This document shows, piece by piece, positions 1 through 64,000 of a stretch of DNA of 64,000 nt. Positions within the stretch are counted from its first letter, which is position 1, and every line of letters begins with the position of its first letter. Origin of the DNA: Actinoallomurus soli. Lineage in GTDB: Bacteria; Actinomycetota; Actinomycetes; Streptosporangiales; Streptosporangiaceae. The position numbers were made by a program, and so were the translations under genes. Below the pieces are notes generated by a model that saw only the letters and a list, made by a program, of their open reading frames with translations, did no database searches and had not been told where the DNA came from. The stretch spans positions 62,001 through 126,000 of the forward strand of contig NZ_JAMXMV010000015.1 of assembly GCF_024055715.1 (NCBI RefSeq). The letters are read 5' to 3'.

Positions 1-1
1 C

Positions 2-730
2 ACGACCGGCCTCATGGCCGGCCTGTTCGCCGCGTTCGCGTACGCGGTCATGCCCGGGCTGCGCGACAGCTCCGACCGCTCGTTCGTCGAGGTGATGCAG
101 AACGTCAACAGGGCGATCCTCAACGGCTGGTTCATGTCCTGCTTCGTCGGCTCGCTGATCCTCCTGATCGGCGCGGCCCTGCTGGCCTGGCGCGGGCACG
201 GACGGCAGGCCCTCCCCTGGATCGTCGCCGCCCTGGTGTTCTACCTGCTGATGTTCCTCATCACCAGCGGGGTGAACGTCCCGCTGAACGACCGGCTCGC
301 CAGGGCCGGCGACCCCCGTCACATCGCCGGCCTCGCCGCCGTACGGCAGCGGTTCGAGGCCCGGTGGGTCACCTGGAACGTCGTGCGCGCGGTCGCGAAC
401 CTCGCCGCCTTCGCCTGCCTCGTCTGGGCGCTGGTCGTGTACGGCGCGCACCGCGACGACGCGCGCCGCGACGGTCCGCGCGCCGCCGGTCTGCCCTCGG
501 CCGCGACGGAGGACGCGGCCTTCACGAGCCGGTCCCGGCCCGCGACGGGTGACGTGGCCTCCGCAGGCCGGTTCCCGGCCGCGGCAGGGGACGTGGCGCG
601 AAAGGCGGGGTACGCGGCGTCCTGGCGCCGCCCGGCGGCCGCCGGCTGTGAGAGGCTGTGCGCGGCGAGCGGACGGTCGGCCGGCGGGCGTCCCGCCGCC
701 TCCTGCGACGCTGCGAGGAGTGGGAGTTGA
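2..730 (+). CDS. DUF1772-family membrane protein, 5'-truncated by window edge
   Basis: The frame is open to the first bases, and residues upstream of the ATG at 14 (T-T-G-L) continue the usual DUF1772 start, so the true start lies outside the window. Membrane segments fall near residues 1-20, 40-65 and 68-90, with a last one near 125-150, and the sequence has the F-x-Y-x-V-M-P-G-L and L-I-T-S-G-V-N-V-P-L-N blocks typical of this anthrone-oxygenase-like fold. The family normally ends about where this protein reaches V-V-Y-G-A-H. Here some 90 extra Ala/Arg/Gly-rich residues follow, including an imperfect 13-residue repeat with a shared GDVA core. The stop overlaps the TTG start of the next gene, suggesting coupled translation. 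The substrate is unknown. Confidence 0.72.
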   Translation, partial: TTGLMAGLFAAFAYAVMPGLRDSSDRSFVEVMQNVNRAILNGWFMSCFVGSLILLIGAALLAWRGHGRQALPWIVAALVFYLLMFLITSGVNVPLNDRLARAGDPRHIAGLAAVRQRFEARWVTWNVVRAVANLAAFACLVWALVVYGAHRDDARRDGPRAAGLPSAATEDAAFTSRSRPATGDVASAGRFPAAAGDVARKAGYAASWRRPAAAGCERLCAASGRSAGGRPAASCDAARSGS

Positions 731-1365
731 CCGGTACGGCGCACGACTTCCTGGCCGTGGCCCGTTCGGCGGCGGGTCTGCTGCGCGACCCGGCGGTGGC
801 CGCCCGGTGGACCGGGCCGAGCGCGCTCCCGGAGTTCCGGGTGAGCGGTCTCGCCGGTCACCTCGCCTACCAGGTCCTCGCCATCCCGCGGATCCTGGCG
901 CGGCCGGTCCCGCACGAGCCGACGATCCCCCTGCTGGAGCACTACGCCCGCGTGGACTGGATCGACGCCGGCCCCGACGCCGACATCAACGTCCGCATCC
1001 GGCGGGGCGGCGAGGAGGCCGCGGCCGGCGGACCGGAGGCGCTGGCGGCGGAGGTGGACGCCGTCGTCGAAAGGTTGACCGGCGACCTCGCGTCCGCGCC
1101 GGACCGGGCGGTGCGCATCCCGTTCTGGGGGCCGTGGTCGCTGACGCTGGACGACATGCTGATCAGCCGGATGATGGAGCTGGTCGTCCACTCGGACGAC
1201 CTCGCGGTCAGCGTGGGGGTCCCGGCGCCGGCGCTCCCGGCGAGCGCCGTCGAGACGGTGGTCGACCTGCTGACCCGCCTGGCCGTGCGCCGGCACGGCC
1301 CGACCGGCGTACTGCGCGCCCTGAGCCGCGCCGAGCGGGCCCCGGCCTCGATCGCGGCGTTCTGA
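727..1365 (+). CDS. Mycothiol-dependent maleylpyruvate isomerase/DinB-fold family protein
   Basis: The 212-residue protein looks like the TIGR03083/MDMPI superfamily: a helical bundle with an early G-H-L-A-Y-Q block and a later M-M-E-L-V-V-H-S-D-D-L block. Those histidines are the usual metal or thiol-cofactor site in this fold. The TTG start at 727 is preferred because GAGGAGTGGGAG lies just upstream and the TTGA overlap with the previous stop implies translational coupling; a longer reading from 658 would run inside the neighbour. Family members use mycothiol, an actinobacterial thiol, in isomerase or S-transferase reactions. The exact substrate cannot be told. Confidence 0.65.
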   Translation: MTGTAHDFLAVARSAAGLLRDPAVAARWTGPSALPEFRVSGLAGHLAYQVLAIPRILARPVPHEPTIPLLEHYARVDWIDAGPDADINVRIRRGGEEAAAGGPEALAAEVDAVVERLTGDLASAPDRAVRIPFWGPWSLTLDDMLISRMMELVVHSDDLAVSVGVPAPALPASAVETVVDLLTRLAVRRHGPTGVLRALSRAERAPASIAAF

Positions 1366-1402
1366 CGGCCGGGCACCGAGCCAGACCAGAGAGGAACCAC
1401 GG

Positions 1403-2113
1403 ATGGACGACGACAAGGAACTCCGGCGGCGCTTCGAGACGCTGACCACCGCGCACGTGGCGGACGCGTGCATCCGCGCCGGCCTGCCCGTGCGCTGCGC
1501 CCCCGCCGCGATGAGCGCCGTGGAGCCCGGCACCCGCCTGCTGGGCCGCGCGCGCCCCGCCCGGCACCTCGGCAGCGTGGACATCTTCCTGGAGGCGTTC
1601 GAGGGCGCGGCGCCCGGCGAGGTGCTGGTGGTCGACAACGACGGGCGTCTCGACGAGGCGTGCGTCGGCGACCTGGTCGTCCTGGAGGCCGCGGCGGCCG
1701 GGCTGACGGGCATCGTGATCTGGGGCCTGCACCGCGACACCGCCGACATCCGGGCGATCGGGCTGCCGGTCTTCAGCCTGGGGGCGATCTCCACCGGCCC
1801 GCTCAGCCTCCGCGACCGCCCGGCGGACGCGCTCACGTCGGCCACCGTCGGCGACCAGACGGTGAGCACCGAGGACCTCGTGCTCGGCGACGACGACGGC
1901 GTGCTGTTCGTCCCGGCCGCCGAGGCCGAGCGCCTCCTGACGATCGCCGAGCGCATCCGCGACACCGAGCGGACGCAGGCCGAGCGGATCCGCGCGGGCG
2001 TCTCCCTGCGCGAGCAGGTCGGCTTCGCCGCCTACCTCACCGCGCGCGGCGAGACGCCGTCGCTGACGTTCCGCGAGCACCTGCGCTCCGTGGGCGGCGC
2101 CATCGAGGAGTGA
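1403..2113 (+). CDS. RraA-like / HMG aldolase-fold protein
   Basis: The 236-residue protein has the RraA/demethylmenaquinone-methyltransferase-like fold. Recognisable blocks are T-T-A-H-V-A-D-A near residue 14, G-E-V-L-V-V-D-N-D-G near 72 and G-x-x-G-I-V-I-W-G-L-H-R-D-T near 105-118. The Arg-Asp pair there is the usual metal/substrate motif of HMG/CHA aldolases. A later D-D-D-G-V-L-F-V-P block is also typical. In actinobacteria such proteins are more often aldolase/decarboxylase-like enzymes of oxo-acid metabolism than RNase E inhibitors. GAGAGGAA lies upstream of the ATG. The W in place of the common D/N before G-L-H-R-D is slightly unusual. Confidence 0.78.
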   Translation: MDDDKELRRRFETLTTAHVADACIRAGLPVRCAPAAMSAVEPGTRLLGRARPARHLGSVDIFLEAFEGAAPGEVLVVDNDGRLDEACVGDLVVLEAAAAGLTGIVIWGLHRDTADIRAIGLPVFSLGAISTGPLSLRDRPADALTSATVGDQTVSTEDLVLGDDDGVLFVPAAEAERLLTIAERIRDTERTQAERIRAGVSLREQVGFAAYLTARGETPSLTFREHLRSVGGAIEE

Positions 2114-2131
2114 GCGAGCGCCCGTCGCTCC
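2111..2131 (+). repeat. Stop-anchored GAGCGAGCG repeat, copy 1
   Basis: The TGA stop of the RraA-like gene runs straight into GAGCGAGCG, followed by a hairpin-forming TCGCTC (arms 2112-2117 and 2125-2130). Three other places in the window show the same anchored arrangement. Confidence 0.55.
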
Positions 2132-2295
2132 GGGGGAATCGGGATGAGGCGGGCCCGGTGGCGATGTTACGGTTCCGGAGCCGGTCGCGGGACTGCGGTG
2201 CGACTTCCGGAACCCGCCTATGAAGCGACGATTCGCAGCTCGTGCCCCCACTCCCCGACCGGCGCTCCCCTCCCTCCCCCCGGAAGGTGCGGACC

Positions 2296-3726
2296 GTGGC
2301 GCGTGCCGAGACCAGCGCGGACTTGATCGCCGCGGAGGACGTCCTGTTGTTCGTCAACGCGGCGATCACGTCGACGGGCCAGCGCGAGTTCCACTCCGGC
2401 GCCGATGAGCAGAGCCTCTCGCTGGACTTCCTTCACGAGTACGTGCTCGGCAACTACCGCGATCTGTACGCCGCGACGCTGGCCCTGGACGTCAACGACC
2501 ACAACGCGGTGCTCATCGCGCGGAATCTCCTGGTCACCGCGGCCGAGGCGAGCGCCGAACAGCGCCGCGCCGAGGGCCGGCTGATCGCCCGGCGGCTCGC
2601 CCTGCTGCCTCCGCAGCGCGTGTACGGCCTGTTCCGGCGGTTGCGCCGTGCCCGGGTCAACAACCGGCGGACGCGGGCGATCATGCGGGACTGGCTGGCG
2701 GCCCGCCCCGACCCGGCGTTCGACGCGGTGAAGTACCGCGCGGCGGTCAAGGATGCGGTCCGGCACGCGCACCTGGCGCCCGCCGGCGAGCTGGGCCCCT
2801 TCCTGTTCACCCCGCACCGGCCGGCCGCGTACCGCACGCCGATCCTGGAGACCTGGCGGCGCGCCCACTACGAGCAGGCCGCGATGTACGACCTGCCGTA
2901 CACCGTGGCGGAGGGGTTCGCGGCCCGGCACGGCGTCCCGCGTGGCGCGTTCCTGGAGCGTGTCGCGCCCCGGCTCACCCGCCTCGAACGGCTGCGCCTG
3001 CAGGAGTCCGCGCGCGGCCTGGGGGCCGAGGCCGTACGGGCCGACCTGGGAACGATGCCGCTGACCCGGCTGGCGTCGTACGTGCTCGGCCTCTCTCTGG
3101 AGGACCGGCGGAACCGCCGCGACGAGCTCACGGCGGCGCTGCGCACGGCGGCCCGCCGTGCGGCGGGCGAGGATGCGGGCCGCTGGGGGACCGTGGCCGC
3201 GGTGCTCGACGACAGCTTCTCGGCGTACGGCTCGGGTCAGAAGCGCCGCCGGCCGCTCGCCGTCGCGCTGGCCTGTCACTTCCTGCTGGAGGCGCTGGCC
3301 GCGGAGTACACGCCACTGTGGCTGTCCGGCCGCGCCGACGCGCTGTCGGTCCGGCCGTACGGGCCGACGCCGCTCGGCGAGCGGATCCTCGACGCGCTGG
3401 AGCTCGGGACCGCTCGCCTCGTCATCGTCTCCGACGGTTGGGACAACGCGCCGCCGGGTCTGGCCGGTGAGGTGCTGCGGATCTGGCGCACCCGGCTCGA
3501 CCCGTCCCGCGCCTGTGCCATCGTCCACCTCAACCCGGTGTACGACGCCGCCGACTTCGACGTGCGGCGCCTCGCGCCGACCGTCCCGACCGCCGGCGTC
3601 CGGGACGCCGAGAACCTGGTCGCACTGGTCGAACTCGCGCAGTTCGCGGAGGGACGCACGGGACTGCCGGAGCTGCGCGCCCACCTGGCACGGCGCGTCG
3701 AGGACTTCCTGCGGGAGGGCCCATGA
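2296..3726 (+). CDS. Helical-repeat plus von Willebrand A protein (Ro60/TROVE-like layout), partner of the ARPP-like gene
   Basis: The 476-residue protein starts at GTG 2296 behind GGAAGG with eight bases of spacing. Residues about 1-290 are all-helical and Arg-rich, like the HEAT-type ring of Ro60/TROVE proteins. Residues about 295-470 look like a von Willebrand A domain: V-A-A-V-L-D-D-S-F-S-A-Y fits the MIDAS D-x-S-x-S metal site, and L-V-I-V-S-D-G-W-D-N fits the later strand. I infer an RNA- or protein-binding scaffold from the layout; no catalytic residues are visible. Its TGA overlaps the ATG of a possible longer downstream reading, so the two genes form a tight operon. A dedicated TROVE assignment needs a profile search. 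Confidence 0.6.
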   Translation: MARAETSADLIAAEDVLLFVNAAITSTGQREFHSGADEQSLSLDFLHEYVLGNYRDLYAATLALDVNDHNAVLIARNLLVTAAEASAEQRRAEGRLIARRLALLPPQRVYGLFRRLRRARVNNRRTRAIMRDWLAARPDPAFDAVKYRAAVKDAVRHAHLAPAGELGPFLFTPHRPAAYRTPILETWRRAHYEQAAMYDLPYTVAEGFAARHGVPRGAFLERVAPRLTRLERLRLQESARGLGAEAVRADLGTMPLTRLASYVLGLSLEDRRNRRDELTAALRTAARRAAGEDAGRWGTVAAVLDDSFSAYGSGQKRRRPLAVALACHFLLEALAAEYTPLWLSGRADALSVRPYGPTPLGERILDALELGTARLVIVSDGWDNAPPGLAGEVLRIWRTRLDPSRACAIVHLNPVYDAADFDVRRLAPTVPTAGVRDAENLVALVELAQFAEGRTGLPELRAHLARRVEDFLREGP

Positions 3727-3745
3727 CCGAGCGAAGCGAGGGAAA
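3724..3745 (+). repeat. Stop-anchored GAGCGAAGCGAG repeat, copy 2
   Basis: The TGA stop of the vWA gene continues into CCGAGCGAAGCGAGGG. The element fills the junction between the two cassette genes and creates a spurious in-frame ATG at 3723 ahead of the real start. Confidence 0.5.
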
Positions 3746-3791
3746 TCGATCGGCACGGCCCCTTGGTCATGGGGCCGGCGAAGGAGGTCCC

Positions 3792-4958
3792 ATGACCAAG
3801 GTGACGCTGAACGGCCTCACGAGCCGCCCGTCGCAGGTGTGGGGCGGGGTGCGGCTCGTGCCGCTGATCCGGGAAGAGCCGATCGAGGACCTGCGGCTGG
3901 ACGCCCGGCTCTACGACGCCGACGCCGGGGTGGTCACGGTGGACCCGCGGACGGTCTACTGCTCCTACATCCCGCACGGTTATGTGGCGACGTGGGCGGA
4001 CGACGGCGCGCCGGCCGCGGCGTACGGCACCCAGCTGCGCGACGCCGCCGACCGCGACCGCGCGCCCAGGCGGATGCCGCTGCGCTTCCACCGCCGGATG
4101 GCACGGCGGCTCGACAAGAACCGGCTGCGCTTCCTCCCCCTGCACGTGGCGCTGGAGGGCTACCTGGCGCTGCACTTCGGTGGTCCCACGTTCGCCTGGA
4201 AGGAGTGGTCACGGGAGGCGATCCGCCGTGGCCTGTCGCCACGCGCGGAGGAGGCGTACACGGGCGGCGCGGTCCGGGGCCTGGCCGACGCCCTGCGGGT
4301 GTTCGAAATCTACCCGGGCCAGTGCGGCGTCCTCGTCTACGCCGCGGACGCGCTCGCCGCCGCCTTCGTGGTGCCGCATCCCGCCGACTACCGCGCACTT
4401 CACCCGACGCTGATCCACGACCTGTACGGCGAACTGATCTACCACTACGCCATGCTGGGCGGCCCGGTGCCCGCCTTCGGCGCCCGCGTCGACGACACGG
4501 CCGTGCGTTCGCTCGGCGACCTGCGGGCCGCCGCACGGGCGCAGCGGGACGAGTGGGCCGCCTTTCACGAGGACGTCATGGCGGGCGGGCTGCTGGACGG
4601 CGACTACACCCGCGAGTACGTCCAGGAGGTCGGGCCGTACCGCCTGTCCCGGTTGATGCCGTCCTTCGAGCGGCATCGGGAGAACCACCTCGGTGAGCTC
4701 ATCGACGACGACGCCGGGCGGCTCGCGTACCTCAAGACGTTCCGGCTGTCGGAGAACCAGGTCCGGCGCGGTCACCTGCTCACCCGGCTTGCCGCCGGCG
4801 ACTGGAGCCTTTCAACGACGGCGGCCGCCATGGGCGTCACCGAGCCCGAGCTCGTCCGGCGGATCGAGGCGGCCGGCTTCGGCTACCTCCTCCGCCAGGA
4901 CGTCCGCGACCACTACCGCGCCCGAGCCCGTGGGGACGCGGCACGGCGCGGGCGCTAG
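3792..4958 (+). CDS. ARPP-2-like domain protein with C-terminal Fis-type HTH
   Basis: The start is ATG 3792, placed by AAGGAGG at 3781-3787; the in-frame ATG 3723 lies in a repeat. Of 388 residues, the first 300 resemble, from memory, the ARPP-2 family (ARG and Rhodanese-Phosphatase-superfamily-associated Protein), proposed by comparative genomics to act in NAD/ADP-ribose or RNA-linked conflict systems. Supporting blocks are L-T-S-R-P-S-Q-V-W-G-G-V-R-L-V-P-L-I-R-E-E-P near residue 5, F-A-W-K-E-W near 138 and E-I-Y-P-G-Q-C-G-V near 172. The last 60 residues form a Fis-like helix-turn-helix (A-A-M-G-V-T-E-P-E-L-V-R-R-I). No biochemical role is known to me. It follows the vWA gene directly and its TAG shares CTAG with the facing kup stop. 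Confidence 0.55.
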   Translation: MTKVTLNGLTSRPSQVWGGVRLVPLIREEPIEDLRLDARLYDADAGVVTVDPRTVYCSYIPHGYVATWADDGAPAAAYGTQLRDAADRDRAPRRMPLRFHRRMARRLDKNRLRFLPLHVALEGYLALHFGGPTFAWKEWSREAIRRGLSPRAEEAYTGGAVRGLADALRVFEIYPGQCGVLVYAADALAAAFVVPHPADYRALHPTLIHDLYGELIYHYAMLGGPVPAFGARVDDTAVRSLGDLRAAARAQRDEWAAFHEDVMAGGLLDGDYTREYVQEVGPYRLSRLMPSFERHRENHLGELIDDDAGRLAYLKTFRLSENQVRRGHLLTRLAAGDWSLSTTAAAMGVTEPELVRRIEAAGFGYLLRQDVRDHYRARARGDAARRGR

Positions 4959-6904
4959 AACTCGACCTGGGTGCCCATGACGACGGTGCGGTCCTCCGGG
5001 AGACGGAAGTACTCGGCGGGGCTGGCGGCGTTGTTGGCCAGGGTGAGGAACACCCGCTTGCGCCACCGGCTCATGCCGGGCTCCCGGGTGAGGCGCAGGG
5101 AGCCGCGCGACAGGAAGTACGAGGCGTGGTCGGGGTCGATGTCGAGCAGTTCGTCCCGGCCGTCCGCCTGGGACGCGGCGAGCCGCAGCGCCCCGGGGAT
5201 GTCCTGGTCGTCCTGGAACCCGTACGTGACGGTGAGGTGCACGATCCCGTCGTCCCGGTAGCCCAGGTCGTCGACGCTGATCCGCTGTTCCCGCGGGACG
5301 TGGGGGATGGTGTCGTACGTCACCGAGACGATCACGACGTGCTCGTGCACGACGTGGTTGTGGTCCAGGTTCGCCCGCAGCGCCAGGGGCGTCGTCTCCT
5401 TGCCCGGGTGCGGGAACACCGCGGTGCCGGGCACACGCGGCACCTTGGTCATGCGCAGCTTCCGCACGAGTTCCGGCAGCGCGCCCTCCTTGTCGACCCG
5501 GCGAGCCGTGACGATCTCGCGCCCCCGTTCCCACGTCTTCATGACGGTGAACACGGAGACCGCGATCAGCAGGGGCAGCCAGCCGCCGTGCGTGACCTTC
5601 GTCAGGTTGGCCGCGAAGTAGGTGATCTCGGCGCCGCCGATCACGACACCGATCACCACGAGCCGCCACATCGGCCACCGCCACTCCGCCCGCGCGATGA
5701 CCAGGAAGAGGATCGTCGTGATGATCAGTGTCCCGGTGACCGCCACGCCGTACGCCGTCGCCAGGTGCTCGGACGACTTGAAACCGAACATCAGCGCCAG
5801 CACGCCGATGAACAGGATCCAGTTGACCGCGGGGACGTACACCTGGCCGACCTCTCGCGGCGAGGTGTGGCGGATCCGCAGGTACGGCAGGAACCCGAGC
5901 CGTACGGCCTGGCGCGACACCGAGAACGCCCCGGTGATCACGGCCTGGGAGGCGATCACCGTCGCCGCGGTCGCGAGGATCACCATCGGCAGCCGCGCCC
6001 AGCCCGGCAGCAGCAGGAAGAACGGGTTCGCCACGCTCTTGGGATCCCGGAGGATCAGCGCGCCCTGGCCCAGGTAGTTCAGCGTCAGCGCCGGGAACAC
6101 CACGCCGAACCACGCGCGCCGGATCGGCCGCCGGCCGAAGTGCCCCATGTCGGCGTACAGCGCCTCGGCGCCCGTGATCGCCAGGACCACCGCGCCCATC
6201 GCGATGAAGGCGACGTACGGGTGCCGCAGCACGAAGGCTCCCGCGTAGGTCGGCGACAGCCCGAGCAGGATGCCCGGCTTCCGTACCACCTCGCCGACAC
6301 CCGCGAGGGCGATCGCGACGAACCAGACCACCATGACCGGCCCGAACAGGATGCCGACACGGTGCGTGCCCCAGCGCTGCGCGAGGAACAGCAGGGTCAG
6401 GATCGCCGCCGCGATCGGCAGGACCAGATGGGACACGGCGGGGCTGGAGACCTTGAGGCCCTCCACCGCCGACAGCACCGAGATCGCGGGCGTGATCACG
6501 CTGTCGCCGTAGAACAGCGAGGCGCCGAACACGCCGAGGGCCATCGCCACCACGGCCTTGCCGCGCACGCCGCCGAGCACCCGCCGCACCAGGGCGGCGA
6601 GCGCCATCACGCCGCCTTCGCCCTCGTTGTCGGCGCGCAGGATGAAGATCACGTACTTCACCGACACGATCAGCGTGACCGACCAGAACACCATGGAGAT
6701 CACGCCGTAGACGTCGCCGCTCGTCGGGCGGACGGCCCCGTTGTCGATGCGGAACACCGTCTGGAGGGAGTACAGCGGGCTGGTGCCGATGTCGCCGTAG
6801 ACGACCCCGAGGGCACCCAGCATCAGCGCCAGGAGCCCGGACCGGTGCTCGGACGAGCCCGGCCCGGACGTGGACGCGGTGTCCCGCACCGCAGAATCGG
6901 CCAT
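4955..6904 (-). CDS. kup: KUP-family potassium uptake permease
   Basis: The 649-residue protein has the KUP signature V-V-Y-G-D-I-G-T-S-P-L-Y near residues 31-42, followed by about twelve hydrophobic segments. A soluble C-terminal domain of about 190 residues starts near T-A-R-R-V-D-K-E-G, as in HAK/KUP/KT transporters. It imports K+ with protons across the cell membrane. ATG 6904 is preferred over the GTG at 6937 because the mature family starts shortly before the glycine-rich signature. The gene lies downstream of the OYE enzyme on the same strand with a 74-base gap, and its stop overlaps the ARPP-like stop by four bases. I saw no c-di-AMP riboswitch in the short upstream gap. Confidence 0.95.
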   Translation of the reverse strand: MADSAVRDTASTSGPGSSEHRSGLLALMLGALGVVYGDIGTSPLYSLQTVFRIDNGAVRPTSGDVYGVISMVFWSVTLIVSVKYVIFILRADNEGEGGVMALAALVRRVLGGVRGKAVVAMALGVFGASLFYGDSVITPAISVLSAVEGLKVSSPAVSHLVLPIAAAILTLLFLAQRWGTHRVGILFGPVMVVWFVAIALAGVGEVVRKPGILLGLSPTYAGAFVLRHPYVAFIAMGAVVLAITGAEALYADMGHFGRRPIRRAWFGVVFPALTLNYLGQGALILRDPKSVANPFFLLLPGWARLPMVILATAATVIASQAVITGAFSVSRQAVRLGFLPYLRIRHTSPREVGQVYVPAVNWILFIGVLALMFGFKSSEHLATAYGVAVTGTLIITTILFLVIARAEWRWPMWRLVVIGVVIGGAEITYFAANLTKVTHGGWLPLLIAVSVFTVMKTWERGREIVTARRVDKEGALPELVRKLRMTKVPRVPGTAVFPHPGKETTPLALRANLDHNHVVHEHVVIVSVTYDTIPHVPREQRISVDDLGYRDDGIVHLTVTYGFQDDQDIPGALRLAASQADGRDELLDIDPDHASYFLSRGSLRLTREPGMSRWRKRVFLTLANNAASPAEYFRLPEDRTVVMGTQVEF

Positions 6905-6978
6905 GAGGCAATACCTACCTGACGGCGATCCGGCCACACGCAGCCGGGTCCGGGATGTGCCCTGACCTGGGACGGGCG

Positions 6979-8052
6979 TCAGGCCGTGTGCTGGTAGGCC
7001 GGGTAGGTCAGATACCCCGCGTCGCCGCCCTGGTAGTACGTGGCCTCGTCGACGGGGGCGATCGGGAGTCCGAGGCGCAGTCGCTCGACCAGGTCGGGGT
7101 TGGCGATGAAGGCGCGCCCGAAGCTGATCAGCTCGGCGCCGAGCCCGAGCCAGTGGTCGGCGTCCTCCCGGCTCGTCTGCTTCGGTCCCATGGGAAGGAC
7201 CGGGTTCATGATCAGGGTTCCCGGCCAGGCACGGCGCAGTGCGACCAGCACCTCTTCCTCGGCGGTGGCCTCCAGGTGGACGTACGCGAGGTCCAGGCGG
7301 GCCAGCTCGGTCAGCAGCGCGGTGTAGAGCTCGGGAACATCGGTCTCCTCGACGCCCCAGAACGTCCCGCCCGGGGAGAGCCGGATGCCGGTCCGGGCCG
7401 CGCCGACGGCCTCGACGGTCGCGGCCACCGCCTCGACCGCGAACCGGATCCGGTTCGCGACCGAGCCTCCGTACCGGTCCGTGCGCAGGTTCGCGTTGGA
7501 CGAGAGGAACTGGGAGATCAGGTAGCCGTTGGCGCCGTGCAGCTCCACGCCGTCGAACCCGGCCTCGACGGCCCGGCGGGCGGCCTCGGCGTACGACCGG
7601 GCGTGCTCGGGCACCTCGGCGGTCTCCAGGGCGCGTGGCATGGGCGCGGGCTGCGGGCCGGTCGGCGTGAACACGTCGCCGACGGCGGGCACGGCCGAGG
7701 GCCCGACCGGCTGCAGGCCGGTGGTGTCGGAGTGCGAGACCCGGCCGCCGTGCATGATCTGGGCGAAGATCCGCCCGCCGTTGGCGTGCACGGCGTCGGT
7801 CACGGGCCGCCAGGAGGCGACCTGCTCATCGGTGTGCAGGCCCGGCGTGCCGGGGTTGGACTGGCCGATCAGGCTCGGCTGCACGCCCTCGCTGACGATC
7901 AGTCCGGCGGTCGCCCGCTGGGCGTAGTACGTGGCCATCGACGGTGTCGCCAGGCCGCCGGCGGCGGCCCGGACCCGCGTCATCGGCGCCATCACGAGCC
8001 GGTTCGGCAGCGTCAGGTCACCGAGCCGGTAGCTGCTGAAAAGGGTCGTCAT
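6979..8052 (-). CDS. Old yellow enzyme-family alkene reductase (FMN, NAD(P)H)
   Basis: The 357-residue protein is a full-length TIM-barrel OYE. Visible blocks are P-N-R-L-V-M-A-P-M-T-R near residue 16, Q-I-M-H-G-G-R-V-S near 98, the active-site H-G-A-N-G-Y-L-I-S-Q-F-L near 172-183, and R-T-D-x-Y-G-G-S near 191. The H-x-x-N pair holds the substrate carbonyl or nitro group. Members reduce activated alkenes, nitroesters or quinones. GGAGGAG lies eight bases before the ATG. It is divergent from a MerR regulator over a 117-base gap that contains the likely operator, so I infer induction by electrophilic or oxidative compounds. The substrate cannot be told. Confidence 0.92.
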   Translation of the reverse strand: MTTLFSSYRLGDLTLPNRLVMAPMTRVRAAAGGLATPSMATYYAQRATAGLIVSEGVQPSLIGQSNPGTPGLHTDEQVASWRPVTDAVHANGGRIFAQIMHGGRVSHSDTTGLQPVGPSAVPAVGDVFTPTGPQPAPMPRALETAEVPEHARSYAEAARRAVEAGFDGVELHGANGYLISQFLSSNANLRTDRYGGSVANRIRFAVEAVAATVEAVGAARTGIRLSPGGTFWGVEETDVPELYTALLTELARLDLAYVHLEATAEEEVLVALRRAWPGTLIMNPVLPMGPKQTSREDADHWLGLGAELISFGRAFIANPDLVERLRLGLPIAPVDEATYYQGGDAGYLTYPAYQHTA

Positions 8053-8109
8053 CTCAGGACTCCTCCGCTCCGCCGTGCCCGGATCTCGGGCACGGCGATA
8101 CGCTAAAAC

Positions 8110-8125
8110 CTGACATTGACGTCAG
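8110..8125. promoter_or_regulatory. Likely MerR operator between OYE and merR genes
   Basis: CTGAC at 8110-8114 and GTCAG at 8121-8125 form an inverted repeat around ATTGAC. The site is central in the divergent gap, as expected for a MerR-family activator bound between promoter elements. Confidence 0.5.
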
Positions 8126-8169
8126 AGGCAAGCGTTGTGGCGCGAGTCACAACCGGGGAGGACGACGAC

Positions 8170-8547
8170 ATGCGCATCGGGGAGCTCGCCGCACGGACCG
8201 GCGTCAGTGTCCGGTCCCTGCGCTACTACGAGGAGCAGGGCCTGCTCACCAGCGTCCGCAGCGCCAGCGGGCAACGGCACTACACGGAGGACGACGTCGA
8301 GCGGGTGGGGTTCATCCAGCGGATGTACACCGCGGGCCTGTCCAGCCGCACCATCGCCGAGGTGCTGCCCTGCGCCGACGCGCCGAGCGAGGAGCACTCC
8401 GACGCCGCGCTGGAGCGGATGGCCCAGGAGCGCGACCGGCTGTCGGAGCACATCACCGAGCTCATCCGCGCGCGGGACGCGCTCGACGACCTGGTGGCCA
8501 TCGCACGAGCACACCGCGAAACGCTGCGCGCGCCGGCGGCCCGCTGA
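8170..8547 (+). CDS. MerR-family transcriptional regulator
   Basis: The 125-residue protein begins M-R-I-G-E-L-A-A-R-T-G-V-S-V-R-S-L-R-Y-Y-E-E-Q-G-L, the MerR winged helix, followed by a coiled coil near residues 82-115. I chose ATG 8170 because GGGGAGG precedes it and the motif starts there. The single Cys near residue 69 is not in a metal-binding CxxC context, so organic or redox effectors are more likely than metals; this is inference. It is divergent from the OYE gene and its stop abuts the facing HAD gene. Confidence 0.88.
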   Translation: MRIGELAARTGVSVRSLRYYEEQGLLTSVRSASGQRHYTEDDVERVGFIQRMYTAGLSSRTIAEVLPCADAPSEEHSDAALERMAQERDRLSEHITELIRARDALDDLVAIARAHRETLRAPAAR

Positions 8548-9297
8548 TCACTCCGGCGCCGGCTGATCGATGAGCCCCGGCAACGCACGCAGCGACGTGA
8601 TCTCATGGCGGGGATCCGGGTCCCCGGGCCGGCGCGCCGCACCGGCCCGGTTGAGCCAGACACCGGCGCCCAACCGGGCGTTCCGGGCGCCGAGGACATC
8701 GGTGGCGAGGCTGTCGCCGACGTGCCACACCGACTGCGGCCCGACGCCCAACCGGCCGAGGGCGAGCTCGAAGATCGCCTGATCCGGCTTCGCGACGCCG
8801 ATCTCGGCGGACACGACGATCTCGTCGAAGTGGCGGTCGAGCCCCGTCGCCGTCAGCTTGTCCCGCTGGGCGTCGGCGGGGCCGTTGGTGACGACGGCCA
8901 GGGCGTCGACGCGCTCCCGGAGGGCGACGAGGACCTCCAGGACATCGTCGAACAGCCGGTAACCGCCCTTACGGTCGCGCACGTAGAGGTCGAGCGCGCG
9001 TTCGGCGAGGAGCTCGCTCTCGCACCCGCACGCCGAGAGGGCGTGCCGCCAGAGCTCTCCCCAGATGGCGCGGGCCTCAGGGGATCCACTCGGCGAGCGC
9101 GCGATGGTCCCCTCGGTCCCTCCCAGGTGGCCGGCGTAGGCACGGGTGTACGCGTCGAACAGCCGATCGGCGTGGAGCTCCGCCGCATCGGCGGTCAGCG
9201 CCGCGCACACCCGGCGTACGGTCGCGTGCCACGCCGCCCGGTCGTAGTCGATGAGCGTCGCGTCGAGGTCGAAGAACACCGCCCGGATCGGCCCCAT
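8548..9297 (-). CDS. HAD-superfamily hydrolase (YjjG/phosphoglycolate phosphatase-like)
   Basis: The 249-residue protein has all four HAD motifs: F-F-D-L-D-A-T-L near residue 8 (D-x-D nucleophile pair kept, Ala where Asn or Gly is common), V-V-T-N-G near 136, the motif III Lys in I-G-V-A-K-P-D near 169, and H-V-G-D-S-L-A-T-D near 195. A helical C1 cap sits between motifs I and II. It should dephosphorylate a small phosphorylated metabolite in the cytoplasm; the substrate is unknown. It may be transcribed with the SDR upstream (33-base gap). Confidence 0.87.
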   Translation of the reverse strand: MGPIRAVFFDLDATLIDYDRAAWHATVRRVCAALTADAAELHADRLFDAYTRAYAGHLGGTEGTIARSPSGSPEARAIWGELWRHALSACGCESELLAERALDLYVRDRKGGYRLFDDVLEVLVALRERVDALAVVTNGPADAQRDKLTATGLDRHFDEIVVSAEIGVAKPDQAIFELALGRLGVGPQSVWHVGDSLATDVLGARNARLGAGVWLNRAGAARRPGDPDPRHEITSLRALPGLIDQPAPE

Positions 9298-9330
9298 CCC
9301 GGCATCCTAGGAGGGATTCGGGAACTCCGG

Positions 9331-10242
9331 TCAGCCCTGCTGGAAGTAGTGCCCCTGCGCCAGATCCTCGAGGAGTCCCGGATGCACCGGCTCCCACCCG
9401 AGCACCTTGCGCGTCACCTCGCTGGAGGTCGGGTTGTCCACTCCCACGGCGGGGCCGAGGAAGGCGAACCGCTCGGCGGCGTCCGACGCGGCGATGCTCG
9501 TCGTGGGGACGCCGACGCCGCGCCCGATGGCCGCCGCGATGTCGCGGAAGGGGATCCCCTCGTCGGCGACCGCGTGCAGCCGGCTTCCGGCCGGCGCGCT
9601 CTCCAGGGCGAGGCGGTACACCCGCGCCGCGTCGAGCGTGTGCACCGAGGGCCACCGGTTGGCCCCGTCCTCCACGTATCCCGACACGCCGGACTGACGG
9701 GCGATGCCGATCAAGATGTGCACGAAGCCGTGCCGGTCGAGCGTGCTGTGCACGATCGGGGGCAGCCGGACGACGGAGGACCGTACGCCGTGCTCGGCGA
9801 GTCCGGTCACGAAGTTCTCCGCGTCGACCCGTGGACCGCTGTCGGCGAAATCGGCCTCGGTGCCCGGTCGCCCGGTGATGCCCGCCGAGATGAGCATGAG
9901 CGTTCCGGAGGTGGTGACGAACGGCTTGCCCGTCCCTTCCAGCCCTGAGGCGAGCGCCTTGATGGCGGCGAGGTCGGCGGCGACCGCAGCGGCCATATCG
10001 CCGGCCCCCATCAGGTCGTGCTTGAAAGCGAGGTGGATGACGCCGTCGGCCGCCGCGGCGGCCTCGCGCAGCCCGTCGAGATCGTCCAGGTCGCCGCGCC
10101 GCACCTCGGCGCCGGCGGCCGTGAGCGCCTCGGCCGAGCCGTCCGAACGCGCCAGCCCCACGACCTGATGCCCCGCCTGCAGCAGCTCCGGCACGACCGC
10201 CGAGCCCATGTGCCCCGACGCTCCGGTCACGAAAACACGCAT
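9331..10242 (-). CDS. NAD-dependent epimerase/dehydratase-type extended SDR
   Basis: The 303-residue protein begins M-R-V-F-V-T-G-A-S-G-H-M-G, the extended-SDR G-x-x-G-x-x-G cofactor loop, with R-G-D-L-D-D near residue 50 and D-G-V-I-H-L-A near 67. The usual YxxxK is not evident, placing it among atypical SDRs. ATG 10242 is supported by GAGGAGGG just upstream; a longer reading from 10272 lacks a site. It is divergent from a TetR gene over a paired operator, so I infer that TetR represses it and that an NAD(P)-linked small-molecule substrate is the inducer. Confidence 0.82.
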   Translation of the reverse strand: MRVFVTGASGHMGSAVVPELLQAGHQVVGLARSDGSAEALTAAGAEVRRGDLDDLDGLREAAAAADGVIHLAFKHDLMGAGDMAAAVAADLAAIKALASGLEGTGKPFVTTSGTLMLISAGITGRPGTEADFADSGPRVDAENFVTGLAEHGVRSSVVRLPPIVHSTLDRHGFVHILIGIARQSGVSGYVEDGANRWPSVHTLDAARVYRLALESAPAGSRLHAVADEGIPFRDIAAAIGRGVGVPTTSIAASDAAERFAFLGPAVGVDNPTSSEVTRKVLGWEPVHPGLLEDLAQGHYFQQG

Positions 10243-10264
10243 GGTGAGCCCTCCTCGGGCGAGT

Positions 10265-10315
10265 GATGTCACCTGGTGCCATCACCATAGCAGAGGCATG
10301 ACACCAGGTGACATC
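10265..10315. promoter_or_regulatory. Paired TetR operator between SDR and tetR
   Basis: Two 17-base palindromes, ATGTCACCTGGTGCCAT (10266-10282) and ATGACACCAGGTGACAT (10298-10314), both fit ATGnCACCnGGTGnCAT. Their outer 14 bases also make a perfect inverted repeat with each other. They cover the gap in front of both divergent genes. Confidence 0.75.
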
Positions 10316-10330
10316 GACTAGTCTTCTCCC

Positions 10331-10897
10331 ATGGGGAGATGGCGGCCGGACGCGCGGGCGCGGCTGCAGGAGGCGGCCATGGCCCTCTACGGCGAGCGCG
10401 GGTACGACGAGACGACCGTCGCGGAGATCGCGGAACGCGCGGGGCTGACGAAACGCACGTTCTTCCGCTACTTCACGGACAAGCGCGAGGTCCTGTTCTG
10501 GAACTCGGATCTCCTGGAGCAGCAGATGGTGGCCGCCATCGAGGCCGCCCCTACGTCCGCCCCGCCTCTCGACCTGATCGGCGCGGCGCTGGACGCCGCC
10601 GCCGTCCGGTTCGAAGAGAGCCGTGAGTTCGCCGGCCTGCGGCACCGGATCGTCGCCTCGAGTCCCGAGCTCCAGGAACGCGAGCTGATCAAGGCCAGGT
10701 CGATGGCCACCGCCATGACGCGGGCACTGTGCGCCCGGGGAGCCGGCGACACCGCCGCCGCCCTCACCGCCCTCATGTGCACGACCGTCATGCACGTCGC
10801 CTTCGAGCAGTGGGTCGACGACCCGGACCGGACGCCGTTCCAGCAGCTCGCCAAGGACGCCCTGGCGCAGCTCCGGGAGCTCACCGCCGCGGGCTGA
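10331..10897 (+). CDS. TetR-family regulator of the adjacent SDR
   Basis: The 188-residue protein has a canonical N-terminal HTH (Y-G-E-R-G-Y-D-E-T-T-V-A-E-I-A-E-R-A-G-L-T-K-R-T-F-F-R, near residues 20-46) and an all-helical ligand domain. No ribosome site is visible within 12 bases of the ATG, and the start lies 16 bases from the operator, so a leaderless transcript is possible. It probably represses itself and the divergent SDR. Its end faces the paaR-like gene with a five-base gap. Confidence 0.88.
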   Translation: MGRWRPDARARLQEAAMALYGERGYDETTVAEIAERAGLTKRTFFRYFTDKREVLFWNSDLLEQQMVAAIEAAPTSAPPLDLIGAALDAAAVRFEESREFAGLRHRIVASSPELQERELIKARSMATAMTRALCARGAGDTAAALTALMCTTVMHVAFEQWVDDPDRTPFQQLAKDALAQLRELTAAG

Positions 10898-10902
10898 TCC
10901 CG

Positions 10903-11577
10903 TCAGCCGGTCGGGCGGGTGCGGAGGCCGTCGAAGGCGACCTTGGCGACGGCGTCCGCGAGGTCGGGGCCGCCGATGTGGCCCTGCGGGCGGTACCACT
11001 CGATCAGCGAGTTGACCATGCCGAACAGCAGACGGGCGGTGGTGGCCGGATCGACGTCGCTCCGCAGGTCGCCGTCGGCGACGGCGTCGGCGACGAGCCC
11101 GGCGACGATGCGGTCGAACTCCCGCCGCCGTTCGAGGGCGTCCCGCTCGACCTGGGTGTTGCCGCGCACCCGCAGCAGGAGCGTGACGAAGGGCAGCCGG
11201 CCCACCAGGACCGTCACACTGCCCCGTACGAGGTGCTCCAGGCGGTCGACCGCCCGCCCGGGGACGGAGTCCAGCTCGTCGGCCAGCGCGAAGAGCCCGT
11301 CGAGGGCGCGATCGACGGCCAGCCGCAGCAGCTCCTGCTTGCCCGGGACGTGGTGGTAGATCGCGGCCTTGGTGACGCCGAGCTCGCGAGCGAGGTCGTC
11401 CATGCTCGTGCCGTCGAAGCCGCGCTCGTTGAACAGGGCGACCGCGACCCGCAGCAGGGACTCCCGGTCATGGCCGGGCCGGCCGCGCCTGGTCCGCCGC
11501 GCTCCGGGCGGCGTGCCCGACGGTGCGGCCGATGGCGTGGTCGCACGGTCAGCCGGTCGTCCCCTTCCCTCCGCCAT
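10903..11577 (-). CDS. paaR: PaaR-like TetR-family repressor of the phenylacetate operon
   Basis: The 224-residue protein has a basic N-terminal tail, then a TetR HTH near residues 43-72 ([29 protein letters not shown]). ATG 11577 is the sensible start; the frame stays open far upstream but only as antisense to paaZ. It is divergent from paaZABCDE over 63 bases containing a likely operator. TetR-type PaaR proteins of actinobacteria respond to phenylacetyl-CoA, so the assignment rests on family and position. Confidence 0.8.
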
Positions 11578-11598
11578 GGTCGCACGGTAGCATGAATT

Positions 11599-11616
11599 AC
11601 CTACCATTCGGTCAGT
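11599..11616. promoter_or_regulatory. Candidate PaaR operator
   Basis: ACCTACCATTCGGTCAGT is an imperfect inverted repeat (ACnnACC against CGGTnAGT) placed between paaR and paaZ. It resembles, from memory, the ACTnACCG/CGGTnAGT arms described for actinobacterial PaaR. Confidence 0.5.
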
Positions 11617-11640
11617 TAATCGATCCTGGAGGCCGGCTCC

Positions 11641-13692
11641 ATGACCGCACTGCACAGCTACGTCGGCGGCCGGTGGCAGGCGCCGACGGGCGAGGGCATC
11701 CCGCTGCACGACGCGGCGACCGGCGAGGAGATCGCCCGCGTCTCCACGGCGGGGATCGACATGGCCGCCGCCCTGGAGTACGGCCGCCGCGTCGGCGGTC
11801 CGGCGCTGCGCGAGCTCACCTTCCACCAGCGCGCCGCCCTGCTGAAGGCGCTGGCCTCGCACATGCGCGAGCACCGCGAGGAGCTGTACGCGCTGTCGGC
11901 CCGGACCGGCGCCACGCTGAACGACTCGCGCTTCGACGTCGACGGCGGCATCGGCGTGCTGTTCGCGTACGCGAGCCGGGGCCGCCGCGAGCTGCCGAAC
12001 GACACCGTCTACGTCGAGGGCCCGGTCGAGCCGCTCGGCAAGGGCGGCACCTTCGTCGGGCAGCACGTCTGCACCCCGCTGCGCGGCGTCGCCGTCCAGA
12101 TCAACGCCTTCAACTTCCCCGTGTGGGGGCCGCTGGAGAAGCTCGCCCCCGCGTTCCTGGCCGGGATGCCCAGCCTGATCAAGCCGGCGGAGCAGACCGC
12201 GTACCTCACCGAGCGGCTGGTCCGGCTGATCGTCGACTCCGGCCTGCTGCCGGAGGGCGCCGTGCAGCTCGTCTGCGGCCCGCCCGGCGACCTGCTCGAC
12301 CACGTGACCGACCAGGACCTGGTCGCGTTCACCGGCTCGGCCGCCACCGCGCGCAAGCTCCGCGCGCACCCGGCGATCGTCCGCGAGGCGGTGCGGTTCA
12401 CCGCCGAGGCCGACTCGCTGAACTGCTCGATCCTCGGGCCGGACGCCCGGCCCGGCACGCCCGAGTTCGACCTGTACGTCAAGCAGCTCGTCACCGAGAT
12501 GACGGTCAAGGCCGGGCAGAAGTGCACCGCGATCCGGCGGGCCCTCGTCCCGGCCGAGCTGATGGACGACGTCGCGGCGGCGGTCCGCGAGCGGCTGGCC
12601 AAGGTCACCGTCGGCGACCCGTCGCGCGAGGACGTGCGGATGGGCGCCCTGGCGAGCCTCGACCAGCGGGAGGAGGTCCGCCGGGCGGTCAAGGCCCTGC
12701 GCGGCGCCGCGACATTGATCTTCGGCGACCCCGACCACGTCGAGGTGGTCGGCGCCGACGCCGACCGGGGCGCGTTCGTCTCGCCCATGCTGCTGCGCTG
12801 CGACGACCCGGACCGCACCGAGCCGCACGAGGTGGAGGCGTTCGGGCCGGTGTCGACGCTCCTGCCGTACGACTCGGCGGAGCGGGCGATCGAGCTGGCC
12901 GCGCGCGGCCGGGGCAGCCTCGCCGGGTCGGTGGTCACCGCCGACACCGGCTTCGCCCGGGAGATCGTGCTCGGCCTCGCTCCGTGGCACGGCCGGATCC
13001 TCGTCCTCGATCGCGACGACGCGAAGGAGTCCACCGGGCACGGCTCGCCGCTGCCCGGCCTCGTCCACGGCGGGCCCGGCCGCGCGGGCGGCGGCGAGGA
13101 GATGGGCGGCCTGCGCGGCGTGCTGCACCACATGCAGCGCACCGCCGTCCAGGCCGACCCGGCGACGCTGAGCGCGGTGACCGGCCGCTGGGTCGCCGGC
13201 GCGCCGCGGCGTACGCACGTGTCCGGCACCGGCGAGGGCGTGCACCCGTTCCGCAAGTCCCTGGCGGAGCTGCGGGTCGGCGATGCGGTGACCGCCGGGC
13301 CCCGCACGGTCACGCTGGAGGACATCGACCACTTCGCGGAGTTCACCGGCGACACGTTCTACGCGCACACCGACGAGGAGGCGGCGAAGGCGAACCCGCT
13401 GTTCGGCGGGATCGTCGCGCACGGCTACCTGGTGGTGTCGCTGGCCGCGGGGCTGTTCGTCTCCCCCGAGCCGGGGCCCGTCCTGGCCAACTACGGCCTG
13501 GAGAACCTCCGGTTCCTCACTCCCGTCAAGCCGGGCGACGAGCTGACCGTGACGCTGACCGCCAAGCAGATCACCCCACGGGCGAACGCCGACTACGGCG
13601 AGGTGCGCTGGGACGCCGACGTGACCAACCAGACCGGCGAGTCGGTGGCCAAGTACGACGTGCTGACCCTGGTGGCGAAGGAGGCCTCATGA
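11641..13692 (+). CDS. paaZ: PaaZ: oxepin-CoA hydrolase / 3-oxo-5,6-didehydrosuberyl-CoA semialdehyde dehydrogenase
   Basis: The 683-residue fusion has an N-terminal aldehyde dehydrogenase (residues about 1-520) and a C-terminal MaoC-like hot-dog hydratase (about 535-683). The general base Glu256 (F-T-A-E-A-D-S) and nucleophile Cys295 (A-G-Q-K-C-T-A) are present. The hydratase has F[13 protein letters not shown], with the usual Asp and His. It opens the oxepin-CoA ring and oxidises the resulting aldehyde in phenylacetate breakdown. GGAGG precedes the ATG and the stop overlaps paaA (ATGA). It is the first gene of the operon under the PaaR-like repressor. Confidence 0.96.
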
Positions 13693-14627
13693 CCGTCGTG
13701 GCCGAGGAGAGCCTCGAACGGCACTTCGAGCACACGATCGAGCGGGACCAGCGGATCGAGCCGCGCGACTGGATGCCGGACGCCTACCGGGCCACGATGA
13801 TCCGGCAGATCGCGCAGCACGCGCACTCGGAGATCATCGGCATGCAGCCGGAGGGCGACTGGATCACCCGGGCGCCCTCGCTGCGGCGCAAGGCGATCCT
13901 GCTCGCCAAGGTGCAGGACGAGGCGGGCCACGGCCTGTACCTCTACTCCGCCGCCGAGACCCTGGGCGTCGACCGGGCCGACCTGACGACCCGGCTGATC
14001 GAGCGGCGGCAGAAGTACTCCTCGATCTTCAACTACCCGACGCTCACGTACGCCGACGTCGGGGTGATCGGCTGGCTCGTCGACGGGGCCGCGATCTGCA
14101 ACCAGGTGCCGCTGTGCCGCAGCTCGTACGGCCCGTACGCCCGCGCGATGATCCGCATCTGCAAGGAGGAGTCGTTCCACCAGCGGCAGGGCTATGAGCT
14201 GCTGATGACGATGATGCGCGGCACCGGCGCCCAGCGGGCCATGGTCCAGGACGCGGTGGACCGCTGGTGGTGGCCGAGCCTGATGATGTTCGGGCCGCCC
14301 GACGCGGACTCGCCGAACACCGCGCAGTCGATGGCCTGGAAGATCAAGCGGCACACCAACGACGAACTGCGCCAGCGGTTCGTCGACATGACGGTGCCGC
14401 AGGCCGAGGCGCTGGGCGTCACGCTCCCCGACCCCGACCTGAGGTGGAACGCCGAGCGCGGCCACCACGACTTCGGCCCGATCGACTGGGACGAGTTCAA
14501 GCGGGTACTGCGCGGCGACGGCCCGTGCAACGCCGAGCGCGTCGCCCGGCGCCGCCGCGCTCACGAGGAGGGCGCGTGGGTCCGCGAGGCCGCCGCCGCC
14601 CACGCCGCGAAGCGGAGGGACCGATGA
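13689..14627 (+). CDS. paaA: Phenylacetyl-CoA epoxidase catalytic subunit PaaA
   Basis: The 312-residue subunit carries the di-iron bacterial multicomponent monooxygenase pattern: E[12 protein letters not shown] near residue 75, where Glu/His ligands sit, and [13 protein letters not shown] near 155. [15 protein letters not shown] near 45 is typical of PaaA. With PaaC it forms the core that epoxidises the ring of phenylacetyl-CoA, taking electrons from PaaE. It overlaps paaZ by four bases and paaB by four bases. Confidence 0.97.
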
Positions 14628-15019
14628 GCGAGCGCGCGTCGTCTGGACTGAGGAGCGCCGGGAGCGAAGCGACCAGAGCGACGAGGGAAGACGACGCGTT
14701 GGGCGCTCGCTCACCGCGCTCGCGGAGCGAGCGCAATCCGGCAGGGAGCGATCTGTACGAGGTGTTCGTGCGCGGGAAGCGCGGGCTCAACCACGTCCAC
14801 GTCGGCTCACTGCACGCGCCGGACGACGAGATGGCCCTGCGCAACGCACGGGACCTGTACACCCGCCGCAACGAGGGCGTGAGCATCTGGGTGGTGAAGG
14901 CGTCGCACATCGCGGCGTCCAGCCCCGACGAGAAGGACCCGTTCTTCGCGCCGTCGGCGGACAAGGTCTACCGGCACCCGACCTTCTACGACATCCCCGA
15001 CGACGTGCCGCACATGTGA
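14624..15019 (+). CDS. paaB: Phenylacetyl-CoA epoxidase subunit PaaB with repeat-derived N-terminal extension
   Basis: The 131-residue protein contains a complete PaaB core from about residue 43: [22 protein letters not shown], then the conserved [14 protein letters not shown] and a C-terminal [10 protein letters not shown]. PaaB proteins are normally about 90-100 residues. The first 40 residues are encoded by the GAGCGAGCG-type repeat and are low-complexity Ser/Arg/Glu/Ala. ATG 14624 overlaps the paaA stop. An internal start is possible, but I see no ATG or GTG with a good site just before the core. PaaB bridges the PaaAC heterodimers. Confidence 0.92.
14625..14745 (+). repeat. Expanded GAGCGAGCG repeat, copy 3, inside paaB 5' end
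   Basis: The repeat starts at the paaA stop (TGAGCGAGCG) and continues with clusters of GAGCGA/GCGACC. It ends in a perfect ten-base hairpin, GCGCTCGCTC at 14703-14712 against GAGCGAGCGC at 14725-14734, with inner CGCG pairing. It stays in frame with paaB. Confidence 0.7.
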
Positions 15020-15029
15020 TCGGAGCGTC

Positions 15030-15896
15030 ATGTCCTTCGACAACGTCTACGAGGCCCTGAGCGGCGACGGCGACGCGCGGTGGGCCTTCGGTACCGGGTT
15101 CGCCGACCCCCTCGCCGGCGTCGACACCACCGTCCCGCCGGACGTCGACCCCGCCGACCTGGCCGCCTACTGCCTCATGCTCGGCGACGACGCCCTGGTC
15201 ATGTCGCACCGGCTGCAGGAGTGGTGCACGAACGCGCCCGACCTGGAGGAGGAGGTCGCGCTCGCCAACATCGGGCTCGACCTGCTCGGCCAGACCCGCA
15301 TGCTGTACGCCCGCGCGGGCCACGCCGACGGCACCGGCCGCGGCGAGGACGCCTACGCCTACTTCCGCGAGCCGGAGGAGTTCGCGAACGTACGGCTCGC
15401 CGAGACGCCGCGCGGCGACTTCGGCGACCTGATCGCCAAGCTGCTGGTGTTCGCGACCTGGCGGCTCGCGCTGCTGCAGCGACTGATCCCCTCCCGCGAC
15501 CCGGTCCTCGCCGCGATCGCCGCCAAGGGCGTCAAGGAGGTCGCCTACCACCGCGACCACGCCGCCCAGTGGGCCGTGCGCCTCGGCGACGGCACCGACG
15601 AGTCGCACCGGCGGATGCAGGCCGGGCTCGACCGGCTCTGGCCGCTGGTCGGCGAGCTGTTCACGCCGCACGAGGTCGAGGAGCGCCTGGCCCGCGCGGG
15701 CGTCGCCGCCGACCCGGCCGGCCTGCGCGCCGAGTTCGACGCCGTACTCGACCAGGTGCTCACGGCGGCGACCCTGCGCCGTCCCGAAGCGCCGCTGGAG
15801 CCGGGCGGGCGGCGCGGCACGCACACCGAGGCCCTCGCGCCGCTGCTCGCCGAGCTGCAGAGCGTGGCCCGCGCGCTCCCGGAGGCGACGTGGTGA
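15030..15896 (+). CDS. paaC: Phenylacetyl-CoA epoxidase structural subunit PaaC
   Basis: The 288-residue ferritin-like subunit has D-D-A-L-V-M-S-H-R-L-Q-E-W near residue 52, E-E-E-V-A-L-A-N-I-G-L-D-L-L-G-Q near 72 and the K-E-V-A-Y-H-R-D-H-A block near 170, all typical of PaaC. It pairs with PaaA and stabilises the oxygenase but is not itself the main catalytic subunit. Its last codons overlap the GTG start of paaD. Confidence 0.96.
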   Translation: MSFDNVYEALSGDGDARWAFGTGFADPLAGVDTTVPPDVDPADLAAYCLMLGDDALVMSHRLQEWCTNAPDLEEEVALANIGLDLLGQTRMLYARAGHADGTGRGEDAYAYFREPEEFANVRLAETPRGDFGDLIAKLLVFATWRLALLQRLIPSRDPVLAAIAAKGVKEVAYHRDHAAQWAVRLGDGTDESHRRMQAGLDRLWPLVGELFTPHEVEERLARAGVAADPAGLRAEFDAVLDQVLTAATLRRPEAPLEPGGRRGTHTEALAPLLAELQSVARALPEATW

Positions 15897-16393
15897 CCAC
15901 GGTGACGGACGCGCGGGCGGTGGCCGAGACGGTCACCGACCCGGAGCTGCCCATGCTCACGCTCGCCGACCTCGGCGTGCTGCGCGACGTGACCGAGGAG
16001 GACGGCCGGGTCGTCGTGACCATCACCCCGACCTACTCCGGCTGCCCCGCGATGGACGCCATGCGCGCCGACCTGATCCGCGCGCTGCGCGCGGCGGGCC
16101 ACGAGCAGGTCGAGGTGCGCACGGTGCTGCACCCGCCGTGGAGCACCGACTGGATCAGCGCGGCGGGCCGCCGCAGGCTCGCCGAGGCCGGCATCGCGCC
16201 GCCCGGCGCCGCCCCGCGCCGCGCGGAGGGGCCGATCCCGCTCGCCCTCGGCCCGACCGTGCTCACGGTCCGGTGCCCGCGCTGCGGGTCCGCCGACACC
16301 GAGGAGACCTCGGCGTTCGGCGCGACCGCGTGCCGGGCGCTGCGCCGGTGCCGTGCCTGTCTCGAACCGTTCGAGCACGTCAAGGAGATCTAG
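15893..16393 (+). CDS. paaD: PaaD: Fe-S maturation (MIP18/SufT-like) protein of the epoxidase
   Basis: The 166-residue protein has an N-terminal DUF59/MIP18 domain (V-T-D-P-E-L-P-M-L-T-L-A-D-L-G near residue 13 and Y-S-G-C-P-A-M-D near 46). A C-terminal zinc-ribbon-like C-P-R-C-G-S ... C-R-R-C-R-A-C follows. GTG 15893 overlaps the paaC stop. PaaD proteins are thought to help assemble the iron centre of the epoxidase or the PaaE iron-sulfur cluster. Confidence 0.94.
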   Translation: MTTVTDARAVAETVTDPELPMLTLADLGVLRDVTEEDGRVVVTITPTYSGCPAMDAMRADLIRALRAAGHEQVEVRTVLHPPWSTDWISAAGRRRLAEAGIAPPGAAPRRAEGPIPLALGPTVLTVRCPRCGSADTEETSAFGATACRALRRCRACLEPFEHVKEI

Positions 16394-17482
16394 GTGACCG
16401 TCAGCACACCGGCGCCCGCGCGGGCGCGCGGAGGGTTCCACCGGCTGCGGGTCGCGTCGGTGGAGCGGCTGTGCGCCGACGCGGTGGCGGTGACGTTCGA
16501 CGTCCCGCCGGAGCTCGGTGACGTGTACGTCTTCCGCGCGGGCCAGTCGCTGACGCTGCGCCGTGAGGTCGGCGGCCGGGAGGAGCGGCGGTCGTACTCC
16601 ATCTGTGCGGCCGAGGGCGCCGCCCCGCGTGTCGGCGTCCGCGAGGTCCCGGACGGGCTGTTCTCCTCCTGGCTCGTACGGCGGGTGCGCCCCGGCGACG
16701 AGATCGAGGTCGGCCCGCCGACCGGTGGATTCACGCCCGGCGACGAGACGGCGGGGCACCACGTGTTCGTCGCCGCCGGATCCGGCATCACGCCGATCCT
16801 GTCGATCGCCGCCACGGTCCTGCGCGACCCGGCGGCCACCGCGACCCTGCTGTACGCGAACCGGCGCGCGGACACCGTGATGTTCGCCGACGAGCTGGCC
16901 GACCTGAAGGACCGCCACCTCGACCGCCTGGAGCTCGTTCACGTCCTGTCCCGCGAGCCGCTGGAGACCGAGCTGTTCACCGGGCGGCTGGACGCGGCCA
17001 AGTTCACCGCGCTGCGCGCGCTGCTGCCCCCGCTCGCGGACGTCGCGCACTGGTGGCTGTGCGGCCCGTACGCGATGGTCGAGGACCTGCGGGCCGTGCT
17101 CGACCAGGAGGGCGTCCCGGCGGGCCGGGTCCACCGGGAGCTGTTCTTCGTCGACGACGTGCCGCCCGTGCCGGTCCGCCACGAGGACGCCGCGCCCGAC
17201 GGCGCCACCAGCGAGGTGACGATCCTCCTGGACGGCCGCGCGACGACGGCCGCCGTGCCGCGCGACACCCCGCTGCTGGATGCGATGCAGCGGGTCCGGC
17301 CCGACCTGCCGTTCGCCTGCAAGGGCGGTGTCTGCGGCACCTGCCGGGCCAGGGTCACCGACGGCAAGGTCCACATGCGGCGCAACTTCGCCCTGGAGGA
17401 GTCGGAGGTCGACGCCGGATTCGTGCTCACCTGCCAGTCGACACCGCTGTCCGACCGCGTCGGCCTCGACTACGACGCCTAG
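16394..17482 (+). CDS. paaE: PaaE: NAD(P)H-dependent ferredoxin-type reductase of the epoxidase
   Basis: The 362-residue protein has an FAD-binding R-R-S-Y-S-I-C block near residue 64, an NAD-binding A-A-G-S-G-I-T-P-I block near 131 and a plant-type [2Fe-2S] domain at the C-terminus. The cluster ligands are C-K-G-G-V-C-G-T-C near 309 with a later T-C-Q-S. It passes electrons from NADPH to PaaA. The GTG start directly follows the paaD stop. The TAG stop is the left CTAG of the structured element that ends the operon. PaaG, PaaJ, PaaH, PaaF, PaaK and PaaI are not in this window. Confidence 0.96.
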   Translation: MTVSTPAPARARGGFHRLRVASVERLCADAVAVTFDVPPELGDVYVFRAGQSLTLRREVGGREERRSYSICAAEGAAPRVGVREVPDGLFSSWLVRRVRPGDEIEVGPPTGGFTPGDETAGHHVFVAAGSGITPILSIAATVLRDPAATATLLYANRRADTVMFADELADLKDRHLDRLELVHVLSREPLETELFTGRLDAAKFTALRALLPPLADVAHWWLCGPYAMVEDLRAVLDQEGVPAGRVHRELFFVDDVPPVPVRHEDAAPDGATSEVTILLDGRATTAAVPRDTPLLDAMQRVRPDLPFACKGGVCGTCRARVTDGKVHMRRNFALEESEVDAGFVLTCQSTPLSDRVGLDYDA

Positions 17483-17536
17483 GGCATGTGTCAGAGTCCC
17501 GTCCGTAGGACAGCGGGGCTTCGCGACAGGCCCTAG
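17479..17536. terminator. Bidirectional hairpin element between paaE and CDF genes, MITE-like
   Basis: The element is bounded by CTAG on both sides (17479-17482 and 17533-17536), which supply the stop codons of paaE and the facing CDF gene. Inside are GGGC/GCCC ends and a central stem AGTCCCGTCC - GTA - GGAC(AGC)GGGGCT at 17495-17520. It probably ends transcription from both sides. The near-matching terminal repeats and CTAG flanks also fit a tiny non-autonomous transposon remnant. Confidence 0.6.
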
Positions 17537-18540
17537 TCTTCGGGCCGGTGGGCGGGGCCGTGGGAGTCGCCGCAGTGCTCCTCCGGCCGCCGGCCGATCG
17601 ACAGCAGCGGGTCGGGGTTGTGGTCGACCTGCAACGTCGTGTGGGTGATCCCGTACTCGGCCAGGACCGCCTCCAGATCGGCGCGTACGGCGTGGCAGTC
17701 CTCCCCCGGGGCGACCAGGACGTGCGCGGAGGCCGCGGTCATCCCCGCCGTGATCTGCCAGATGTGCAGGTCGTGCACCTCGGTGACGTACGGGCGGGCG
17801 GCCAGGGCCCTGCCGACCTGCTCCGGGGAGACGCCGGCCGGCGCGGCCTCGAGGAAGATCCGCCCCGACTCGCGCACCAGCCCGAGCCCCGCCTTCACCA
17901 TCAGGACGACCACGACCAGGGAGGCGATCGCGTCGGCGCGGGCGAACCCGGTCATCAGCATGACCAGCCCGGCGACGGCCGTGGCGATGAAGGCGTACGC
18001 GTCGGTGAGGATGTGCCGGAAGGCCCCCTCGACGTTGAGGCTGGTGCGGTCGGCGCGGGAGATCAGCCAGGTGGCGCCGACGTTGACGACGATGCCGACC
18101 AGCGCGGTGACGAGCACGAGGCCGCCGGTCACCTGCGGCGGGCTGATCAGCCGCCGGATCGCCTCATAGGTCAGCCAGGCCGACAGCAGCAGCAGGGAGA
18201 GCCCGTTGGCCTGGGCGGAGAGGATCTCGGCGCGCTTCAGGCCGTACGTGTAACCGCCCCGCGGCGGCTTGGCGGCCAGCCGCATCGCCACCAGCGCCAG
18301 CGCGATGGACGCGGCGTCGGTCAGCATGTGCGCCGCGTCGGAGATCAGCGCCAGTGAGCCCGCCAGCACGCCGACGGCGACCTCACCGGCCATGAACGCG
18401 ACGATCAGGCCGAGCGCCCCGCTCAGCAGGCGGGCGTCGGCGTCCTCGCCGATGCCGTGGGCGTGGCCCGCGTGGCCGTCGGCGGACCCGGCGTGGTCGT
18501 GCTCTTCGCCGTGCGCGTCGTGGGCGCTGTGCTCGCTCAT
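17533..18540 (-). CDS. CDF-family zinc/divalent-metal efflux transporter (CzcD/ZitB-like)
   Basis: The 335-residue protein starts with a His/Asp-rich tail (H-x-H clusters within 30 residues), followed by six hydrophobic segments. The zinc-site pair S-D-A-A-H-M-L-T-D near residue 67 (H-x-x-x-D) and I-L-T-D-A-Y near 171 are present, and a cytoplasmic domain with V-H-D-L-H-I-W near 266 follows. It exports Zn2+ or related metals using the proton gradient. ATG 18540 overlaps the stop of the ArsR gene (ATGA), so the two are coupled and metal-controlled. Confidence 0.93.
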   Translation of the reverse strand: MSEHSAHDAHGEEHDHAGSADGHAGHAHGIGEDADARLLSGALGLIVAFMAGEVAVGVLAGSLALISDAAHMLTDAASIALALVAMRLAAKPPRGGYTYGLKRAEILSAQANGLSLLLLSAWLTYEAIRRLISPPQVTGGLVLVTALVGIVVNVGATWLISRADRTSLNVEGAFRHILTDAYAFIATAVAGLVMLMTGFARADAIASLVVVVLMVKAGLGLVRESGRIFLEAAPAGVSPEQVGRALAARPYVTEVHDLHIWQITAGMTAASAHVLVAPGEDCHAVRADLEAVLAEYGITHTTLQVDHNPDPLLSIGRRPEEHCGDSHGPAHRPED

Positions 18541-18968
18541 GTCACGTCTCCCTCGGTCTGGCGGCGCTCGGGGTGGGCGGCAGCCGGGGCGTGGCCGATG
18601 TGGGTGAGGGCGACGTCCAACAGCATGCGCACGTGCGCGTCGGCGAGCCGGTAGTAGGCCATCCGCCCGGACCTGCGCGCCTGGACGACCCGGTGGGCGC
18701 GGAGCAACCGCAGATGGTGGGAGACGGCCGACTCGCTGGCGCCGGCGACCGCCGCCAGGTCGCAGACGCACATCTCGCCCTCCAGCAGGGCGACCAGAAC
18801 CTTCAATCGGCCGGGGTCGGCGAGCAGCCCGAAGACGTCGGCGACCTCGGCGACGTCGTTCGCGGGCGGCATGGACGCGCACACGGTCGCGACGCGGCCG
18901 GGGTCCACGACGCGCACCGCGCAGGACTCGAGACCCACGACCACCTGGTCATCTGAACGATTGCTCAT
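18537..18968 (-). CDS. ArsR/SmtB-family metal-sensing repressor
   Basis: The 143-residue winged-helix protein has L-L-A-D-P-G-R-L-K-V-L near residue 48, the metal-binding-type E-M-C-V-C-D-L near 65-71 (Cys67 and Cys69), and the recognition helix S-E-S-A-V-S-H-H-L-R-L-L. Extra Cys16 and Cys30 and C-terminal His residues could complete a metal site. Position before a CDF exporter suggests a zinc, cadmium or lead sensor; the CxC pair leaves arsenic or cadmium types open. It was probably acquired or kept as a two-gene resistance unit. Confidence 0.88.
   Translation of the reverse strand: MSNRSDDQVVVGLESCAVRVVDPGRVATVCASMPPANDVAEVADVFGLLADPGRLKVLVALLEGEMCVCDLAAVAGASESAVSHHLRLLRAHRVVQARRSGRMAYYRLADAHVRMLLDVALTHIGHAPAAAHPERRQTEGDVT
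18954..18967. promoter_or_regulatory. Possible ArsR operator at the arsR start
   Basis: TGAACGATTGCTCA is an imperfect inverted repeat (TGAAC against GCTCA) lying over the first codons of the ArsR gene. It fits a repressor that blocks a leaderless or very short-leader transcript. Confidence 0.35.
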
Positions 18969-19009
18969 ACGTTGCACCCTATGACGGGCGCGGAGCGTCG
19001 CCAACCCTC

Positions 19010-20125
19010 CTACTCCGGCACCCGCTTGACGGCGATCACGGCGACATCGTCCTCCAGCCTCTCCGCCGCGTAGGCGCACAGGTCCGCGTGCAGGCGTTCG
19101 ACGAGCCGGGCCGGATCGTCCTCCTCCCACGCGAGCAGACGGTCCCGGAGGGGATAGAACACGTGGTCGGCGTCACGGGTCTCGATCACGCCATCGGTGT
19201 ACAGGAGCAGCAGGTCACCGGGCCGGAACGGGAACGAGTCGACATGGGAGTCCGACTCGGCCAGTTCCCCCAGGCCGAGCGGCGGCGCGGGCCGCGTCGC
19301 CCGCAGCTCCCTGACCCGTCCGCGCGTCAGCAGCAGGGGCGGCGGATGCCCGCGGTTCACGATGTGCACCTGCGGCTCTTCGTCGGGGATGTCCAGTACG
19401 GCGGCGGTGACGAAGTTCTCGCCCGAATTCGCTCCTTCCTCCTCCAGTGTGGTGAGCTCGACGGTGGCGGCGCCGTCGAGGAAGGCGAGCAGCTCGTGCA
19501 GCGCCGACCGCCGGTGGGCGGCCGCGCAGAACGCCCCCATGACCAGCGCGGCGCTGTCGACGGCGGCCAGGCCCTTGCCCCGGACGTCCCCGATGATCAA
19601 CCGCGTCCCCCGCGTGATCCGCGCCGCGCCGTACAGGTCACCGCCGATCCTGGCCTCCTCCTGGGCGGTCAGGTACAGCGAGGCGATCCGCAACGGGCCG
19701 ATCCGCTCGGGCAGGGGGCGCATCAGCGCCCGCTGGGCCGTCTCGGCGACCGAGCGCACGATCGCGAGTTGCCGCTGATGCCGCCGGCGTACGGCGGAGA
19801 AGAACACGATCAAGGCCGACACCAGGAACAGGGAGATCACGTGCGACTCGTACTCCGGGAGTCCTCGCCAGCGGTCGTGCGCGGCCACGAGCACGTCGGC
19901 GCCGATCGCCGCCATCCCGATCAGCGCGACCTCCACCGGCCCGGCGAAGGATGCCGTGAGCGCCGGCCCCACGATCAGCAGCGGGCCCAGGTGGATCCGG
20001 GGCCCGGTGGCGATGTCCGCCACCACGATCAGCCCGATCAGCGCCAGCGGCAGCAGAATCAGCGCACGGCCCCGCCACCACACCCGCGGGCCGGCCGTAC
20101 GGGGGTGTCGGATCCGTCGCACCAT
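19010..20125 (-). CDS. Membrane-anchored PP2C/SpoIIE-type serine phosphatase, downstream copy
   Basis: The 371-residue protein has four or five hydrophobic segments in the first 115 residues and a SpoIIE-type PP2C domain from about residue 140. Blocks are A-R-I-G-G-D-L-Y-G-A near 170, I-I-G-D-V-R-G-K-G-L near 187, N-R-G-H-P-P-P-L-L near 263 and L-Y-T-D-G-V-I-E near 320; the aspartates bind Mn2+. ATG 20125 is chosen because it gives exactly the length and the upstream leader of its paralog; the frame stays open to 20209. Such phosphatases act on anti-sigma antagonists, but no partner is encoded here. Confidence 0.9.
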   Translation of the reverse strand: MVRRIRHPRTAGPRVWWRGRALILLPLALIGLIVVADIATGPRIHLGPLLIVGPALTASFAGPVEVALIGMAAIGADVLVAAHDRWRGLPEYESHVISLFLVSALIVFFSAVRRRHQRQLAIVRSVAETAQRALMRPLPERIGPLRIASLYLTAQEEARIGGDLYGAARITRGTRLIIGDVRGKGLAAVDSAALVMGAFCAAAHRRSALHELLAFLDGAATVELTTLEEEGANSGENFVTAAVLDIPDEEPQVHIVNRGHPPPLLLTRGRVRELRATRPAPPLGLGELAESDSHVDSFPFRPGDLLLLYTDGVIETRDADHVFYPLRDRLLAWEEDDPARLVERLHADLCAYAAERLEDDVAVIAVKRVPE

Positions 20126-20168
20126 CCCTGCGTACCCGCTGCGGGCACGCGCCGACACCGGGACGTCG

Positions 20169-21284
20169 CTACGCGGGCGTCCGCTTGATCGCGATGATCG
20201 CGACGTCATCGTTCAGCATCTCGTCGGTGTACGCGCACAGGTCCGCGTGCAGGCGCTCGACGAGCCGCCCGGGGTCGTGCTCGTCCAGCATGCGCAGGCG
20301 CTCCTGGAGCGGGTAGAACGCGCCGTCGGCGGCGCGGGCCTCGATCACGCCGTCGGTGTAGAGGAACAGGACGTCGCCGGGACCGAACGGGAAGGTGTCG
20401 ACCAGGGCGTCCTCCGGGGCGAGGTCGCCCAGGCCGAGCGGCGGCGCGGGCCGCGTCGCGATCAGCTCCGTGACCTCTCCATGCGCCAGGAGCAGAGGCG
20501 GCGGATGCCCGCGGTTCACGACGTGCACGCACGGCTTCTCATCGGGGACGTCCAGCACGGCGGCGGTGACGAACCGCTCCCCCCAGCCCGGCCCGCCGCC
20601 GTCCGCCGGGACGGGATCGACGGCGGCGGCGCCGTCCAGGAAGGCGAGCAGGTCGCGGAGCGCCGACCGCTGGTGGGCGGCGGCCCAGAAGGCCCCCACC
20701 ACCAGGGCGGCGGTGTCGACGGCTGCCAGGCCCTTGCCCCGGACGTCCCCGATGATCAACCGCGTGCCCCGTGCGATGCGCGCCGCGCCGTACAGGTCGC
20801 CGCCGATCCGCGCCTCCTGTTCGGCGGTCAGGTACAGCGAGGCGATCCGCAACGGACCGACCCGTGCCGGAAGGGGACGCATCAGCACCCGCTGGGCCGT
20901 CTCGGCGACCGAGCGCACGAGCGTCAGCTCCCGCCGGTGCCGCTGCCGCAGGGTGGAGACGAACATCATCACGCCCATGATCATGATCAGCGAGGAGAGC
21001 TGCATCTCGTACTCCCCGACACCGCGCCACGTCTCCGAGACGCCGACGATCACGTAGGCCGTGACGGCCACCAGCCCGATGACGGCGACCTCGCCGGGGC
21101 CGGCGAAGCAGGCCGTCGTCGCCGTCGCCACGCTGAGCAGCGGGCCGAGATGGACCTGCGGCCCGTTGACGAGGTCGGCCGCGCCGATCACCATCACCAG
21201 GGCGAACGGCAGGAGCATCAGCGCGCGGCCCCGCCACCGGGACCGTGCTCGACCCGAACGGTCAGCACTCAACCGTTGCACCAT
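20169..21284 (-). CDS. Membrane-anchored PP2C/SpoIIE-type serine phosphatase, upstream copy
   Basis: This is the tandem paralog of the next gene on this strand, also 371 residues, with the same layout: N-terminal membrane region, R-S-V-A-E-T-A-Q-R linker, then the PP2C blocks I-G-G-D-L-Y-G-A, I-I-G-D-V-R-G-K-G-L, N-R-G-H-P-P-P and Y-T-D-G-V-I-E. The linker and catalytic cores are nearly identical while the membrane segments differ more, pointing to gene duplication with divergence of the sensing part. Both genes share a 15-base leader (AGCGGGTACGCAGGG) just before the ATG. Confidence 0.9.
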   Translation of the reverse strand: MVQRLSADRSGRARSRWRGRALMLLPFALVMVIGAADLVNGPQVHLGPLLSVATATTACFAGPGEVAVIGLVAVTAYVIVGVSETWRGVGEYEMQLSSLIMIMGVMMFVSTLRQRHRRELTLVRSVAETAQRVLMRPLPARVGPLRIASLYLTAEQEARIGGDLYGAARIARGTRLIIGDVRGKGLAAVDTAALVVGAFWAAAHQRSALRDLLAFLDGAAAVDPVPADGGGPGWGERFVTAAVLDVPDEKPCVHVVNRGHPPPLLLAHGEVTELIATRPAPPLGLGDLAPEDALVDTFPFGPGDVLFLYTDGVIEARAADGAFYPLQERLRMLDEHDPGRLVERLHADLCAYTDEMLNDDVAIIAIKRTPA

Positions 21285-21326
21285 CCCTGCGTACCCGCTG
21301 GTCAGCGGTGAACCATCACCGAACCG

Positions 21327-22613
21327 CTAACGCCGGACGCCTTCGACGACGGGCGCCCCGGTCCCGGCCCGCCGCTCGGGGGTGCGGACGTGCTCCGGCA
21401 ACAGGCCGTAGATCATGATCCGGGCCATCGCCTGGGACAGCAGCCGCCTGCCCGCCGCGGTCTCGAGGACGGCGGGGAGGCGCGGTTCGGCGTCGCCGAG
21501 GGCCCGGTCGATGATCCGGCTCTGGACGACCCGCTGCACGGTCTGGGTGCCGATCGTGGGGACGGCCCGGCGGCGCTGGACCCGGCGCACCAGGCCGGGG
21601 TTGAGCGTACGGTCGAACCGCGCCGGGTCGGCCTGCGCGCGGTACAGCGGATCGGCCAGCAGGTTGGCGGCCGCGACGGCGTCCTGTACGGCGAGGTTGA
21701 TGCCGACACCGCCGATCGGCGACATCGTGTGGGCGGCGTCCCCGATGGCGAGCAGACCCGGCCGGTCCCAGCGCGCGAGCCGGTCCAGGCCGACTTCGAG
21801 GAAGGCGACCTTGTCCCAGGCGTCGATCTCCCCCACCCGGTCGGCCAGGAACGGCGCCAGCGCCGCCAGCCGGTCCCGCAGCGCCCGGAGCCCCTGAGCG
21901 CGGACCCGCTCGTACGACCCCTTCGGGATCAGGAACGCGATCTGCCAGTAGTCCCCGCGGTCGATCGTCGCCGCCATCTGGCCCCGGCCGATGTAGCCGC
22001 CGAGGCCGCTCCGGTCGCCGGGCCGCCGGGAGATCCGCAGCCACAGGACGTCCATCGGCGCGCCGAGCTCCGTGGGGACCATGCCGGCCGCCTTCCGCAG
22101 GTCGGACCGGCGGCCGTCCGCCGCCACGGTGAGAACCGCCCGCAGTTCGTGCTCGCCCGAGGGATCGCGGTAGCGGAGTCCGCGCACCGCGCCGCCCTGT
22201 TCGATCGGGCCGAGGACCTCGGCGTTCATCAGCAGGCGGAACGCCGGGTACCGCCGCGCGTGCTCGACCAGCAGGGTCAGCAGGTCCCACTGCGGGATCA
22301 TCGCGATGTGGCGGTACCGCCACCGGGTGAACCGCGTGAGGTCAGCATCGATCAGCGGCCGCGTGTCCGTCCCGATCCGCAACGTCGTCAGCTTCCGGTG
22401 CGGGAGACCCTCCAGCTCGCCGACCAGCCCGATCTCGTCGAGCACCCGCAGCGTGGACGGATGGACCGTGTCGCCCCGGAAGTCGCGGAGGAAGTCCCCG
22501 TGTTTCTCCAGGACCGTCGTCCGCACCCCGGCGCGCGCCAGGAGCAGGCCGAGCGTGATCCCGGCGGGGCCACCGCCCGCGATGGCACAGGTCGTTGTCT
22601 GAGCTTCCGGCAT
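21327..22613 (-). CDS. FAD-dependent aromatic monooxygenase (PHBH/UbiH type)
   Basis: The 428-residue protein has the dinucleotide fold I-A-G-G-G-P-A-G near residue 10, the D-G motif in V-A-A-D-G-R-R-S-D near 155, and I-G-D-A-A-H-T-M-S-P-I-G-G-V-G-I-N near 285. These are class A flavoprotein hydroxylase signatures. It should hydroxylate an aromatic or similar small molecule with NAD(P)H and O2. ATG 22613 starts right before the cofactor loop. It is followed by the PP2C pair on the same strand, with no functional link visible. Confidence 0.88.
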   Translation of the reverse strand: MPEAQTTTCAIAGGGPAGITLGLLLARAGVRTTVLEKHGDFLRDFRGDTVHPSTLRVLDEIGLVGELEGLPHRKLTTLRIGTDTRPLIDADLTRFTRWRYRHIAMIPQWDLLTLLVEHARRYPAFRLLMNAEVLGPIEQGGAVRGLRYRDPSGEHELRAVLTVAADGRRSDLRKAAGMVPTELGAPMDVLWLRISRRPGDRSGLGGYIGRGQMAATIDRGDYWQIAFLIPKGSYERVRAQGLRALRDRLAALAPFLADRVGEIDAWDKVAFLEVGLDRLARWDRPGLLAIGDAAHTMSPIGGVGINLAVQDAVAAANLLADPLYRAQADPARFDRTLNPGLVRRVQRRRAVPTIGTQTVQRVVQSRIIDRALGDAEPRLPAVLETAAGRRLLSQAMARIMIYGLLPEHVRTPERRAGTGAPVVEGVRR

Positions 22614-22760
22614 CTCAGGTTCCCCGCCTCGTCGGGACGATGACGTACGGACGCCGTCGTGGCCCATACCCGGACCGGGCACCCGTGAACCCGGACCGTC
22701 CGCCACCGGCCGGCGTCCGCGCGTCTGCGGCGTCGTCCGGGCACCGGCCAGGCCATCGGC

Positions 22761-22800
22761 GCCGAGAGTTCACGTCGTTCTCACGGCGAGAACCCTCGGC
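22761..22800 (-). terminator. Hairpin in the 298-base gap before the amidohydrolase end
   Basis: The gap 22614-22911 has no convincing gene. It holds a stem of GCCGAGAGTTC (22761-22771) against GAACCCTCGGC (22790-22800) with one mismatch, and a competing TTCTC/GAGAA stem inside. It is placed to end transcription of the amidohydrolase unit. Confidence 0.45.
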
Positions 22801-22911
22801 GCGATCACGCGAGGTCCTGCCGCCCGCGTCGCGTGCCCGGAGGTGGCCGGTCGCACTGCGAGGAGGTCCGCGTGGGGACCGCCGGCGAGGCGGTCCCGGT
22901 GCGGACCCGGC

Positions 22912-23907
22912 CTAGGCGATGCCGAACACGCGCTCGGCCGTGCGGTGGGCGATCGCCGTCCGCTGCTCGCCGGTCAGCGGCACGTCCCGCAGGAAGGCCA
23001 CGGCGGCCGCCGGGTCCTCGTACGGGTAGTCGATCGCGAACATGATCCTGTCCGCGCCGACCGCGCGCAGGGCCAGCCCGAGCACGTCCGGATCGTCGAT
23101 GCCGCTCGTGGTGATCACGAAGTTGCGCCGGAAGTACTCGCTCGGCGTGAGCGACAGGCGTGGCATCGGCGTGGCCGCCCCGGCCGTCCGCGTCGCGAAC
23201 GCGTGCCGGTTGTCGATCCGCCGCAGCCAGTACGGGATGCCTTCGCCGAGGTGCCCGAGCACGACGGTCAGGCCGGGGTGACGGTCGAGCGTACCGCTGA
23301 GGATGAGCCGCATGGCGTGCAGCCCGGCCTCGGCCTGGTAGCCCCAGATCGCTCCGGGCAGCCCGTAGTCCCGGTAGGCGGCGAGCATGCTCGGCGCCCG
23401 TGGGTGCAGGTAGATCGGCGCTCGGCTCGCCTCGGCCGCCTCCAGGAGCGGCGCGAACCCCGGCTCGTCCAGGTAGCGCCCGCCCGTATGCGAGTTGATC
23501 ATGATGCCGTTGAGTCCGAGCGGGCCCATGGCCCGCTCGATCTCGGCGGCTGCGGCGACCGGATCCTGCGGCGCCACGGTGGCCAGCCCGCCGAACCGCG
23601 CCGGATGCCGCCGTACGATCGCGGCCAGCGCGTCGTTGAAGTCCCGGGCCAGTGGCACGGCGTCGGCCGCCGGGTAGGGCTGGACCCCGGGCGGGTTGAG
23701 GCTGAGCACCGCCATGTCCTGCCCCAGCGCGTCCATCTCCCGCAGCCGGGCATCGAGATCGACGAGCCGGGCGCGGAACTCGGGTGGGTCCTCGATCGTG
23801 CGCATCAGGTCGATCTCGGTCTCGTCGCCCGGCACGACGTCCAGTCCGTGCGCGACGCGCAGGAACGCCTCGGTGGCCAGGTGCTCCTCGACCGCGATGA
23901 CCCTCAT
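22912..23907 (-). CDS. Amidohydrolase-2 family (ACMSD/gamma-resorcylate decarboxylase-like) enzyme
   Basis: The 331-residue TIM barrel has the motifs of metal-dependent decarboxylases: an N-terminal E-E-H near residue 7 in place of the usual HxH, N-S-H-T-G-G-R-Y-L-D near 139, I-Y-L-H-P-R-A-P near 163, L-G-H-L-G-E-G near 214 and F-A-I-D-Y-P-Y-E-D near 287. The His and Asp ligands of the ACMSD-type site are in place. It likely removes CO2 from an aromatic or alpha-amino-muconate acid. ATG 23907 overlaps the upstream SDR stop, so both act in one pathway. Confidence 0.85.
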   Translation of the reverse strand: MRVIAVEEHLATEAFLRVAHGLDVVPGDETEIDLMRTIEDPPEFRARLVDLDARLREMDALGQDMAVLSLNPPGVQPYPAADAVPLARDFNDALAAIVRRHPARFGGLATVAPQDPVAAAAEIERAMGPLGLNGIMINSHTGGRYLDEPGFAPLLEAAEASRAPIYLHPRAPSMLAAYRDYGLPGAIWGYQAEAGLHAMRLILSGTLDRHPGLTVVLGHLGEGIPYWLRRIDNRHAFATRTAGAATPMPRLSLTPSEYFRRNFVITTSGIDDPDVLGLALRAVGADRIMFAIDYPYEDPAAAVAFLRDVPLTGEQRTAIAHRTAERVFGIA

Positions 23908-24656
23908 GCCCGCCGTCCGCCGTCGACCGACAGCGCGATCCCGGTGACGAAGGACGCGGCGTCGGTGCAGAGCCAGACCGCCGCCGCGGCGGCCTCCTCC
24001 GGGGTGGCCAGCCGGCCGAGCGGGGTGATCGCCGCCTGCCGCCCGATCATGTCGGTGCCGGCCGCCACCTCCTCGAACCCGGGGGTGAGGGTCGGGCCGG
24101 GACAGACGGCGTTGACCCGGATGCCGTCCGGCGCGTAGTCGACCGCGGCGACCTTGGTCAGCCCGACGACGCCGTGCTTGGCCGCCACGTAGGCGGGGGC
24201 GGTCGGGATCGCGTACAGGCCGCCGTTGGAGGCGACGTTGACGATCGCGCCGCCGCCGCGCCGCCGCAGGGCGGGCAGCTCGTACCTCATGCACAGGAAC
24301 GTCCCGGCCAAGTTGACGTGGACGACGCGCTCGAACTCCTCCAGGGTCATCTCATCGAGCCGCCGGTGGTGGGAGGCCAGGCCGGCGTTGTTCACGGCGA
24401 AGTCCAGGCCGCCGTACGCCGCGACCGTGCGCTCGACGGCCGCCTGGACGGAACGTTCGTCGGCGATGTCGACGGCGACGGCAAGCGCCTCCCCGCCGTC
24501 CCTCCTGATCATCTCGGTGGTCTCGGCCGCCGTGCTCTCGTCGATGTCGAGCACGGCGACCGCGGCACCGTTCCGGGCGAACTCCAGCGCCGCCGCGCGG
24601 CCGATCCCACTGCCGGCGCCGGTGACCAGCCCCGCCCTTCCGGACATCGCGCTCAT
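23904..24656 (-). CDS. Classical short-chain dehydrogenase/reductase
   Basis: The 250-residue SDR has T-G-A-G-S-G-I-G near residue 13, V-N-N-A-G near 88, Ser in N-V-A-S-N-G-G near 143 and Y-V-A-A-K near 155, then N-A-V-C-P-G-P and the C-terminal G-I-A-L-S-V-D-G-G. All catalytic residues are kept. D-I-D near 38 suggests NAD(H) preference. GAAGGAGGG precedes ATG 24656. It is coupled to the amidohydrolase and probably oxidises or reduces a hydroxy intermediate of the same pathway. Confidence 0.9.
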   Translation of the reverse strand: MSAMSGRAGLVTGAGSGIGRAAALEFARNGAAVAVLDIDESTAAETTEMIRRDGGEALAVAVDIADERSVQAAVERTVAAYGGLDFAVNNAGLASHHRRLDEMTLEEFERVVHVNLAGTFLCMRYELPALRRRGGGAIVNVASNGGLYAIPTAPAYVAAKHGVVGLTKVAAVDYAPDGIRVNAVCPGPTLTPGFEEVAAGTDMIGRQAAITPLGRLATPEEAAAAAVWLCTDAASFVTGIALSVDGGRRA

Positions 24657-24703
24657 GGGCCCTCCTTCGCCGGGGGAGTGATCAGAGGCGCTGTGTCGTT
24701 GAT

Positions 24704-24723
24704 TCGCTCGCTCCGCTCGCTCA
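24704..24723 (-). repeat. Stop-anchored GAGCGAGCG repeat, copy 4
   Basis: Read on the minus strand, the TGA stop of the EthD/Dabb-like gene runs into GCGAGCGGAGCGAGCG. It has the same arrangement as the other copies and lies in the gap before the SDR. Confidence 0.6.
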
Positions 24724-25038
24724 TGCCAGCGGCTCGTGGTTCGCCCAGGCGACCTTGTACGGGTGCCGCGACTGCCAGCGGTCGATGACCTCATGCAGGC
24801 CGGGCGCGGTGAATCCCTTCGCCAGCGCGTCCAGGTCGGCCACGGTCACCTGCACGATCGCGGTCGCGATCAGCGCCGGAATCGACTCCTCGCCCGGGAT
24901 CGGGAGGTGACGCCGCGTCACGACCGACTGAGCGAAACCGGCGTCAAGCATGACCCGTTCGATATCCGCGAGGTACTGATCGAGCTCGGTGTCAGGGAGG
25001 GGCTGATCGAAGGAAACGAGCATCGTATGCTGAATCAT
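24721..25038 (-). CDS. Small dimeric alpha/beta-barrel (Dabb/EthD-like) protein
   Basis: The 105-residue protein starts M-I-Q-H-T-M-L-V-S-F and ends H-P-Y-K-V-A-W-A-N-H-E-P-L-A. The pattern of beta strand, helix, strand and a late conserved His fits the Dabb/EthD ferredoxin-like barrel. I cannot name a substrate. It lies just upstream of the SDR/amidohydrolase pair on the same strand, so it may be an accessory isomerase or cyclase of that pathway. ATG 25038 has only a weak site. Confidence 0.6.
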   Translation of the reverse strand: MIQHTMLVSFDQPLPDTELDQYLADIERVMLDAGFAQSVVTRRHLPIPGEESIPALIATAIVQVTVADLDALAKGFTAPGLHEVIDRWQSRHPYKVAWANHEPLA

Positions 25039-25418
25039 GCTGTTGATTCTCGATGGCGTACGCCACCGATGTCCAAGACCGCTTCGATCTTCGGCGATAA
25101 CCTGAAGGCATGATTGAACGGGAGACCCGCGAGCTCGAGTACTTGCTCTGATCCCGCCGTCCGTCGCCGCTGCGCTGCGGCACAGGTGAGGGTGTCGACC
25201 CGGCCGTCTCATCGGCTCGACCTCATCCGTCGCCGGGGAGACCGGACAGACCGCCGGGATGTGACGGGAGTACGCGCAAGATCTTCCAACCGCCGGGTGC
25301 CCCAGACCGCCGGAGGCGGCCGCCGCCATCCGATGCCGACTGCCGGGCCCCGGCGCGGTGGCCTGCGGCAGAACCCCGGCACCTTCTCCGCTGGAGGCCG
25401 CCCCGGCGCGCGGATCAC
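25039..25418. other. 380-base gap with one tiny ORF and no clear gene
   Basis: Nothing recognisable is encoded. A 13-codon ORF on the plus strand (25110-25151, M-I-E-R-E-T-R-E-L-E-Y-L-L) stands behind GAAGG and might be a gene remnant. The rest is GC-rich with no strong repeat that I can see. Confidence 0.4.
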
Positions 25419-26009
25419 TCAGCTCGGAGTGTGAAGGCCGTCGAGGATGACGGTGATGGCCCGCTGCGCCTGCTGAGGCCCGGCGGGCACATCCAGGACG
25501 CACCCCGTCGGGGTCGCGGCCTGGGCCAGGAACGGGATGTCCTCCCAGCTCACGTCGTCGCGCAGAACCCGGGCCCGGTGAGCACGTTCAGTGACGCGGT
25601 GCAGAAGGTCCAGGAGACGACGGCGCTGTGCGGCGACGCGGGGGCCGCCCTGTTCGTCGAGGGACCCTGACAGACCGGCGTTCTCACGGGCGCGCAGCGC
25701 GAGACTGGTGAAGACGCCGGTGAAGCCCTCCCACGGGTCGGGGCACTCGAGGGCGCGTTCCGCTTCGTCGATCAACTCGTCGAGGATGTCGAGCAGTACG
25801 GCCGCCATGAGCTGATCCCGTTGAGGGAACCGTCGATAGACCGTGCCGACGCCCACGCCGGCCAGCCGTGCGATCTCGTGGTAGCTGACGCCGAGTCCGT
25901 GGACGGCGACAGCGCGCCGGGCCCCGGCCAGGACCAGTCCGGCGTTGCGTTGCGCGTCGGCACGCGGCGCTTTCACCGGTGTCTCACCGGCGGCTCCCTC
26001 GGATGGCAT
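25419..26009 (-). CDS. TetR-family regulator of the divergent SDR pair
   Basis: The 196-residue protein has the HTH G-V-S-Y-H-E-I-A-R-L-A-G-V-G-V-G-T-V-Y-R-R-F near residues 38-60 and a C-terminal domain with G-P-x-V-A-A-Q-R-R-R-L-L. ATG 26009 is used because longer reading runs through the operators. The gap to the divergent SDR genes has two matching operators, which supports direct repression of those genes and of itself. Confidence 0.88.
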   Translation of the reverse strand: MPSEGAAGETPVKAPRADAQRNAGLVLAGARRAVAVHGLGVSYHEIARLAGVGVGTVYRRFPQRDQLMAAVLLDILDELIDEAERALECPDPWEGFTGVFTSLALRARENAGLSGSLDEQGGPRVAAQRRRLLDLLHRVTERAHRARVLRDDVSWEDIPFLAQAATPTGCVLDVPAGPQQAQRAITVILDGLHTPS

Positions 26010-26026
26010 GCCGTCACCATACCCAG

Positions 26027-26088
26027 AAGTGGACAGCAGTCGTCCACTTCCGTACGCTGCCGTTAAGTGGACAGGATCTGTCCATTTA
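26027..26088. promoter_or_regulatory. Two TetR operators with AAGTGGAC arms
   Basis: Site 1 is AAGTGGAC (26027-26034) against GTCCACTT (26042-26049), perfect over eight bases. Site 2 is TAAGTGGACAG (26064-26074) against CTGTCCATTTA (26078-26088), with one mismatch. The same half-site is used four times. Confidence 0.8.
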
Positions 26089-26104
26089 GCGAAAGGGTGT
26101 CGCC

Positions 26105-26950
26105 ATGTCCTCACGTGTGTGGCTGGTCACGGGCGCGGCGGGTGGCCTCGGCCGCGCGGTCACCGAACGGGTCCTCGGCGCCGGGGAACGGCTGATCGCG
26201 GTGACGCGCAGCCCGGAGCGCCTGGCCCTGCCGGCCGAAGGCCACCCCGGCCGGCTGCTCGCGGTCCGCGCCGACATCACCGATCCCGCCCAGGTGCGGC
26301 AGGCGGTCGAAGACACCGTCGGCGCCTTCGGCAGGCTCGACGTGGTCGTCAACAACGCCGGCTACGCCCTCCCCGGCCCGCTGGAGGAACTCGACGAGAA
26401 GGACCTGCGTGCCCAGTTCGACGTCAACGTCTTCGGCCCTGTCAACGTCCTGCGCGCGACCCTGCCCTACCTACGGGCCGCCCGCCGGGGGCACGTCCTG
26501 CAGATCAGCTCCATCGCCGGGCAGAGCGCAGCGGCCGGAATGAGCGCCTACACCGGCAGCAAGCACGCTCTGGAAGGCATCTCCGTCTCCCTGGCCGCCG
26601 AACTGGCCCCCCTCGGTGTCCATCTCACCATCGTCGAACCCGGCGCGGCCCGGACCGACTTCCGCCGACGGTGGACCGACCGCGCTGCAGGGCGGACCAC
26701 CATCGCCGACTACGCCCCGGTCCGTCAGGCGCTCTCGGCGATCGGCGCCGACGCGGAAAGCCGGCGGGGCGACCCCGCCCGCATCGCCGACGCCCTGTAC
26801 GCCGTGGCCGGAATGGACCGGCCGCCGCTACGTCTGCCATTGGGCAGCGACGCCCTGGCCGCCATCCGGCGCGCCCGCACCGCACAACTGGAAGATCTGG
26901 ACAGGCACGAGGCACTGAGCCTGTCCTCCGACCACCGTTTTGGAGACTGA
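26105..26950 (+). CDS. SDR-family oxidoreductase, first of two
   Basis: The 281-residue protein has T-G-A-A-G-G-L-G near residue 9, V-V-N-N-A-G-Y near 80, Ser in Q-I-S-S-I-A-G near 136 and Y-T-G-S-K near 149: a complete catalytic set. The V-F-G-P-V-N-V-L-R-A-x-L-P block and the Y-A-P-V-R region are common in NADP-type SDRs of xenobiotic inducible units. It is regulated by the divergent TetR, and the next SDR follows after one base. Confidence 0.9.
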   Translation: MSSRVWLVTGAAGGLGRAVTERVLGAGERLIAVTRSPERLALPAEGHPGRLLAVRADITDPAQVRQAVEDTVGAFGRLDVVVNNAGYALPGPLEELDEKDLRAQFDVNVFGPVNVLRATLPYLRAARRGHVLQISSIAGQSAAAGMSAYTGSKHALEGISVSLAAELAPLGVHLTIVEPGAARTDFRRRWTDRAAGRTTIADYAPVRQALSAIGADAESRRGDPARIADALYAVAGMDRPPLRLPLGSDALAAIRRARTAQLEDLDRHEALSLSSDHRFGD

Positions 26951-26951
26951 C

Positions 26952-27725
26952 GTGCCGGAGAACACGAACACCGCGGTCGTCACCGGGGGCAGTGACGGCC
27001 TCGGCTACGCCATCGCCGGCGCCTTGGCGGCCCAGGGCGCCGACCTGATTCTGGTCGCACGCGACCCCGGCAGACTGGAGGCGGCTCGCAAGTCCCTGCT
27101 GCAGCACGGCACCAGCGTGCACACCCTGGCCACCGACCTGTCCGATCCCGGCGCCGTCACACCGGTCGCCCAGCAGATCCTGGCCCTGACCGACCGGGTG
27201 GACACCCTCGTGAACAACGCCGGAACGGCACACTTCGGATCCTTGCGCGACACCTCCACCGAGGAGTTCGACGCCATGTGGCAGCTGAACGTCAAGGTGC
27301 CCTTCCTGCTCAGCCGGGCTCTCCTGGACGCGCTGATCCTCGCTCGGGGCAGCATCATCAACATCAGCAGTTACTGGGCGCACAAGATGGCGGCCGGCCG
27401 CTCCTCGGCGGCCTATTCCGCCACTCGCGGCGCGATCAACTCCATGACACGGGCCCTGGCCAACGAACTCGGCCCGTCCGGTGTCCGTGTCAACGCCATC
27501 GCCCCCGGCGCCGTACACACCCCCACTTACGAACACGCCTACCTGGGGCGGATGAGCCCTCAGCAACGCGAGACGCATGACCAGCAGGTCTCAATCGCCT
27601 ATCCCCTGGGGCGGATCGGCCGGCCCCAGGACATCGCGGAGGCCGCGGCCTACCTCGCCTCCTCCCGGGCACAGTGGACCACCGGCATCATCCTCGCCGT
27701 CGACGGTGGACTGACCGTTCGCTGA
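26952..27725 (+). CDS. SDR-family protein with YxxxR in place of YxxxK, second of two
   Basis: The 257-residue protein keeps T-G-G-S-D-G-L-G near residue 11, V-N-N-A-G at 87-91 and the Ser pair at 139-140, but the active-site lysine is replaced: Tyr155-S-A-T-Arg159. GTG 26952 is the preferred start, behind GGAG. A Lys-to-Arg change in this motif normally cripples or alters SDR catalysis, so this may be a partner subunit or use a different chemistry. It is co-transcribed with the complete SDR upstream. Confidence 0.85.
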   Translation: MPENTNTAVVTGGSDGLGYAIAGALAAQGADLILVARDPGRLEAARKSLLQHGTSVHTLATDLSDPGAVTPVAQQILALTDRVDTLVNNAGTAHFGSLRDTSTEEFDAMWQLNVKVPFLLSRALLDALILARGSIINISSYWAHKMAAGRSSAAYSATRGAINSMTRALANELGPSGVRVNAIAPGAVHTPTYEHAYLGRMSPQQRETHDQQVSIAYPLGRIGRPQDIAEAAAYLASSRAQWTTGIILAVDGGLTVR

Positions 27726-27800
27726 TTCCGCGTTCGCGACGAGGGCCGGGCCGGTCAGCCGCCGCCGGGTGAAGGCGGCGAGGACCGGCCGGGCGGTGCG

Positions 27801-27908
27801 TCAGCGGGGGAAGTCGGTGCGAGCCCAGTCTGAGCCGTCGCGGCTGTCCGCGCCCGCGAGGGGGCCCAGAACTGCGAGGGCGATGAGCAGCGCGAGCACG
27901 ATCCACAT
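27801..27908 (-). CDS. Predicted 35-residue single-pass membrane protein
   Basis: The small ORF has a hydrophobic stretch (residues 2-19) followed by G-A-D-S-R-D-G-S-D-W-A-R-T-D-F-P-R. GAGGAGA lies eight bases before ATG 27908. From memory, short actinobacterial proteins with a G-A-D-S-R-D-G-x-D-W tail recur, so this may be real though unnamed. It occupies the gap between the SDR pair and the LysR gene. Confidence 0.5.
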   Translation of the reverse strand: MWIVLALLIALAVLGPLAGADSRDGSDWARTDFPR

Positions 27909-28021
27909 GGTGAAACTCTCCTCGGTCATCAGTCTTCTTCTCTGTTGCTCCTTACATTTTCCGCCTCTCAACCATGAAGGTCCAGCGAGCTTTACTGCAT
28001 GGAATCTGTAAGCTCTCCTGA

Positions 28022-28963
28022 ATGATCGACCTCGTCCGGTTGCGGGTGCTTCGCGAACTTCAACTGCGCGGTACGGTCGGCGCGGTCGCCGACGCGCTCG
28101 GCTACAGCCCCTCGGCGGTCTCCCAGCAGCTGGCCCAGCTGCAGAAGGACGTCGGAGTGCGGCTCACCGAACGGGTGGGGCGCCGCCTGCGGCTGACCGA
28201 GGCCGGCGAGACCCTGGCCCGCGCCGCCGACGGCCTGCTCGCCCAGGCCCGGCAGGCGGAGGAGGCCGCGCGGGCCGCGTCCGGGATGGTGGCCGGGACC
28301 GTGCGGATCGTCGCCTTCCAGACCGCGCTGCTCAATCTGGTGGCGCCCGCGCTGGACGCCCTGTCGACGCGCTACCCGGACCTCGTCGTCGAGGTCCTCG
28401 ACGACGAGTTCGAGCGCGCCCTGCAGGCCCTCGTACTGCAGGAGGTCGACCTGGTGATCAGCAACCAGTACGACGCCGTCCGGCGCCCGCGCACCGCCGG
28501 GCTGACCGACGAGCTGCTGCTGACCGAGCCGACCCGGCTGATCCTGCCCGCCGGGCACCGCCTGGCCGCCACGAAGGCGCCGGTACGGGTGGCCGACCTG
28601 GCGGGCGAGGTGTGGGCGTCCGGGCATCCGGGGACCGCGCACGCGGAGCTGACCGAGCGGCTCTGCGTGGAGCACGGCGGTTTCCGGCCCGAGATCCGGT
28701 ACCGCTCCAACGACCTGCTGGTCATCCTCGCCCTCGCCGCCCACGGCCAGGCGATCGTGCTGCTCCCCGAACTGGTCCGGTTCACCGACCAGTCCGGCAT
28801 CGCGATCCGCGACCTGGCCGACGCCGACGTACGGCGCCGCGTGCTCGTCTGGACGCGGCGCGGCGGCGACGTACGGCCGTCGGTGCGCGCCGTCCTCGAC
28901 GCCCTGCGCTCCGCCGCCGACGGGCTGACCTCCGTACGCCCGGGCGTCACGCGCGGAGAGTGA
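28022..28963 (+). CDS. LysR-family transcriptional regulator
   Basis: The 313-residue protein has a winged HTH (T-V-G-A-V-A-D-A-L-G-Y-S-P-S-A-V-S-Q-Q-L-A-Q-L near residues 18-40) and a periplasmic-binding-like effector domain from about residue 90. No ribosome site precedes the ATG, so a leaderless transcript is possible. There is no divergent enzyme gene in the usual LysR arrangement; the small membrane ORF lies upstream in divergent orientation and a serine hydrolase lies downstream. The target is unknown. Confidence 0.9.
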   Translation: MIDLVRLRVLRELQLRGTVGAVADALGYSPSAVSQQLAQLQKDVGVRLTERVGRRLRLTEAGETLARAADGLLAQARQAEEAARAASGMVAGTVRIVAFQTALLNLVAPALDALSTRYPDLVVEVLDDEFERALQALVLQEVDLVISNQYDAVRRPRTAGLTDELLLTEPTRLILPAGHRLAATKAPVRVADLAGEVWASGHPGTAHAELTERLCVEHGGFRPEIRYRSNDLLVILALAAHGQAIVLLPELVRFTDQSGIAIRDLADADVRRRVLVWTRRGGDVRPSVRAVLDALRSAADGLTSVRPGVTRGE

Positions 28964-29012
28964 TCCGCCCGCGAGGCCGCACCTGACGGATCGCCGTCCG
29001 ATCCCAGAACCC

Positions 29013-29027
29013 GAGGGCGGTGCCCTC
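29013..29027 (+). terminator. Short hairpin after the LysR gene
   Basis: GAGGGC (29013-29018) pairs with GCCCTC (29022-29027) over a three-base loop, 50 bases after the LysR stop. There is no T tract, as is usual for high-GC actinobacteria. Confidence 0.4.
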
Positions 29028-29171
29028 ATGGCCCCGGCGCCCGGGGGCGTACGGCCTGGTCGGAGGGCTCGTCCTGCCACTCGCCCCAGGAGAGCGGTGT
29101 AGCTGGCGTCACCCCGGAGACGGAAGCCCGCGCCATGGGCGTCGCGCTCGCCCGTCGGTTCAATCAAGTCC

Positions 29172-30398
29172 ATGAAGCCTTCACGGACGAGAAGATCACT
29201 CGCACTCGCCGGGGCCCTCCTGGCCGCCTCCGTCATCGGCGGCGCCACGACGGCCTCGGCCGCTCCCCCGGCCACGGGAACGCTGCCGCCGCTGGACCCG
29301 GCGGCGCTGCGCGCGGCCATCGCCGGGCTGCCGAACGCGACGGTGACGGGTGCGATGGTGAAGATCACCGGGCCCGCCGGCCACTGGAGCGGCACCTCCG
29401 GCGTCGGGAACGTACGGACCGGGACGCCCGTTCCGGCGGACGGCCGGTTCCGGGCCGGCAGCATCTCCAAGGTGTTCACCGCGGCGGTCGTCCTGCAGCT
29501 CGCCGCCGAGCACAAGGTGGACCTCGACCGGTCCGTCCAGTCCTACCTGCCGGGCCTCCTGCCCGCGTCCTACCCCGAGGTCACCGTACGGCAGATCCTC
29601 GACCACACCAGCGGGCTGCCGCACGGCGGCAGCCTCGGCGAGCCGGAGGGCGACCCGAACCAGTGGTTCGTGGACCACCGCTTCGACAGCTGGACGCCCC
29701 AGGAGATCGTCGCCGACACGATGAAGTACCCGATGGACTTCCCGCCCGGCACCCGCCAGCGCTACAACGGGATCAACTACTTCGTCGCCGGACTGCTCAT
29801 CGAGAAGGTGACCGGGCGGTCTTACGCCGACGAGGTGCAGCGGCGGATCCTCCGGCCACTGCACCTCAACGCCACGTACGTCCTGGACCGACGCGACCCG
29901 CGCCTTCCGGGCCCCCACTCCCACGGCTACGTCGCGGTGACCGCGAACGGCACGACCGTGCTGCACGACGTGTCCGAGCAGAGCCCCTACCCGTGGGCCG
30001 AAGGCGGAATGATCTCCAGCGCGGACGATCTCACCCGTTTCATCCGCGCCGTCTTCCAGGGCCGCGTGGTGCCCCGGTCCGTGCTCGGCGCGATGTTCAC
30101 CGTGCCGAACGTGGAGTACGCCGACAAGAACAACTGCAGCATCGGGCCGGACGCCGGCCGCGCCTGTTACAGCGCGGGCCTGATGCGGACGACGCTGCCG
30201 AACGGCCTGACCGGCTGGGGCAAGACGGGCTCCCGCCCCGGCTACACCAGCGGGATGTTCGCCACCCGCGACCTCCGCCGCGTCCTCGTCTACTCGCTCA
30301 ACCCCACGGGCAACAAGGACGGCTCGGAGCAGCCCTACGTCATGAAGATCGCCGCTGCCGCCTTCGACCCGTCACTCGCCGCTCCCACCTCGGGCTGA
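29172..30398 (+). CDS. Secreted serine beta-lactamase-fold hydrolase (D-Ala-D-Ala carboxypeptidase/esterase type)
   Basis: The 408-residue protein has a twin-Arg-like signal (R-R-S-L-A-L-A-G-A-L-L) ending at A-S-A-A, and the SxxK pair Ser97/Lys100 in G-S-I-S-K. A Y-N-G-I-N-Y block near residue 197 replaces the usual YxN, and W-G-K-T-G-S-R-P-G-Y near 345 supplies the third motif. It acts outside the cell, probably on peptidoglycan peptides or small esters. The ATG at 29172 is confirmed by the signal. It faces the RNA helicase tail-to-tail with a three-base gap. Confidence 0.87.
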   Translation: MKPSRTRRSLALAGALLAASVIGGATTASAAPPATGTLPPLDPAALRAAIAGLPNATVTGAMVKITGPAGHWSGTSGVGNVRTGTPVPADGRFRAGSISKVFTAAVVLQLAAEHKVDLDRSVQSYLPGLLPASYPEVTVRQILDHTSGLPHGGSLGEPEGDPNQWFVDHRFDSWTPQEIVADTMKYPMDFPPGTRQRYNGINYFVAGLLIEKVTGRSYADEVQRRILRPLHLNATYVLDRRDPRLPGPHSHGYVAVTANGTTVLHDVSEQSPYPWAEGGMISSADDLTRFIRAVFQGRVVPRSVLGAMFTVPNVEYADKNNCSIGPDAGRACYSAGLMRTTLPNGLTGWGKTGSRPGYTSGMFATRDLRRVLVYSLNPTGNKDGSEQPYVMKIAAAAFDPSLAAPTSG

Positions 30399-30401
30399 CC
30401 C

Positions 30402-32300
30402 TCAGCGGGGGCGGCGGGGGGCGGCGTCGCGTTCGCGGCGGACGGTGGGCTTGCGACCCTTGATCGTGGTCCTGCGGAGGGCCTTGATGACGTCGTCCGC
30501 CGCCCCCTCGGGGATCTCGACGAGGGAGAACCGGTCGGCGATCTCGATGGTGCCGATGTCGCGCCCGGCCAGCCGGGACTCGCCGGCGATCGCGCCGACC
30601 AGGTCCTGCGGCCGGATGCCGGCGCTGCGGCCCGCTCCGACGAACAGCCGGGTCATGCCCTGCGCGGGACCACGCCCTCGCCGGTCACGGCGGCCGCCGT
30701 CCCTTCGTTCGCGCCCGTCGCGCCCGTCCCGGCCGGGTTTGTAGGCGACCTCCGGGATCTCCTCCTCGTCGACCGTCGCCCCACTGGAGTCGTACGCGAG
30801 CTTCACCGCGGCCAGCGCCACCTCCATGACGTCGAACTCCTCGGCGAGCGGCTCGACGATGGCGAGGAAGTGCTCCAGGTCGTCCTCGAGGAGGCTCTCG
30901 CGCAGCGCCGCGCGGGTCAGGTCGAAGCGACGGGCCCGCAGGTCGGCGACGGTGGGGACCTTCTGCACGGTGATCCGCTGCTTCGTCTGGCGTTCGATCG
31001 CCTTGAGCATCCGGTGCTCGCGCGGCTCGGCGAGGGTGATCGCGACGCCCTCGCGGCCCGCGCGGCCGACCCGGCCGATGCGGTGCACGTACGACTCGGG
31101 CGCGGAGGGGACGTTGTAGTTCACGACGTGGGTGAGCTGCTCGATGTCGAGTCCGCGCGCGGCCACGTCGGTGGCGATGAGCAGTTCGGCGGTGCCGTTG
31201 CGCAGCCGGCTCATGACCCGGTCCCGCTGCTCCTGGCTCATCCCGCCGTGCAGCGCCTCGGCGCGGTAGCCGGAGCCGTTCAGGCTCTCGGTGAGCTGGT
31301 CGACCTCCTCGCGCGTACGGCAGAAGACGATCGCGGCGGCGGGCGACTCGACGTCGAGGAGCCGGCCGAGGGCCGCCGGCTTGTGCGCGCGGGCCACGAC
31401 GTACGCGTCCTGGCGCACCTTCGGCGCCTCGCCGGGCGCCGGCGCCTCCCGGCCCATCTGGATCCGGACCGGCTCGCGCAGGTAACGCCCGGTGATGCCC
31501 TCGATGCGCGGCGGCAGCGTCGCCGAGAACAGCACGGTCTGACGGTCCTCCGGGGTCTCCTGGAGGATCGCCTCGATGTCCTCGGCGAAGCCCATGTCGA
31601 GCATCTCGTCGGCCTCGTCGAGCACGACGGCGCGGACGGTCTCCAGCTTGAGGGTGCCGCGGCCGATGTGGTCGAGGGCCCGGCCCGGCGTGGCCACCAC
31701 GACGTCGACCCCGCGCTCGATCGACTTGATCTGCCATCCGATCGGCTGGCCGCCGTAGATCGGCAGCGCGCGCACGCCCATGCCCCGCCCGTACCGGTGG
31801 AACGCCTGGGAGACCTGGACGGCCAGCTCACGGGTCGGCACGAGGACGAGGGCCACCGGTCCGGCACCCCGGCCGTCCTCGGGCATCCGCTGCAGGATCG
31901 GCAGCGCGAACGCCGCGGTCTTGCCGGTCCCCGTCGCGGCCTGGCCGACGAGGTCGCTGCCCTCCACCAGCGGCGGGATCGCCTCGCGCTGGATGGGGGT
32001 GGGCTCCTCGTAACCCAGCCCGGACAGCGCGTTCAGCAGCTCCGGCCGCAACGGCAGGTCCGCGAAGGTCACGGCGCCGCCGTCGTCGCTCACACCGTCA
32101 CCGGCCGTACCACCGTCGGTCACACCGTCACCGGCCGTACCACCGTCGGTCACACCGTCACCGGCCGTACCACCGTCGGTCACACCGTCACCGGCCGTAC
32201 CGCGGTTGGTCACATCGTCACCGGCGGTACCACCGTCGGTCACGCCATCGCCCGTCGTGTCGCGGTCGGTCACGCCGTCGGACTCGTTGGGGGTCATCAT
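30402..32300 (-). CDS. DEAD-box RNA helicase (DeaD/CsdA-like) with N-terminal decapeptide repeat
   Basis: The 632-residue protein has motif I G-Q-A-A-T-G-T-G-K-T, D-E-A-D in V-L-D-E-A-D-E-M-L-D-M-G-F, F-S-A-T-L-P, A-T-D-V-A-A-R-G-L-D and H-R-I-G-R-V-G-R-A-G. A basic linker leads to a C-terminal DbpA/CsdA-type RNA-binding domain (R-L-F-V-G-A-G-R-S-A-G-I near residue 545). It unwinds RNA, typically in ribosome assembly and cold stress. ATG 32300 has GGGAAGGA upstream. Between the start and the helicase lies a Gly/Asp/Thr-rich decapeptide repeat not expected in this family. Confidence 0.93.
   Translation of the reverse strand: MMTPNESDGVTDRDTTGDGVTDGGTAGDDVTNRGTAGDGVTDGGTAGDGVTDGGTAGDGVTDGGTAGDGVSDDGGAVTFADLPLRPELLNALSGLGYEEPTPIQREAIPPLVEGSDLVGQAATGTGKTAAFALPILQRMPEDGRGAGPVALVLVPTRELAVQVSQAFHRYGRGMGVRALPIYGGQPIGWQIKSIERGVDVVVATPGRALDHIGRGTLKLETVRAVVLDEADEMLDMGFAEDIEAILQETPEDRQTVLFSATLPPRIEGITGRYLREPVRIQMGREAPAPGEAPKVRQDAYVVARAHKPAALGRLLDVESPAAAIVFCRTREEVDQLTESLNGSGYRAEALHGGMSQEQRDRVMSRLRNGTAELLIATDVAARGLDIEQLTHVVNYNVPSAPESYVHRIGRVGRAGREGVAITLAEPREHRMLKAIERQTKQRITVQKVPTVADLRARRFDLTRAALRESLLEDDLEHFLAIVEPLAEEFDVMEVALAAVKLAYDSSGATVDEEEIPEVAYKPGRDGRDGRERRDGGRRDRRGRGPAQGMTRLFVGAGRSAGIRPQDLVGAIAGESRLAGRDIGTIEIADRFSLVEIPEGAADDVIKALRRTTIKGRKPTVRRERDAAPRRPR
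32101..32280 (-). repeat. Six tandem 30-base units in the helicase gene
   Basis: Six units of exactly 30 bases run from 32101 to 32280; the first three (32101-32130, 32131-32160, 32161-32190) are identical and the others carry substitutions. A partial unit lies at 32081-32100. They encode the decapeptide G-D-G-V-T-D-G-G-T-A and variants. Confidence 0.95.
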
Positions 32301-32475
32301 CGACTGGTCCTTCCCAAAGCTCACCTCTACGCCTACACCGTCCCGGTCGGCGCCGTTCGACCGCACCCCGGGTTGGAGCGTTCCTGTAAGGACCGGGCCG
32401 ACGGGACGGGCGCGCGGGCGGGCACGGCCGGGCGGGGGTGAACGCTCGAGGTGGGCGGGTGCCGGGGCGCGCCGG

Positions 32476-33315
32476 TCAGGGCTTTCGCCCCACGCCCGCG
32501 ACCGACCAGATCATCTCGGGGTCGACGGCGGGTACGCCGGAGTCCGGACGCCAGGCCGGCACCTTGACGATACCGGGCTCGACGAGGTCGAGCCCCGCGA
32601 AGCAGGGTTCGACCTCGGCCAGCGAGCGGACGTTGCGCCGCCGGCTGCCCCTGACGATCTGCTCGTCCTGGTAGAGCTCGGCGAGCTTCTCGGTGACCTG
32701 GGGCCGGGGGTCGGAGATGGCGTGGCTGATCGCCAGGTAACTGCCGGAGGCGATCCCCTGGCGGAAGCGCTCGACGATGCGGACCGCGACGTCGTCCTCC
32801 GGGATGATGCTGAGCACGCCGACGAGCAGGATCCCGACCGGCTGCCGCAGGTCGATCAGCTCCGTCAGCCGCGGATGGGCGAGCAGCGCGTCGGGGTCGT
32901 GCATGTCGGCGCGGATGACCGCGGTGCGGGGGGAGCCGGCGAGCAGCGCCTGGGCGTGGTTGACGACGAGCGCGTCCTGGTCGGCGTACACGACCCGCGT
33001 CTCGGGGGCCGTGGCGTGCGCGACCTCGTGCACGCTGCCCCGGGTCGGCAGCCCGCAGCCGACGTCGACGAACTGCCGGATCCCGGCGGCCACCATGAAG
33101 CGCACCGCGCGGTCGAGGAAGTTACGGGACTCCCGCGCCATGATCGGAAGCTCGGGCGCCAGGGCGAGGGCGCGTTCGGCGGCCGCCCGGTCGGCGGCGA
33201 AGTTGTCCTTCCCGCCGAGGATGTAGTCGATCATCCGGGCCTCGTTGGGCATGGTCGGGTCGAAGCCGGACGACCTCGAACCAGACTCCACCTTCGCCCC
33301 CTCACGGACCACCAC
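32476..33315 (-). CDS. SAM-dependent methyltransferase, DUF574 family
   Basis: The 279-residue protein has the family's R-M-I-D-Y-I-L-G-G-K-D-N-F-A-A-D-R near residue 27, the SAM loop F-V-D-V-G-C-G-L-P-T near 84 and V-Y-A-D-Q-D near 109. DUF574 proteins are abundant, multi-copy methyltransferases of actinobacteria; their substrates are mostly unknown. A start at GTG 33315 or at the internal GTG before E-S-G-S is equally plausible. It sits between the helicase and the beta-helix/AAA gene on the same strand. Confidence 0.9.
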   Translation of the reverse strand: MVVREGAKVESGSRSSGFDPTMPNEARMIDYILGGKDNFAADRAAAERALALAPELPIMARESRNFLDRAVRFMVAAGIRQFVDVGCGLPTRGSVHEVAHATAPETRVVYADQDALVVNHAQALLAGSPRTAVIRADMHDPDALLAHPRLTELIDLRQPVGILLVGVLSIIPEDDVAVRIVERFRQGIASGSYLAISHAISDPRPQVTEKLAELYQDEQIVRGSRRRNVRSLAEVEPCFAGLDLVEPGIVKVPAWRPDSGVPAVDPEMIWSVAGVGRKP

Positions 33316-33368
33316 AGGTCGAATGATCCCAGAAACCGACGCCTACCGCAGAACTACGTGACAACGCC

Positions 33369-36083
33369 TCAAAGCGGAGCATCCGGAAGATCTTCCGGCC
33401 GTACGATCGTCAGATCGTCCTTCGTCGGCGCGCGGAGCTCCGCGACCCGCTGCGCCTGGTGCTCGGTCATCCGCTGGAACACCTGCCGGGCCGCGCGGCC
33501 GTTCCCGAAGCGCGCCCCGCGCGGGTAGCGCTCGAAGAACTCCAGCAGCCGGGCCAGGGTGTCCTCGGGCAGGTGGTAGTCGTGCTGCCGGGCCTGGTAC
33601 TGCACGATGCGGACGAGCTCCTCGGACGAGTAGTCCTCGAAGGTGAGCGTACGGGTGAACCGCGACGCGAGACCGGGGTTGGAGTCGATGAACCGCTCCA
33701 TGTCGCCGGGATAGCCCGCCGCGATGACCACCACCTCGTCGCGGTGGTCCTCCATCAGCTTGACCAGCGTGGCGATGGCCTCCTGCCCGAAGTCGTTGCT
33801 CTGCCCGTACGGCGCGAGGGCGTACGCCTCGTCGACGAACAGCACGCCGCCCAGCGCCCGCTTGAAGACCGCCTGCGTCTTCGGCGCGGTGTGGCCGACG
33901 TACTCCCCGACCAGGTCGCCGCGGTCGGTCTCGACCAGGTGCCCGCTGGACAGCAGCCCGAGGGCGGCCAGGATGCGCCCGTACAGCCGGGCGACGGTCG
34001 TCTTGCCGGTGCCGGGGTTGCCGGCGAAGACCAGGTGCCGCGACAGCGGCGGCGGCGACAGCCCGACCTCCTCGCGGCGCTTGACCATCTGCATCAGCTT
34101 GGCCAGCGAGGCGACCTCCTGCTTCACGCGGCTCAGGCCGACCAGCCGGTCGAGCTCGGCGAGCAGGTCCGCCAGGTCCTCCCTGCCGTCGCCCTCCGTG
34201 AGGGCGCCGCGGGCGGTGGCGTGCGCCGCGCCGGGGCGCGGGACGGCGCGCTGGCTGCGCTCGGCGGACGGGATCGCGCTCGTGGCGACGTTGCCGGTCC
34301 GGCAGTCCTGGAACACCGGCTCGGCGCCGTCCGCGACGGTGAGGTCCTCGCGGGTGTCGTGCACGAGGCAGCGGCGCACGGTGGGCGTGGCGTGCGCGCC
34401 GACGTACAGGGCGGGAAAGCCCGTCTCGGAGATGTCGCAGTCCTCGAGCACCCCGGCGGCGCCCTCGTTGAGGTACACGCCGTTCTTCCCGGACCGGGCG
34501 ATCGTCACCGACCGGACGCGCGGCCGGGCGCCCGTCCAGATCACCAGCGCGCTGCCCTCGGTGTCGCAGATCTCGGCGTCCTCGATCCACGCCTCGCTGC
34601 CCTCGTCGAGGAAGACCCCCGCCGACCCGGTCCCCGAGACCTTGCCGCCGCGGATCAGCACGCCGGTGTCGGGCCCGACCTCGATCCCGGTACGGGCCAC
34701 GTCGGAGAACTCGCAGTCGTCCAGGAGGGGCCGGTGCCGGGTCGTGATCTGGGCGCCCATCTCCACGTCGCTGACGCGGCACTCCCGCAGCACCGCGTCG
34801 GCGCCCTCGATCGACACCCCGGCGAGCCGCGCGCGTTCGATCCGGGTCCGCTCGGCGAACAGGTCGGCGCGCTCGTCGACCCGTACGCCGTGCTCGGGGG
34901 TCTCGCGGACGTGGCAGTCCTGCAGCGTGGCGCGCGCGCCGCCGCCGAGGTGGACGGCCGTGAACGCCGTCCTCGCGATCTCGCACTCCCGCAGGGACAC
35001 CACCGCGTCGCCCTTGCAGTGCACCCCGTTGGCCCCGGACCGGGCGAACACCGACCGGCGTGCGCGCACGGCGCCCGCCCCGGTGACGACCAGCGCCGTC
35101 CCGGTGACGTCGACGGCGCGCACGTCCTCCAGGTCCAGCCGGCAGGACCCCGTCGCGACGATCGCCGCCGCGTCCGTCTCGCGGACCTGGCAGTCCTTCA
35201 GCCGGGCGGCGGCCTCCCCGCGTACGAGGACGCCCTCCGCCTTGGTGCGGACGATCTCGCAGCCCTCGAGCCGTACCCGGCGATCCTCCAGCCCGGCCGA
35301 GGCGCCCTCGGCCTCGTCGCGGTGGGCCGCGGCCGGCGCCGGCTCCGCCGCCCCCGCGGAGTCCTCCAGGCGAACGCCCTGCGCTCCGGAGTCGTGCAGC
35401 CCGCATCCGCGCAGGGAGGCGTACGCGGCGCCGCCGATGACCAGCGCGGCGTTCCCCGACCGGCGGATCTTGCAGTCGGTGAAGATCCCGTGGGCGGCGC
35501 CGCCGAGCTGCAGGCCGGGGCCGCGCGTCCGGTCGACCACGGTGCGGACGCACTCGACCTGGGCGGTGCCGTCGAGCCGTACGCCCGCGCCCGCCACGGA
35601 CCGCACGGTGCAGTCGGCGATGATCCCCTTGCTCGTGCCCGTCACGCGCACGCCCTGGCCGGCGTCGCGAAGGTCGCAGCCGCGCAGCGTGAAGGTCGCG
35701 TCGGTGAAGGTGATGCCGCCCCCGTTGATCTCACAGCGTTCGAGGACCGGCGCGCCGTCACGGCCGAGCACGGCCACGTCCGCGGAGCCCGCCGCCTCCA
35801 GCGTCAGGTCGCGCACGGTCGCCGAGCAGTCGTGCAGGCTGAGCGCGGGCCCGTGCGGTGAGACGACGCGTACCGTGCCCGCCCCTTTCGCGGCCACGAT
35901 CGTGACGTTCCGGTCGATGATCAGCGCCTCGTTGTAGACGCCGGGCTGGACGGAGACCACCGCGCCGTCGGCCGCGGCACGCACGGCGGCGCCGATCGTA
36001 CGGTGCCCGCCCCAGGCTCCGGGCGCGACGCGCTGCCAACCCGCCTTGACACGGAACTCCTCACGATCCGTGTTCCCTGGCAT
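33369..36083 (-). CDS. Right-handed parallel beta-helix fused to a CbbX/SpoVK-type AAA+ ATPase
   Basis: The 904-residue protein has roughly 590 residues of pectate-lyase-like beta-helix, with repeating V-x-x-C-x-V/I-R-x-T and G-x-G-V-x-L rungs from about residue 30. A linker follows, then a 280-residue AAA+ module with V-F-A-G-N-P-G-T-G-K-T-T-V-A-R (Walker A), L-F-V-D-E-A-Y-A-L (Walker B) and S-R-F-T-R (arginine finger). CbbX/SpoVK-type ATPases remodel protein assemblies; the beta-helix may bind glycans or a protein partner. No signal peptide is seen, so it is probably cytoplasmic. Weak start signal at ATG 36083. Confidence 0.87.
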   Translation of the reverse strand: MPGNTDREEFRVKAGWQRVAPGAWGGHRTIGAAVRAAADGAVVSVQPGVYNEALIIDRNVTIVAAKGAGTVRVVSPHGPALSLHDCSATVRDLTLEAAGSADVAVLGRDGAPVLERCEINGGGITFTDATFTLRGCDLRDAGQGVRVTGTSKGIIADCTVRSVAGAGVRLDGTAQVECVRTVVDRTRGPGLQLGGAAHGIFTDCKIRRSGNAALVIGGAAYASLRGCGLHDSGAQGVRLEDSAGAAEPAPAAAHRDEAEGASAGLEDRRVRLEGCEIVRTKAEGVLVRGEAAARLKDCQVRETDAAAIVATGSCRLDLEDVRAVDVTGTALVVTGAGAVRARRSVFARSGANGVHCKGDAVVSLRECEIARTAFTAVHLGGGARATLQDCHVRETPEHGVRVDERADLFAERTRIERARLAGVSIEGADAVLRECRVSDVEMGAQITTRHRPLLDDCEFSDVARTGIEVGPDTGVLIRGGKVSGTGSAGVFLDEGSEAWIEDAEICDTEGSALVIWTGARPRVRSVTIARSGKNGVYLNEGAAGVLEDCDISETGFPALYVGAHATPTVRRCLVHDTREDLTVADGAEPVFQDCRTGNVATSAIPSAERSQRAVPRPGAAHATARGALTEGDGREDLADLLAELDRLVGLSRVKQEVASLAKLMQMVKRREEVGLSPPPLSRHLVFAGNPGTGKTTVARLYGRILAALGLLSSGHLVETDRGDLVGEYVGHTAPKTQAVFKRALGGVLFVDEAYALAPYGQSNDFGQEAIATLVKLMEDHRDEVVVIAAGYPGDMERFIDSNPGLASRFTRTLTFEDYSSEELVRIVQYQARQHDYHLPEDTLARLLEFFERYPRGARFGNGRAARQVFQRMTEHQAQRVAELRAPTKDDLTIVRPEDLPDAPL

Positions 36084-36220
36084 ACCCACGCGATCAAGCT
36101 TGCCAGGCTCACCTGCCACATGCGAGTGTCGCCGTCCCGCGTCCGGCACCGGGACGGCGTGGCGCGGATCACGATCGGGCAACCGTCACCACGCGGCTCC
36201 GCCGAGTGAGATCATGCCTC

Positions 36221-37231
36221 ATGCCCTACCGTGCGCGATGGTCCGGCTACCCCGGCCGGCCGGGCATGCCGGACCGGAGGACCGCCCTGCTGGCGGCCCT
36301 GGGTGCGGCCGCCACCGCGATCGGCGGCTGCGCCCTGACCGGGGCGGGAGGTCGCTACCGGAAGGGACACCTGCCGATCGCGACCGGGGTGACGGACGGG
36401 GTCTACTACCGGTACGGCCAACGGCTCGCCCGCCTCCTCGACGACCGCCTCCCGGGCGTGCGCGCCTCGGCGGAAGTCACGACCGGGTCCCTGGACAACC
36501 TCCAGTGGCTGCGGTGGGGCGGCGACCGGCTCGCGTTCCTGGCCGCCGACGCCGCCGGCGCGGCGGCGTCCGAGCACGGCACGGCGACGCCCGATCCCGA
36601 CGCGCCGATCCGGGCGCTGGCCCGCCTGTACGACGACTACCTCCACCTGGTGGTCCTGGAATCGTCGAGCTTCCACACCATCGACGACCTGCGCGGCCGG
36701 CACGTCTCGGTCGGCGCGAAGGGGTCGGGCGTCGAACTCGTCGCCCGGCGGGTGCTGAGCGCCGCCGGGCTGACCGGGCACCTGACGCCGGTGCGGATGG
36801 GCCTGGACTACGCGCCCGCGGGCCTGCTGTCGGGCCTGATCGACGCGTTCTTCTGGTCCGGAGGCCTGCCGACCGCCGGGATCGCCGAGCTGGCCGAGCG
36901 GATCCCCATCCGCCTCATCCCGCTGGGCGGGCTGGCGCCGCAGATCCGCCGGCGGTACGGGCCCTACTACCGCGCGGCGACGATCCCGAGCGGCACCTAC
37001 GTGAACGTCGACGAGACCCAGACCCTGGCCCTGGCCAACTTCCTGGCCGCCCCGGCCTCGTTCGACGACGGGCTCGCCTACCGCGTGACCGAGATCCTGA
37101 TCCGGGACCGGGACGCCCTCGCCGCGGCGGTGCCCTCGGCGGAGCTGCTGGACGTGCGCAGCGCGATCCAGACCGACCCGGTCCCCCTGCACCCGGGGGC
37201 GCTGCGGTACTACCGCTCGATCCGGCGCTGA
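36221..37231 (+). CDS. Orphan TAXI-family TRAP solute-binding lipoprotein
   Basis: The 336-residue protein has R-R-T-A-L-L-A-A-L-G-A-A followed by a lipobox I-G-G-C near residue 34, then the TAXI fold: I-A-T-G-V-T-D-G-V-Y-Y-R-Y-G near 52, T-T-G-S-L-D-N-L near 87, V-S-V-G-A-K-G-S-G-V-E near 163. A later ATG at 36266 also gives a good lipoprotein signal. The family binds glutamate-like or aromatic acids for TRAP importers, but no membrane subunits are near. It faces a two-component system, suggesting a sensing role; this is inference. Confidence 0.85.
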   Translation: MPYRARWSGYPGRPGMPDRRTALLAALGAAATAIGGCALTGAGGRYRKGHLPIATGVTDGVYYRYGQRLARLLDDRLPGVRASAEVTTGSLDNLQWLRWGGDRLAFLAADAAGAAASEHGTATPDPDAPIRALARLYDDYLHLVVLESSSFHTIDDLRGRHVSVGAKGSGVELVARRVLSAAGLTGHLTPVRMGLDYAPAGLLSGLIDAFFWSGGLPTAGIAELAERIPIRLIPLGGLAPQIRRRYGPYYRAATIPSGTYVNVDETQTLALANFLAAPASFDDGLAYRVTEILIRDRDALAAAVPSAELLDVRSAIQTDPVPLHPGALRYYRSIRR

Positions 37232-37331
37232 CGGCGGGCACCGCCAGGGTCACCGGCCCGCGGGCCCACCGGCCGGTTGGACGTGACGGCGCGGACCGCG
37301 GTCGCCGCCCGCCCGCGCCGCCACCCGCCGG

Positions 37332-38705
37332 TCAGACGGTGACGGAGGGGACGGCCATGGTCACGCGGAGGCCCGCGCCGTCGGCGGCGGCGATCTCCAG
37401 CCGGCCGCCGCTCGCCTCCAGGAGCGTACGGGCGACCGACAGGCCCAGCCCGGAGCCGTCGACGTTCTGGTGACCCGGGCTGCGCCAGAACCGGTCGCCG
37501 ATGCGGGCGAGCTCCTCCGGCGGCAGGCCGGAGCCCTCGTCGGTGACGCGGATCTCGACGTCGCCGCCGATCTCGGCCAGTTCGACGGTGACGGCCGACC
37601 CCTCCGGGGAGAACTTCAGCGCGTTGTCGATCACCGCGTCGAACGCGCTGCCCAGACCGGTGGGGTCGGCGGCGCCGAGCACCGGTCCCGTCCACCGGCG
37701 GCGCACCTCGATGGCCCGCCGGTCCGCGACGACCTGCCAGGCGGTGACGCGCTCGTCGACGAGGACGGCCAGGTCGATGGCCTCCACCGTGGCGCCGTGC
37801 TCCTCGGCGAGGGCGAGTTCGAGGAGGTCGTCCAGGACCCGTGTGAGGCGCTCGGCCTCGTGCCGCAGATCCTGGATCTCCTCCTCCGACCCGGGGGGCA
37901 GGGACAGCGCCAGGCCCTCCAGCCGCAGCATGACGGCGGACAGCGGATTGCGCAGCTGGTGCGACGCGTCGGCCACGAACGCGCGCTGGCGCTCCATCGT
38001 GGCCTCGACCTTCTGCACCATCTCGTTGAACGACGCGGTGAGGCGCCGCAGCTCCGGAGGGCCGGTCGCGGCCGGGACGCGCACGTCGAGCCGTCCCGTC
38101 GCGATCGTGTGGGTCACCGCGTCGAGCGCGCGGACCGGGCGCAGGATCCAGGTGGCGACCAGGTGGGCCAGCGCGAGGAAGAGCAGCACCGCGACGGCCT
38201 CCGCGGCGGCGAGCAGCGCCCAGTCCCGCGCGACGGCGGCCCGCATCCGGCCCGTCGGCGAGACCGTGACGACCGCGCCCACGACGTCGCCGTTCCGCGT
38301 CACCGGCGCGGCCACGACGAGCGGGCCGTCCTCCCACGGCCAGATGGTGCCGGTGTCGGCGCTGTGCCGGCCGGCGAACGCCTGGCGCAGCCCGACCCGG
38401 ACGCCGTCCGCGTCGTTGCCCGGGTAGCCGGGCGTGTCGAGCAGGATCGAGCGCTGGCGGTCGACGACCGCCGCGGCGGTCCCGTAGACGTCGTGGTAGC
38501 GGGTGATCTCCTCGCCGATCTCCGAGGGCGACGTGCCGAGGGGTTCGCCGGCCACGATGGAGGCGAACCGCGACGTGTCGTCCAGCCGGTCCTGGAAGAG
38601 GGCGTCCTGGTGCTGGCGGACGATGCTCGTGGCCAGCGGGACGCCGAGCGCGAGCAGGCTGCAGATGACCAGGGTGTTGAGGACGAGGATCAGGCGGGCG
38701 CGCAC
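37332..38705 (-). CDS. Membrane sensor histidine kinase
   Basis: The 457-residue kinase has TM1 near residues 5-28, a 130-residue extracytoplasmic domain, TM2 near 165-190, a HAMP domain, the dimerisation helix with phospho-His249 (D-A-S-H-Q-L-R-N-P-L), an N-box D-N-A-L-K-F near 362 and a G-S-G-L-G-L-S-V-A-R ATP lid near 420. The GTG start follows the regulator stop after seven bases. The external domain could interact with the TAXI lipoprotein encoded face-to-face. Confidence 0.93.
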   Translation of the reverse strand: MRARLILVLNTLVICSLLALGVPLATSIVRQHQDALFQDRLDDTSRFASIVAGEPLGTSPSEIGEEITRYHDVYGTAAAVVDRQRSILLDTPGYPGNDADGVRVGLRQAFAGRHSADTGTIWPWEDGPLVVAAPVTRNGDVVGAVVTVSPTGRMRAAVARDWALLAAAEAVAVLLFLALAHLVATWILRPVRALDAVTHTIATGRLDVRVPAATGPPELRRLTASFNEMVQKVEATMERQRAFVADASHQLRNPLSAVMLRLEGLALSLPPGSEEEIQDLRHEAERLTRVLDDLLELALAEEHGATVEAIDLAVLVDERVTAWQVVADRRAIEVRRRWTGPVLGAADPTGLGSAFDAVIDNALKFSPEGSAVTVELAEIGGDVEIRVTDEGSGLPPEELARIGDRFWRSPGHQNVDGSGLGLSVARTLLEASGGRLEIAAADGAGLRVTMAVPSVTV

Positions 38706-38712
38706 GGTCGGA

Positions 38713-39447
38713 TCACGAATGCGGGGGCGCGGATCGCGGATGCGGGGGCGCGGGCCGCGTGCCGCCGTCCGCGGTGACGCAGTAGCCCACGCCGCGCACG
38801 GTCTGGATGGCGCCGGGCACCTTCAGCTTGGCGCGCAGCGAGGCGATGTGGACCTCCAGCGTCCGCTGGTTGCCCTGCCAGTTCGTGTGCCAGACCTCGC
38901 TGATCAGCTGGTCGCGGGGGCAGACGACGCCGGGCCGTCGGGCGAGGACCGCCAGCAGGTCGAACTCCTTGCGGGTCAGGCTCGCCGGCACCCCGTCGAC
39001 GCTGACCACCCGGCGCAGCCGGTCCAGGTGGATGCGCCCGGCGATCAGCTCGTCCGCGGCCGGTTCGGCGGGGCGGGCGCCGTCGTGCCGCGCCGAGCGG
39101 CGGCTGACGACGTGGATGCGCGCGATCAGTTCCCCGACGTCGTACGGCTTCACGACGTAGTCGTCGGCGCCGAGGTGGAGGCCGTGGATCCGGGAGCGCA
39201 CGTCCGACCGCGCGGTCACCATGATGATCGGGACGTCGCGGACCGCGCGGATGCGGCCGCACAGCTCGAACCCGTCGCTGTCGGGCAGGCCGAGGTCGAG
39301 CAGGATGACGTCCGGCTCGTTCACGAGGCGTTCGAGCGCCTCGGCGGCGGTGCAGGCCGGGTCGACCTCGAAGCCGTGCCGGCGGAGCACCGAGCACAGC
39401 GCCGCGGCGACGCGGACGTCATCCTCGACGACGAGTAGCCGCACCAC
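38713..39447 (-). CDS. OmpR-family response regulator
   Basis: The 244-residue protein has acidic pocket Glu8/Asp9/Asp10, phospho-acceptor Asp51 in L-L-D-L-G-L-P, and switch Lys in V-V-K-P-Y near residue 101. A C-terminal winged helix has D-L-L-A-V-L-A-R-R-P-G, V-x-V-H-I-A-S-L-R-A-K-L and I-x-T-V-R-G-V-G-Y. GTG 39447 is placed by GGAAGGAG; the longer reading from 39513 is less likely. It is the first gene of the pair and controls unknown targets, possibly including the TAXI gene. Confidence 0.93.
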   Translation of the reverse strand: MVRLLVVEDDVRVAAALCSVLRRHGFEVDPACTAAEALERLVNEPDVILLDLGLPDSDGFELCGRIRAVRDVPIIMVTARSDVRSRIHGLHLGADDYVVKPYDVGELIARIHVVSRRSARHDGARPAEPAADELIAGRIHLDRLRRVVSVDGVPASLTRKEFDLLAVLARRPGVVCPRDQLISEVWHTNWQGNQRTLEVHIASLRAKLKVPGAIQTVRGVGYCVTADGGTRPAPPHPRSAPPHS

Positions 39448-39523
39448 CGCTCCTTCCGTCAGGCGACCTAAGCGATCTTTCGCCTCAATCGCACACCGTA
39501 CCGGGCCGATCACACGAATGGGA

Positions 39524-39559
39524 CCGGGCCCTCCCCGGCGCCGGAGGGGGAGGGCCCGG
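39524..39559 (-). terminator. Perfect 13-base hairpin after the APC permease
   Basis: CCGGGCCCTCCCC (39524-39536) pairs perfectly with GGGGAGGGCCCGG (39547-39559) over a ten-base loop. It lies directly after the permease stop and before the two-component operon. Confidence 0.75.
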
Positions 39560-39570
39560 AGTACTCGGGG

Positions 39571-41202
39571 TCAGCCGACGGAGGCCAGGTCGGTCTCGCC
39601 GACCGCGGACTCCCCCGCGACCTCGCGGGACGGCCCGGCCCAGCCGCTGCGGACGCCCCAGGCGTAGAAGCCCAGCGACGTGACGGCGACGACCGCCATG
39701 TCCACGCCGTACGGGATGACGTCGTGGCCGCCGAACTTGGCGCTGCCGAGCGCGGACAGCAGCGCCATCCACGCGAGGTAGGCGACGAGCCAGATCCCGG
39801 CTCGCAGGTGCGGGACCCACGCGGCGAACCCCTGCCGCCAGCCGTAGTAGACGTAGATCGGCAGGCCGAGCGCCATGATCCCGATGACCTCGCCGGTCAG
39901 CGGCCACTTCGACCAGAACAGCAGCAGGGAGGCGAACATGAACCCGGCCGGCGCGACGACCTTCAGCGCGGGCGCGCGGGCGGGCCTCGGCAGGTCCGGG
40001 CAGGTGCGCCGCAGGACCATGGCCGACACCGGCCCGGTCACGTACGAGATCACGGTGGCGACCGAGATGACCTCGGCGAGCGAGCCCCAGCCCCGGAAGG
40101 TGAACAGGAAGACGAAGGAGACCGCGAGGTTGAACCACATGGCCGGCTGCGGGATGCCGTACTTCGGGTGGACGTAACCCAGGATCTTCGGGAAGTAGCC
40201 GTTCTCCTTCATGCCCTGGATCATCCGCGCCGTGGACGCGGTGTAGGTCATGCCCGTGCCGGACGGGGAGACGAACGCGTCGGCGTACAGCGTCACGGCC
40301 AGCCAGTTGAGGTTCCAGGCCATCGCGAGGTCGGCGAACGGCGAGTTGAAGTCGATGCCGGACCAGCCGTGCCCGAGGAGGTGACCGGGCACGGCGCCGA
40401 TGAACGCCGTCTGCAGCCCGACGTACACGAGCGCCGCGACGACCAGCGCGCCGATCAGCGCGATCGGCACCGAGCGGCCGGGGTTGCGCGCCTCACCGGC
40501 CAGGTTGATCGGGCTCTGGAAGCCGTTGTAGGCGAAGACCACGCCGGAGGTGGCGATCGCGCTGAGCACCGCCGCCCAGCCGTACGGGGCGAAGCCGCCG
40601 TGGTGGACGAAGTTCCCGCCGTGGAAGCCGGAGGCGATCAGGCCGATGACCGTCAGCGCCGGGACGGTGAACTTCACGATCATGATGAAGTTGTTCGCCA
40701 GGGCGTACAGCCGGACGGTCCAGTAGTTGAGCAGGAAGTACACGATGACGAGGACGGCGGCGAGCGCCAGTCCCATCGGGTGCAGTTCCTTCCCGTCGTA
40801 CAGCCCCTTGGCCCAGTGCCACTTCCAGGAGCTCATGTACTGGATCGAGGCCTCGGCCTCGATGGGGATGACCGAGACGATCGCGATCCAGTTCGACCAG
40901 CCGCCCATGTAGCCGACGAGCGAGCCGTGGGAGTACTGGGCGTAGCGGACCATGCCGCCGGACTTGGGGAAGGTCGATCCCAGCTCCATGTACGACAGGC
41001 CGATGAGGATCATGATGCCCGCACCGATGATCCACGCGAAGAGGGCCGCCGGGCCGGCGACCTTCGCGGCCTTCCACGAGCCGAACAGCCAGCCCGAGCC
41101 GATGATCGAGCTGAGCCCGACCATCAACAGCGAGAAGGTCCCCAGTCGCCGCCGGTAGTCACCGGTCGACGCGGGCCCGGACACGGATGACGCGGTCGCC
41201 AT
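39571..41202 (-). CDS. APC-superfamily amino-acid permease (aspartate/YveA-like)
   Basis: The 543-residue protein has about twelve to fourteen hydrophobic segments. The early I-I-G-S-G-W-L-F-G block near residue 33 fits the unwound TM1 substrate site, and V-F-A-Y-N-G-F-Q-S-P-I-N-L-A-G-E near 225 is the TM6 signature. It imports an amino acid or amine with protons. The length and E-L-G-S-T-F-P-K-S-G-G block suggest aspartate-type permeases, but the substrate is a guess. ATG 41202 has GGAG upstream. Confidence 0.88.
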   Translation of the reverse strand: MATASSVSGPASTGDYRRRLGTFSLLMVGLSSIIGSGWLFGSWKAAKVAGPAALFAWIIGAGIMILIGLSYMELGSTFPKSGGMVRYAQYSHGSLVGYMGGWSNWIAIVSVIPIEAEASIQYMSSWKWHWAKGLYDGKELHPMGLALAAVLVIVYFLLNYWTVRLYALANNFIMIVKFTVPALTVIGLIASGFHGGNFVHHGGFAPYGWAAVLSAIATSGVVFAYNGFQSPINLAGEARNPGRSVPIALIGALVVAALVYVGLQTAFIGAVPGHLLGHGWSGIDFNSPFADLAMAWNLNWLAVTLYADAFVSPSGTGMTYTASTARMIQGMKENGYFPKILGYVHPKYGIPQPAMWFNLAVSFVFLFTFRGWGSLAEVISVATVISYVTGPVSAMVLRRTCPDLPRPARAPALKVVAPAGFMFASLLLFWSKWPLTGEVIGIMALGLPIYVYYGWRQGFAAWVPHLRAGIWLVAYLAWMALLSALGSAKFGGHDVIPYGVDMAVVAVTSLGFYAWGVRSGWAGPSREVAGESAVGETDLASVG

Positions 41203-41340
41203 TGATCACTCCATCTCGTCGCGCGCTCGAAGCGGGGGGGATGTCTCGCGCGATGCGGACGAGAATCCCCCGCGCGGGAGCGCGACCCGAGACGTTTGAG
41301 CGAGATCTGAGGTTCCAGGGCGACGGCGGCGCCCGGCCCG

Positions 41341-41400
41341 GGTCCGTCGAAGGGCTCGGTCCCGGTCCGTCGAAGGGCTCGGTCCCGGTCCGTCGAAGGG
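41341..41400. repeat. Tandem 23-base repeat upstream of the permease
   Basis: GGTCCGTCGAAGGG occurs at 41341, 41364 and 41387, a period of exactly 23 bases. It lies between the CBM2 gene stop and the permease start, so it is part of the permease upstream region. Confidence 0.8.
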
Positions 41401-41410
41401 GCCCGGCCGG

Positions 41411-42607
41411 TCAGCAGCCGATGCGCGACGATCCGACGGCCACGTCGTCGAACCAGAGGGTGTCCCGCGCGCCGCCGTAGCTCTCCCAGCCGAGGCGCAG
41501 GTCGACAGGGCGCGGGCGCCAGTTCGCCCGGCTCAGCCACTGGCGGTCGACGTCCGGCGTCGGGGTGCCGTCCTCGTGCAGGCCGGCGACCTCGGTTCCG
41601 TCCAGCCAGGTGCTCATGGTGCCGTTCGTCCCGTTGATGGCGAACTCCACGCAGGACCACCGGTTCACGGGCAGCGGCACGCTCATCGCGACGCCCGTCG
41701 GGCTCTGCTCGGGCAGGGTCGCGTCGTCGGACTCGCGGTTCCACTGCAGCGCCTGGTTCTGGCCGCCGAGCCGCAGGTGCTTGTTCCCGTCCGCCGCGTC
41801 GGTCAGCGTCGTGAAGGCCACGTGACCGGCGGGCAGCGCCTGCGTGTGCCGGACGTAGTAGCGCACGTAGATCACCGAGCCGGCCGCCGCCACGCCGGTC
41901 GTGTTGACCGCGAACGCGTGGTCGCAGTACGTCGCGCCGCCGTCCACGCGGAGCGAGGTGGTGCCGCCGTGCGCCTGCGTGTGGTCGATCGCGACCGTTC
42001 CCGAGCCCTGGCAGTCGGGGTAGGACGGCTGCCAGGCCCCGGACGGCGTCGATCCGGTCTGGTTCTCGAAGCCGTCGCAGAAGGCCGCCTGCGCGCACGA
42101 CGTCGGGGGCGTGGGAGTCGGCGTCGGGGTGGGGGTCGGCGTGGGAGTGGGAGTGCCGTCCCCCTCGCAGCTCGCGCCGTTCAGCGCGAAGTCGGCCGGG
42201 ACGGTGTTCTGGCCGCTGAACGTCCCCTGGAACCCGAAGCTCGTCGAGGCCCCGGTCGCCAGCGCGCCGTTGTACCCGCTGTCCCGGGCGGCGACGGCCT
42301 GCCCGGACTGGGTGACCTGGGCGTTCCAGGCGGAGGTGACCTTCTGTTCACCGGCGAACGTCCAGGTCAGCGTCCAGCTCGTGACCGGGGCCGCGTTGTT
42401 GGTGACGCTGACCTGAGCGGTGAAGCCGCCGGTCCACTGGTTGAGGGTGTACGTGACCGCGCAGGGCGGCGCGGCCGACGCCGTCCCGGCGGAGGGCAGC
42501 ACGAGCGAGACCACCAGGAGGATCGCTCCCACCACCGCCGAGGCGGCCCCGTACGGCCAGGTGGCGGGCCGGCGGAACACGGGTCGGGTCTTCGCTGGGC
42601 CGGGCAT
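41411..42607 (-). CDS. Secreted CBM2 cellulose-binding protein with C-terminal beta-jelly-roll (Cip1-like)
   Basis: The 398-residue protein has an N-terminal signal to A-S-A-A, a CBM2 module (about residues 48-148; W-T-G-G-F near 58, W-T-L-T-W-T-F near 78, G-F-Q-G-T-F near 126) and a T-P repeat linker of 14 residues. A 220-residue jelly-roll with D-G-F-E-N and W-F-D-D-V-A-V follows. The last domain resembles the Cip1/polysaccharide-lyase-20-like fold from memory. It should act outside the cell on cellulose-rich plant wall. ATG 42607 has GAGGAG upstream. Confidence 0.82.
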   Translation of the reverse strand: MPGPAKTRPVFRRPATWPYGAASAVVGAILLVVSLVLPSAGTASAAPPCAVTYTLNQWTGGFTAQVSVTNNAAPVTSWTLTWTFAGEQKVTSAWNAQVTQSGQAVAARDSGYNGALATGASTSFGFQGTFSGQNTVPADFALNGASCEGDGTPTPTPTPTPTPTPTPPTSCAQAAFCDGFENQTGSTPSGAWQPSYPDCQGSGTVAIDHTQAHGGTTSLRVDGGATYCDHAFAVNTTGVAAAGSVIYVRYYVRHTQALPAGHVAFTTLTDAADGNKHLRLGGQNQALQWNRESDDATLPEQSPTGVAMSVPLPVNRWSCVEFAINGTNGTMSTWLDGTEVAGLHEDGTPTPDVDRQWLSRANWRPRPVDLRLGWESYGGARDTLWFDDVAVGSSRIGC

Positions 42608-42626
42608 GGCTGCTCCTCACCGGGAC

Positions 42627-42653
42627 GGCGCGTACGCGCCGAAGCGCGTACGC
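42627..42653. promoter_or_regulatory. Palindromic GCGCGTACGC pair upstream of the CBM2 gene
   Basis: GGCGCGTACGCGCC (42627-42640) is a perfect 14-base palindrome, and GCGCGTACGC recurs at 42644-42653, 16 bases on. Its place 20-46 bases before the start fits an operator. Confidence 0.45.
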
Positions 42654-42717
42654 ACCAGAGTGAGAGGACCTCAAGCGCCCGGCAAGGATCTTCCACGTTC
42701 CTTTCACGCCTGAGGGG

Positions 42718-43158
42718 TCAGCGCGTGGCCTTCCAGCCGTGCACGCGCATCAGGGCGGCGGCGACGCGGGCGAACCGTTCGGGCTCGAGGATCGCGCCCT
42801 CCCGGCGGATGTCGTCCTCGTCGAGCGCGAACACGCGGTCCAGCCGCACGTACGACTCGCGGCCGTCCCGGTCCCAGGTTCCCGAGCCGAGTTCGAGCCA
42901 GTCGGGGTCGTCGCCGTGGTCACGGCTCGACAGCATCATCGCGAGCAGACGGCGGCCGTGCCGGCCGACGACCAGCAGCGGCCGGTCCTTCCCTCGGGAC
43001 GGGTCCTCCTCGTAGGGCACCCACGCCCACACGATCTCGCCGGGGTCCGCGAGGCCGTCGAGGTCCGGGGAGTACTCGAGGGTCGCCGCCCTCTCGGGGG
43101 TATAGATCTCGCGCACCGCGCCGTGCGCGGGCCGCGGGTCTTCGCCATGATCGAACAT
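42718..43158 (-). CDS. PemK/MazF-like toxin-fold protein, no adjacent antitoxin
   Basis: The 146-residue protein has the SH3-like MazF block G-E-I-V-W-A-W-V-P-Y-E-E-D-P-S-R-G-K-D-R-P-L-L-V-V (split here: V-W-A-W-V-P-Y near residue 42, K-D-R-P-L-L-V-V near 56). MazF toxins are ribosome-independent mRNA endonucleases. The usual antitoxin gene is absent on either side, and the flanking genes are a CBM2 protein and a TetR-like protein. Many actinobacteria carry such solo members, so a housekeeping or dead role is as likely as a toxin. Confidence 0.75.
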   Translation of the reverse strand: MFDHGEDPRPAHGAVREIYTPERAATLEYSPDLDGLADPGEIVWAWVPYEEDPSRGKDRPLLVVGRHGRRLLAMMLSSRDHGDDPDWLELGSGTWDRDGRESYVRLDRVFALDEDDIRREGAILEPERFARVAAALMRVHGWKATR

Positions 43159-43215
43159 CCGGGCAGCTTATCCGTCCGCCCAGCCGGGGCCGCGCTCCGT
43201 CGTCTCCGGCGGGGC

Positions 43216-43809
43216 TCAGTCGTCGGCGGCGGTGAGGTCAGGGCGGTGACCGAGCCGGAGCCCGCCGATCATCTGGGAGACGAACGCCTCGTCCTCGGGC
43301 CCGTCGCCGAGCAGCATCTTCATGAACGCGTGGTTGAAGCAGGCGCCGATCAGCAGCCGCGCCGCCGCCACGCAGTCCACGTCGGCCGCGATCCGCCCGA
43401 GGCCGCGCTCCCCTTCCAGGTAGCCCGCGACCTCGGCGTACGCCGCCTGGGGTCCCAGGTCATGGCTCTGGAACACCTGCCGGAGCCGCACGATCTGGTC
43501 GGAACTGGCGAGGATGGACACCTTCGCCGCCAGGATCTCCCGGTAGAACCCGATCGTCGCCTGCCCGGCAGCGAAGAGGTTCTCGGCGACCTCGCCCCGG
43601 CCCACCCGCGCGCCCAGGTCCTTCATGACGCGCGCGAAGACGGGGAGGCGGTCCTGCAGGAGGGCGAGATAGAGCGTCACCGCGGACGGGTCGGACCCGG
43701 GCGGGGCGGGCCGCAGGATGTCGGCGGCCGCCCCGAGCACCTGATGTCGTACGGCGTCGCCGTGTCCGCTCGCCGAGGGGGACCACGCCGATCGATCATC
43801 GGTTTCCAT
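43216..43809 (-). CDS. TetR ligand-domain-like protein lacking a recognisable HTH
   Basis: The 197-residue protein starts like a TetR first helix (V-R-H-Q-V-L-G-A-A-A-D-I-L near residue 21) but lacks the T-x-x-x-I-A-x-x-A-G-V recognition part. It jumps to a helical region (L-Y-L-A-L-L-Q-D-R-L-P-V-F-A-R-V-M) and a typical C-terminal domain (A-A-A-R-L-L-I-G-A-C-F-N-H-A-F). No alternative frame supplies the missing piece. It could be a non-DNA-binding partner or a decayed regulator. Confidence 0.6.
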   Translation of the reverse strand: METDDRSAWSPSASGHGDAVRHQVLGAAADILRPAPPGSDPSAVTLYLALLQDRLPVFARVMKDLGARVGRGEVAENLFAAGQATIGFYREILAAKVSILASSDQIVRLRQVFQSHDLGPQAAYAEVAGYLEGERGLGRIAADVDCVAAARLLIGACFNHAFMKMLLGDGPEDEAFVSQMIGGLRLGHRPDLTAADD

Positions 43810-43863
43810 GACGCATAAGGATCTTGCGGGAAACCCGCCCCGTCAACGAAAACGTTCCGAAGA

Positions 43864-44502
43864 TCAGTACCCGACGGTGAAACGTGTCCGGTGGTGGCGG
43901 GGATTCTCGGCCTCGTCGAGCAGTGCCACGGCGAGGTCCTCCATGGAGATCCGGGACTCTCCTTCGGCGTCGACCAGCAGTTCGCCGGCGCCCAGCCGGT
44001 ACGCACCGGTGCGCTCGCCCGGCTCCAGCAGCGCCGGCGGGCTCAGGTAGGCCCAGTCGACGCCGGTCGCGGCGCGGCAGGCCGCTAGCTGGTCCGCGCA
44101 GGCCAGTGCGATGGGCCGCAGCTCGGCGGGGAACCCCGGCTCCTCGACCACGGTGAGTCCTCCGGTGCCGGGCACGGTGAGGGTCGCGGCGCCGCCGACG
44201 ACGAGGAGGCGGACGCCCGTCCCGGCGAGGCCCGCCAGCAGCGCCTTCGCGACCGTGACGAGCTCGGGCTCGCCGCCGGGAGCGGGACGGGTCGCGGTGA
44301 TCACGATGTCCTGGCCGGCGGCGAGGCGGCCCACGTCCTCGGCGTTCCGGGCGTCCGCCGTACGGATGCGGGCGCCCGCGGGCGGCTCGGCGAACCGGGC
44401 GGGGTCGCGTACGACGGCGGTGACCTCGTGGTCGCGGGACAGCGCCTCGGCGACGACGCGGCGTCCGACGGCCCCCGCCGCTCCGAACACGGTGATGCGC
44501 AT
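43864..44502 (-). CDS. NAD(P)H-binding NmrA-like atypical SDR
   Basis: The 212-residue protein begins M-R-I-T-V-F-G-A-A-G-A-V-G-R-R-V, an NmrA-type G-x-x-G-x-x-G cofactor loop, followed by V-R-D-P near residue 32 and V-V-G-G-A-A-T-L near 101. Family members are NADPH-dependent quinone or flavin reductases or sensors. The gene is just two bases downstream of the EamA exporter and shares its MarR-type control. Confidence 0.86.
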   Translation of the reverse strand: MRITVFGAAGAVGRRVVAEALSRDHEVTAVVRDPARFAEPPAGARIRTADARNAEDVGRLAAGQDIVITATRPAPGGEPELVTVAKALLAGLAGTGVRLLVVGGAATLTVPGTGGLTVVEEPGFPAELRPIALACADQLAACRAATGVDWAYLSPPALLEPGERTGAYRLGAGELLVDAEGESRISMEDLAVALLDEAENPRHHRTRFTVGY

Positions 44503-44504
44503 GG

Positions 44505-45464
44505 TCACGAGCTCCTCCTCGCGGTGACGGCGGGTGCCGCCGGTGGGGCGGGTGGTGCGGGTACGGCCTCGCGGCGCCGGCCGCCGGACCACTGGCCGGC
44601 CAGCGTGCCGCCGAAGGCCAGCGCCATGCCGAGCAGTTGCAGGGGCGTCAGGGCCTGGCCGAGCGCGGCCCAGCCGATGACCGCCGCGGACAGCGGGCTG
44701 AGCAGCGGGAGGAAGGCCACCGAGGTCGCGGGAAGACGGGACAGGCCGCGGAACCACACCCAGTACGCGGCGGCCGTGCCGACCGCCCCGAGGTAGAGGT
44801 AGCCGCCGACGGCACGCCCGTCGAGGGCGGGCGGCGGTCCCTCGACGAGGAGGGTCACCGGCACCAGCAGCAGCCCGCCGGCGGTGAGCTGCCAGGCGGT
44901 GAGGCCGAGCGGGCCGACGCCCTCGGGGCGGCCCCAGCGCTTGGTGAGCACCGTGCCCGCGGCCATCGACGCCGCCCCGGCGAGCCCGGCCAGCACGCCG
45001 AGGACGTCCATCCGGGCGTCGGCGCGCAGGACGACGAGTCCGACCCCGGCGAGGCCGGTGAGGGCGGCCAGCAGCTTGCGGGCGGTGGGCCGCTCGGCCA
45101 GCAGCAGGGCGGCGAACGCCAGGGCGAACAGCGGGCCGACCGCGCCGAGCACCGCGGCGACGCCTCCGGGCAGCCGGTAGGCGGCCAGGAAGAGCAGCGG
45201 GAAGAACGCCCCGATGTTGAGCACGCCGAGGACGGCCGCCCGCCACCACCAGGCCCCGCGCGGCAGCACGCGGGTGGCGGCGAGGAGGACGAGGCCGGCC
45301 GGCAGCGCCCGCGTCATCGCGGTGAACATGGGCCGGCCGGGCGGCAGGAACTCGGTGGTCACGGCGTAGGTCGACCCCCATGTCAGGGGGGTGAGCGCGG
45401 TGAGGGCCAGGTCGCGGACGCTCGACGAGGAGGAGGCGTCCCGCCGGGCCGTGAGAACGGCCAT
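44505..45464 (-). CDS. EamA/DMT-superfamily transporter
   Basis: The 319-residue protein shows ten hydrophobic segments in two EamA halves (around residues 22-150 and 165-290), with typical W-G-S-T-Y-A near 30 and F-L-P-L-L-S-P-L-S-A-A-V-I near 255. Such proteins export amino acids, drugs or metabolites. GGAGGG precedes the ATG. It is divergent from a MarR gene and ends two bases before the NmrA-like gene. Confidence 0.88.
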   Translation of the reverse strand: MAVLTARRDASSSSSVRDLALTALTPLTWGSTYAVTTEFLPPGRPMFTAMTRALPAGLVLLAATRVLPRGAWWWRAAVLGVLNIGAFFPLLFLAAYRLPGGVAAVLGAVGPLFALAFAALLLAERPTARKLLAALTGLAGVGLVVLRADARMDVLGVLAGLAGAASMAAGTVLTKRWGRPEGVGPLGLTAWQLTAGGLLLVPVTLLVEGPPPALDGRAVGGYLYLGAVGTAAAYWVWFRGLSRLPATSVAFLPLLSPLSAAVIGWAALGQALTPLQLLGMALAFGGTLAGQWSGGRRREAVPAPPAPPAAPAVTARRSS

Positions 45465-45485
45465 GTCGATCCCTCCAGATTGATA

Positions 45486-45547
45486 ATCTCAACGTTGAGA
45501 TAACAGCACGCAGTGATGCTCAACGTCAAGTAGATGAACGTTGAGAT
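45486..45547. promoter_or_regulatory. MarR operator between the exporter and marR
   Basis: ATCTCAACGTTGAGAT (45486-45501) is a perfect 16-base palindrome, and AACGTTGAGAT recurs at 45537-45547, with weaker half-sites (CTCAACGT, CGTTGAG) between and after. The cluster fills the divergent promoter gap. Confidence 0.8.
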
Positions 45548-45571
45548 TGTTTGCGTTGAGAGGAGTGCCCG

Positions 45572-46072
45572 GTGAGCGACGCGGTGGATCAGATCCTCGG
45601 CCAGTGGGCCCGTGAGCGACCCGACCTCGACGCGTGGCCGATGGGGATCATCGGCCGGATCAACCGGCTGTCGAGGCTCGTGGACCGGGAGCTGAAGGAC
45701 TTCTTCGCCGCGCACGGGCTGGAGCACTGGGAGTTCGACGTGCTCGCCACCCTGCGCCGGTCCGGCCCGCCGTACGCGCTGACGGCGGGCGCGCTCAACC
45801 GCGCCGCGATGGTGACCTCCGGGGCGATCACCAACCGGATCGACCGGCTCGCGGCCAAGGGCCTCGTGGAGCGGGTGCCCGACGAGCAGGACCGCCGGTC
45901 CGTACGGGTCCGCCTGACCGAACGGGGCCGGGCCCTGGTCGACGAGGTCGTCGGGCTCCACGTCGCGAACGAGGCCCGGCTGCTCGCCTCGCTGAGTCCC
46001 GACCGGAGGATGGAGCTGGCGGACCTCCTGCGCGACCTGCTCGAGTCCTTCGGCGACACGTCGATCGAATGA
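45572..46072 (+). CDS. MarR-family regulator
   Basis: The 166-residue winged-helix protein has L-T-A-G-A-L-N-R-A-A-M-V-T-S-G-A-I-T-N-R-I-D-R-L near residues 70-93 and the wing D-E-Q-D-R-R-S-V-R-V-R-L-T near 106. GTG 45572 follows AGGAG. It should repress the divergent EamA/NmrA pair and itself through the palindrome in the gap. The effector is unknown. Confidence 0.9.
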   Translation: MSDAVDQILGQWARERPDLDAWPMGIIGRINRLSRLVDRELKDFFAAHGLEHWEFDVLATLRRSGPPYALTAGALNRAAMVTSGAITNRIDRLAAKGLVERVPDEQDRRSVRVRLTERGRALVDEVVGLHVANEARLLASLSPDRRMELADLLRDLLESFGDTSIE

Positions 46073-46120
46073 TCCGCCCACGGACGACGAGGGCGGCCCT
46101 GGCGGTTCCGAGGATGCCGG

Positions 46121-46793
46121 TCAGGCGACGGGGACCAGGGTGAACCGGCCGTCGGGGCGGCGTTCGGCGCGCCCGAAGACGACATCGGCGAAGTGGCCGC
46201 CGTAGCCGATCGTGCCGGGGCGGCTCAGCTCTTCGACCAGGCGGCGGCGGTGCTCCGCGGACTCGGCCGGGTCGTGGTCGATCCCGCAGGACCACTCCGG
46301 GTGCGTGACCTGGACCGGCGCGTGCAGGGCGTCGCCGAACGCGATGAGCCGCCGGTCGCCGCCGGTGATGGTGTAAGTGGTGTGGCCGACGGTGTGTCCC
46401 GCCGCGAACGACGCCCGCACACCGGGGAAGATCTCCTCCCCGTCCTGGGCCGGGTGGACGCGGGACGCGAAGGCCGCCAGGCGTTCCTCGGTCGCCCCGC
46501 CCTCGGCCGCCAGATCGCGCCGCTCTCACTCGGGCGCCGCGACGAAGTGGGTGGCGTGCGCGAACGGCGGTGCGCCGGCGCCGGGCGCCGTGCTCCAGGC
46601 CCAGCCCAGGTGGTCGGTGTGCAGGTGGGTGATGGCGACGGCCTCGATCCGGTGCGGCTCGCGGCCCAGGCGGCGCAGGCCGTCCAGCAGCGCGCCGCCG
46701 TACACCCTCCCCAGGAACGGGTTGGCGGGGTCGTCGGGGTGGGTAGCGCGCTCGGCCGACGATCGGCCGGGCCCGGCAACGATGCGCCCGAAA
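46121..46793 (-). pseudogene. Broken metallo-beta-lactamase-fold hydrolase
   Basis: Reading the minus strand in one frame gives F-L-G-R-V-Y-G-G-A-L-L, then I-T-H-L-H-T-D-H-L-G-W (HxHxDH metal motif), H-T-V-G-H-T-T-Y and F-G-D-A-L-H (later ligands): clearly an MBL-fold protein. A TGA at 46526-46528 breaks the frame after A-A-P-E, where Trp is likely in homologs. No start codon with a site precedes the 5' part, which runs into the terminator of the neighbouring beta-propeller gene. It is both truncated and interrupted, unless the TGA is a sequencing error. The 3' piece alone could be translated from 46420. Confidence 0.78.
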
Positions 46794-46796
46794 GGC

Positions 46797-46830
46797 GATG
46801 GGGCGTCGGCCTGCCGGCCGGCGCCCCATC
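46797..46830 (-). terminator. Hairpin terminator of the first beta-propeller gene
   Basis: GATGGGGCGTCGGCC (46797-46811) pairs with GGCCGGCGCCCCATC (46816-46830) with one mismatch and a four-base loop, ten bases after the stop of the beta-propeller gene. Confidence 0.75.
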
Positions 46831-46839
46831 CGGAACCCG

Positions 46840-48735
46840 TCAGTGCCGGGCCTTCAGCTTGACGGTGACCTTCTTCGGGGCCATGACGCGCTTCGCGGCG
46901 CTCTTCCTGGCCTTCGGCTGCGGGCGCAGGCCCGCGACGAGCTTCGACAGGGTCGACGGCGACGCCGTGGACCGTACGGCCGGGGTGTCCGCCGGGTTGA
47001 TGCCGACGCCGAGGCTCATGACGCCGGTCAGGTTCATGGAGTTATTGGCCGATCCGGACGGCAGGCCCATCATCTGGTTGATCACGCCGTCGAGGATCGA
47101 GCCGGGACCGCAGCCCTTGGCGGCGGGCACCGCGATCTTGTTGTTGATCTGAACCGGATACGGCGTCCAGCCGAGCGCCGGGTCGCCGGCCCCGCCCGGG
47201 ACGAGGATCGTCGGGGTCAGGCTCGCGGTGATCGGGCCGATGACGCAGGACGTGCCGAGCAGCTGGTTGTTGAGGTGGACGTTCAGCTTCGCGGTCGCCT
47301 CGATGCCGCCCGGGCCGAGCTGGACGGTGATCGGCGCCGCCAGCGACTGAGTGATCGTGAGCTTGTTGACCGGCAGCAGCGCCGCCGGGGTCTTGCCCAG
47401 GATCGGGCCGACCAGCGGCAGCTGACCGATCAGGCCGCCGGGCACCTCGACGGGCTGCGACACGAGCTGGTCCCCCATCACCGGCGGGTTGAGGACGCTG
47501 CCCGGCCCGAGGGAGGAGATGTAGCCGGTGACGCGGATCGCGTTCGGCGGCAGCGTCAGGGCGAAGCTGCCGATCTTCACGCTGCCGCCGGAGGTGATCT
47601 GCGTCTGGCAGGCGTGGTTCTGCGGGCACTGCGCCTGGAACTTGGCGGCGACCTGGGGCATGCTGCCGTGCGCGAGCGCCGGGACGGCGGGGTGCGGCGC
47701 TCCGGTCGGCGGCGCGGCCGGGTCGAGACTGCCCACGGCGCCCTTGCCCGCCTCGGTGAACCAGAGTTTCTTGCCCGGACCGGCCGCGATCCGCATCGGC
47801 GCGGACAGCGTGGCGGGCAACGGGTACTCGGTGACCGTGCCGGAGCCGGGGTCGACGCTGCCGATGTTGCTGGCGGCGGCCTCGGTGAACCAGATCTGCC
47901 CGTCCGGGCCCACGGTGATGCCGATGGGCGCGGAGTCGGCGGTGTTCACCGGATACTCGTCGATGCCGCCGCTCGCCGGGTCGAGCCGGCCGATCATTCC
48001 GACGCCGGGTTCGGTGAACCACAGGGCGCCGTCCGGACCGGCGACGATCCCGCCGAGGGCCGGTGAGCCGCTGCCCGCGGACGGCGGGTTGTAGGAGGTG
48101 ACCGCGCCGGTCTCCGGGTCGAGCCGGCCGATGGACCCGTCGGTGCCCGTGTACCAGACCGCCCCGTCCGGGCCGGCCGCGAGGCCGTACACGCTCGCGC
48201 CGGCGGTGGCGTACACGGTGACGGTGCCCGAGGAGGTGATCCGGCCGATCGCGGGCGACGCGCCTCCGCCGAACCACATCGCGCCGCCGGGACCGGCGAT
48301 GATGTCGGTCAGCCGCCCGCCCGCGAAGTTGACGTCGCCGGTCGTGGGGACCTCGAAGAGGGTGGTCTTCCCCGTCGCCGGGTCGACGTAGCCGACGCGC
48401 GGAACGTCGACGGAGGAGTCGGTGAACCACAGGCGGCCGCCGGGTCCGGCGGCCATCCCGTCGGCCGCGCCCTGGGTCTTGGCCGAGTTGGCGGGCAGGG
48501 CGTACTCCTTGACCTTGCCGGCCGAGTCGACCTTCCCCAGCCCGCCGGCGTTCTCGGCGAACCAGACGCTGCCGCTCGGGCCCGCGACCAGGCCCGCGGG
48601 GGCGACGTCGGGCACGGGCAGCCCGATCTCGGTCACGCCGGCGGCGGCGCCGGCGGGCGAGGCCGGGCTGAGAGCGACCGCGCCGAACAGGGCCGCCGAC
48701 GCGACCATCCCCGCGCGCACACCACGATGGCGCAT
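46840..48735 (-). CDS. Secreted Vgb-like beta-propeller protein with unknown C-terminal domain, copy A
   Basis: The 631-residue protein has a signal peptide (A-S-A-A-L-F-G-A-V-A-L to A-G-A-A) and a propeller of about 300 residues built of D-G-x-x-W-F-T-E/W-Y-T-G type blades with G-x-I-x-A-G-P-D-G. A 270-residue domain of unknown function follows, with P-V-E-V-P-G-G-L-I-G and N-N-Q-L-L-G-T-S-C-V-I-G-P blocks, then a basic Lys/Arg tail. Virginiamycin B lyase uses this fold, but its catalytic residues are not evident to me. AGGAGG seven bases before ATG 48735 fixes the start. Confidence 0.82.
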   Translation of the reverse strand: MRHRGVRAGMVASAALFGAVALSPASPAGAAAGVTEIGLPVPDVAPAGLVAGPSGSVWFAENAGGLGKVDSAGKVKEYALPANSAKTQGAADGMAAGPGGRLWFTDSSVDVPRVGYVDPATGKTTLFEVPTTGDVNFAGGRLTDIIAGPGGAMWFGGGASPAIGRITSSGTVTVYATAGASVYGLAAGPDGAVWYTGTDGSIGRLDPETGAVTSYNPPSAGSGSPALGGIVAGPDGALWFTEPGVGMIGRLDPASGGIDEYPVNTADSAPIGITVGPDGQIWFTEAAASNIGSVDPGSGTVTEYPLPATLSAPMRIAAGPGKKLWFTEAGKGAVGSLDPAAPPTGAPHPAVPALAHGSMPQVAAKFQAQCPQNHACQTQITSGGSVKIGSFALTLPPNAIRVTGYISSLGPGSVLNPPVMGDQLVSQPVEVPGGLIGQLPLVGPILGKTPAALLPVNKLTITQSLAAPITVQLGPGGIEATAKLNVHLNNQLLGTSCVIGPITASLTPTILVPGGAGDPALGWTPYPVQINNKIAVPAAKGCGPGSILDGVINQMMGLPSGSANNSMNLTGVMSLGVGINPADTPAVRSTASPSTLSKLVAGLRPQPKARKSAAKRVMAPKKVTVKLKARH

Positions 48736-48771
48736 GCCATCGCCTCCTATGATCTTCATGGTGGGCTACTA

Positions 48772-48789
48772 GAAACCCACGGGTGTTTC
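48772..48789. promoter_or_regulatory. Palindromic operator-like site upstream of beta-propeller gene A
   Basis: GAAACCCACGGGTGTTTC, an imperfect palindrome 37 bases before the start. A similar TAGAAACC...TGT(T/C)TCA...GTCAA block precedes beta-propeller gene B. Confidence 0.6.
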
Positions 48790-48903
48790 ACGTCAAGCCG
48801 ATCGGTGCCGCCCGTCCGGTTCCGGTCACCGGCGCGGTACGGGGAGGCGCAGGGGCCGCCCGGAGGCGGCCCCTGCTCGTGTTTCGTCCCTCGGTCGCGT
48901 ACG

Positions 48904-49497
48904 TCAGGTGATCGTGACCGTCGGGCTCGTGGTGTAGACGCCGGTGGCGGTGCCGGTCGGGCTGATCGTGCCGCAGGCCGCGTTGCCGGAGAACGGCACG
49001 CTCGCGCTGGTGAACGTGGCCTTGCCCGTCGAGTTGCTGTAGCTCGCCGTGATCGGCGCCGCGGCGGTCGGGGCGCCCGTCACCACGCAGCCGGGCAGGG
49101 TGGTCGTCGACACCGTCACGCCCGCCTTCGGGATCGTGATCTTGACCGACGTCGGGCTGGCGATGGCCAGCAGCGTCCAGCTGCCGTTCGTGTGGTTCGC
49201 CGTGATCGTGGCCGTACCGCCGAAGTTGTCCTTGCAGCCGCTGAACGTCGGGTCCGGGCTGATGTTGACCGGGCCGTAGCCCGACGACGGAGTCGTGAAC
49301 TTGATCGTCGAGCTGGTGCAGGTCACCGAGAAGGACAGGCCGGACAGGGTGCCGGCGAACTTCACGCTGGTGCTGGTGGCGGTGATCGCGGTGTTGGCCG
49401 GGCTGACGCCCGCCGCGTAGGCGATGCCGCCCATCATGGCGACCAGGGCGCCGGCCCCGGTGACGGTCGCGGCCAGCTTCGCCGTTCTGGAGATCAT
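48904..49497 (-). CDS. Small secreted beta-rich protein with four cysteines
   Basis: The 197-residue protein has a signal peptide (V-T-G-A-G-A-L-V-A-M-M-G-G-I-A-Y-A-A) and Cys residues in F-S-V-T-C-T-S, F-S-G-C-K-D-N, L-P-G-C-V-V and N-A-A-C-G-T-I, which could form two disulfides. No family is recognised. It sits between the two beta-propeller genes in the same orientation; AGGAGAGG precedes the ATG. Function unknown. Confidence 0.78.
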   Translation of the reverse strand: MISRTAKLAATVTGAGALVAMMGGIAYAAGVSPANTAITATSTSVKFAGTLSGLSFSVTCTSSTIKFTTPSSGYGPVNISPDPTFSGCKDNFGGTATITANHTNGSWTLLAIASPTSVKITIPKAGVTVSTTTLPGCVVTGAPTAAAPITASYSNSTGKATFTSASVPFSGNAACGTISPTGTATGVYTTSPTVTIT

Positions 49498-49619
49498 GTG
49501 CGTACCTCTCCTGAGGAGGCCGGGACCGACCTCGCCGGTCCCGGGTTCTGCGGGTGGTGGCGGGTTGTCGGGACAGTGGAACGGTGCGGTGCGAGGGGGT
49601 GACGCCCTCCTCTCTCCGG

Positions 49620-51368
49620 TCAGGAATGCGCCCCCGCGCCGACGCTGAGGATCGCGGGAAGGTCGAGGCTGTTGCCTGAGGCCGACGGCAGGCCCATGGT
49701 CGAGTTGATGACCCCGTCGAGGATTCCGCCGATGCCGCAGCCGTGGGCCTTGGGCACGGACAGGGTGGTGTCCTTGATCTCGACGTTCAGGGGCTGCCAG
49801 CCGAGCTGCGGGTCGTGCACCGAGCCGCCGGACCGGTCCGCCGGGGCCAGGCTCGCGGTGATCGGCCCGATGACGCAGCTGCCGCCGAGCAACTGGTTGT
49901 TGAGCTGGATGTTCAGGGTCGCGGTGGCCTGCAGGCCACTGGGGCCGAACCCGACGGTCACCGGCCCGGCCAGCGACTGCGTGATCGTGAGCTTGTTGAA
50001 CGGCAGCATCGCCGCCGGGGTCATGCCGAGGATCGGGCCGATGAGCGGCAGGGTGCCGATGATGCCTCCCGGCACCTCGACCGGGACGGACTCCAGTTCG
50101 GACCCGGTGAGCGGCGGCTGGAGGGTGGCCGTGCCGGTGCCCAGCGAGGTGACGTAGCCGGTGACGCGCAGCGCGCCGGGCGGCATCGTCTGGCTGAAGC
50201 CGCCGATCTTCACGCTGCCGCCCGTCGTGATCTGGGTCTGGCAGATGATCGCCGTGGTGGGACAGCGGCCCTGGAAGGACGCGGCGATCCGCGGACTCGA
50301 GCCGTCGGCGATCGGCGGGGCGGCGGCGTGCGGCGAGCCGGAGGGCGGCGCGGCGGGGTTCAGCCGGCCGACGGCGCCCGTGCCCGCCTCGGTGAACGAC
50401 AGCACGGCCCCGGGCCCCTTGACGATCCGCATCGGGGCGGACAGGGCGTTCGGCAGCGGGTACTCGGAGATCTTCTTGGTCGCGGGGACGATCCGGCCGA
50501 CGTTGCCGGCCGCGGCCTCGGTGAACCACACGTTGCCGTCCGGGCCGGCGGTGATGCCCTCCGGAGCGGAGTTCGCGGTCGGCACGGCGTACTCGGTGAT
50601 GGCGCCGGTCGAGGGGACGATACGGCCGATCTTGCCGACGCCGGGCTCGGTGAACCAGACCGCGCCGTCCGGGCCGGCCGCGATGCCGCCGGCCGCCGGA
50701 TTGCCCGAACCCGACGAGTCTGGCGAGTAGGTCGTGACGTTCCCCGTGGCCGGGTCCAGCCGCCCGATCGCCCCGCCGTTCGTGTCGGTGAACCACAGCG
50801 CCTTGTCGGGGCCGGTCGTGATCGCGTACGGCGACAGGCCGACGGTGGCGTACGCGGTGACCGCGCCCGAGGAGGTGATCCGGCCGACCGCGCCGGCCGG
50901 GCCGCCGGCGAACCACATGGCGCCGTCCGGTCCGGCGGTGATGTCGGTGAGCTGCCCGCCCGCGAAGCTCACGTCCCCGGTGGTCGGCACCTCGTACGCG
51001 GTCACCGCGCCGGTCGTGGGGTTGACCTTCCCCACGCGCGGCACGGCCGTGGACGCGTCGGTGAACCACACCGTCCCGTCCGGCGCGGTCGCGGCGCCCT
51101 CCGGGACGGCCACCTCGTGCTGGGAGTTCGCCGGGACGGCGTACTCCTTCACGACGCCGAGGGCGTCGACCCGGCCGAGGCCCTGCGCGTGCTCGGTGAA
51201 CCACACGCTGCCGCCCGGTCCGGCCGTCAGGCCCAGCGGCGTACTGTCGGGGATGCTCGCCGAGTACTCGGTGACCGTGCCCGAAGCGGCCTGCGCGGGA
51301 ACGCACGGGAGGGCCACTGCGAGGGCGGCCAGCAGGAGCGTTCCCGCTCTGGATCCACGATGGCGCAT
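49620..51368 (-). CDS. Secreted Vgb-like beta-propeller protein, copy B
   Basis: The 582-residue protein is a paralog of the 631-residue one: same first residues (M-R-H-R-G), same AAGGAGG site and the same layout of signal, about 300-residue propeller and C-terminal domain ending in D-G-V-I-N-S-T-M-G-L-P-S. It lacks the basic tail of copy A. Start ATG 51368 is fixed by the AAGGAGG and the shared N-terminus. It probably binds a cell-wall or environmental ligand; enzymatic activity is not shown. Confidence 0.82.
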   Translation of the reverse strand: MRHRGSRAGTLLLAALAVALPCVPAQAASGTVTEYSASIPDSTPLGLTAGPGGSVWFTEHAQGLGRVDALGVVKEYAVPANSQHEVAVPEGAATAPDGTVWFTDASTAVPRVGKVNPTTGAVTAYEVPTTGDVSFAGGQLTDITAGPDGAMWFAGGPAGAVGRITSSGAVTAYATVGLSPYAITTGPDKALWFTDTNGGAIGRLDPATGNVTTYSPDSSGSGNPAAGGIAAGPDGAVWFTEPGVGKIGRIVPSTGAITEYAVPTANSAPEGITAGPDGNVWFTEAAAGNVGRIVPATKKISEYPLPNALSAPMRIVKGPGAVLSFTEAGTGAVGRLNPAAPPSGSPHAAAPPIADGSSPRIAASFQGRCPTTAIICQTQITTGGSVKIGGFSQTMPPGALRVTGYVTSLGTGTATLQPPLTGSELESVPVEVPGGIIGTLPLIGPILGMTPAAMLPFNKLTITQSLAGPVTVGFGPSGLQATATLNIQLNNQLLGGSCVIGPITASLAPADRSGGSVHDPQLGWQPLNVEIKDTTLSVPKAHGCGIGGILDGVINSTMGLPSASGNSLDLPAILSVGAGAHS

Positions 51369-51450
51369 GCCACCGCCTCCTTGGGATTCATCCCCCGAGG
51401 ACGATGTTCGGTTCGAAACTTGTCGGTAACAAACGAGCTTCCTGCAAATA

Positions 51451-51468
51451 GAAACCGTACGGTGTCTC
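51451..51468. promoter_or_regulatory. Palindromic operator-like site upstream of beta-propeller gene B
   Basis: GAAACCGTACGGTGTCTC contains the perfect palindrome ACCGTACGGT (51454-51463) and lies 83 bases before the start. Together with its flanks it matches the block in front of copy A, so one TetR could control both. Confidence 0.6.
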
Positions 51469-51599
51469 ATGTCAACCGCAGCCGGGGTGACGGCCGGATC
51501 CGGCCGTCACCGACCCCGATCGGGCGCCCGGCGGCATTTACGCGCCCTCCGGCAGGCGGTAGACAGCCGGATGACGGTGCCACGGACGGGAGGTCACCC

Positions 51600-52388
51600 A
51601 TGCGCGACGGAGCCTCGGGACTCGGGCACCCACGCGAGCCGCACCCGGACGGCGCGGCGGGGCGGCGGGCCCGGCCGGCGGACGCGGAGGCCGCCGCGGC
51701 ACGGCGGACCGGCTTAACGGACGCCGGAGACGACGCGGACGGACGCGCGCCGTCGGCGGAGCCGGCCGAGCCCGCAGAGTCCGCACAGACGGCCGAGTCC
51801 GCGCAGCCGGCGGAGAGCGACGACGCGGACGCGCGGCGGGCCCGGTTGATGGACGCGCTCGTCACCGTGGTGGCCGAGCGCGGCTATCCGCGGACGACGG
51901 TCGAGGAGGTGGCGGCCAGGGCCGGGCTGCCCACCGGGGCCTTCCACGCCTGCTTCGGTGGCATCGAGGAGTGCTTCCTGGCCGCGTACGAGCGCGGGAC
52001 CCGCCTTCTGCTCGCCCGGACGGAGGCCGCCTACCGGGCGGAGTCGTCGTGGCCCGCGGCGGTCCGCGCCGGGCTGCGGGCGGCCCTCGAGCTGGCCGCC
52101 GCCGAACCCGCCTTCGCGCGGATGTGCGTCATCGACGCGAGCATGGTGGGCGCCCGGGCGCACCGGGCGCGGGTGGCGTTCCTGGCGAGGTTCCGCGCGT
52201 TCCTCGGCGGACCGGGCATCCCGCGGATCCCGGACGACATCAGGAACGCCATCATCGGCGGGGTCTACACGATGGTCTACAACCACGTGGAGTGCGACCG
52301 GACCGCGGAGCTTCCCGAGCTGGCGGACCCGCTCACCGACTTCCTGCTGGCCTTCTACCGGGAGGGCGGGTCGCCCGCGTCCAGCTGA
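51600..52388 (+). CDS. TetR-family regulator next to the beta-propeller locus
   Basis: The 262-residue protein has an 80-residue low-complexity N-terminal tail (repeats of A-E-S/P-A-E) before the HTH (R-G-Y-P-R-T-T-V-E-E-V-A-A-R-A-G-L near residues 94-110). A ligand domain with A-G-L-R-A-A-L-E-L-A-A-A-E-P-A-F follows. GGGAGG precedes ATG 51600. It is divergent from beta-propeller gene B. Its last 34 bases overlap the end of the facing TetR gene. Confidence 0.82.
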   Translation: MRDGASGLGHPREPHPDGAAGRRARPADAEAAAARRTGLTDAGDDADGRAPSAEPAEPAESAQTAESAQPAESDDADARRARLMDALVTVVAERGYPRTTVEEVAARAGLPTGAFHACFGGIEECFLAAYERGTRLLLARTEAAYRAESSWPAAVRAGLRAALELAAAEPAFARMCVIDASMVGARAHRARVAFLARFRAFLGGPGIPRIPDDIRNAIIGGVYTMVYNHVECDRTAELPELADPLTDFLLAFYREGGSPASS

Positions 52389-53188
52389 GCCGCCGCCTCC
52401 TCGCGGCCGAGGGGCAGCAGCGCGAAGTAGACCAGGGACGGCAGCATCGCCGGCAGGCGGTCGCCCTCCCCCGCCTCCACCGCCCCGTAGACCGCTCCGT
52501 AGATCCCGCCGATGATCGCGTCGATGACGACCGTGGGCAGGGACGGAAGGTCGTACGCCGGGTCGGTGAAGAACTTTCGGAACCGCGCGAGGTGCTCGAT
52601 CCGCGCCTTGCGCAGCCGGGGGCCGGCCGCGTTGACCTCCACGAGCGCGGCGCGGGCGAACAGCGGCTCGGCGGCGAGGATCTCCAGCATCGCCCGCAGT
52701 CCGGCGCGGATGCCCTCCGGCCAGGAGTGCGCGCCGTGGTACGCGTGCGCCATGCGGTCGAGGAGGATGCCGGTGCCCCGCTGGTACGCCGCGAGAAAGC
52801 AGTCGTCCATCTCGGTGAAGTGGACGTAGAACGTCTTCTTGGTCACCCCGGCGGCCTCGGTGATCTTGCTGATCGTCGTGCGGGTGTAACCGTGTTCGGC
52901 GACCACCTGGACGAAGCCGTCGATGAGCCGGTCCCGCTGGATGTCGGCGACGGTCTCCGGCGGCAGCCCGTGCCGCCCCGGTTTGATGGCCCGGCCGGGC
53001 TCCCGCGCGGAGCGGGATCCCGGGATGGCCGGCTCCGCGCCGGGCGCCGCCGGGAGGGCCGAGGCCGTACCGGCCGCCGGAGCCTGACCCGTCACCGGAG
53101 CCGTGCCGGTCGACGGAGCCGTGCCGGTCGACGCCGGAGGGGCCGGAGCTGGACCGGTCGCCGCCGGCCGTTCGGACTGCCTCGCCAT
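52355..53188 (-). CDS. TetR-family regulator with Ala/Pro/Thr-rich N-terminal tail
   Basis: The protein of about 277 residues (ATG 53188; a GTG at 53233 is an alternative) starts with 75 low-complexity Ala/Pro/Thr/Gly residues. A TetR HTH (H-G-Y-T-R-T-T-I-S-K-I-T-E-A-A-G-V-T-K-K-T-F-Y near 104-126) and a ligand domain like that of the neighbouring TetR gene follow. The two regulators look related and may be an old inverted duplication. Confidence 0.8.
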   Translation of the reverse strand: MARQSERPAATGPAPAPPASTGTAPSTGTAPVTGQAPAAGTASALPAAPGAEPAIPGSRSAREPGRAIKPGRHGLPPETVADIQRDRLIDGFVQVVAEHGYTRTTISKITEAAGVTKKTFYVHFTEMDDCFLAAYQRGTGILLDRMAHAYHGAHSWPEGIRAGLRAMLEILAAEPLFARAALVEVNAAGPRLRKARIEHLARFRKFFTDPAYDLPSLPTVVIDAIIGGIYGAVYGAVEAGEGDRLPAMLPSLVYFALLPLGREEAAAQLDAGDPPSR

Positions 53189-53577
53189 GGAATCCGCGCG
53201 TTCCTCCGTAGAACCGGGGAAGCCGGTCGTCACCTACCGTCCGGCTCACATTACTCGGGGGTCTCGACGGCGAAAGGCTACCTTCCGGACCGAAGGAACG
53301 CACGAGCCATCGGTCCGTCCCGCTCGCGCGACGCGGTTTCGCGCCATTGTCACCGGAGCCGCATCCCATCGCGCGGCCGCGACGCCTCTGCCACGGTCGG
53401 GACGTCACCCACGCCGTACCCGGCACCGCGTTCACCCGCTCGGGAAGAGGCTCGGCCGCCGGAGGGGCGAAACACGTCGATGACACGCCTGTAAAGCTCC
53501 CGTTGCACCCCCGCAATTCGGCTTCTATCGTGTGGGGCACCGCGCGGTTTCCTCTTCCCCGTTCCCGTCGAATGACC
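53189..53577. other. 390-base gap before the cellulase; no gene recognised
   Basis: No coding frame with a family signature is visible. The right part ends in the operator and promoter region of the GH12 gene. Confidence 0.4.
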
Positions 53578-53593
53578 GTCGAAGCGCTTCGAC
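53578..53593. promoter_or_regulatory. Perfect palindrome upstream of the GH12 cellulase
   Basis: GTCGAAGCGCTTCGAC is a perfect 16-base palindrome 26 bases before the start. It has the layout of LacI-family operators such as those that control cellulase genes in actinobacteria, though it differs from the classic GGGAGCGCTCCC core. Confidence 0.65.
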
Positions 53594-53618
53594 TCTTATT
53601 CGACAGAGAGGTCATCGA

Positions 53619-54308
53619 ATGAAAGCGGCACGATTCTCGGTGCCCGCGTTGGTCCTCACGCTGGTGTGCGCATTGTGGTCCGGCACGGCCCGGGCCGCGA
53701 CCTGGTCGTCCTCCGACCAGTGGGCGACCTGGTCCAACGGCGGCTACACCCTGTACAACGACGTCTGGGGCAGCGGCGCCGGCCCGCAGACCATCTGGGC
53801 CAACTCCTACAGCAACTGGGGCGTCTGGGCGAACCACCCGAACACCGGCGGCGTGAAGTCCTACCCCAACGTCACGAAATACGTCGGCAGGTCGCTGAGC
53901 TCACTGAACTCACTGAACAGCAGCTTCAACGTCACGGTCCCCGGCTCCGGGGCGTACGAGTCGGCGTACGACATCTGGTCGAGCGACAACGCGTACGAGA
54001 TCATGCTCTGGATGAACAAGACGGGGGCCGTGGGACCGCTCGGCTCCTACCAGACGAGCGTGTCCGTCGGCGGGCACGCCTGGAGCGTCTACAAGGGCAG
54101 CAACGGCTCCAACCAGGTGTTCTCGTTCGTGCGGTCGGGCAATACCTCCTCCGGAAGCGTCGACATCCGCGCCGTGCTCAATTGGATCAAGAGCGCCGGA
54201 TGGTTCGGCGACGTCACCGTCGGAAACGTGCAGTTCGGGTTCGAGATAACGTCCTCCAGCGGCGGCCTGAATTTCGCGACCAACAGTTACTCGGTCTCAT
54301 TCGGCTGA
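53619..54308 (+). CDS. Glycoside hydrolase family 12 endoglucanase (secreted)
   Basis: The 229-residue protein has a signal peptide ending at A-R-A-A, then the GH12 jelly-roll. Y-E-I-M-L-W-M near residue 127 carries the nucleophile Glu and G-F-E-I-T-S-S near 206 carries the acid/base Glu. W-A-N-S-Y-S-N-W and W-S-S-D-N-A-Y-E-I are typical blocks. It cuts beta-1,4-glucans outside the cell. It has no CBM of its own but the window also has a CBM2 protein. Confidence 0.92.
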   Translation: MKAARFSVPALVLTLVCALWSGTARAATWSSSDQWATWSNGGYTLYNDVWGSGAGPQTIWANSYSNWGVWANHPNTGGVKSYPNVTKYVGRSLSSLNSLNSSFNVTVPGSGAYESAYDIWSSDNAYEIMLWMNKTGAVGPLGSYQTSVSVGGHAWSVYKGSNGSNQVFSFVRSGNTSSGSVDIRAVLNWIKSAGWFGDVTVGNVQFGFEITSSSGGLNFATNSYSVSFG

Positions 54309-54404
54309 CGAAAGACCGGCGGGTGAGGGCCGGTTCCGCGCTCGGCCCTCACCCGGCGACCGCCTGAGTGGTTTGGAGCGATCTGTCCGGAGCACAGCAG
54401 CCTC

Positions 54405-55883
54405 ATGCGGACGGAACCCCACTCCGACGACCCCGATTCCACCGTGCGACACCGCTGGCAGGCGCTGGCGGTGTGCCTCGTCGCGGCCTTCATGACCCTC
54501 CTCGACGTCAGCATCGTCAACGTCGCGCTGCCCTCCATCCGCGAGGGGCTGCACGCGTCACCGGACGGGCTGCAGTGGATCCTCAGCGGCTACGCCCTGA
54601 CGTTCGGCCTCGTCCTGGTCCCCGCCGGGCGGCTCGGCGACGCGCGCAGCCGCCGGGCGGTCTTCATGGCCGGCCTGGTGCTCTTCACCCTGACCAGCGC
54701 CGCCGCCGGCCTCGCGCAGAACATCGCCTGGCTCGTCGGCGCCCGGCTCGTCCAGGGCATCGCGGGCGGCATGCTGAACCCTCAGATCGCGGGGCTGATC
54801 CAGGTGATGTTCCGCGGGCCGGAGCGGGGCCGGGCGTTCGGGAGCCTCGGCGCCACGATCGGCATCGCCACCGCCGCGGGCCCGATCCTCGGCGGTGCGA
54901 TCATCGCGCTCGCCGGGCCGATGGAGGGCTGGCGGTGGGTCTTCTACGTCAACGTCCCGGTCGGCCTGATCGCGCTGCCGCTGGCGTGGCGGCTGCTGCC
55001 GGCGCCGAGCCGGACGCGGCGTGCGCAGAGCCTGGACCCGGTCGGCGTCGTGCTCCTGGGAGCCGGAGTGGTGGCCCTGCTCCTCCCGTTCGTCCAGGAG
55101 CAGCAGTGGCACGGCGCGCTCAAATGGCTGCTGGTGCCCGCCGCCGTCGTCCTGCTGGCGTCCTTCCTGTGGTGGGAGCGGCGGCACGACGAGCCGATGA
55201 TCGACCTCGGCCTGTTCCGGCTCCGCTCGTACGCGCTGGGCTCGACGATCGCGCTGCTGTACTTCGCGGGTTTCACCGCCATCTTCTTCATCTTCACCCT
55301 GTATCTGCAGAACGGCCTGCACTACAGCGCGCTGAAGGCCGGCCTGGCGATCACGCCGTTCGCGGTGGGGTCGGGGGCCGCGGCCGCCGTCGGCGGCCGG
55401 GTCGTCTCGCGGTTCGGCCGGCCGCTCGTGGCGGTCGGCCTCGTGCTCGTCGGGCTCGGGCTCGGGGGCGTGCTCCTCGCCGTGCACTTCGACTCCGGCC
55501 GGCAGGTCGCCCTGGCCACCGCCCTCCCCTACCTCGTGGCGGGGATCGGCAGCGGCCTGGTGATCGCTCCGAACCAGACGATCACCCTGTCCGAGGTGCC
55601 GCCCGAGGGCGGCGGCAGCGCCGCGGGCGTCCTGCAGACCGGGCAGCGGATCGGCACCGCGGTCGGCATCGCGGCGGTCGGCTCCGTCTTCTTCGCCGCG
55701 GTGCGCGGTACGCACGGCGGCTGGGCCACGGCCTTCCAGCACGCGCTGTACGTCGTCCTGGCGTTCGTGGTCGCCGCGCTGCTCGCCGCCTTCGCCGACC
55801 TGCTGACGGGACGCCGTACGGTCCACCATCCCGGCCGGCACGCGCGTCACCACGCGGACCGCCACCCGGTCGCGGGCGGTTAG
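54405..55883 (+). CDS. DHA2-family MFS drug/metabolite exporter (EmrB/QacA type)
   Basis: The 492-residue protein has fourteen hydrophobic segments, the L-L-D-V-S-I-V-N-V-A-L-P TM1 signature near residue 32, motif A near 77 (P-A-G-R-L-G-D-A-R-S-R-R) and antiporter motif C near G-P-I-L-G-G-A-I near 165. Proton-driven export of drugs or metabolites is expected. No regulator gene adjoins it; it lies between the cellulase and the stress-type genes. The stop overlaps a sigma-B-like promoter. Confidence 0.88.
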   Translation: MRTEPHSDDPDSTVRHRWQALAVCLVAAFMTLLDVSIVNVALPSIREGLHASPDGLQWILSGYALTFGLVLVPAGRLGDARSRRAVFMAGLVLFTLTSAAAGLAQNIAWLVGARLVQGIAGGMLNPQIAGLIQVMFRGPERGRAFGSLGATIGIATAAGPILGGAIIALAGPMEGWRWVFYVNVPVGLIALPLAWRLLPAPSRTRRAQSLDPVGVVLLGAGVVALLLPFVQEQQWHGALKWLLVPAAVVLLASFLWWERRHDEPMIDLGLFRLRSYALGSTIALLYFAGFTAIFFIFTLYLQNGLHYSALKAGLAITPFAVGSGAAAAVGGRVVSRFGRPLVAVGLVLVGLGLGGVLLAVHFDSGRQVALATALPYLVAGIGSGLVIAPNQTITLSEVPPEGGGSAAGVLQTGQRIGTAVGIAAVGSVFFAAVRGTHGGWATAFQHALYVVLAFVVAALLAAFADLLTGRRTVHHPGRHARHHADRHPVAGG

Positions 55884-55902
55884 CGGGGATGGTCCCGGGT
55901 AG
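55879..55902 (+). promoter_or_regulatory. Sigma-B-like promoter before the small acidic protein
   Basis: GTTA and GGGTAG are separated by exactly 14 bases (55883-55896). This matches the GNNT-N14-16-GGGTA pattern of stress sigma factors in actinobacteria and lies 79 bases before the start. Confidence 0.5.
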
Positions 55903-55912
55903 GGCAGCGCGC

Positions 55913-55984
55913 ATGGCGGAGATCTACCTCCGCGTGAACGGAAGAAAGCACACCGTGAGCAGGGAAACCATGGAGTCGCCATGA
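55913..55984 (+). CDS. 23-residue possible leader ORF or gene remnant
   Basis: M-A-E-I-Y-L-R-V-N-G-R-K-H-T-V-S-R and a few more residues; its TGA overlaps the ATG of the acidic protein (ATGA). L-R-V-N-G-R-x-H-T-V resembles the start of 2Fe-2S subunits of xanthine/aldehyde dehydrogenases, so it may be a remnant, or it may couple translation. Confidence 0.3.
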   Translation: MAEIYLRVNGRKHTVSRETMESP

Positions 55985-56238
55985 CCGAACGTGATCTGCC
56001 GGACCGGGGCCAGCCGGCGAACCCGGAGGAGGTCGTCCACCCCGATCCCCTGCCGGACGAGACGCCGGGCATCGAGGAGCCCGAGGCCGACTTCATCGAG
56101 CAGCGACTCGACACCGGCCGCGAGGAGGGCGCCGCGGAGCGCCCACCCGTCGAGGAGCTCCCCGCCGACGCCAACGAGGCCGACGTGATCGAACAGCACA
56201 TCACCGCCGGGGACGACCTGGACGAGGACTACTCCTGA
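55981..56238 (+). CDS. Small highly acidic protein, probably stress-related
   Basis: The 85-residue protein is rich in Asp, Glu and Pro (D-F-I-E-Q-R-L-D-T, V-I-E-Q-H-I-T-A) and has two related F/V-I-E-Q-R/H blocks. I do not recognise a named family; short proteins of this kind with a D-L-P-D-R-G start occur in actinobacteria by my memory. It shares sigma-B-like promoter features with the downstream ClpC-like gene, suggesting a stress role. Confidence 0.65.
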   Translation: MTERDLPDRGQPANPEEVVHPDPLPDETPGIEEPEADFIEQRLDTGREEGAAERPPVEELPADANEADVIEQHITAGDDLDEDYS

Positions 56239-56245
56239 CCCGCAC

Positions 56246-56269
56246 GTTTCGGATTCCCGACTCGGGTAG
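56246..56269 (+). promoter_or_regulatory. Sigma-B-like promoter before the ClpC-like gene
   Basis: GTTT (56246-56249) and GGGTAG (56264-56269) are separated by 14 bases, the same layout as the promoter before the acidic protein. It lies 58 bases before the ClpC-like start. Confidence 0.55.
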
Positions 56270-56326
56270 GGGTCGCGCGAGCAGGCGAAACGCGCACGCC
56301 GGGGTACGCCGGGTGAGGAGGTCGAC

Positions 56327-58873
56327 ATGCCTGAAGAACGGAACGAGCGCGAGGAGTCGGACCAGTTCGAGGAGTTCCTGGCCCGGTTCTTCGGGACGGG
56401 CGCGCCCCGGCGGCCCACCAACCGCGTCAACATCGCGCGCTTCATGACCGAGGGCGCCCGCGAACTCGTCCGCGACGCCGCCGTCAAGGCGGCCGAGTGG
56501 GGCGGTCCCGACCTGGACACCGACCACCTGCTGTGGGCGGCGACCCGCCAGGACGTGACCCGGCACCTGCTGGACCGCGCCGGCACCGATCCGGAGACGC
56601 TCGCCCGGCAGGCCGAGCGGCACGTACGGCGCGGCCCGGCCCGCGAGGACATCTCCGCGCGGCTGACCCCCTCCGCCAAGCGCGCGCTGCTGGACGCCCA
56701 CCAGATCTCCCGCGCCCTGGACGCCTCCTACATCGGTCCGGAGCACATCCTGTTCGCGCTCGCGGCCAATCCCGAGTCGGCGGCCGGCCGCCTGCTGCTG
56801 GCCGCGCGGATCACGCCGGAGGCCCTGCGGTCGGCGATCGGCAGCGTGCCCGGCGGCTCCACCGCCCACCCGCCGTCCGACACGCCCACCCTCGACCAGT
56901 ACGGACGCGACCTGAGCGCGATGGCCGGCGAGGGCAAGGTCGATCCCGTCGTCGGCCGCGACGAGGAGATCGAGCAGACCATCGAGGTGCTGTCCCGGCG
57001 CACGAAGAACAACCCGGTCCTGATCGGTGACCCCGGTGTGGGCAAGACCGCGATCGTCGAGGGCATCGCCGAGCGGATCGTCGAGGGCGAGGTGCCGGAG
57101 ATCCTGCGCGGCAAGCGCCTGATGCAGCTGGACCTGGCCGGGCTGGTCGCCGGAACGCGCTTCCGCGGCGACTTCGAGGAACGGCTGAAGAAGGTCGTCG
57201 AGGAGATCAGCACGCACGCCGACGAGCTGCTCGTGTTCATCGACGAGATCCACACGATGGTGACGGCCGGGGGCGCCGAGGGCGGCATGAGCGCCGGGAA
57301 CATGCTCAAGCCCGCCCTGGCGCGCGGCGAGCTGCACGTCATCGGCGCGACGACCGTGGACGAGTACCGCAAGAACATCGAGAAGGACGCCGCGCTCGAA
57401 CGCCGCTTCCAGCCGATCCTCGTGCCGGAGCCGAGCCCCGAGGACTCCGTCGAGATCCTCTGCGGCCTGCGGGACCGCTACGAGGCGCACCACCAGGTGC
57501 GCTTCACCGACGAGGCGCTGGTCGCGGCGGTCGACCTGTCGAGCCGGTACCTCACCGACCGGTTCCTGCCGGACAAGGCGATCGACCTCATCGACCAGGC
57601 CGGCGCCCGCGTCCGGCTGCGCACCACGACGCCCGGCCGCAACGTACGGCGCCTGGAGGAGGAGCTGGACCACCGCCGGCGGGAGAAGGACCAGGCCGTC
57701 GCGGACGAGAAGTACGAGAAGGCCGCCGCCCTCCGCGACCAGATCGTCGAGCTGGAGGAGCGCGTCGCCGCCACGTCCGGCGAGGACGACGAGACCGCGA
57801 CGGTGCCGGAGGTCACCGCCGAGGACATCGCCGAGGTCGTCTCGCGGATCACCGGGATCCCCGTCGCCCAGCTGACCGTCGAGGAACGCGAACGCCTGCT
57901 CCGGCTCGAGGAGCACCTGCACGAGCGGGTCGTCGGGCAGGACGAGGCGGTGGCCGCGGTCGCCGAGGCGGTCCGCCGCTCCCGCGCGGGGCTCGGCGAC
58001 CCGGACCGGCCCATCGGCAGCTTCCTGTTCCTCGGGCCGACCGGCGTCGGCAAGACCGAACTGGCCCGCGCGCTGGCCGAGGCCCTGTTCGGCAGCCAGG
58101 ACCGGATGGTGCGCTTCGACATGAGCGAGTTCCAGGAGCGGCACACGGTCAGCCGGCTCACCGGCGCGCCGCCCGGCTACGTCGGTTACGAGGAGGCCGG
58201 TCAGCTCACCGAGGCCGTACGCCGCCGCCCGTACTCCGTCGTGCTGCTGGACGAGATCGAGAAGGCGCACCCGGACCTCTTCAACGTCCTGCTGCAGCTG
58301 CTCGACGACGGGCGCCTCACCGACGCCCAGGGCCGTACGGTCGACTTCCGCAACACGGTCGTCATCATGACCAGCAACCTCGGCTCCGACGTCATCGGCA
58401 CCGGCGGGCTCGCGACCGGATTCTCCGACGCGGGCGGCGGGGAGGACGCGTCACTGCGCGAACGGGTCATGCGGCGGCTGCGCGAGGCGTTCCGCCCGGA
58501 GTTCCTGAACCGCGTCGACGAGATCATCGTCTTTCGCCGGCTCGACACCGAGCAGCTGCGCCAGATCACGGACCTGCTGCTGGACGAGACCCGGCGCCGC
58601 CTGCGCGCACAGAACCTGTCGATCGAGTTCACCAAGGAGGCGGTGGACTGGCTCGCGCGCCGGGGCCACCAGCCGGAGTTCGGCGCGCGGCCGCTGCGGC
58701 GGACGATCCAGCGCGAGGTCGACAACCGCCTGTCGAGCATGCTGCTGGGCGGCCGGCTGGGCCCGGGCGACGACGTCCGGGTGACCGTCCACGACGATCG
58801 GCTGGAGTTCGCGGTGACGAACCCGAACGGCGACCACGCCACCATCGCCGCCCCGGCCCACCGGCAGGCCTGA
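56327..58873 (+). CDS. ClpC-type AAA+ chaperone/unfoldase, second-paralog type
   Basis: The 848-residue protein has a divergent N-terminal Clp-repeat domain, D1 with G-D-P-G-V-G-K-T and V-F-I-D-E-I-H, a UVR-like [12 protein letters not shown] helix near residue 463, and D2 with [23 protein letters not shown] pore loop and E-F-L-N-R-V-D-E-I. The acidic N-terminal tail and odd N domain distinguish it from housekeeping ClpC. It unfolds proteins for ClpP or disaggregation under stress. The sigma-B-like promoter upstream supports stress control. Confidence 0.9.
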
Positions 58874-58949
58874 GCCGCCGCCACGGGAGGCGGGCGCCCG
58901 GCCGTGCCGCCGAACCGGCACCGGGCGGCCAGGTGATCCGTCCGGCCGG

Positions 58950-60230
58950 TCAGCCGGCCGTCGTGACCGTCGCGTCGCAGGCGGCGGCCCGGTCCAGGAG
59001 CAGCGTGCGCTCCCGGTCGTTCCGGGTCAGCGACGCGGCGCGCTCGAACTCGGCGCGGGCCTCCGCGCTCCTCCCCAGCCGTGCCAGGAGGTCACCGCGC
59101 ACGCTCGGCAGCAGGTGGTAGTCCTTCAGGGCGGGCTCGCCGGCGAGCCTGTCGACGATCCGCAGTCCCTGCTCCGGCCCGTACGCCATGGCGACCGCGA
59201 CCGCGCGGTTCAGCTCGACGACGGGGGACGGCGTGACCGTCCCGAGCGCCTCGTAGAGGGTGGCGATCCGCGCCCAGTCCGTGTCCTCCGCGGTCGGCGC
59301 CTGGGCGTGGCAGGCGGCGATCGCGGCCTGCAGCATGTACGGGCCGATTCCGCCGCCGACCTCCTCGGCCCGCAGCAGCGCCGCGAACCCGCGGCGGATC
59401 AGCAGGTGGTCCCAGCGCGCGCGGTCCTGGTCGAGGAGCTGGATCGGCTCCCCGGAGGGGCCCACGCGCGCGCGAAGGCGGGACGCCTGGATCTCCATCA
59501 GCGCGACCAGGCCGTGGACCTCCGGCTCCCTGGGCGTCAGCTCGGCGAGGACCCGGCCGAGCCGCAGGGCCTCCTGGCACAGCGCGGGCCGCGTCCAGTC
59601 GTCCCCGGCCGTCGCGGAGTACCCCTCGTTGAACACCAGGTAGAGGACCTCCAGAACGGAGGACAGACGGGCGGCCCGTTCCGCCTCCGGGGGCACCTCG
59701 AACGGGACCTTCTTCGTGGCGAGGGTCCGTTTCGCCCGGACGATCCGCTGGGCGACGGTCGCCTCGGGAACGAGGAACGCGCGCGCGATCTCATCGGTCG
59801 TCAGCCCGCCCAGCAGCCGGAGGGTGAGCGCGACCCGCGCCTCCGTGGACAGCACCGGGTGGCACGAGATGAACATGAGGCGCAGCAGATCGTCGCCCAG
59901 GTCCTCCTCCAGCGCGGCCTCCAGCTCCGCGTCGGTGGGGTCCTGGCGCGTCTCCAGGTCGCGGCCGATCTCCTGCTGCTTCTGCTCGAACCGCTTCTCC
60001 CGGCGGATCCGGTCGATCGCCCGGTGCTTGGCGGTGGCCATGAGCCAGGCGCCCGGGTTGTCCGGGACGCCGTCCTGCGGCCACTGTTCGAGGGCGGCGA
60101 CGAGCGCGTCCTGCGCGAGCTCCTCGGCGACGCCGACGTCCCGCATCATCCGGGTGAGGCCGGCGATGATCCGCGCCGACTCCAGCCTCCAGATCGCGTC
60201 GATCGTCCGGTGCACATCGGGTGTCGTCAC
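58950..60230 (-). CDS. ECF42-type RNA polymerase sigma factor with C-terminal TPR-like extension
   Basis: The 426-residue protein has sigma region 2 (D-A-L-V-A-A-L-E-Q-W near residue 42, A-T-A-K-H-R-A-I-D-R-I-R-R near 69) and region 4 (L-R-L-L-G-G-L-T-T-D-E-I-A-R-A-F-L-V near 138), then a 230-residue helical extension (DUF6596/TPR type). That extension and the adjacent DGPF gene define the ECF42 group. GTG 60230 is the start. The extension replaces an anti-sigma factor as control element in this group, from published work on Streptomyces. Confidence 0.88.
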   Translation of the reverse strand: MTTPDVHRTIDAIWRLESARIIAGLTRMMRDVGVAEELAQDALVAALEQWPQDGVPDNPGAWLMATAKHRAIDRIRREKRFEQKQQEIGRDLETRQDPTDAELEAALEEDLGDDLLRLMFISCHPVLSTEARVALTLRLLGGLTTDEIARAFLVPEATVAQRIVRAKRTLATKKVPFEVPPEAERAARLSSVLEVLYLVFNEGYSATAGDDWTRPALCQEALRLGRVLAELTPREPEVHGLVALMEIQASRLRARVGPSGEPIQLLDQDRARWDHLLIRRGFAALLRAEEVGGGIGPYMLQAAIAACHAQAPTAEDTDWARIATLYEALGTVTPSPVVELNRAVAVAMAYGPEQGLRIVDRLAGEPALKDYHLLPSVRGDLLARLGRSAEARAEFERAASLTRNDRERTLLLDRAAACDATVTTAG

Positions 60231-60405
60231 GGCCCGATCAGAGCACCGCCGCCCTCCTCGGCGCAACCCGTCAGCGACGCTCCGCGATTCACGGACGCGG
60301 CCACGCCGCGGTGCCACAGGACCTACGGGCGGCCCCGCCCTGCGATGGACGACCCGGGCGACGCGCCGTCGCCGACCCCGTACCCCTTTCCCAAGTTCCC
60401 CGTAC

Positions 60406-60474
60406 CTTTGCTCTGCTCACCTCCGGTAGGCACCGGACCGTTCCAGGTGCCTACTCGGGGTGAGCAGAGCAAAG
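60406..60474. terminator. Long two-tier hairpin between the ECF42 and DGPF genes
   Basis: CTTTGCTCTGCTCACC (60406-60421) pairs perfectly with GGTGAGCAGAGCAAAG (60459-60474); inside, GTAGGCACC (60426-60434) pairs with GGTGCCTAC (60446-60454). It lies between the DGPF stop and the sigma start in a 264-base gap, so it may end most transcripts before the sigma gene. Confidence 0.85.
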
Positions 60475-60494
60475 AGCGGCGGAAGCGCGGGGGG

Positions 60495-60833
60495 CTACTG
60501 GCCGGGGCCGAAGACCTCGCGGATCTCGCCCTCGCCGTCGCCGACGATCTGCCAGAACCGCTTCGACAGCTCGATGGCCTCCTCCTTCGAGCGCACCTCG
60601 ATCAGCGCGAAGCCGACGACCGCCTCCTTCGCCTCGGTGAAGGGCCCGTCGGTCACCGTGATCTTCCCGCCCTCGGACTTGATGTAGGTGCCCGCGGGGT
60701 TCAGCCCGCCGGTCGCCAGCAGCACGCCCGCCCGGGTCATCTCATCGATGAACTTGCCCATCTCGACCATGAGCTTCTCGTCGGGCGGGCCGCCCGCGGA
60801 CTGACCGTCCTTGGTCATCATCAGGAACCGCAT
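60495..60833 (-). CDS. DGPF (YCII-related) protein of the ECF42 module
   Basis: The 112-residue protein has M-R-F-L-M-M-T-K-D near residue 1 and T-D-G-P-F-T-E-A-K-E near 60, the DGPF motif. These small ferredoxin-like proteins accompany ECF42 sigma factors, and the promoter in front matches the ECF42 pattern, so it is a likely target gene. The biochemical role is unknown. Confidence 0.9.
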   Translation of the reverse strand: MRFLMMTKDGQSAGGPPDEKLMVEMGKFIDEMTRAGVLLATGGLNPAGTYIKSEGGKITVTDGPFTEAKEAVVGFALIEVRSKEEAIELSKRFWQIVGDGEGEIREVFGPGQ

Positions 60834-60917
60834 CGTCGTGTCTCCTTCGTCTCCGGGCGAGGGTCTTCTCCGGGCGGGCCGGATGAGCCGGTCGGCTCTT
60901 CTCGCCTCCGCCCACAC

Positions 60918-60944
60918 GTCGAACGGGGACCGGCCCGATCGACA
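60918..60944 (-). promoter_or_regulatory. ECF42-type promoter of the DGPF gene
   Basis: On the minus strand, TGTCGA (60939-60944) and CGTTCGAC (60918-60925) are separated by 13 bases. From memory, ECF42 promoters have TGTCGA at -35 and a CGA/TC core at -10. The DoxX promoter has the same elements and spacing. Confidence 0.75.
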
Positions 60945-61052
60945 CGTCGGGCCGAGATTCTTCTACGGACCGCCCCGCGTCGTCTCGGACGGCCGCCGGA
61001 CGGCGCGCTGAGCAGGGACGAAAGGAATCTCGGAAAAAAAACTCGGACGAGG

Positions 61053-61079
61053 TGTCGATCCGGCGGGTCGCCGTTCGAC
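61053..61079 (+). promoter_or_regulatory. ECF42-type promoter of the DoxX gene
   Basis: TGTCGA (61053-61058) and CGTTCGAC (61072-61079) with 13 bases between; same sequence and spacing as the DGPF promoter on the other strand. The downstream half continues GTGTGAG, mirroring CACACGTC at 60914-60920. Confidence 0.75.
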
Positions 61080-61129
61080 GTGTGAGCAGAGGCCGGGAAA
61101 CGCCGCGGTCCGACTGAGAGGAAGACGCC

Positions 61130-61585
61130 ATGGTCGCCACCCAGACCACCACCGCCCGCACGGCCACCGTCGCCGCCCGCACGGCCGGCGCTTCGCGCCC
61201 GGCCGACAGGCGCGCCGTGAACGTCGCCCTGTGGACGATTCAGATCCTGCTGGCGGCGTTCCTGCTGATCGCCTCGGCCGCGCCGAAGTTCGCGGGCCAG
61301 CGTGACGCGGTGGAGACGTTCGCCAAGATCGGCTGGGGCCAGTGGTTCCGGTACGTCACCGGCGTGGTCGAGGCCGCCGGCGGGATCGGCCTGCTCGTCC
61401 CCCGGCTCGCCGCCTGGGCGGGGCTCGGTCTGATCGGCCTGATGATCGGCGCGGTCATCACGCAGGTCTTCGTGCTGGTGCCCGCCTTCGCGGTGCTCCC
61501 GGCGGTGTTCGGCGTGCTGTTCGCGGTGATCGCCCGGGTGCGCATGCCGCAGGCCGTCTCCCCGGCCGCCCTGTTCAGGCGCTGA
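61130..61585 (+). CDS. DoxX-family membrane protein, likely ECF42 target
   Basis: The 151-residue protein has a 30-residue hydrophilic start and four hydrophobic segments (near residues 32-50, 70-92, 95-118, 120-138), with K-F-A-G-Q and G-L-L-V-P-R-L-A-A-W typical of DoxX proteins. These are linked to redox or thiol stress in actinobacteria. The shared promoter ties it to the divergent DGPF/sigma pair. Confidence 0.82.
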   Translation: MVATQTTTARTATVAARTAGASRPADRRAVNVALWTIQILLAAFLLIASAAPKFAGQRDAVETFAKIGWGQWFRYVTGVVEAAGGIGLLVPRLAAWAGLGLIGLMIGAVITQVFVLVPAFAVLPAVFGVLFAVIARVRMPQAVSPAALFRR

Positions 61586-61643
61586 GATCACCGCCCCCAC
61601 CGACGGCCGCCGGCCCCTCTGGGCGCCGGCGGCCGTCGGCTCG

Positions 61644-61931
61644 TCAACGGGCCGGTCGGCCGGGCCCCTGCCGGGCGGCTTCGAACGACCGGCGGGCGCC
61701 GGACCGCATGAGCCGGCGTTCGTCCTCGTCGATTCCGCCCCAGACGCCGTGTCCCTGCCCGGTCTCCAGCGCGTAACGCAGGCAGTCCTGACGCACCGGG
61801 CACCGTCCGCAGACCACCCGCGCCTCGGAGACCTGGACCGGAGTCAGACTTCCGCTCCCGATCGGGAAGAAGAGCTCCGGATCCACCTTCTGGCATTCAG
61901 CGCGGTTCATCCACGAGACGTCGAAAAGCAT
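61644..61931 (-). CDS. WhiB-family iron-sulfur regulator
   Basis: The 95-residue protein has the four cluster cysteines Cys13, Cys41, Cys44 and Cys50 (C-G-R-C-P-V-R-Q-D-C) and G-V-W-G-G near residue 62, followed by a basic tail. WhiB proteins bind sigma factors and DNA as [4Fe-4S] redox or nitric-oxide sensors, only in actinobacteria and their phages. The 219-base gap upstream shows no recognised gene. Confidence 0.95.
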   Translation of the reverse strand: MLFDVSWMNRAECQKVDPELFFPIGSGSLTPVQVSEARVVCGRCPVRQDCLRYALETGQGHGVWGGIDEDERRLMRSGARRSFEAARQGPGRPAR

Positions 61932-62150
61932 GAGGAAATCCCAACGGTGTGCTTGGGGCGTATCGGTACTTGGGGATGTATCGGCGGTCGCGGCCGCCGC
62001 CTGACTGAGACCGCCCTACTGCCCGCCCGATTCGGGGTCATGCACGCGAGCACGAAGAGTAAGGCATCTATAGCTGACAGGTAAGGACCGATTGCCGCCG
62101 GTCCGGCATGGGGAGGTACGGCCGAGGACGACTCGGCCGGAGGAGGACGG

Positions 62151-63158
62151 GTGGCGAACCGCGATGACCAGGGACGACGGCCCGAACGGTGGCCGGTCCG
62201 GCGGCGTCCGCGGACGCGCTGGGCCGAGCAGGAGCCGACCGTCGGCCAGGCCGACGCCGCGGTGATCGGCGCGGCGCTGAAGCGGGCGCGGGCGCGGCCC
62301 TCCGGGAACTGGTTCGCCGTCGCCCCGAGCGGTGAGGTACGGGCGGACCGGCCGCTGGGACTCCGGGTCCTCGGCAGGGAGCTGGTCGCCTGGCGGGACC
62401 GGGCCGGCGCGGTGGTGGCCGGGCCCGGTGCCTGTCCGCACCTGGGCGCGCCGCTGGCGCATGGCCGGATCGTCTGCGGCGACCTGGTCTGCCGATGGCA
62501 CGGACTGCGGCTGACCCCGGACGGCGGAGCGGGCTGGCGGCCGCTGCCCTGCCATGACGATGGCGTCCTGACCTGGATCCGGCTCGACCAGGCCGGTGAG
62601 GAGCCGTCGCCCCGGCCGGTGCTGCCCGTCCGGCCGCGGCCGGCGCGCAGCCTGCACGCGGTGATCCGGGCGGTGGGCGCGTGCGAGCCGGAGGACGTGG
62701 TCGCCAACCGGCTCGACCCGTGGCACGGCGCCTGGTTCCATCCGTACTCCTTCACCCGCCTGCGCGTGACCCGCGTCCCGCCCGACGGCGCCGGGGACAT
62801 CGACGACCGGTTCCTGGTCGAGGTCACCTACCGCCTCGGCCCCCGGCTGGGCGTGCCGGTGCTGGCCGAGTTCACCTGCCCCGAGCCCCGGACGGTCGTG
62901 ATGCGCATCGTCGAGGGCGAGGGCGCCGGCAGCGTGGTCGAGACGCACGCCACCCCGCTCGGGCCCGGCCGGGACGGCCGCCCGCGCACCGCGGTGCTCG
63001 AGGCGACGATCGCCACCTCGGAGCGTCCCGGGTTCGCGGTCGCGCGGGCGGCGGCCCCGGTCGTACGGCCGCTGATGCGGCGTGCGGCGACCCGCCTGTG
63101 GCGCGACGACCTCGCCTACGCCGAACGCCGCTACGCCCTGCGCGCCGGAGCCCTCTGA
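62151..63158 (+). CDS. Rieske [2Fe-2S] protein, DUF5914-like, possible carotenoid link
   Basis: The 335-residue protein has Rieske ligands C-P-H-L-G near residue 95 and C-R-W-H-G near 114 in a Rieske fold, then a C-terminal domain with L-D-P-W-H-G-A-W-F-H-P-Y. From memory, DUF5914 proteins sit near FAD desaturase-type genes in actinobacteria. It converges on an FAD-dependent oxidoreductase in this window. The start may be GTG 62151 with GGAGGA upstream. Electron donor role to a carotenoid enzyme is inference. Confidence 0.75.
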   Translation: MANRDDQGRRPERWPVRRRPRTRWAEQEPTVGQADAAVIGAALKRARARPSGNWFAVAPSGEVRADRPLGLRVLGRELVAWRDRAGAVVAGPGACPHLGAPLAHGRIVCGDLVCRWHGLRLTPDGGAGWRPLPCHDDGVLTWIRLDQAGEEPSPRPVLPVRPRPARSLHAVIRAVGACEPEDVVANRLDPWHGAWFHPYSFTRLRVTRVPPDGAGDIDDRFLVEVTYRLGPRLGVPVLAEFTCPEPRTVVMRIVEGEGAGSVVETHATPLGPGRDGRPRTAVLEATIATSERPGFAVARAAAPVVRPLMRRAATRLWRDDLAYAERRYALRAGAL

Positions 63159-63205
63159 CCGCGCGCGGAATATCGCCGCCGCCCTCGACCGGCGACGGCG
63201 CGCCG

Positions 63206-64000
63206 TCAGTGAGCCGGTGCCAGGTCGGCGAGGCGGCGCAACACGGCCACGCGCCCGCGCAGCGGGACGGTGGTCAGCGGATGTCCCGCCAGGCCCCAGC
63301 GGGTCAGCAGCCGGTTCGCGGCGTGCCAGCCGGTGGTGGCCGCGCGTTCCATCAGCGCGACGGGCAGGTCGACGCGGACGCCGTCGCCGGCCAGGACCAG
63401 CCCCGGCACCGGCCCGTCCACGGTCGGCCGCCGCGTGAACGTGCCGGGCGCGAACAGCGGGCAGTCCCGCCGCCACTCGGTCACGTCGCCGACGATCGCG
63501 GGGTCTCCGGTCTCCGGATAGACCTCGTGCAGGCGGCGCAGGAGACGCGCGGAGGCCGGGCCCCGCGCCCCCGTCACCGCGTACGCGTGCAGTTCGACGA
63601 CCGACCCGCCGGTGGCGCGGGCCCACGACGCGGCCTCCTCGTCGTAGCGGTTCAGCACGCTGACGTTGTCCAGCGGCGGGAGGCCGCCCGTGGCCAGGAA
63701 CGCCGGCCGGTGCGCCGCGACGGGCCGGTCCAGCCAGAGGCGGCGCACGAGGTACGGCGGCGCGGTCTCCTGGCCGGCGACGCGACGCCGCCACTCCGGG
63801 TCGCCGAGTCCGGGGGACGCGGCGACGAGATCGCGCAGGCCCGGCACGTCCAGGGCCAGCACGACCGCGTCGGCGGGGCGGCCGCCGTACGAGGTCTCCA
63901 CGGTGAACCCGCCCGGCCGGGGCCGTACGGCGTCGACCGCGGTGCCGGTGCGCACGTCCGCGCCCAGGTCCGTCAGGTGGCGGCCGGCCGCCGCCCACAG
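63206..64000 (-). CDS. FAD-dependent amine-oxidase-type oxidoreductase, 5' end outside window
   Basis: The open frame runs past the window edge; the visible 264 C-terminal residues end with V-L-A-G-D-G-V-R-V-D-L-P-V-A-L-M-E-R-A-A-T-T-G-W-x-A-A-N (split: A-G-D-G-V-R, then M-E-R-A-A-T-T-G). That ending is typical of carotenoid desaturase/CrtU-like flavoproteins. The N-terminal FAD loop is missing because of the edge. It faces the Rieske gene, which supports a shared oxidative step. Confidence 0.75.
   Translation of the reverse strand: MWAAAGRHLTDLGADVRTGTAVDAVRPRPGGFTVETSYGGRPADAVVLALDVPGLRDLVAASPGLGDPEWRRRVAGQETAPPYLVRRLWLDRPVAAHRPAFLATGGLPPLDNVSVLNRYDEEAASWARATGGSVVELHAYAVTGARGPASARLLRRLHEVYPETGDPAIVGDVTEWRRDCPLFAPGTFTRRPTVDGPVPGLVLAGDGVRVDLPVALMERAATTGWHAANRLLTRWGLAGHPLTTVPLRGRVAVLRRLADLAPAH

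Follow-up and report, generated by a model that had tools for sequence, protein, structure and literature searches.

What does a Ro60-like protein do in a bacterium when its gene is directly followed by one for an ARPP-2 protein? Ro60 and its Y RNAs are widespread, they are autoantigens in lupus and Sjogren syndrome, and their role in bacteria is little understood. The locus examined here lies in a 64,000-nt stretch of Actinoallomurus soli DNA (the window) from a 9.4 Mb genome. Both reading frames named by the original prediction were present, and its observation of a vWA-type gene directly followed by an ARPP-2-like gene was confirmed:

2296..3726, + strand: gene for the Ro60-like protein (476 aa; helical ring domain approximately residues 1-293, vWA domain approximately residues 296-450, full MIDAS)
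3792..4958, + strand: ARPP-2 gene (388 aa; C-terminal Fis/NtrC-type HTH at approximately residues 318-363, 4743-4880)

The likely starts are GTG at 2296 and ATG at 3792, each with a purine-rich ribosome-binding stretch ahead of it, and the host genome contains one match to each gene. An inverted repeat, GGCCCC...GGGGCC (3757-3776), lies in the 65-nt spacer that separates the two. The mir-324 match at 3756-3806 reached 23.8, far from its gathering score of 70, and was put down to chance.

Conservation and fold of the gene pair

When 84,980 species genomes were scanned with ARPP-2 patterns, 79 loci emerged, many of them in Streptomyces, with further representatives in Kitasatospora, Saccharothrix, Kibdelosporangium, Nocardia, Rhodococcus and other genera and one in an uncultured proteobacterium. 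A Ro-like coding sequence, broken in at least five loci, was located directly upstream of ARPP-2 on the same strand in 79/79. The gap was at most 100 nt in 78/79 loci; stop and start overlapped by 4 nt in 59, and 6 had a 64-nt spacer with no overlap. Three Nostoc plasmids also carried the pair, one of them (L090) with an apparently broken Ro frame. On two of the three, XisH and XisI are found between the genes (L088:7213-7952 and L090:7213-7952). Gene coupling is thus strongly supported in Actinobacteria, the Nostoc plasmids and one proteobacterial bin. No third operon gene recurred beyond the pair among the 25 largest neighbour clusters from the 79 loci; this clustering used rough gene calls (which retrieved Ro at 60 loci and ARPP-2 at 21) with products judged by eye, and a small or variable third gene could escape it.

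Searching from the Ro side gave matches in 16/100 relatives at 17 places, and ARPP-2 adjoined 15 of these; of the other two matches, one was weak and partial and one was a fragment of 46 residues. Of 396 genomes drawn evenly from the phylum, 2 contained the Ro-like gene and 3 had ARPP-2 above the cut-off, namely the same two and genome G369, where the ARPP-2 match is partial. This partial match (L004:1396-1819) is apparently a decaying remnant, in a genome with no Ro-like or RNA match. Four more of the 396 had weak ARPP-2 matches resembling ARPP-1. Two alignments were made from the 79 loci: A3 left out five for broken Ro-like frames (L031, L063, L071, L081, L083), and A4 comprised the window and 74 loci, lacking L032, L063, L079, L081 and L083 and including the truncated L082.

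Fold comparison revealed a Ro fold across approximately 400 residues of the Ro60-like protein, with a HEAT-like helical ring and a vWA domain. The predicted MIDAS was borne out, with DxSxS...T...D kept in 75/75 Ro-like proteins. Sequence searches with the gene against Pfam, NCBIfam, PADLOC, PDB and PHROGs returned nothing significant. None of the 75 members matched PF05731 (TROVE) or PF25045 (vWA_Ro60) at E <= 1, and PF05731 had no match in the host genome at E <= 0.001; canonical TROVE proteins from other actinobacteria do match the Pfam TROVE model. Hence the anticipated Ro60/TROVE-like ring plus vWA held at the level of fold, but neither TROVE nor any other Pfam family was matched, and because TROVE and vWA_Ro60 are unmatched we call the protein Ro60-like rather than a TROVE member. 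Comparison of the Ro-like profile with canonical actinobacterial TROVE by hhalign gave a weak alignment (probability 21%, E 0.001), and a more diverse set gave a probability of 46% (E 0.00021). The alignment pairs H159 of the window protein with the canonical TROVE His; by eye, the equivalent residue is Leu or Trp in the Ro proteins of an Alkaliphilus plasmid (L091), a phage (L092) and two other phage-like contigs. The helical ring and the vWA domain with its MIDAS are common to the cassette protein and to Ro60/Rsr (Xenopus and human Ro60, Deinococcus radiodurans Rsr, Salmonella Rsr-YrlA), whereas the missing Pfam matches and the ARPP-2 partner gene set it apart. One genome (G107, L130) encodes the Ro-like/ARPP-2/RNA cassette plus a canonical TROVE-matching protein, and thus the two branches coexist.

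The assignment of ARPP-2 with a C-terminal Fis-type HTH also stood: the protein matched PF22549 with 442.8 bits (gathering score 27), and the HTH was found by fold. ARPP-2 had no significant PDB match by sequence or by whole fold, and because its model was middling (pLDDT 71) we interpreted it for the HTH only. ARPP-2 is a relative of ARPP-1 (PF20208; ARG/rhodanese-phosphatase systems), with profiles that align over 115 columns (E 7e-8). Unlike ARPP-1, it has no cysteine at the column where that of ARPP-1 is conserved (12/12), and it has invariant residues of its own, the C-terminal HTH and a Ro-like partner. To our knowledge, no activity has been tested for any ARPP protein.

A structured RNA ahead of the pair

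Alignment of the regions upstream of the pair in relatives revealed one block far more conserved than its flanks. In the window, this block and the element ahead of it are as follows:

2165..2173, + strand: extended -10 promoter element TG-n-TACGGT (TANNNT hexamer at 2168-2173, 6 nt ahead of the RNA; putative promoter)
2180..2263, + strand: Y-RNA-like structured RNA, 84 nt, found by nhmmer, covariation and covariance model (CM)

Using the window block, nhmmer detected the RNA in 79/79 loci and 3/3 Nostoc plasmids and missed it only in L091 and L092. The weakest match was in the proteobacterium (L082, E 0.15), and matches in L063 and L071 were partial. The RNA was present at a single place in its own genome and scored 102 bits on the + strand and 23 bits on the - strand with covariance model R1.

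The RNA has an 8-bp terminal stem, a bulged C at nt 9 (2188), 4 bp of the GGGA/UCCC type and an internal loop, beyond which lie a 7-bp second helix and an apical domain with a 3-bp hairpin. The window RNA folded with a z of -2.86 (3/200 shuffles as stable). RNAalifold predicted 22 base pairs from 74 rows, with 99.4% of cells paired. Double-sided changes were found in 12 of these 22 pairs (54 cells), compared with 2.8 pairs and 9.9 cells in shuffles (0/500 as high); the structure and these counts come from one alignment, and the shuffles ignore relatedness. Sliding the pairing partners by 1-3 columns destroyed this signal. The terminal helix (12 bp, interrupted) was paired in 99.9% of cells and contained 6 pairs with double-sided changes; the window's own stem carries such a change. 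The stem sequence was GCCGGCCG in most actinobacteria, ACUGUUUG in Nostoc and GUGGGGCG in the proteobacterium with pairing retained, and despite these differences the core GGGACU...GACUUCCG was unchanged across phyla. The 74-row alignment (A9) omits 9/83 elements, six of them close to kept rows (L043, L045, L050, L066, L070, L073) and three partial or disrupted (L063, L071, L083); alignment A10 comprises 49 of its rows. A plain DNA palindrome was considered and rejected. G-U pairs are frequent on the + strand (UG in 55/74 at one pair, GU in 29/74 at another), and the complementary strand could not form them, which argues for an RNA.

The unpaired base between the 8 bp and the 4 bp was C in 66/74 rows and U in 8/74, and its numbering as nt 9 takes the first base of the stem as the 5' end of the RNA. 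A bulged base 9 in the Y RNA stem is reported as a key Ro60 contact (PMC4030889; PMC11277228), and the bulged cytosine as retained in bacterial Y RNAs (PMC4030889). Base-paired ends, the bulged nucleotide 9 and a gene beside that of a Ro protein are thus shared with Y RNAs. Unlike the Y RNAs of known Ro60/Rsr systems, the cassette RNA reached the gathering score of no Rfam 15 family. No tRNA-like domain of the bacterial YrlA type was recognised in the window or in six other actinobacterial loci. Rfam gave two matches in window positions 1-12000, both far below gathering, and only three tRNAs in 11 other loci, all in the phage.

TANNNT was located 5-9 nt ahead of the RNA stem in 70/74 aligned loci, at exactly 6 nt in 61 and with TGn in 53, compared with 3.9% in shuffled upstream sequence. 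The four rows that lacked it were the three Nostoc rows and the proteobacterial row. Most rows had no good match to a -35 element (best 2-3 of 6 bases in 61/70).

The RNA was found within -30 to 150 nt of the called Ro-like start in 73/79 loci. Four of the other six have broken Ro frames. In the remaining two, both with intact frames, the RNA is found 2.8 kb (L024:1445-1559) and 1.4 kb (L026:2979-3093) ahead of the gene. The covariance model detected the RNA in 14/100 relatives, exactly those whose Ro-like match was near full-length (in G400 interrupted by an in-frame stop), and always within 50 nt of that match; it found none in relatives that lacked a Ro-like match. Two Ro-matching relatives had no RNA, one with the Ro gene cut by a contig end (G452) and one with a weak partial Ro match (G405). 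Among the 396 phylum genomes, the RNA occurred in the same two as the Ro-like gene, under stricter filters that may lose weak matches. Distance matrices from 43 loci were correlated for Ro and ARPP (r 0.865), Ro and RNA (r 0.699) and ARPP and RNA (r 0.606), with 0/999 permutations as high in each case. Such correlation is also expected from common descent; it therefore demonstrates co-inheritance rather than contact.

Gain, loss and mobile counterparts

A genus-mate (G399, L135) has an empty site at the equivalent position. Window 540-2113 aligned to it at 90.7% and window 4953-6424 at 92.5%, with 21 bp between the two blocks compared with 2839 in the window:

2114..4952, no strand assigned: presence/absence unit comprising the RNA, the Ro-like gene and the ARPP-2 gene

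Since the flanks are contiguous in G399, all three components are absent there, and no Ro-like or RNA match was found elsewhere in that genome. The cassette thus moves or is lost as a unit. A downstream gene resembling glutamine synthetase by eye is common to 34/79 loci, and this shared neighbour indicates a resident locus in many Streptomyces.

Counterparts with ARPP-1 in place of ARPP-2 were found on mobile replicons. On the Alkaliphilus (Clostridia) plasmid, the Ro-like gene is followed by one for a protein that matches both PF20208 (1.2e-22) and PF22549 (2e-8); a TerD family gene is located upstream of this pair (L091:3406-4173). The Ro-like and ARPP-1 genes are 8 nt apart in the 462-kb uncultured phage L092, and 4 and 14 nt apart in the IMG/VR contigs L146 and L147; searching IMG/VR with the actinobacterial proteins retrieved no relatives. 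In all four plasmid and phage pairs, the partner matched PF20208 above the cut-off and the Ro-like protein carried DxSxS and an SDG motif. At 321-345 aa, the Clostridia and phage partners are shorter than ARPP-2, and in the two that were aligned no segment matched the C-terminal HTH.

The covariance model found no RNA in L091 or L092, and a stem-bulge scan there gave counts at the level of shuffles. L146 (2490-3430) and L147 (2740-3445) contain, upstream of the Ro gene, a stretch of approximately 1 kb with repeated units, in which a short motif occurs in 4 and 3 copies, respectively. A script that describes the element as stem, GACU, second helix, variable part, second helix and stem counted five in L146 and two in L147, compared with means of 0.05 and 0.025 (maximum 1) in shuffles of the same stretches. 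The script was written after reading both contigs, which are its discovery set, and therefore these counts are a description rather than an independent test. It counted no elements in the 4.9-6.0 kb that follow the Ro-like gene at four loci, and none in the L091 and L092 gaps. The window, the proteobacterial locus and two Nostoc loci also gave zero; their stems have a bulge that the script does not describe. Among the five L146 elements, that at 3082-3172 is close to a perfect hairpin and might be of another kind. Rfam tRNA matches were located inside phage elements at L146:2694-2797 (partial) and L147:3128-3252 (full model); ARAGORN called one tRNA in L147 (3151-3225, anticodon tta) and none in L146. 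These inserts could be ordinary phage tRNA genes.

Proposed mechanism and its alternatives

The locus as a whole is, in our judgement, probably best explained as a mobile, self-contained Ro ribonucleoprotein cassette composed of a Y-RNA-like RNA, a Ro-like protein and ARPP-2. The computed evidence for it comprises the fold, the linkage of genes and RNA, the structure and covariation of the RNA, co-occurrence, and gain or loss as a unit. We infer that the RNA is made and that it binds the Ro-like protein. Transcription from one promoter would start at approximately the first base of the 84-nt RNA and continue into the Ro-like and ARPP-2 genes. The terminal stem with its bulged nt 9 would dock on the outside of the Ro-like ring, tethering or gating it as Y RNAs do for Ro60/Rsr; we propose this by analogy with Deinococcus, in which a Y RNA is reported to tether Rsr to PNPase (PMC7790460; PMC8394870). 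The ring and the metal-binding vWA domain could then handle structured or damaged RNA. ARPP-2 would be a dedicated partner, whose beta-rich domain most likely recognises a ribose-containing ligand or an RNA end delivered by the particle and may also process such a ribose-containing end. Its HTH may couple ligand recognition to DNA, probably the cassette's own promoter. An RNA-handling role, put forward from the proteins alone, is made more credible by the Y-RNA-like RNA beside their genes, an element that the original prediction had missed.

The RNA might instead act in cis, as a 5' leader through which translation of the Ro-like gene is controlled (perhaps by autogenous binding), and not as a free Y RNA. 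It is on the same strand and ends approximately 20-36 nt ahead of the start codon in 57/83 loci, and a leader bound by the Ro-like protein would also fit most of the data; however, the two loci where it is distant from an intact Ro frame, the arrays of several related elements in the two phage-like contigs and the match of the nt-9 bulge to Y RNAs make this improbable. An ordinary Ro-Y RNA particle could also be the working part, with ARPP-2 acting only as the operon's transcription factor. This would account for the Fis/NtrC-type HTH and the conserved promoter-like element, but the shorter ARPP-1 partners keep the Ro pairing, two of them with no matching HTH, and thus the ARPP core rather than the HTH is the constant part; we consider this explanation doubtful, if less so than the other two alternatives.

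The remaining alternative is anti-phage defence, in which a Ro-Y particle would sense damaged or foreign RNA and ARPP-2, as the effector, would act on NAD or on molecules of the ADP-ribose type. The patchy distribution (16/100 relatives), gain and loss as a unit, carriage on Nostoc plasmids and the phage-borne counterparts are all consistent with it, and comparative genomics has assigned ARPP-1 to ARG-centred conflict systems (PMC9503650). Against this, the best PADLOC match for the Ro-like protein had an E of 0.21 and ARPP-2 had none, the glutamine-synthetase-like neighbour marks a resident locus in many Streptomyces, and the published proposal concerns ARPP-1, whose cysteine ARPP-2 lacks. 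The NAD/ADP-ribose or defence role first suggested for the pair therefore found no backing in these searches of the two proteins; defence draws its support from distribution and mobility, and we rate it as unlikely, ahead of the leader.

The self-contained Ro cassette suggests a new branch within the Ro machinery that handles RNA in humans and bacteria. Ro ribonucleoproteins are already known; the Ro protein branch, invisible to current Pfam models, and the recurrent ARPP partner appear to be new, and the structured RNA is below every Rfam 15 gathering score. The literature search, which covered sources other than subscription papers and most preprints, returned no report on a Ro-ARPP pair among the matches listed. 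Ro proteins thereby acquire a recurrent partner in four bacterial phyla (one from a metagenome bin only) and phages, and ARPP proteins gain a concrete RNA-protein setting in which their activity can be examined. With two genes and one RNA, the cassette is small enough for expression and reconstitution.

More tentatively, these loci may belong to a previously undescribed class of mobile Ro-Y RNA-ARPP ribonucleoproteins common to actinobacterial chromosomes, cyanobacterial and clostridial plasmids and large phages. Cells would use a single Y-like RNA, and the phage variant arrays, some with tRNA-like inserts, might serve, in a conflict over damaged tRNA, as decoys, adaptors or sensors, and ARPP would process the captured ends. 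TROVE proteins of jumbo phages have been proposed to act with a tRNA-like RNA partner (PMC7824862). Those too are Ro-type proteins in large phages, but the accessible part of that report mentions no ARPP partner, and the phage Ro-like proteins found here match no Pfam TROVE model. By eye, an apparent AAA+ ATPase gene followed by one for a vWA protein is located downstream in both phage-like contigs (L146:8128-10622 and L147:7872-10580), resembling the MoxR-vWA pair reported in jumbo phages (PMC7824862).
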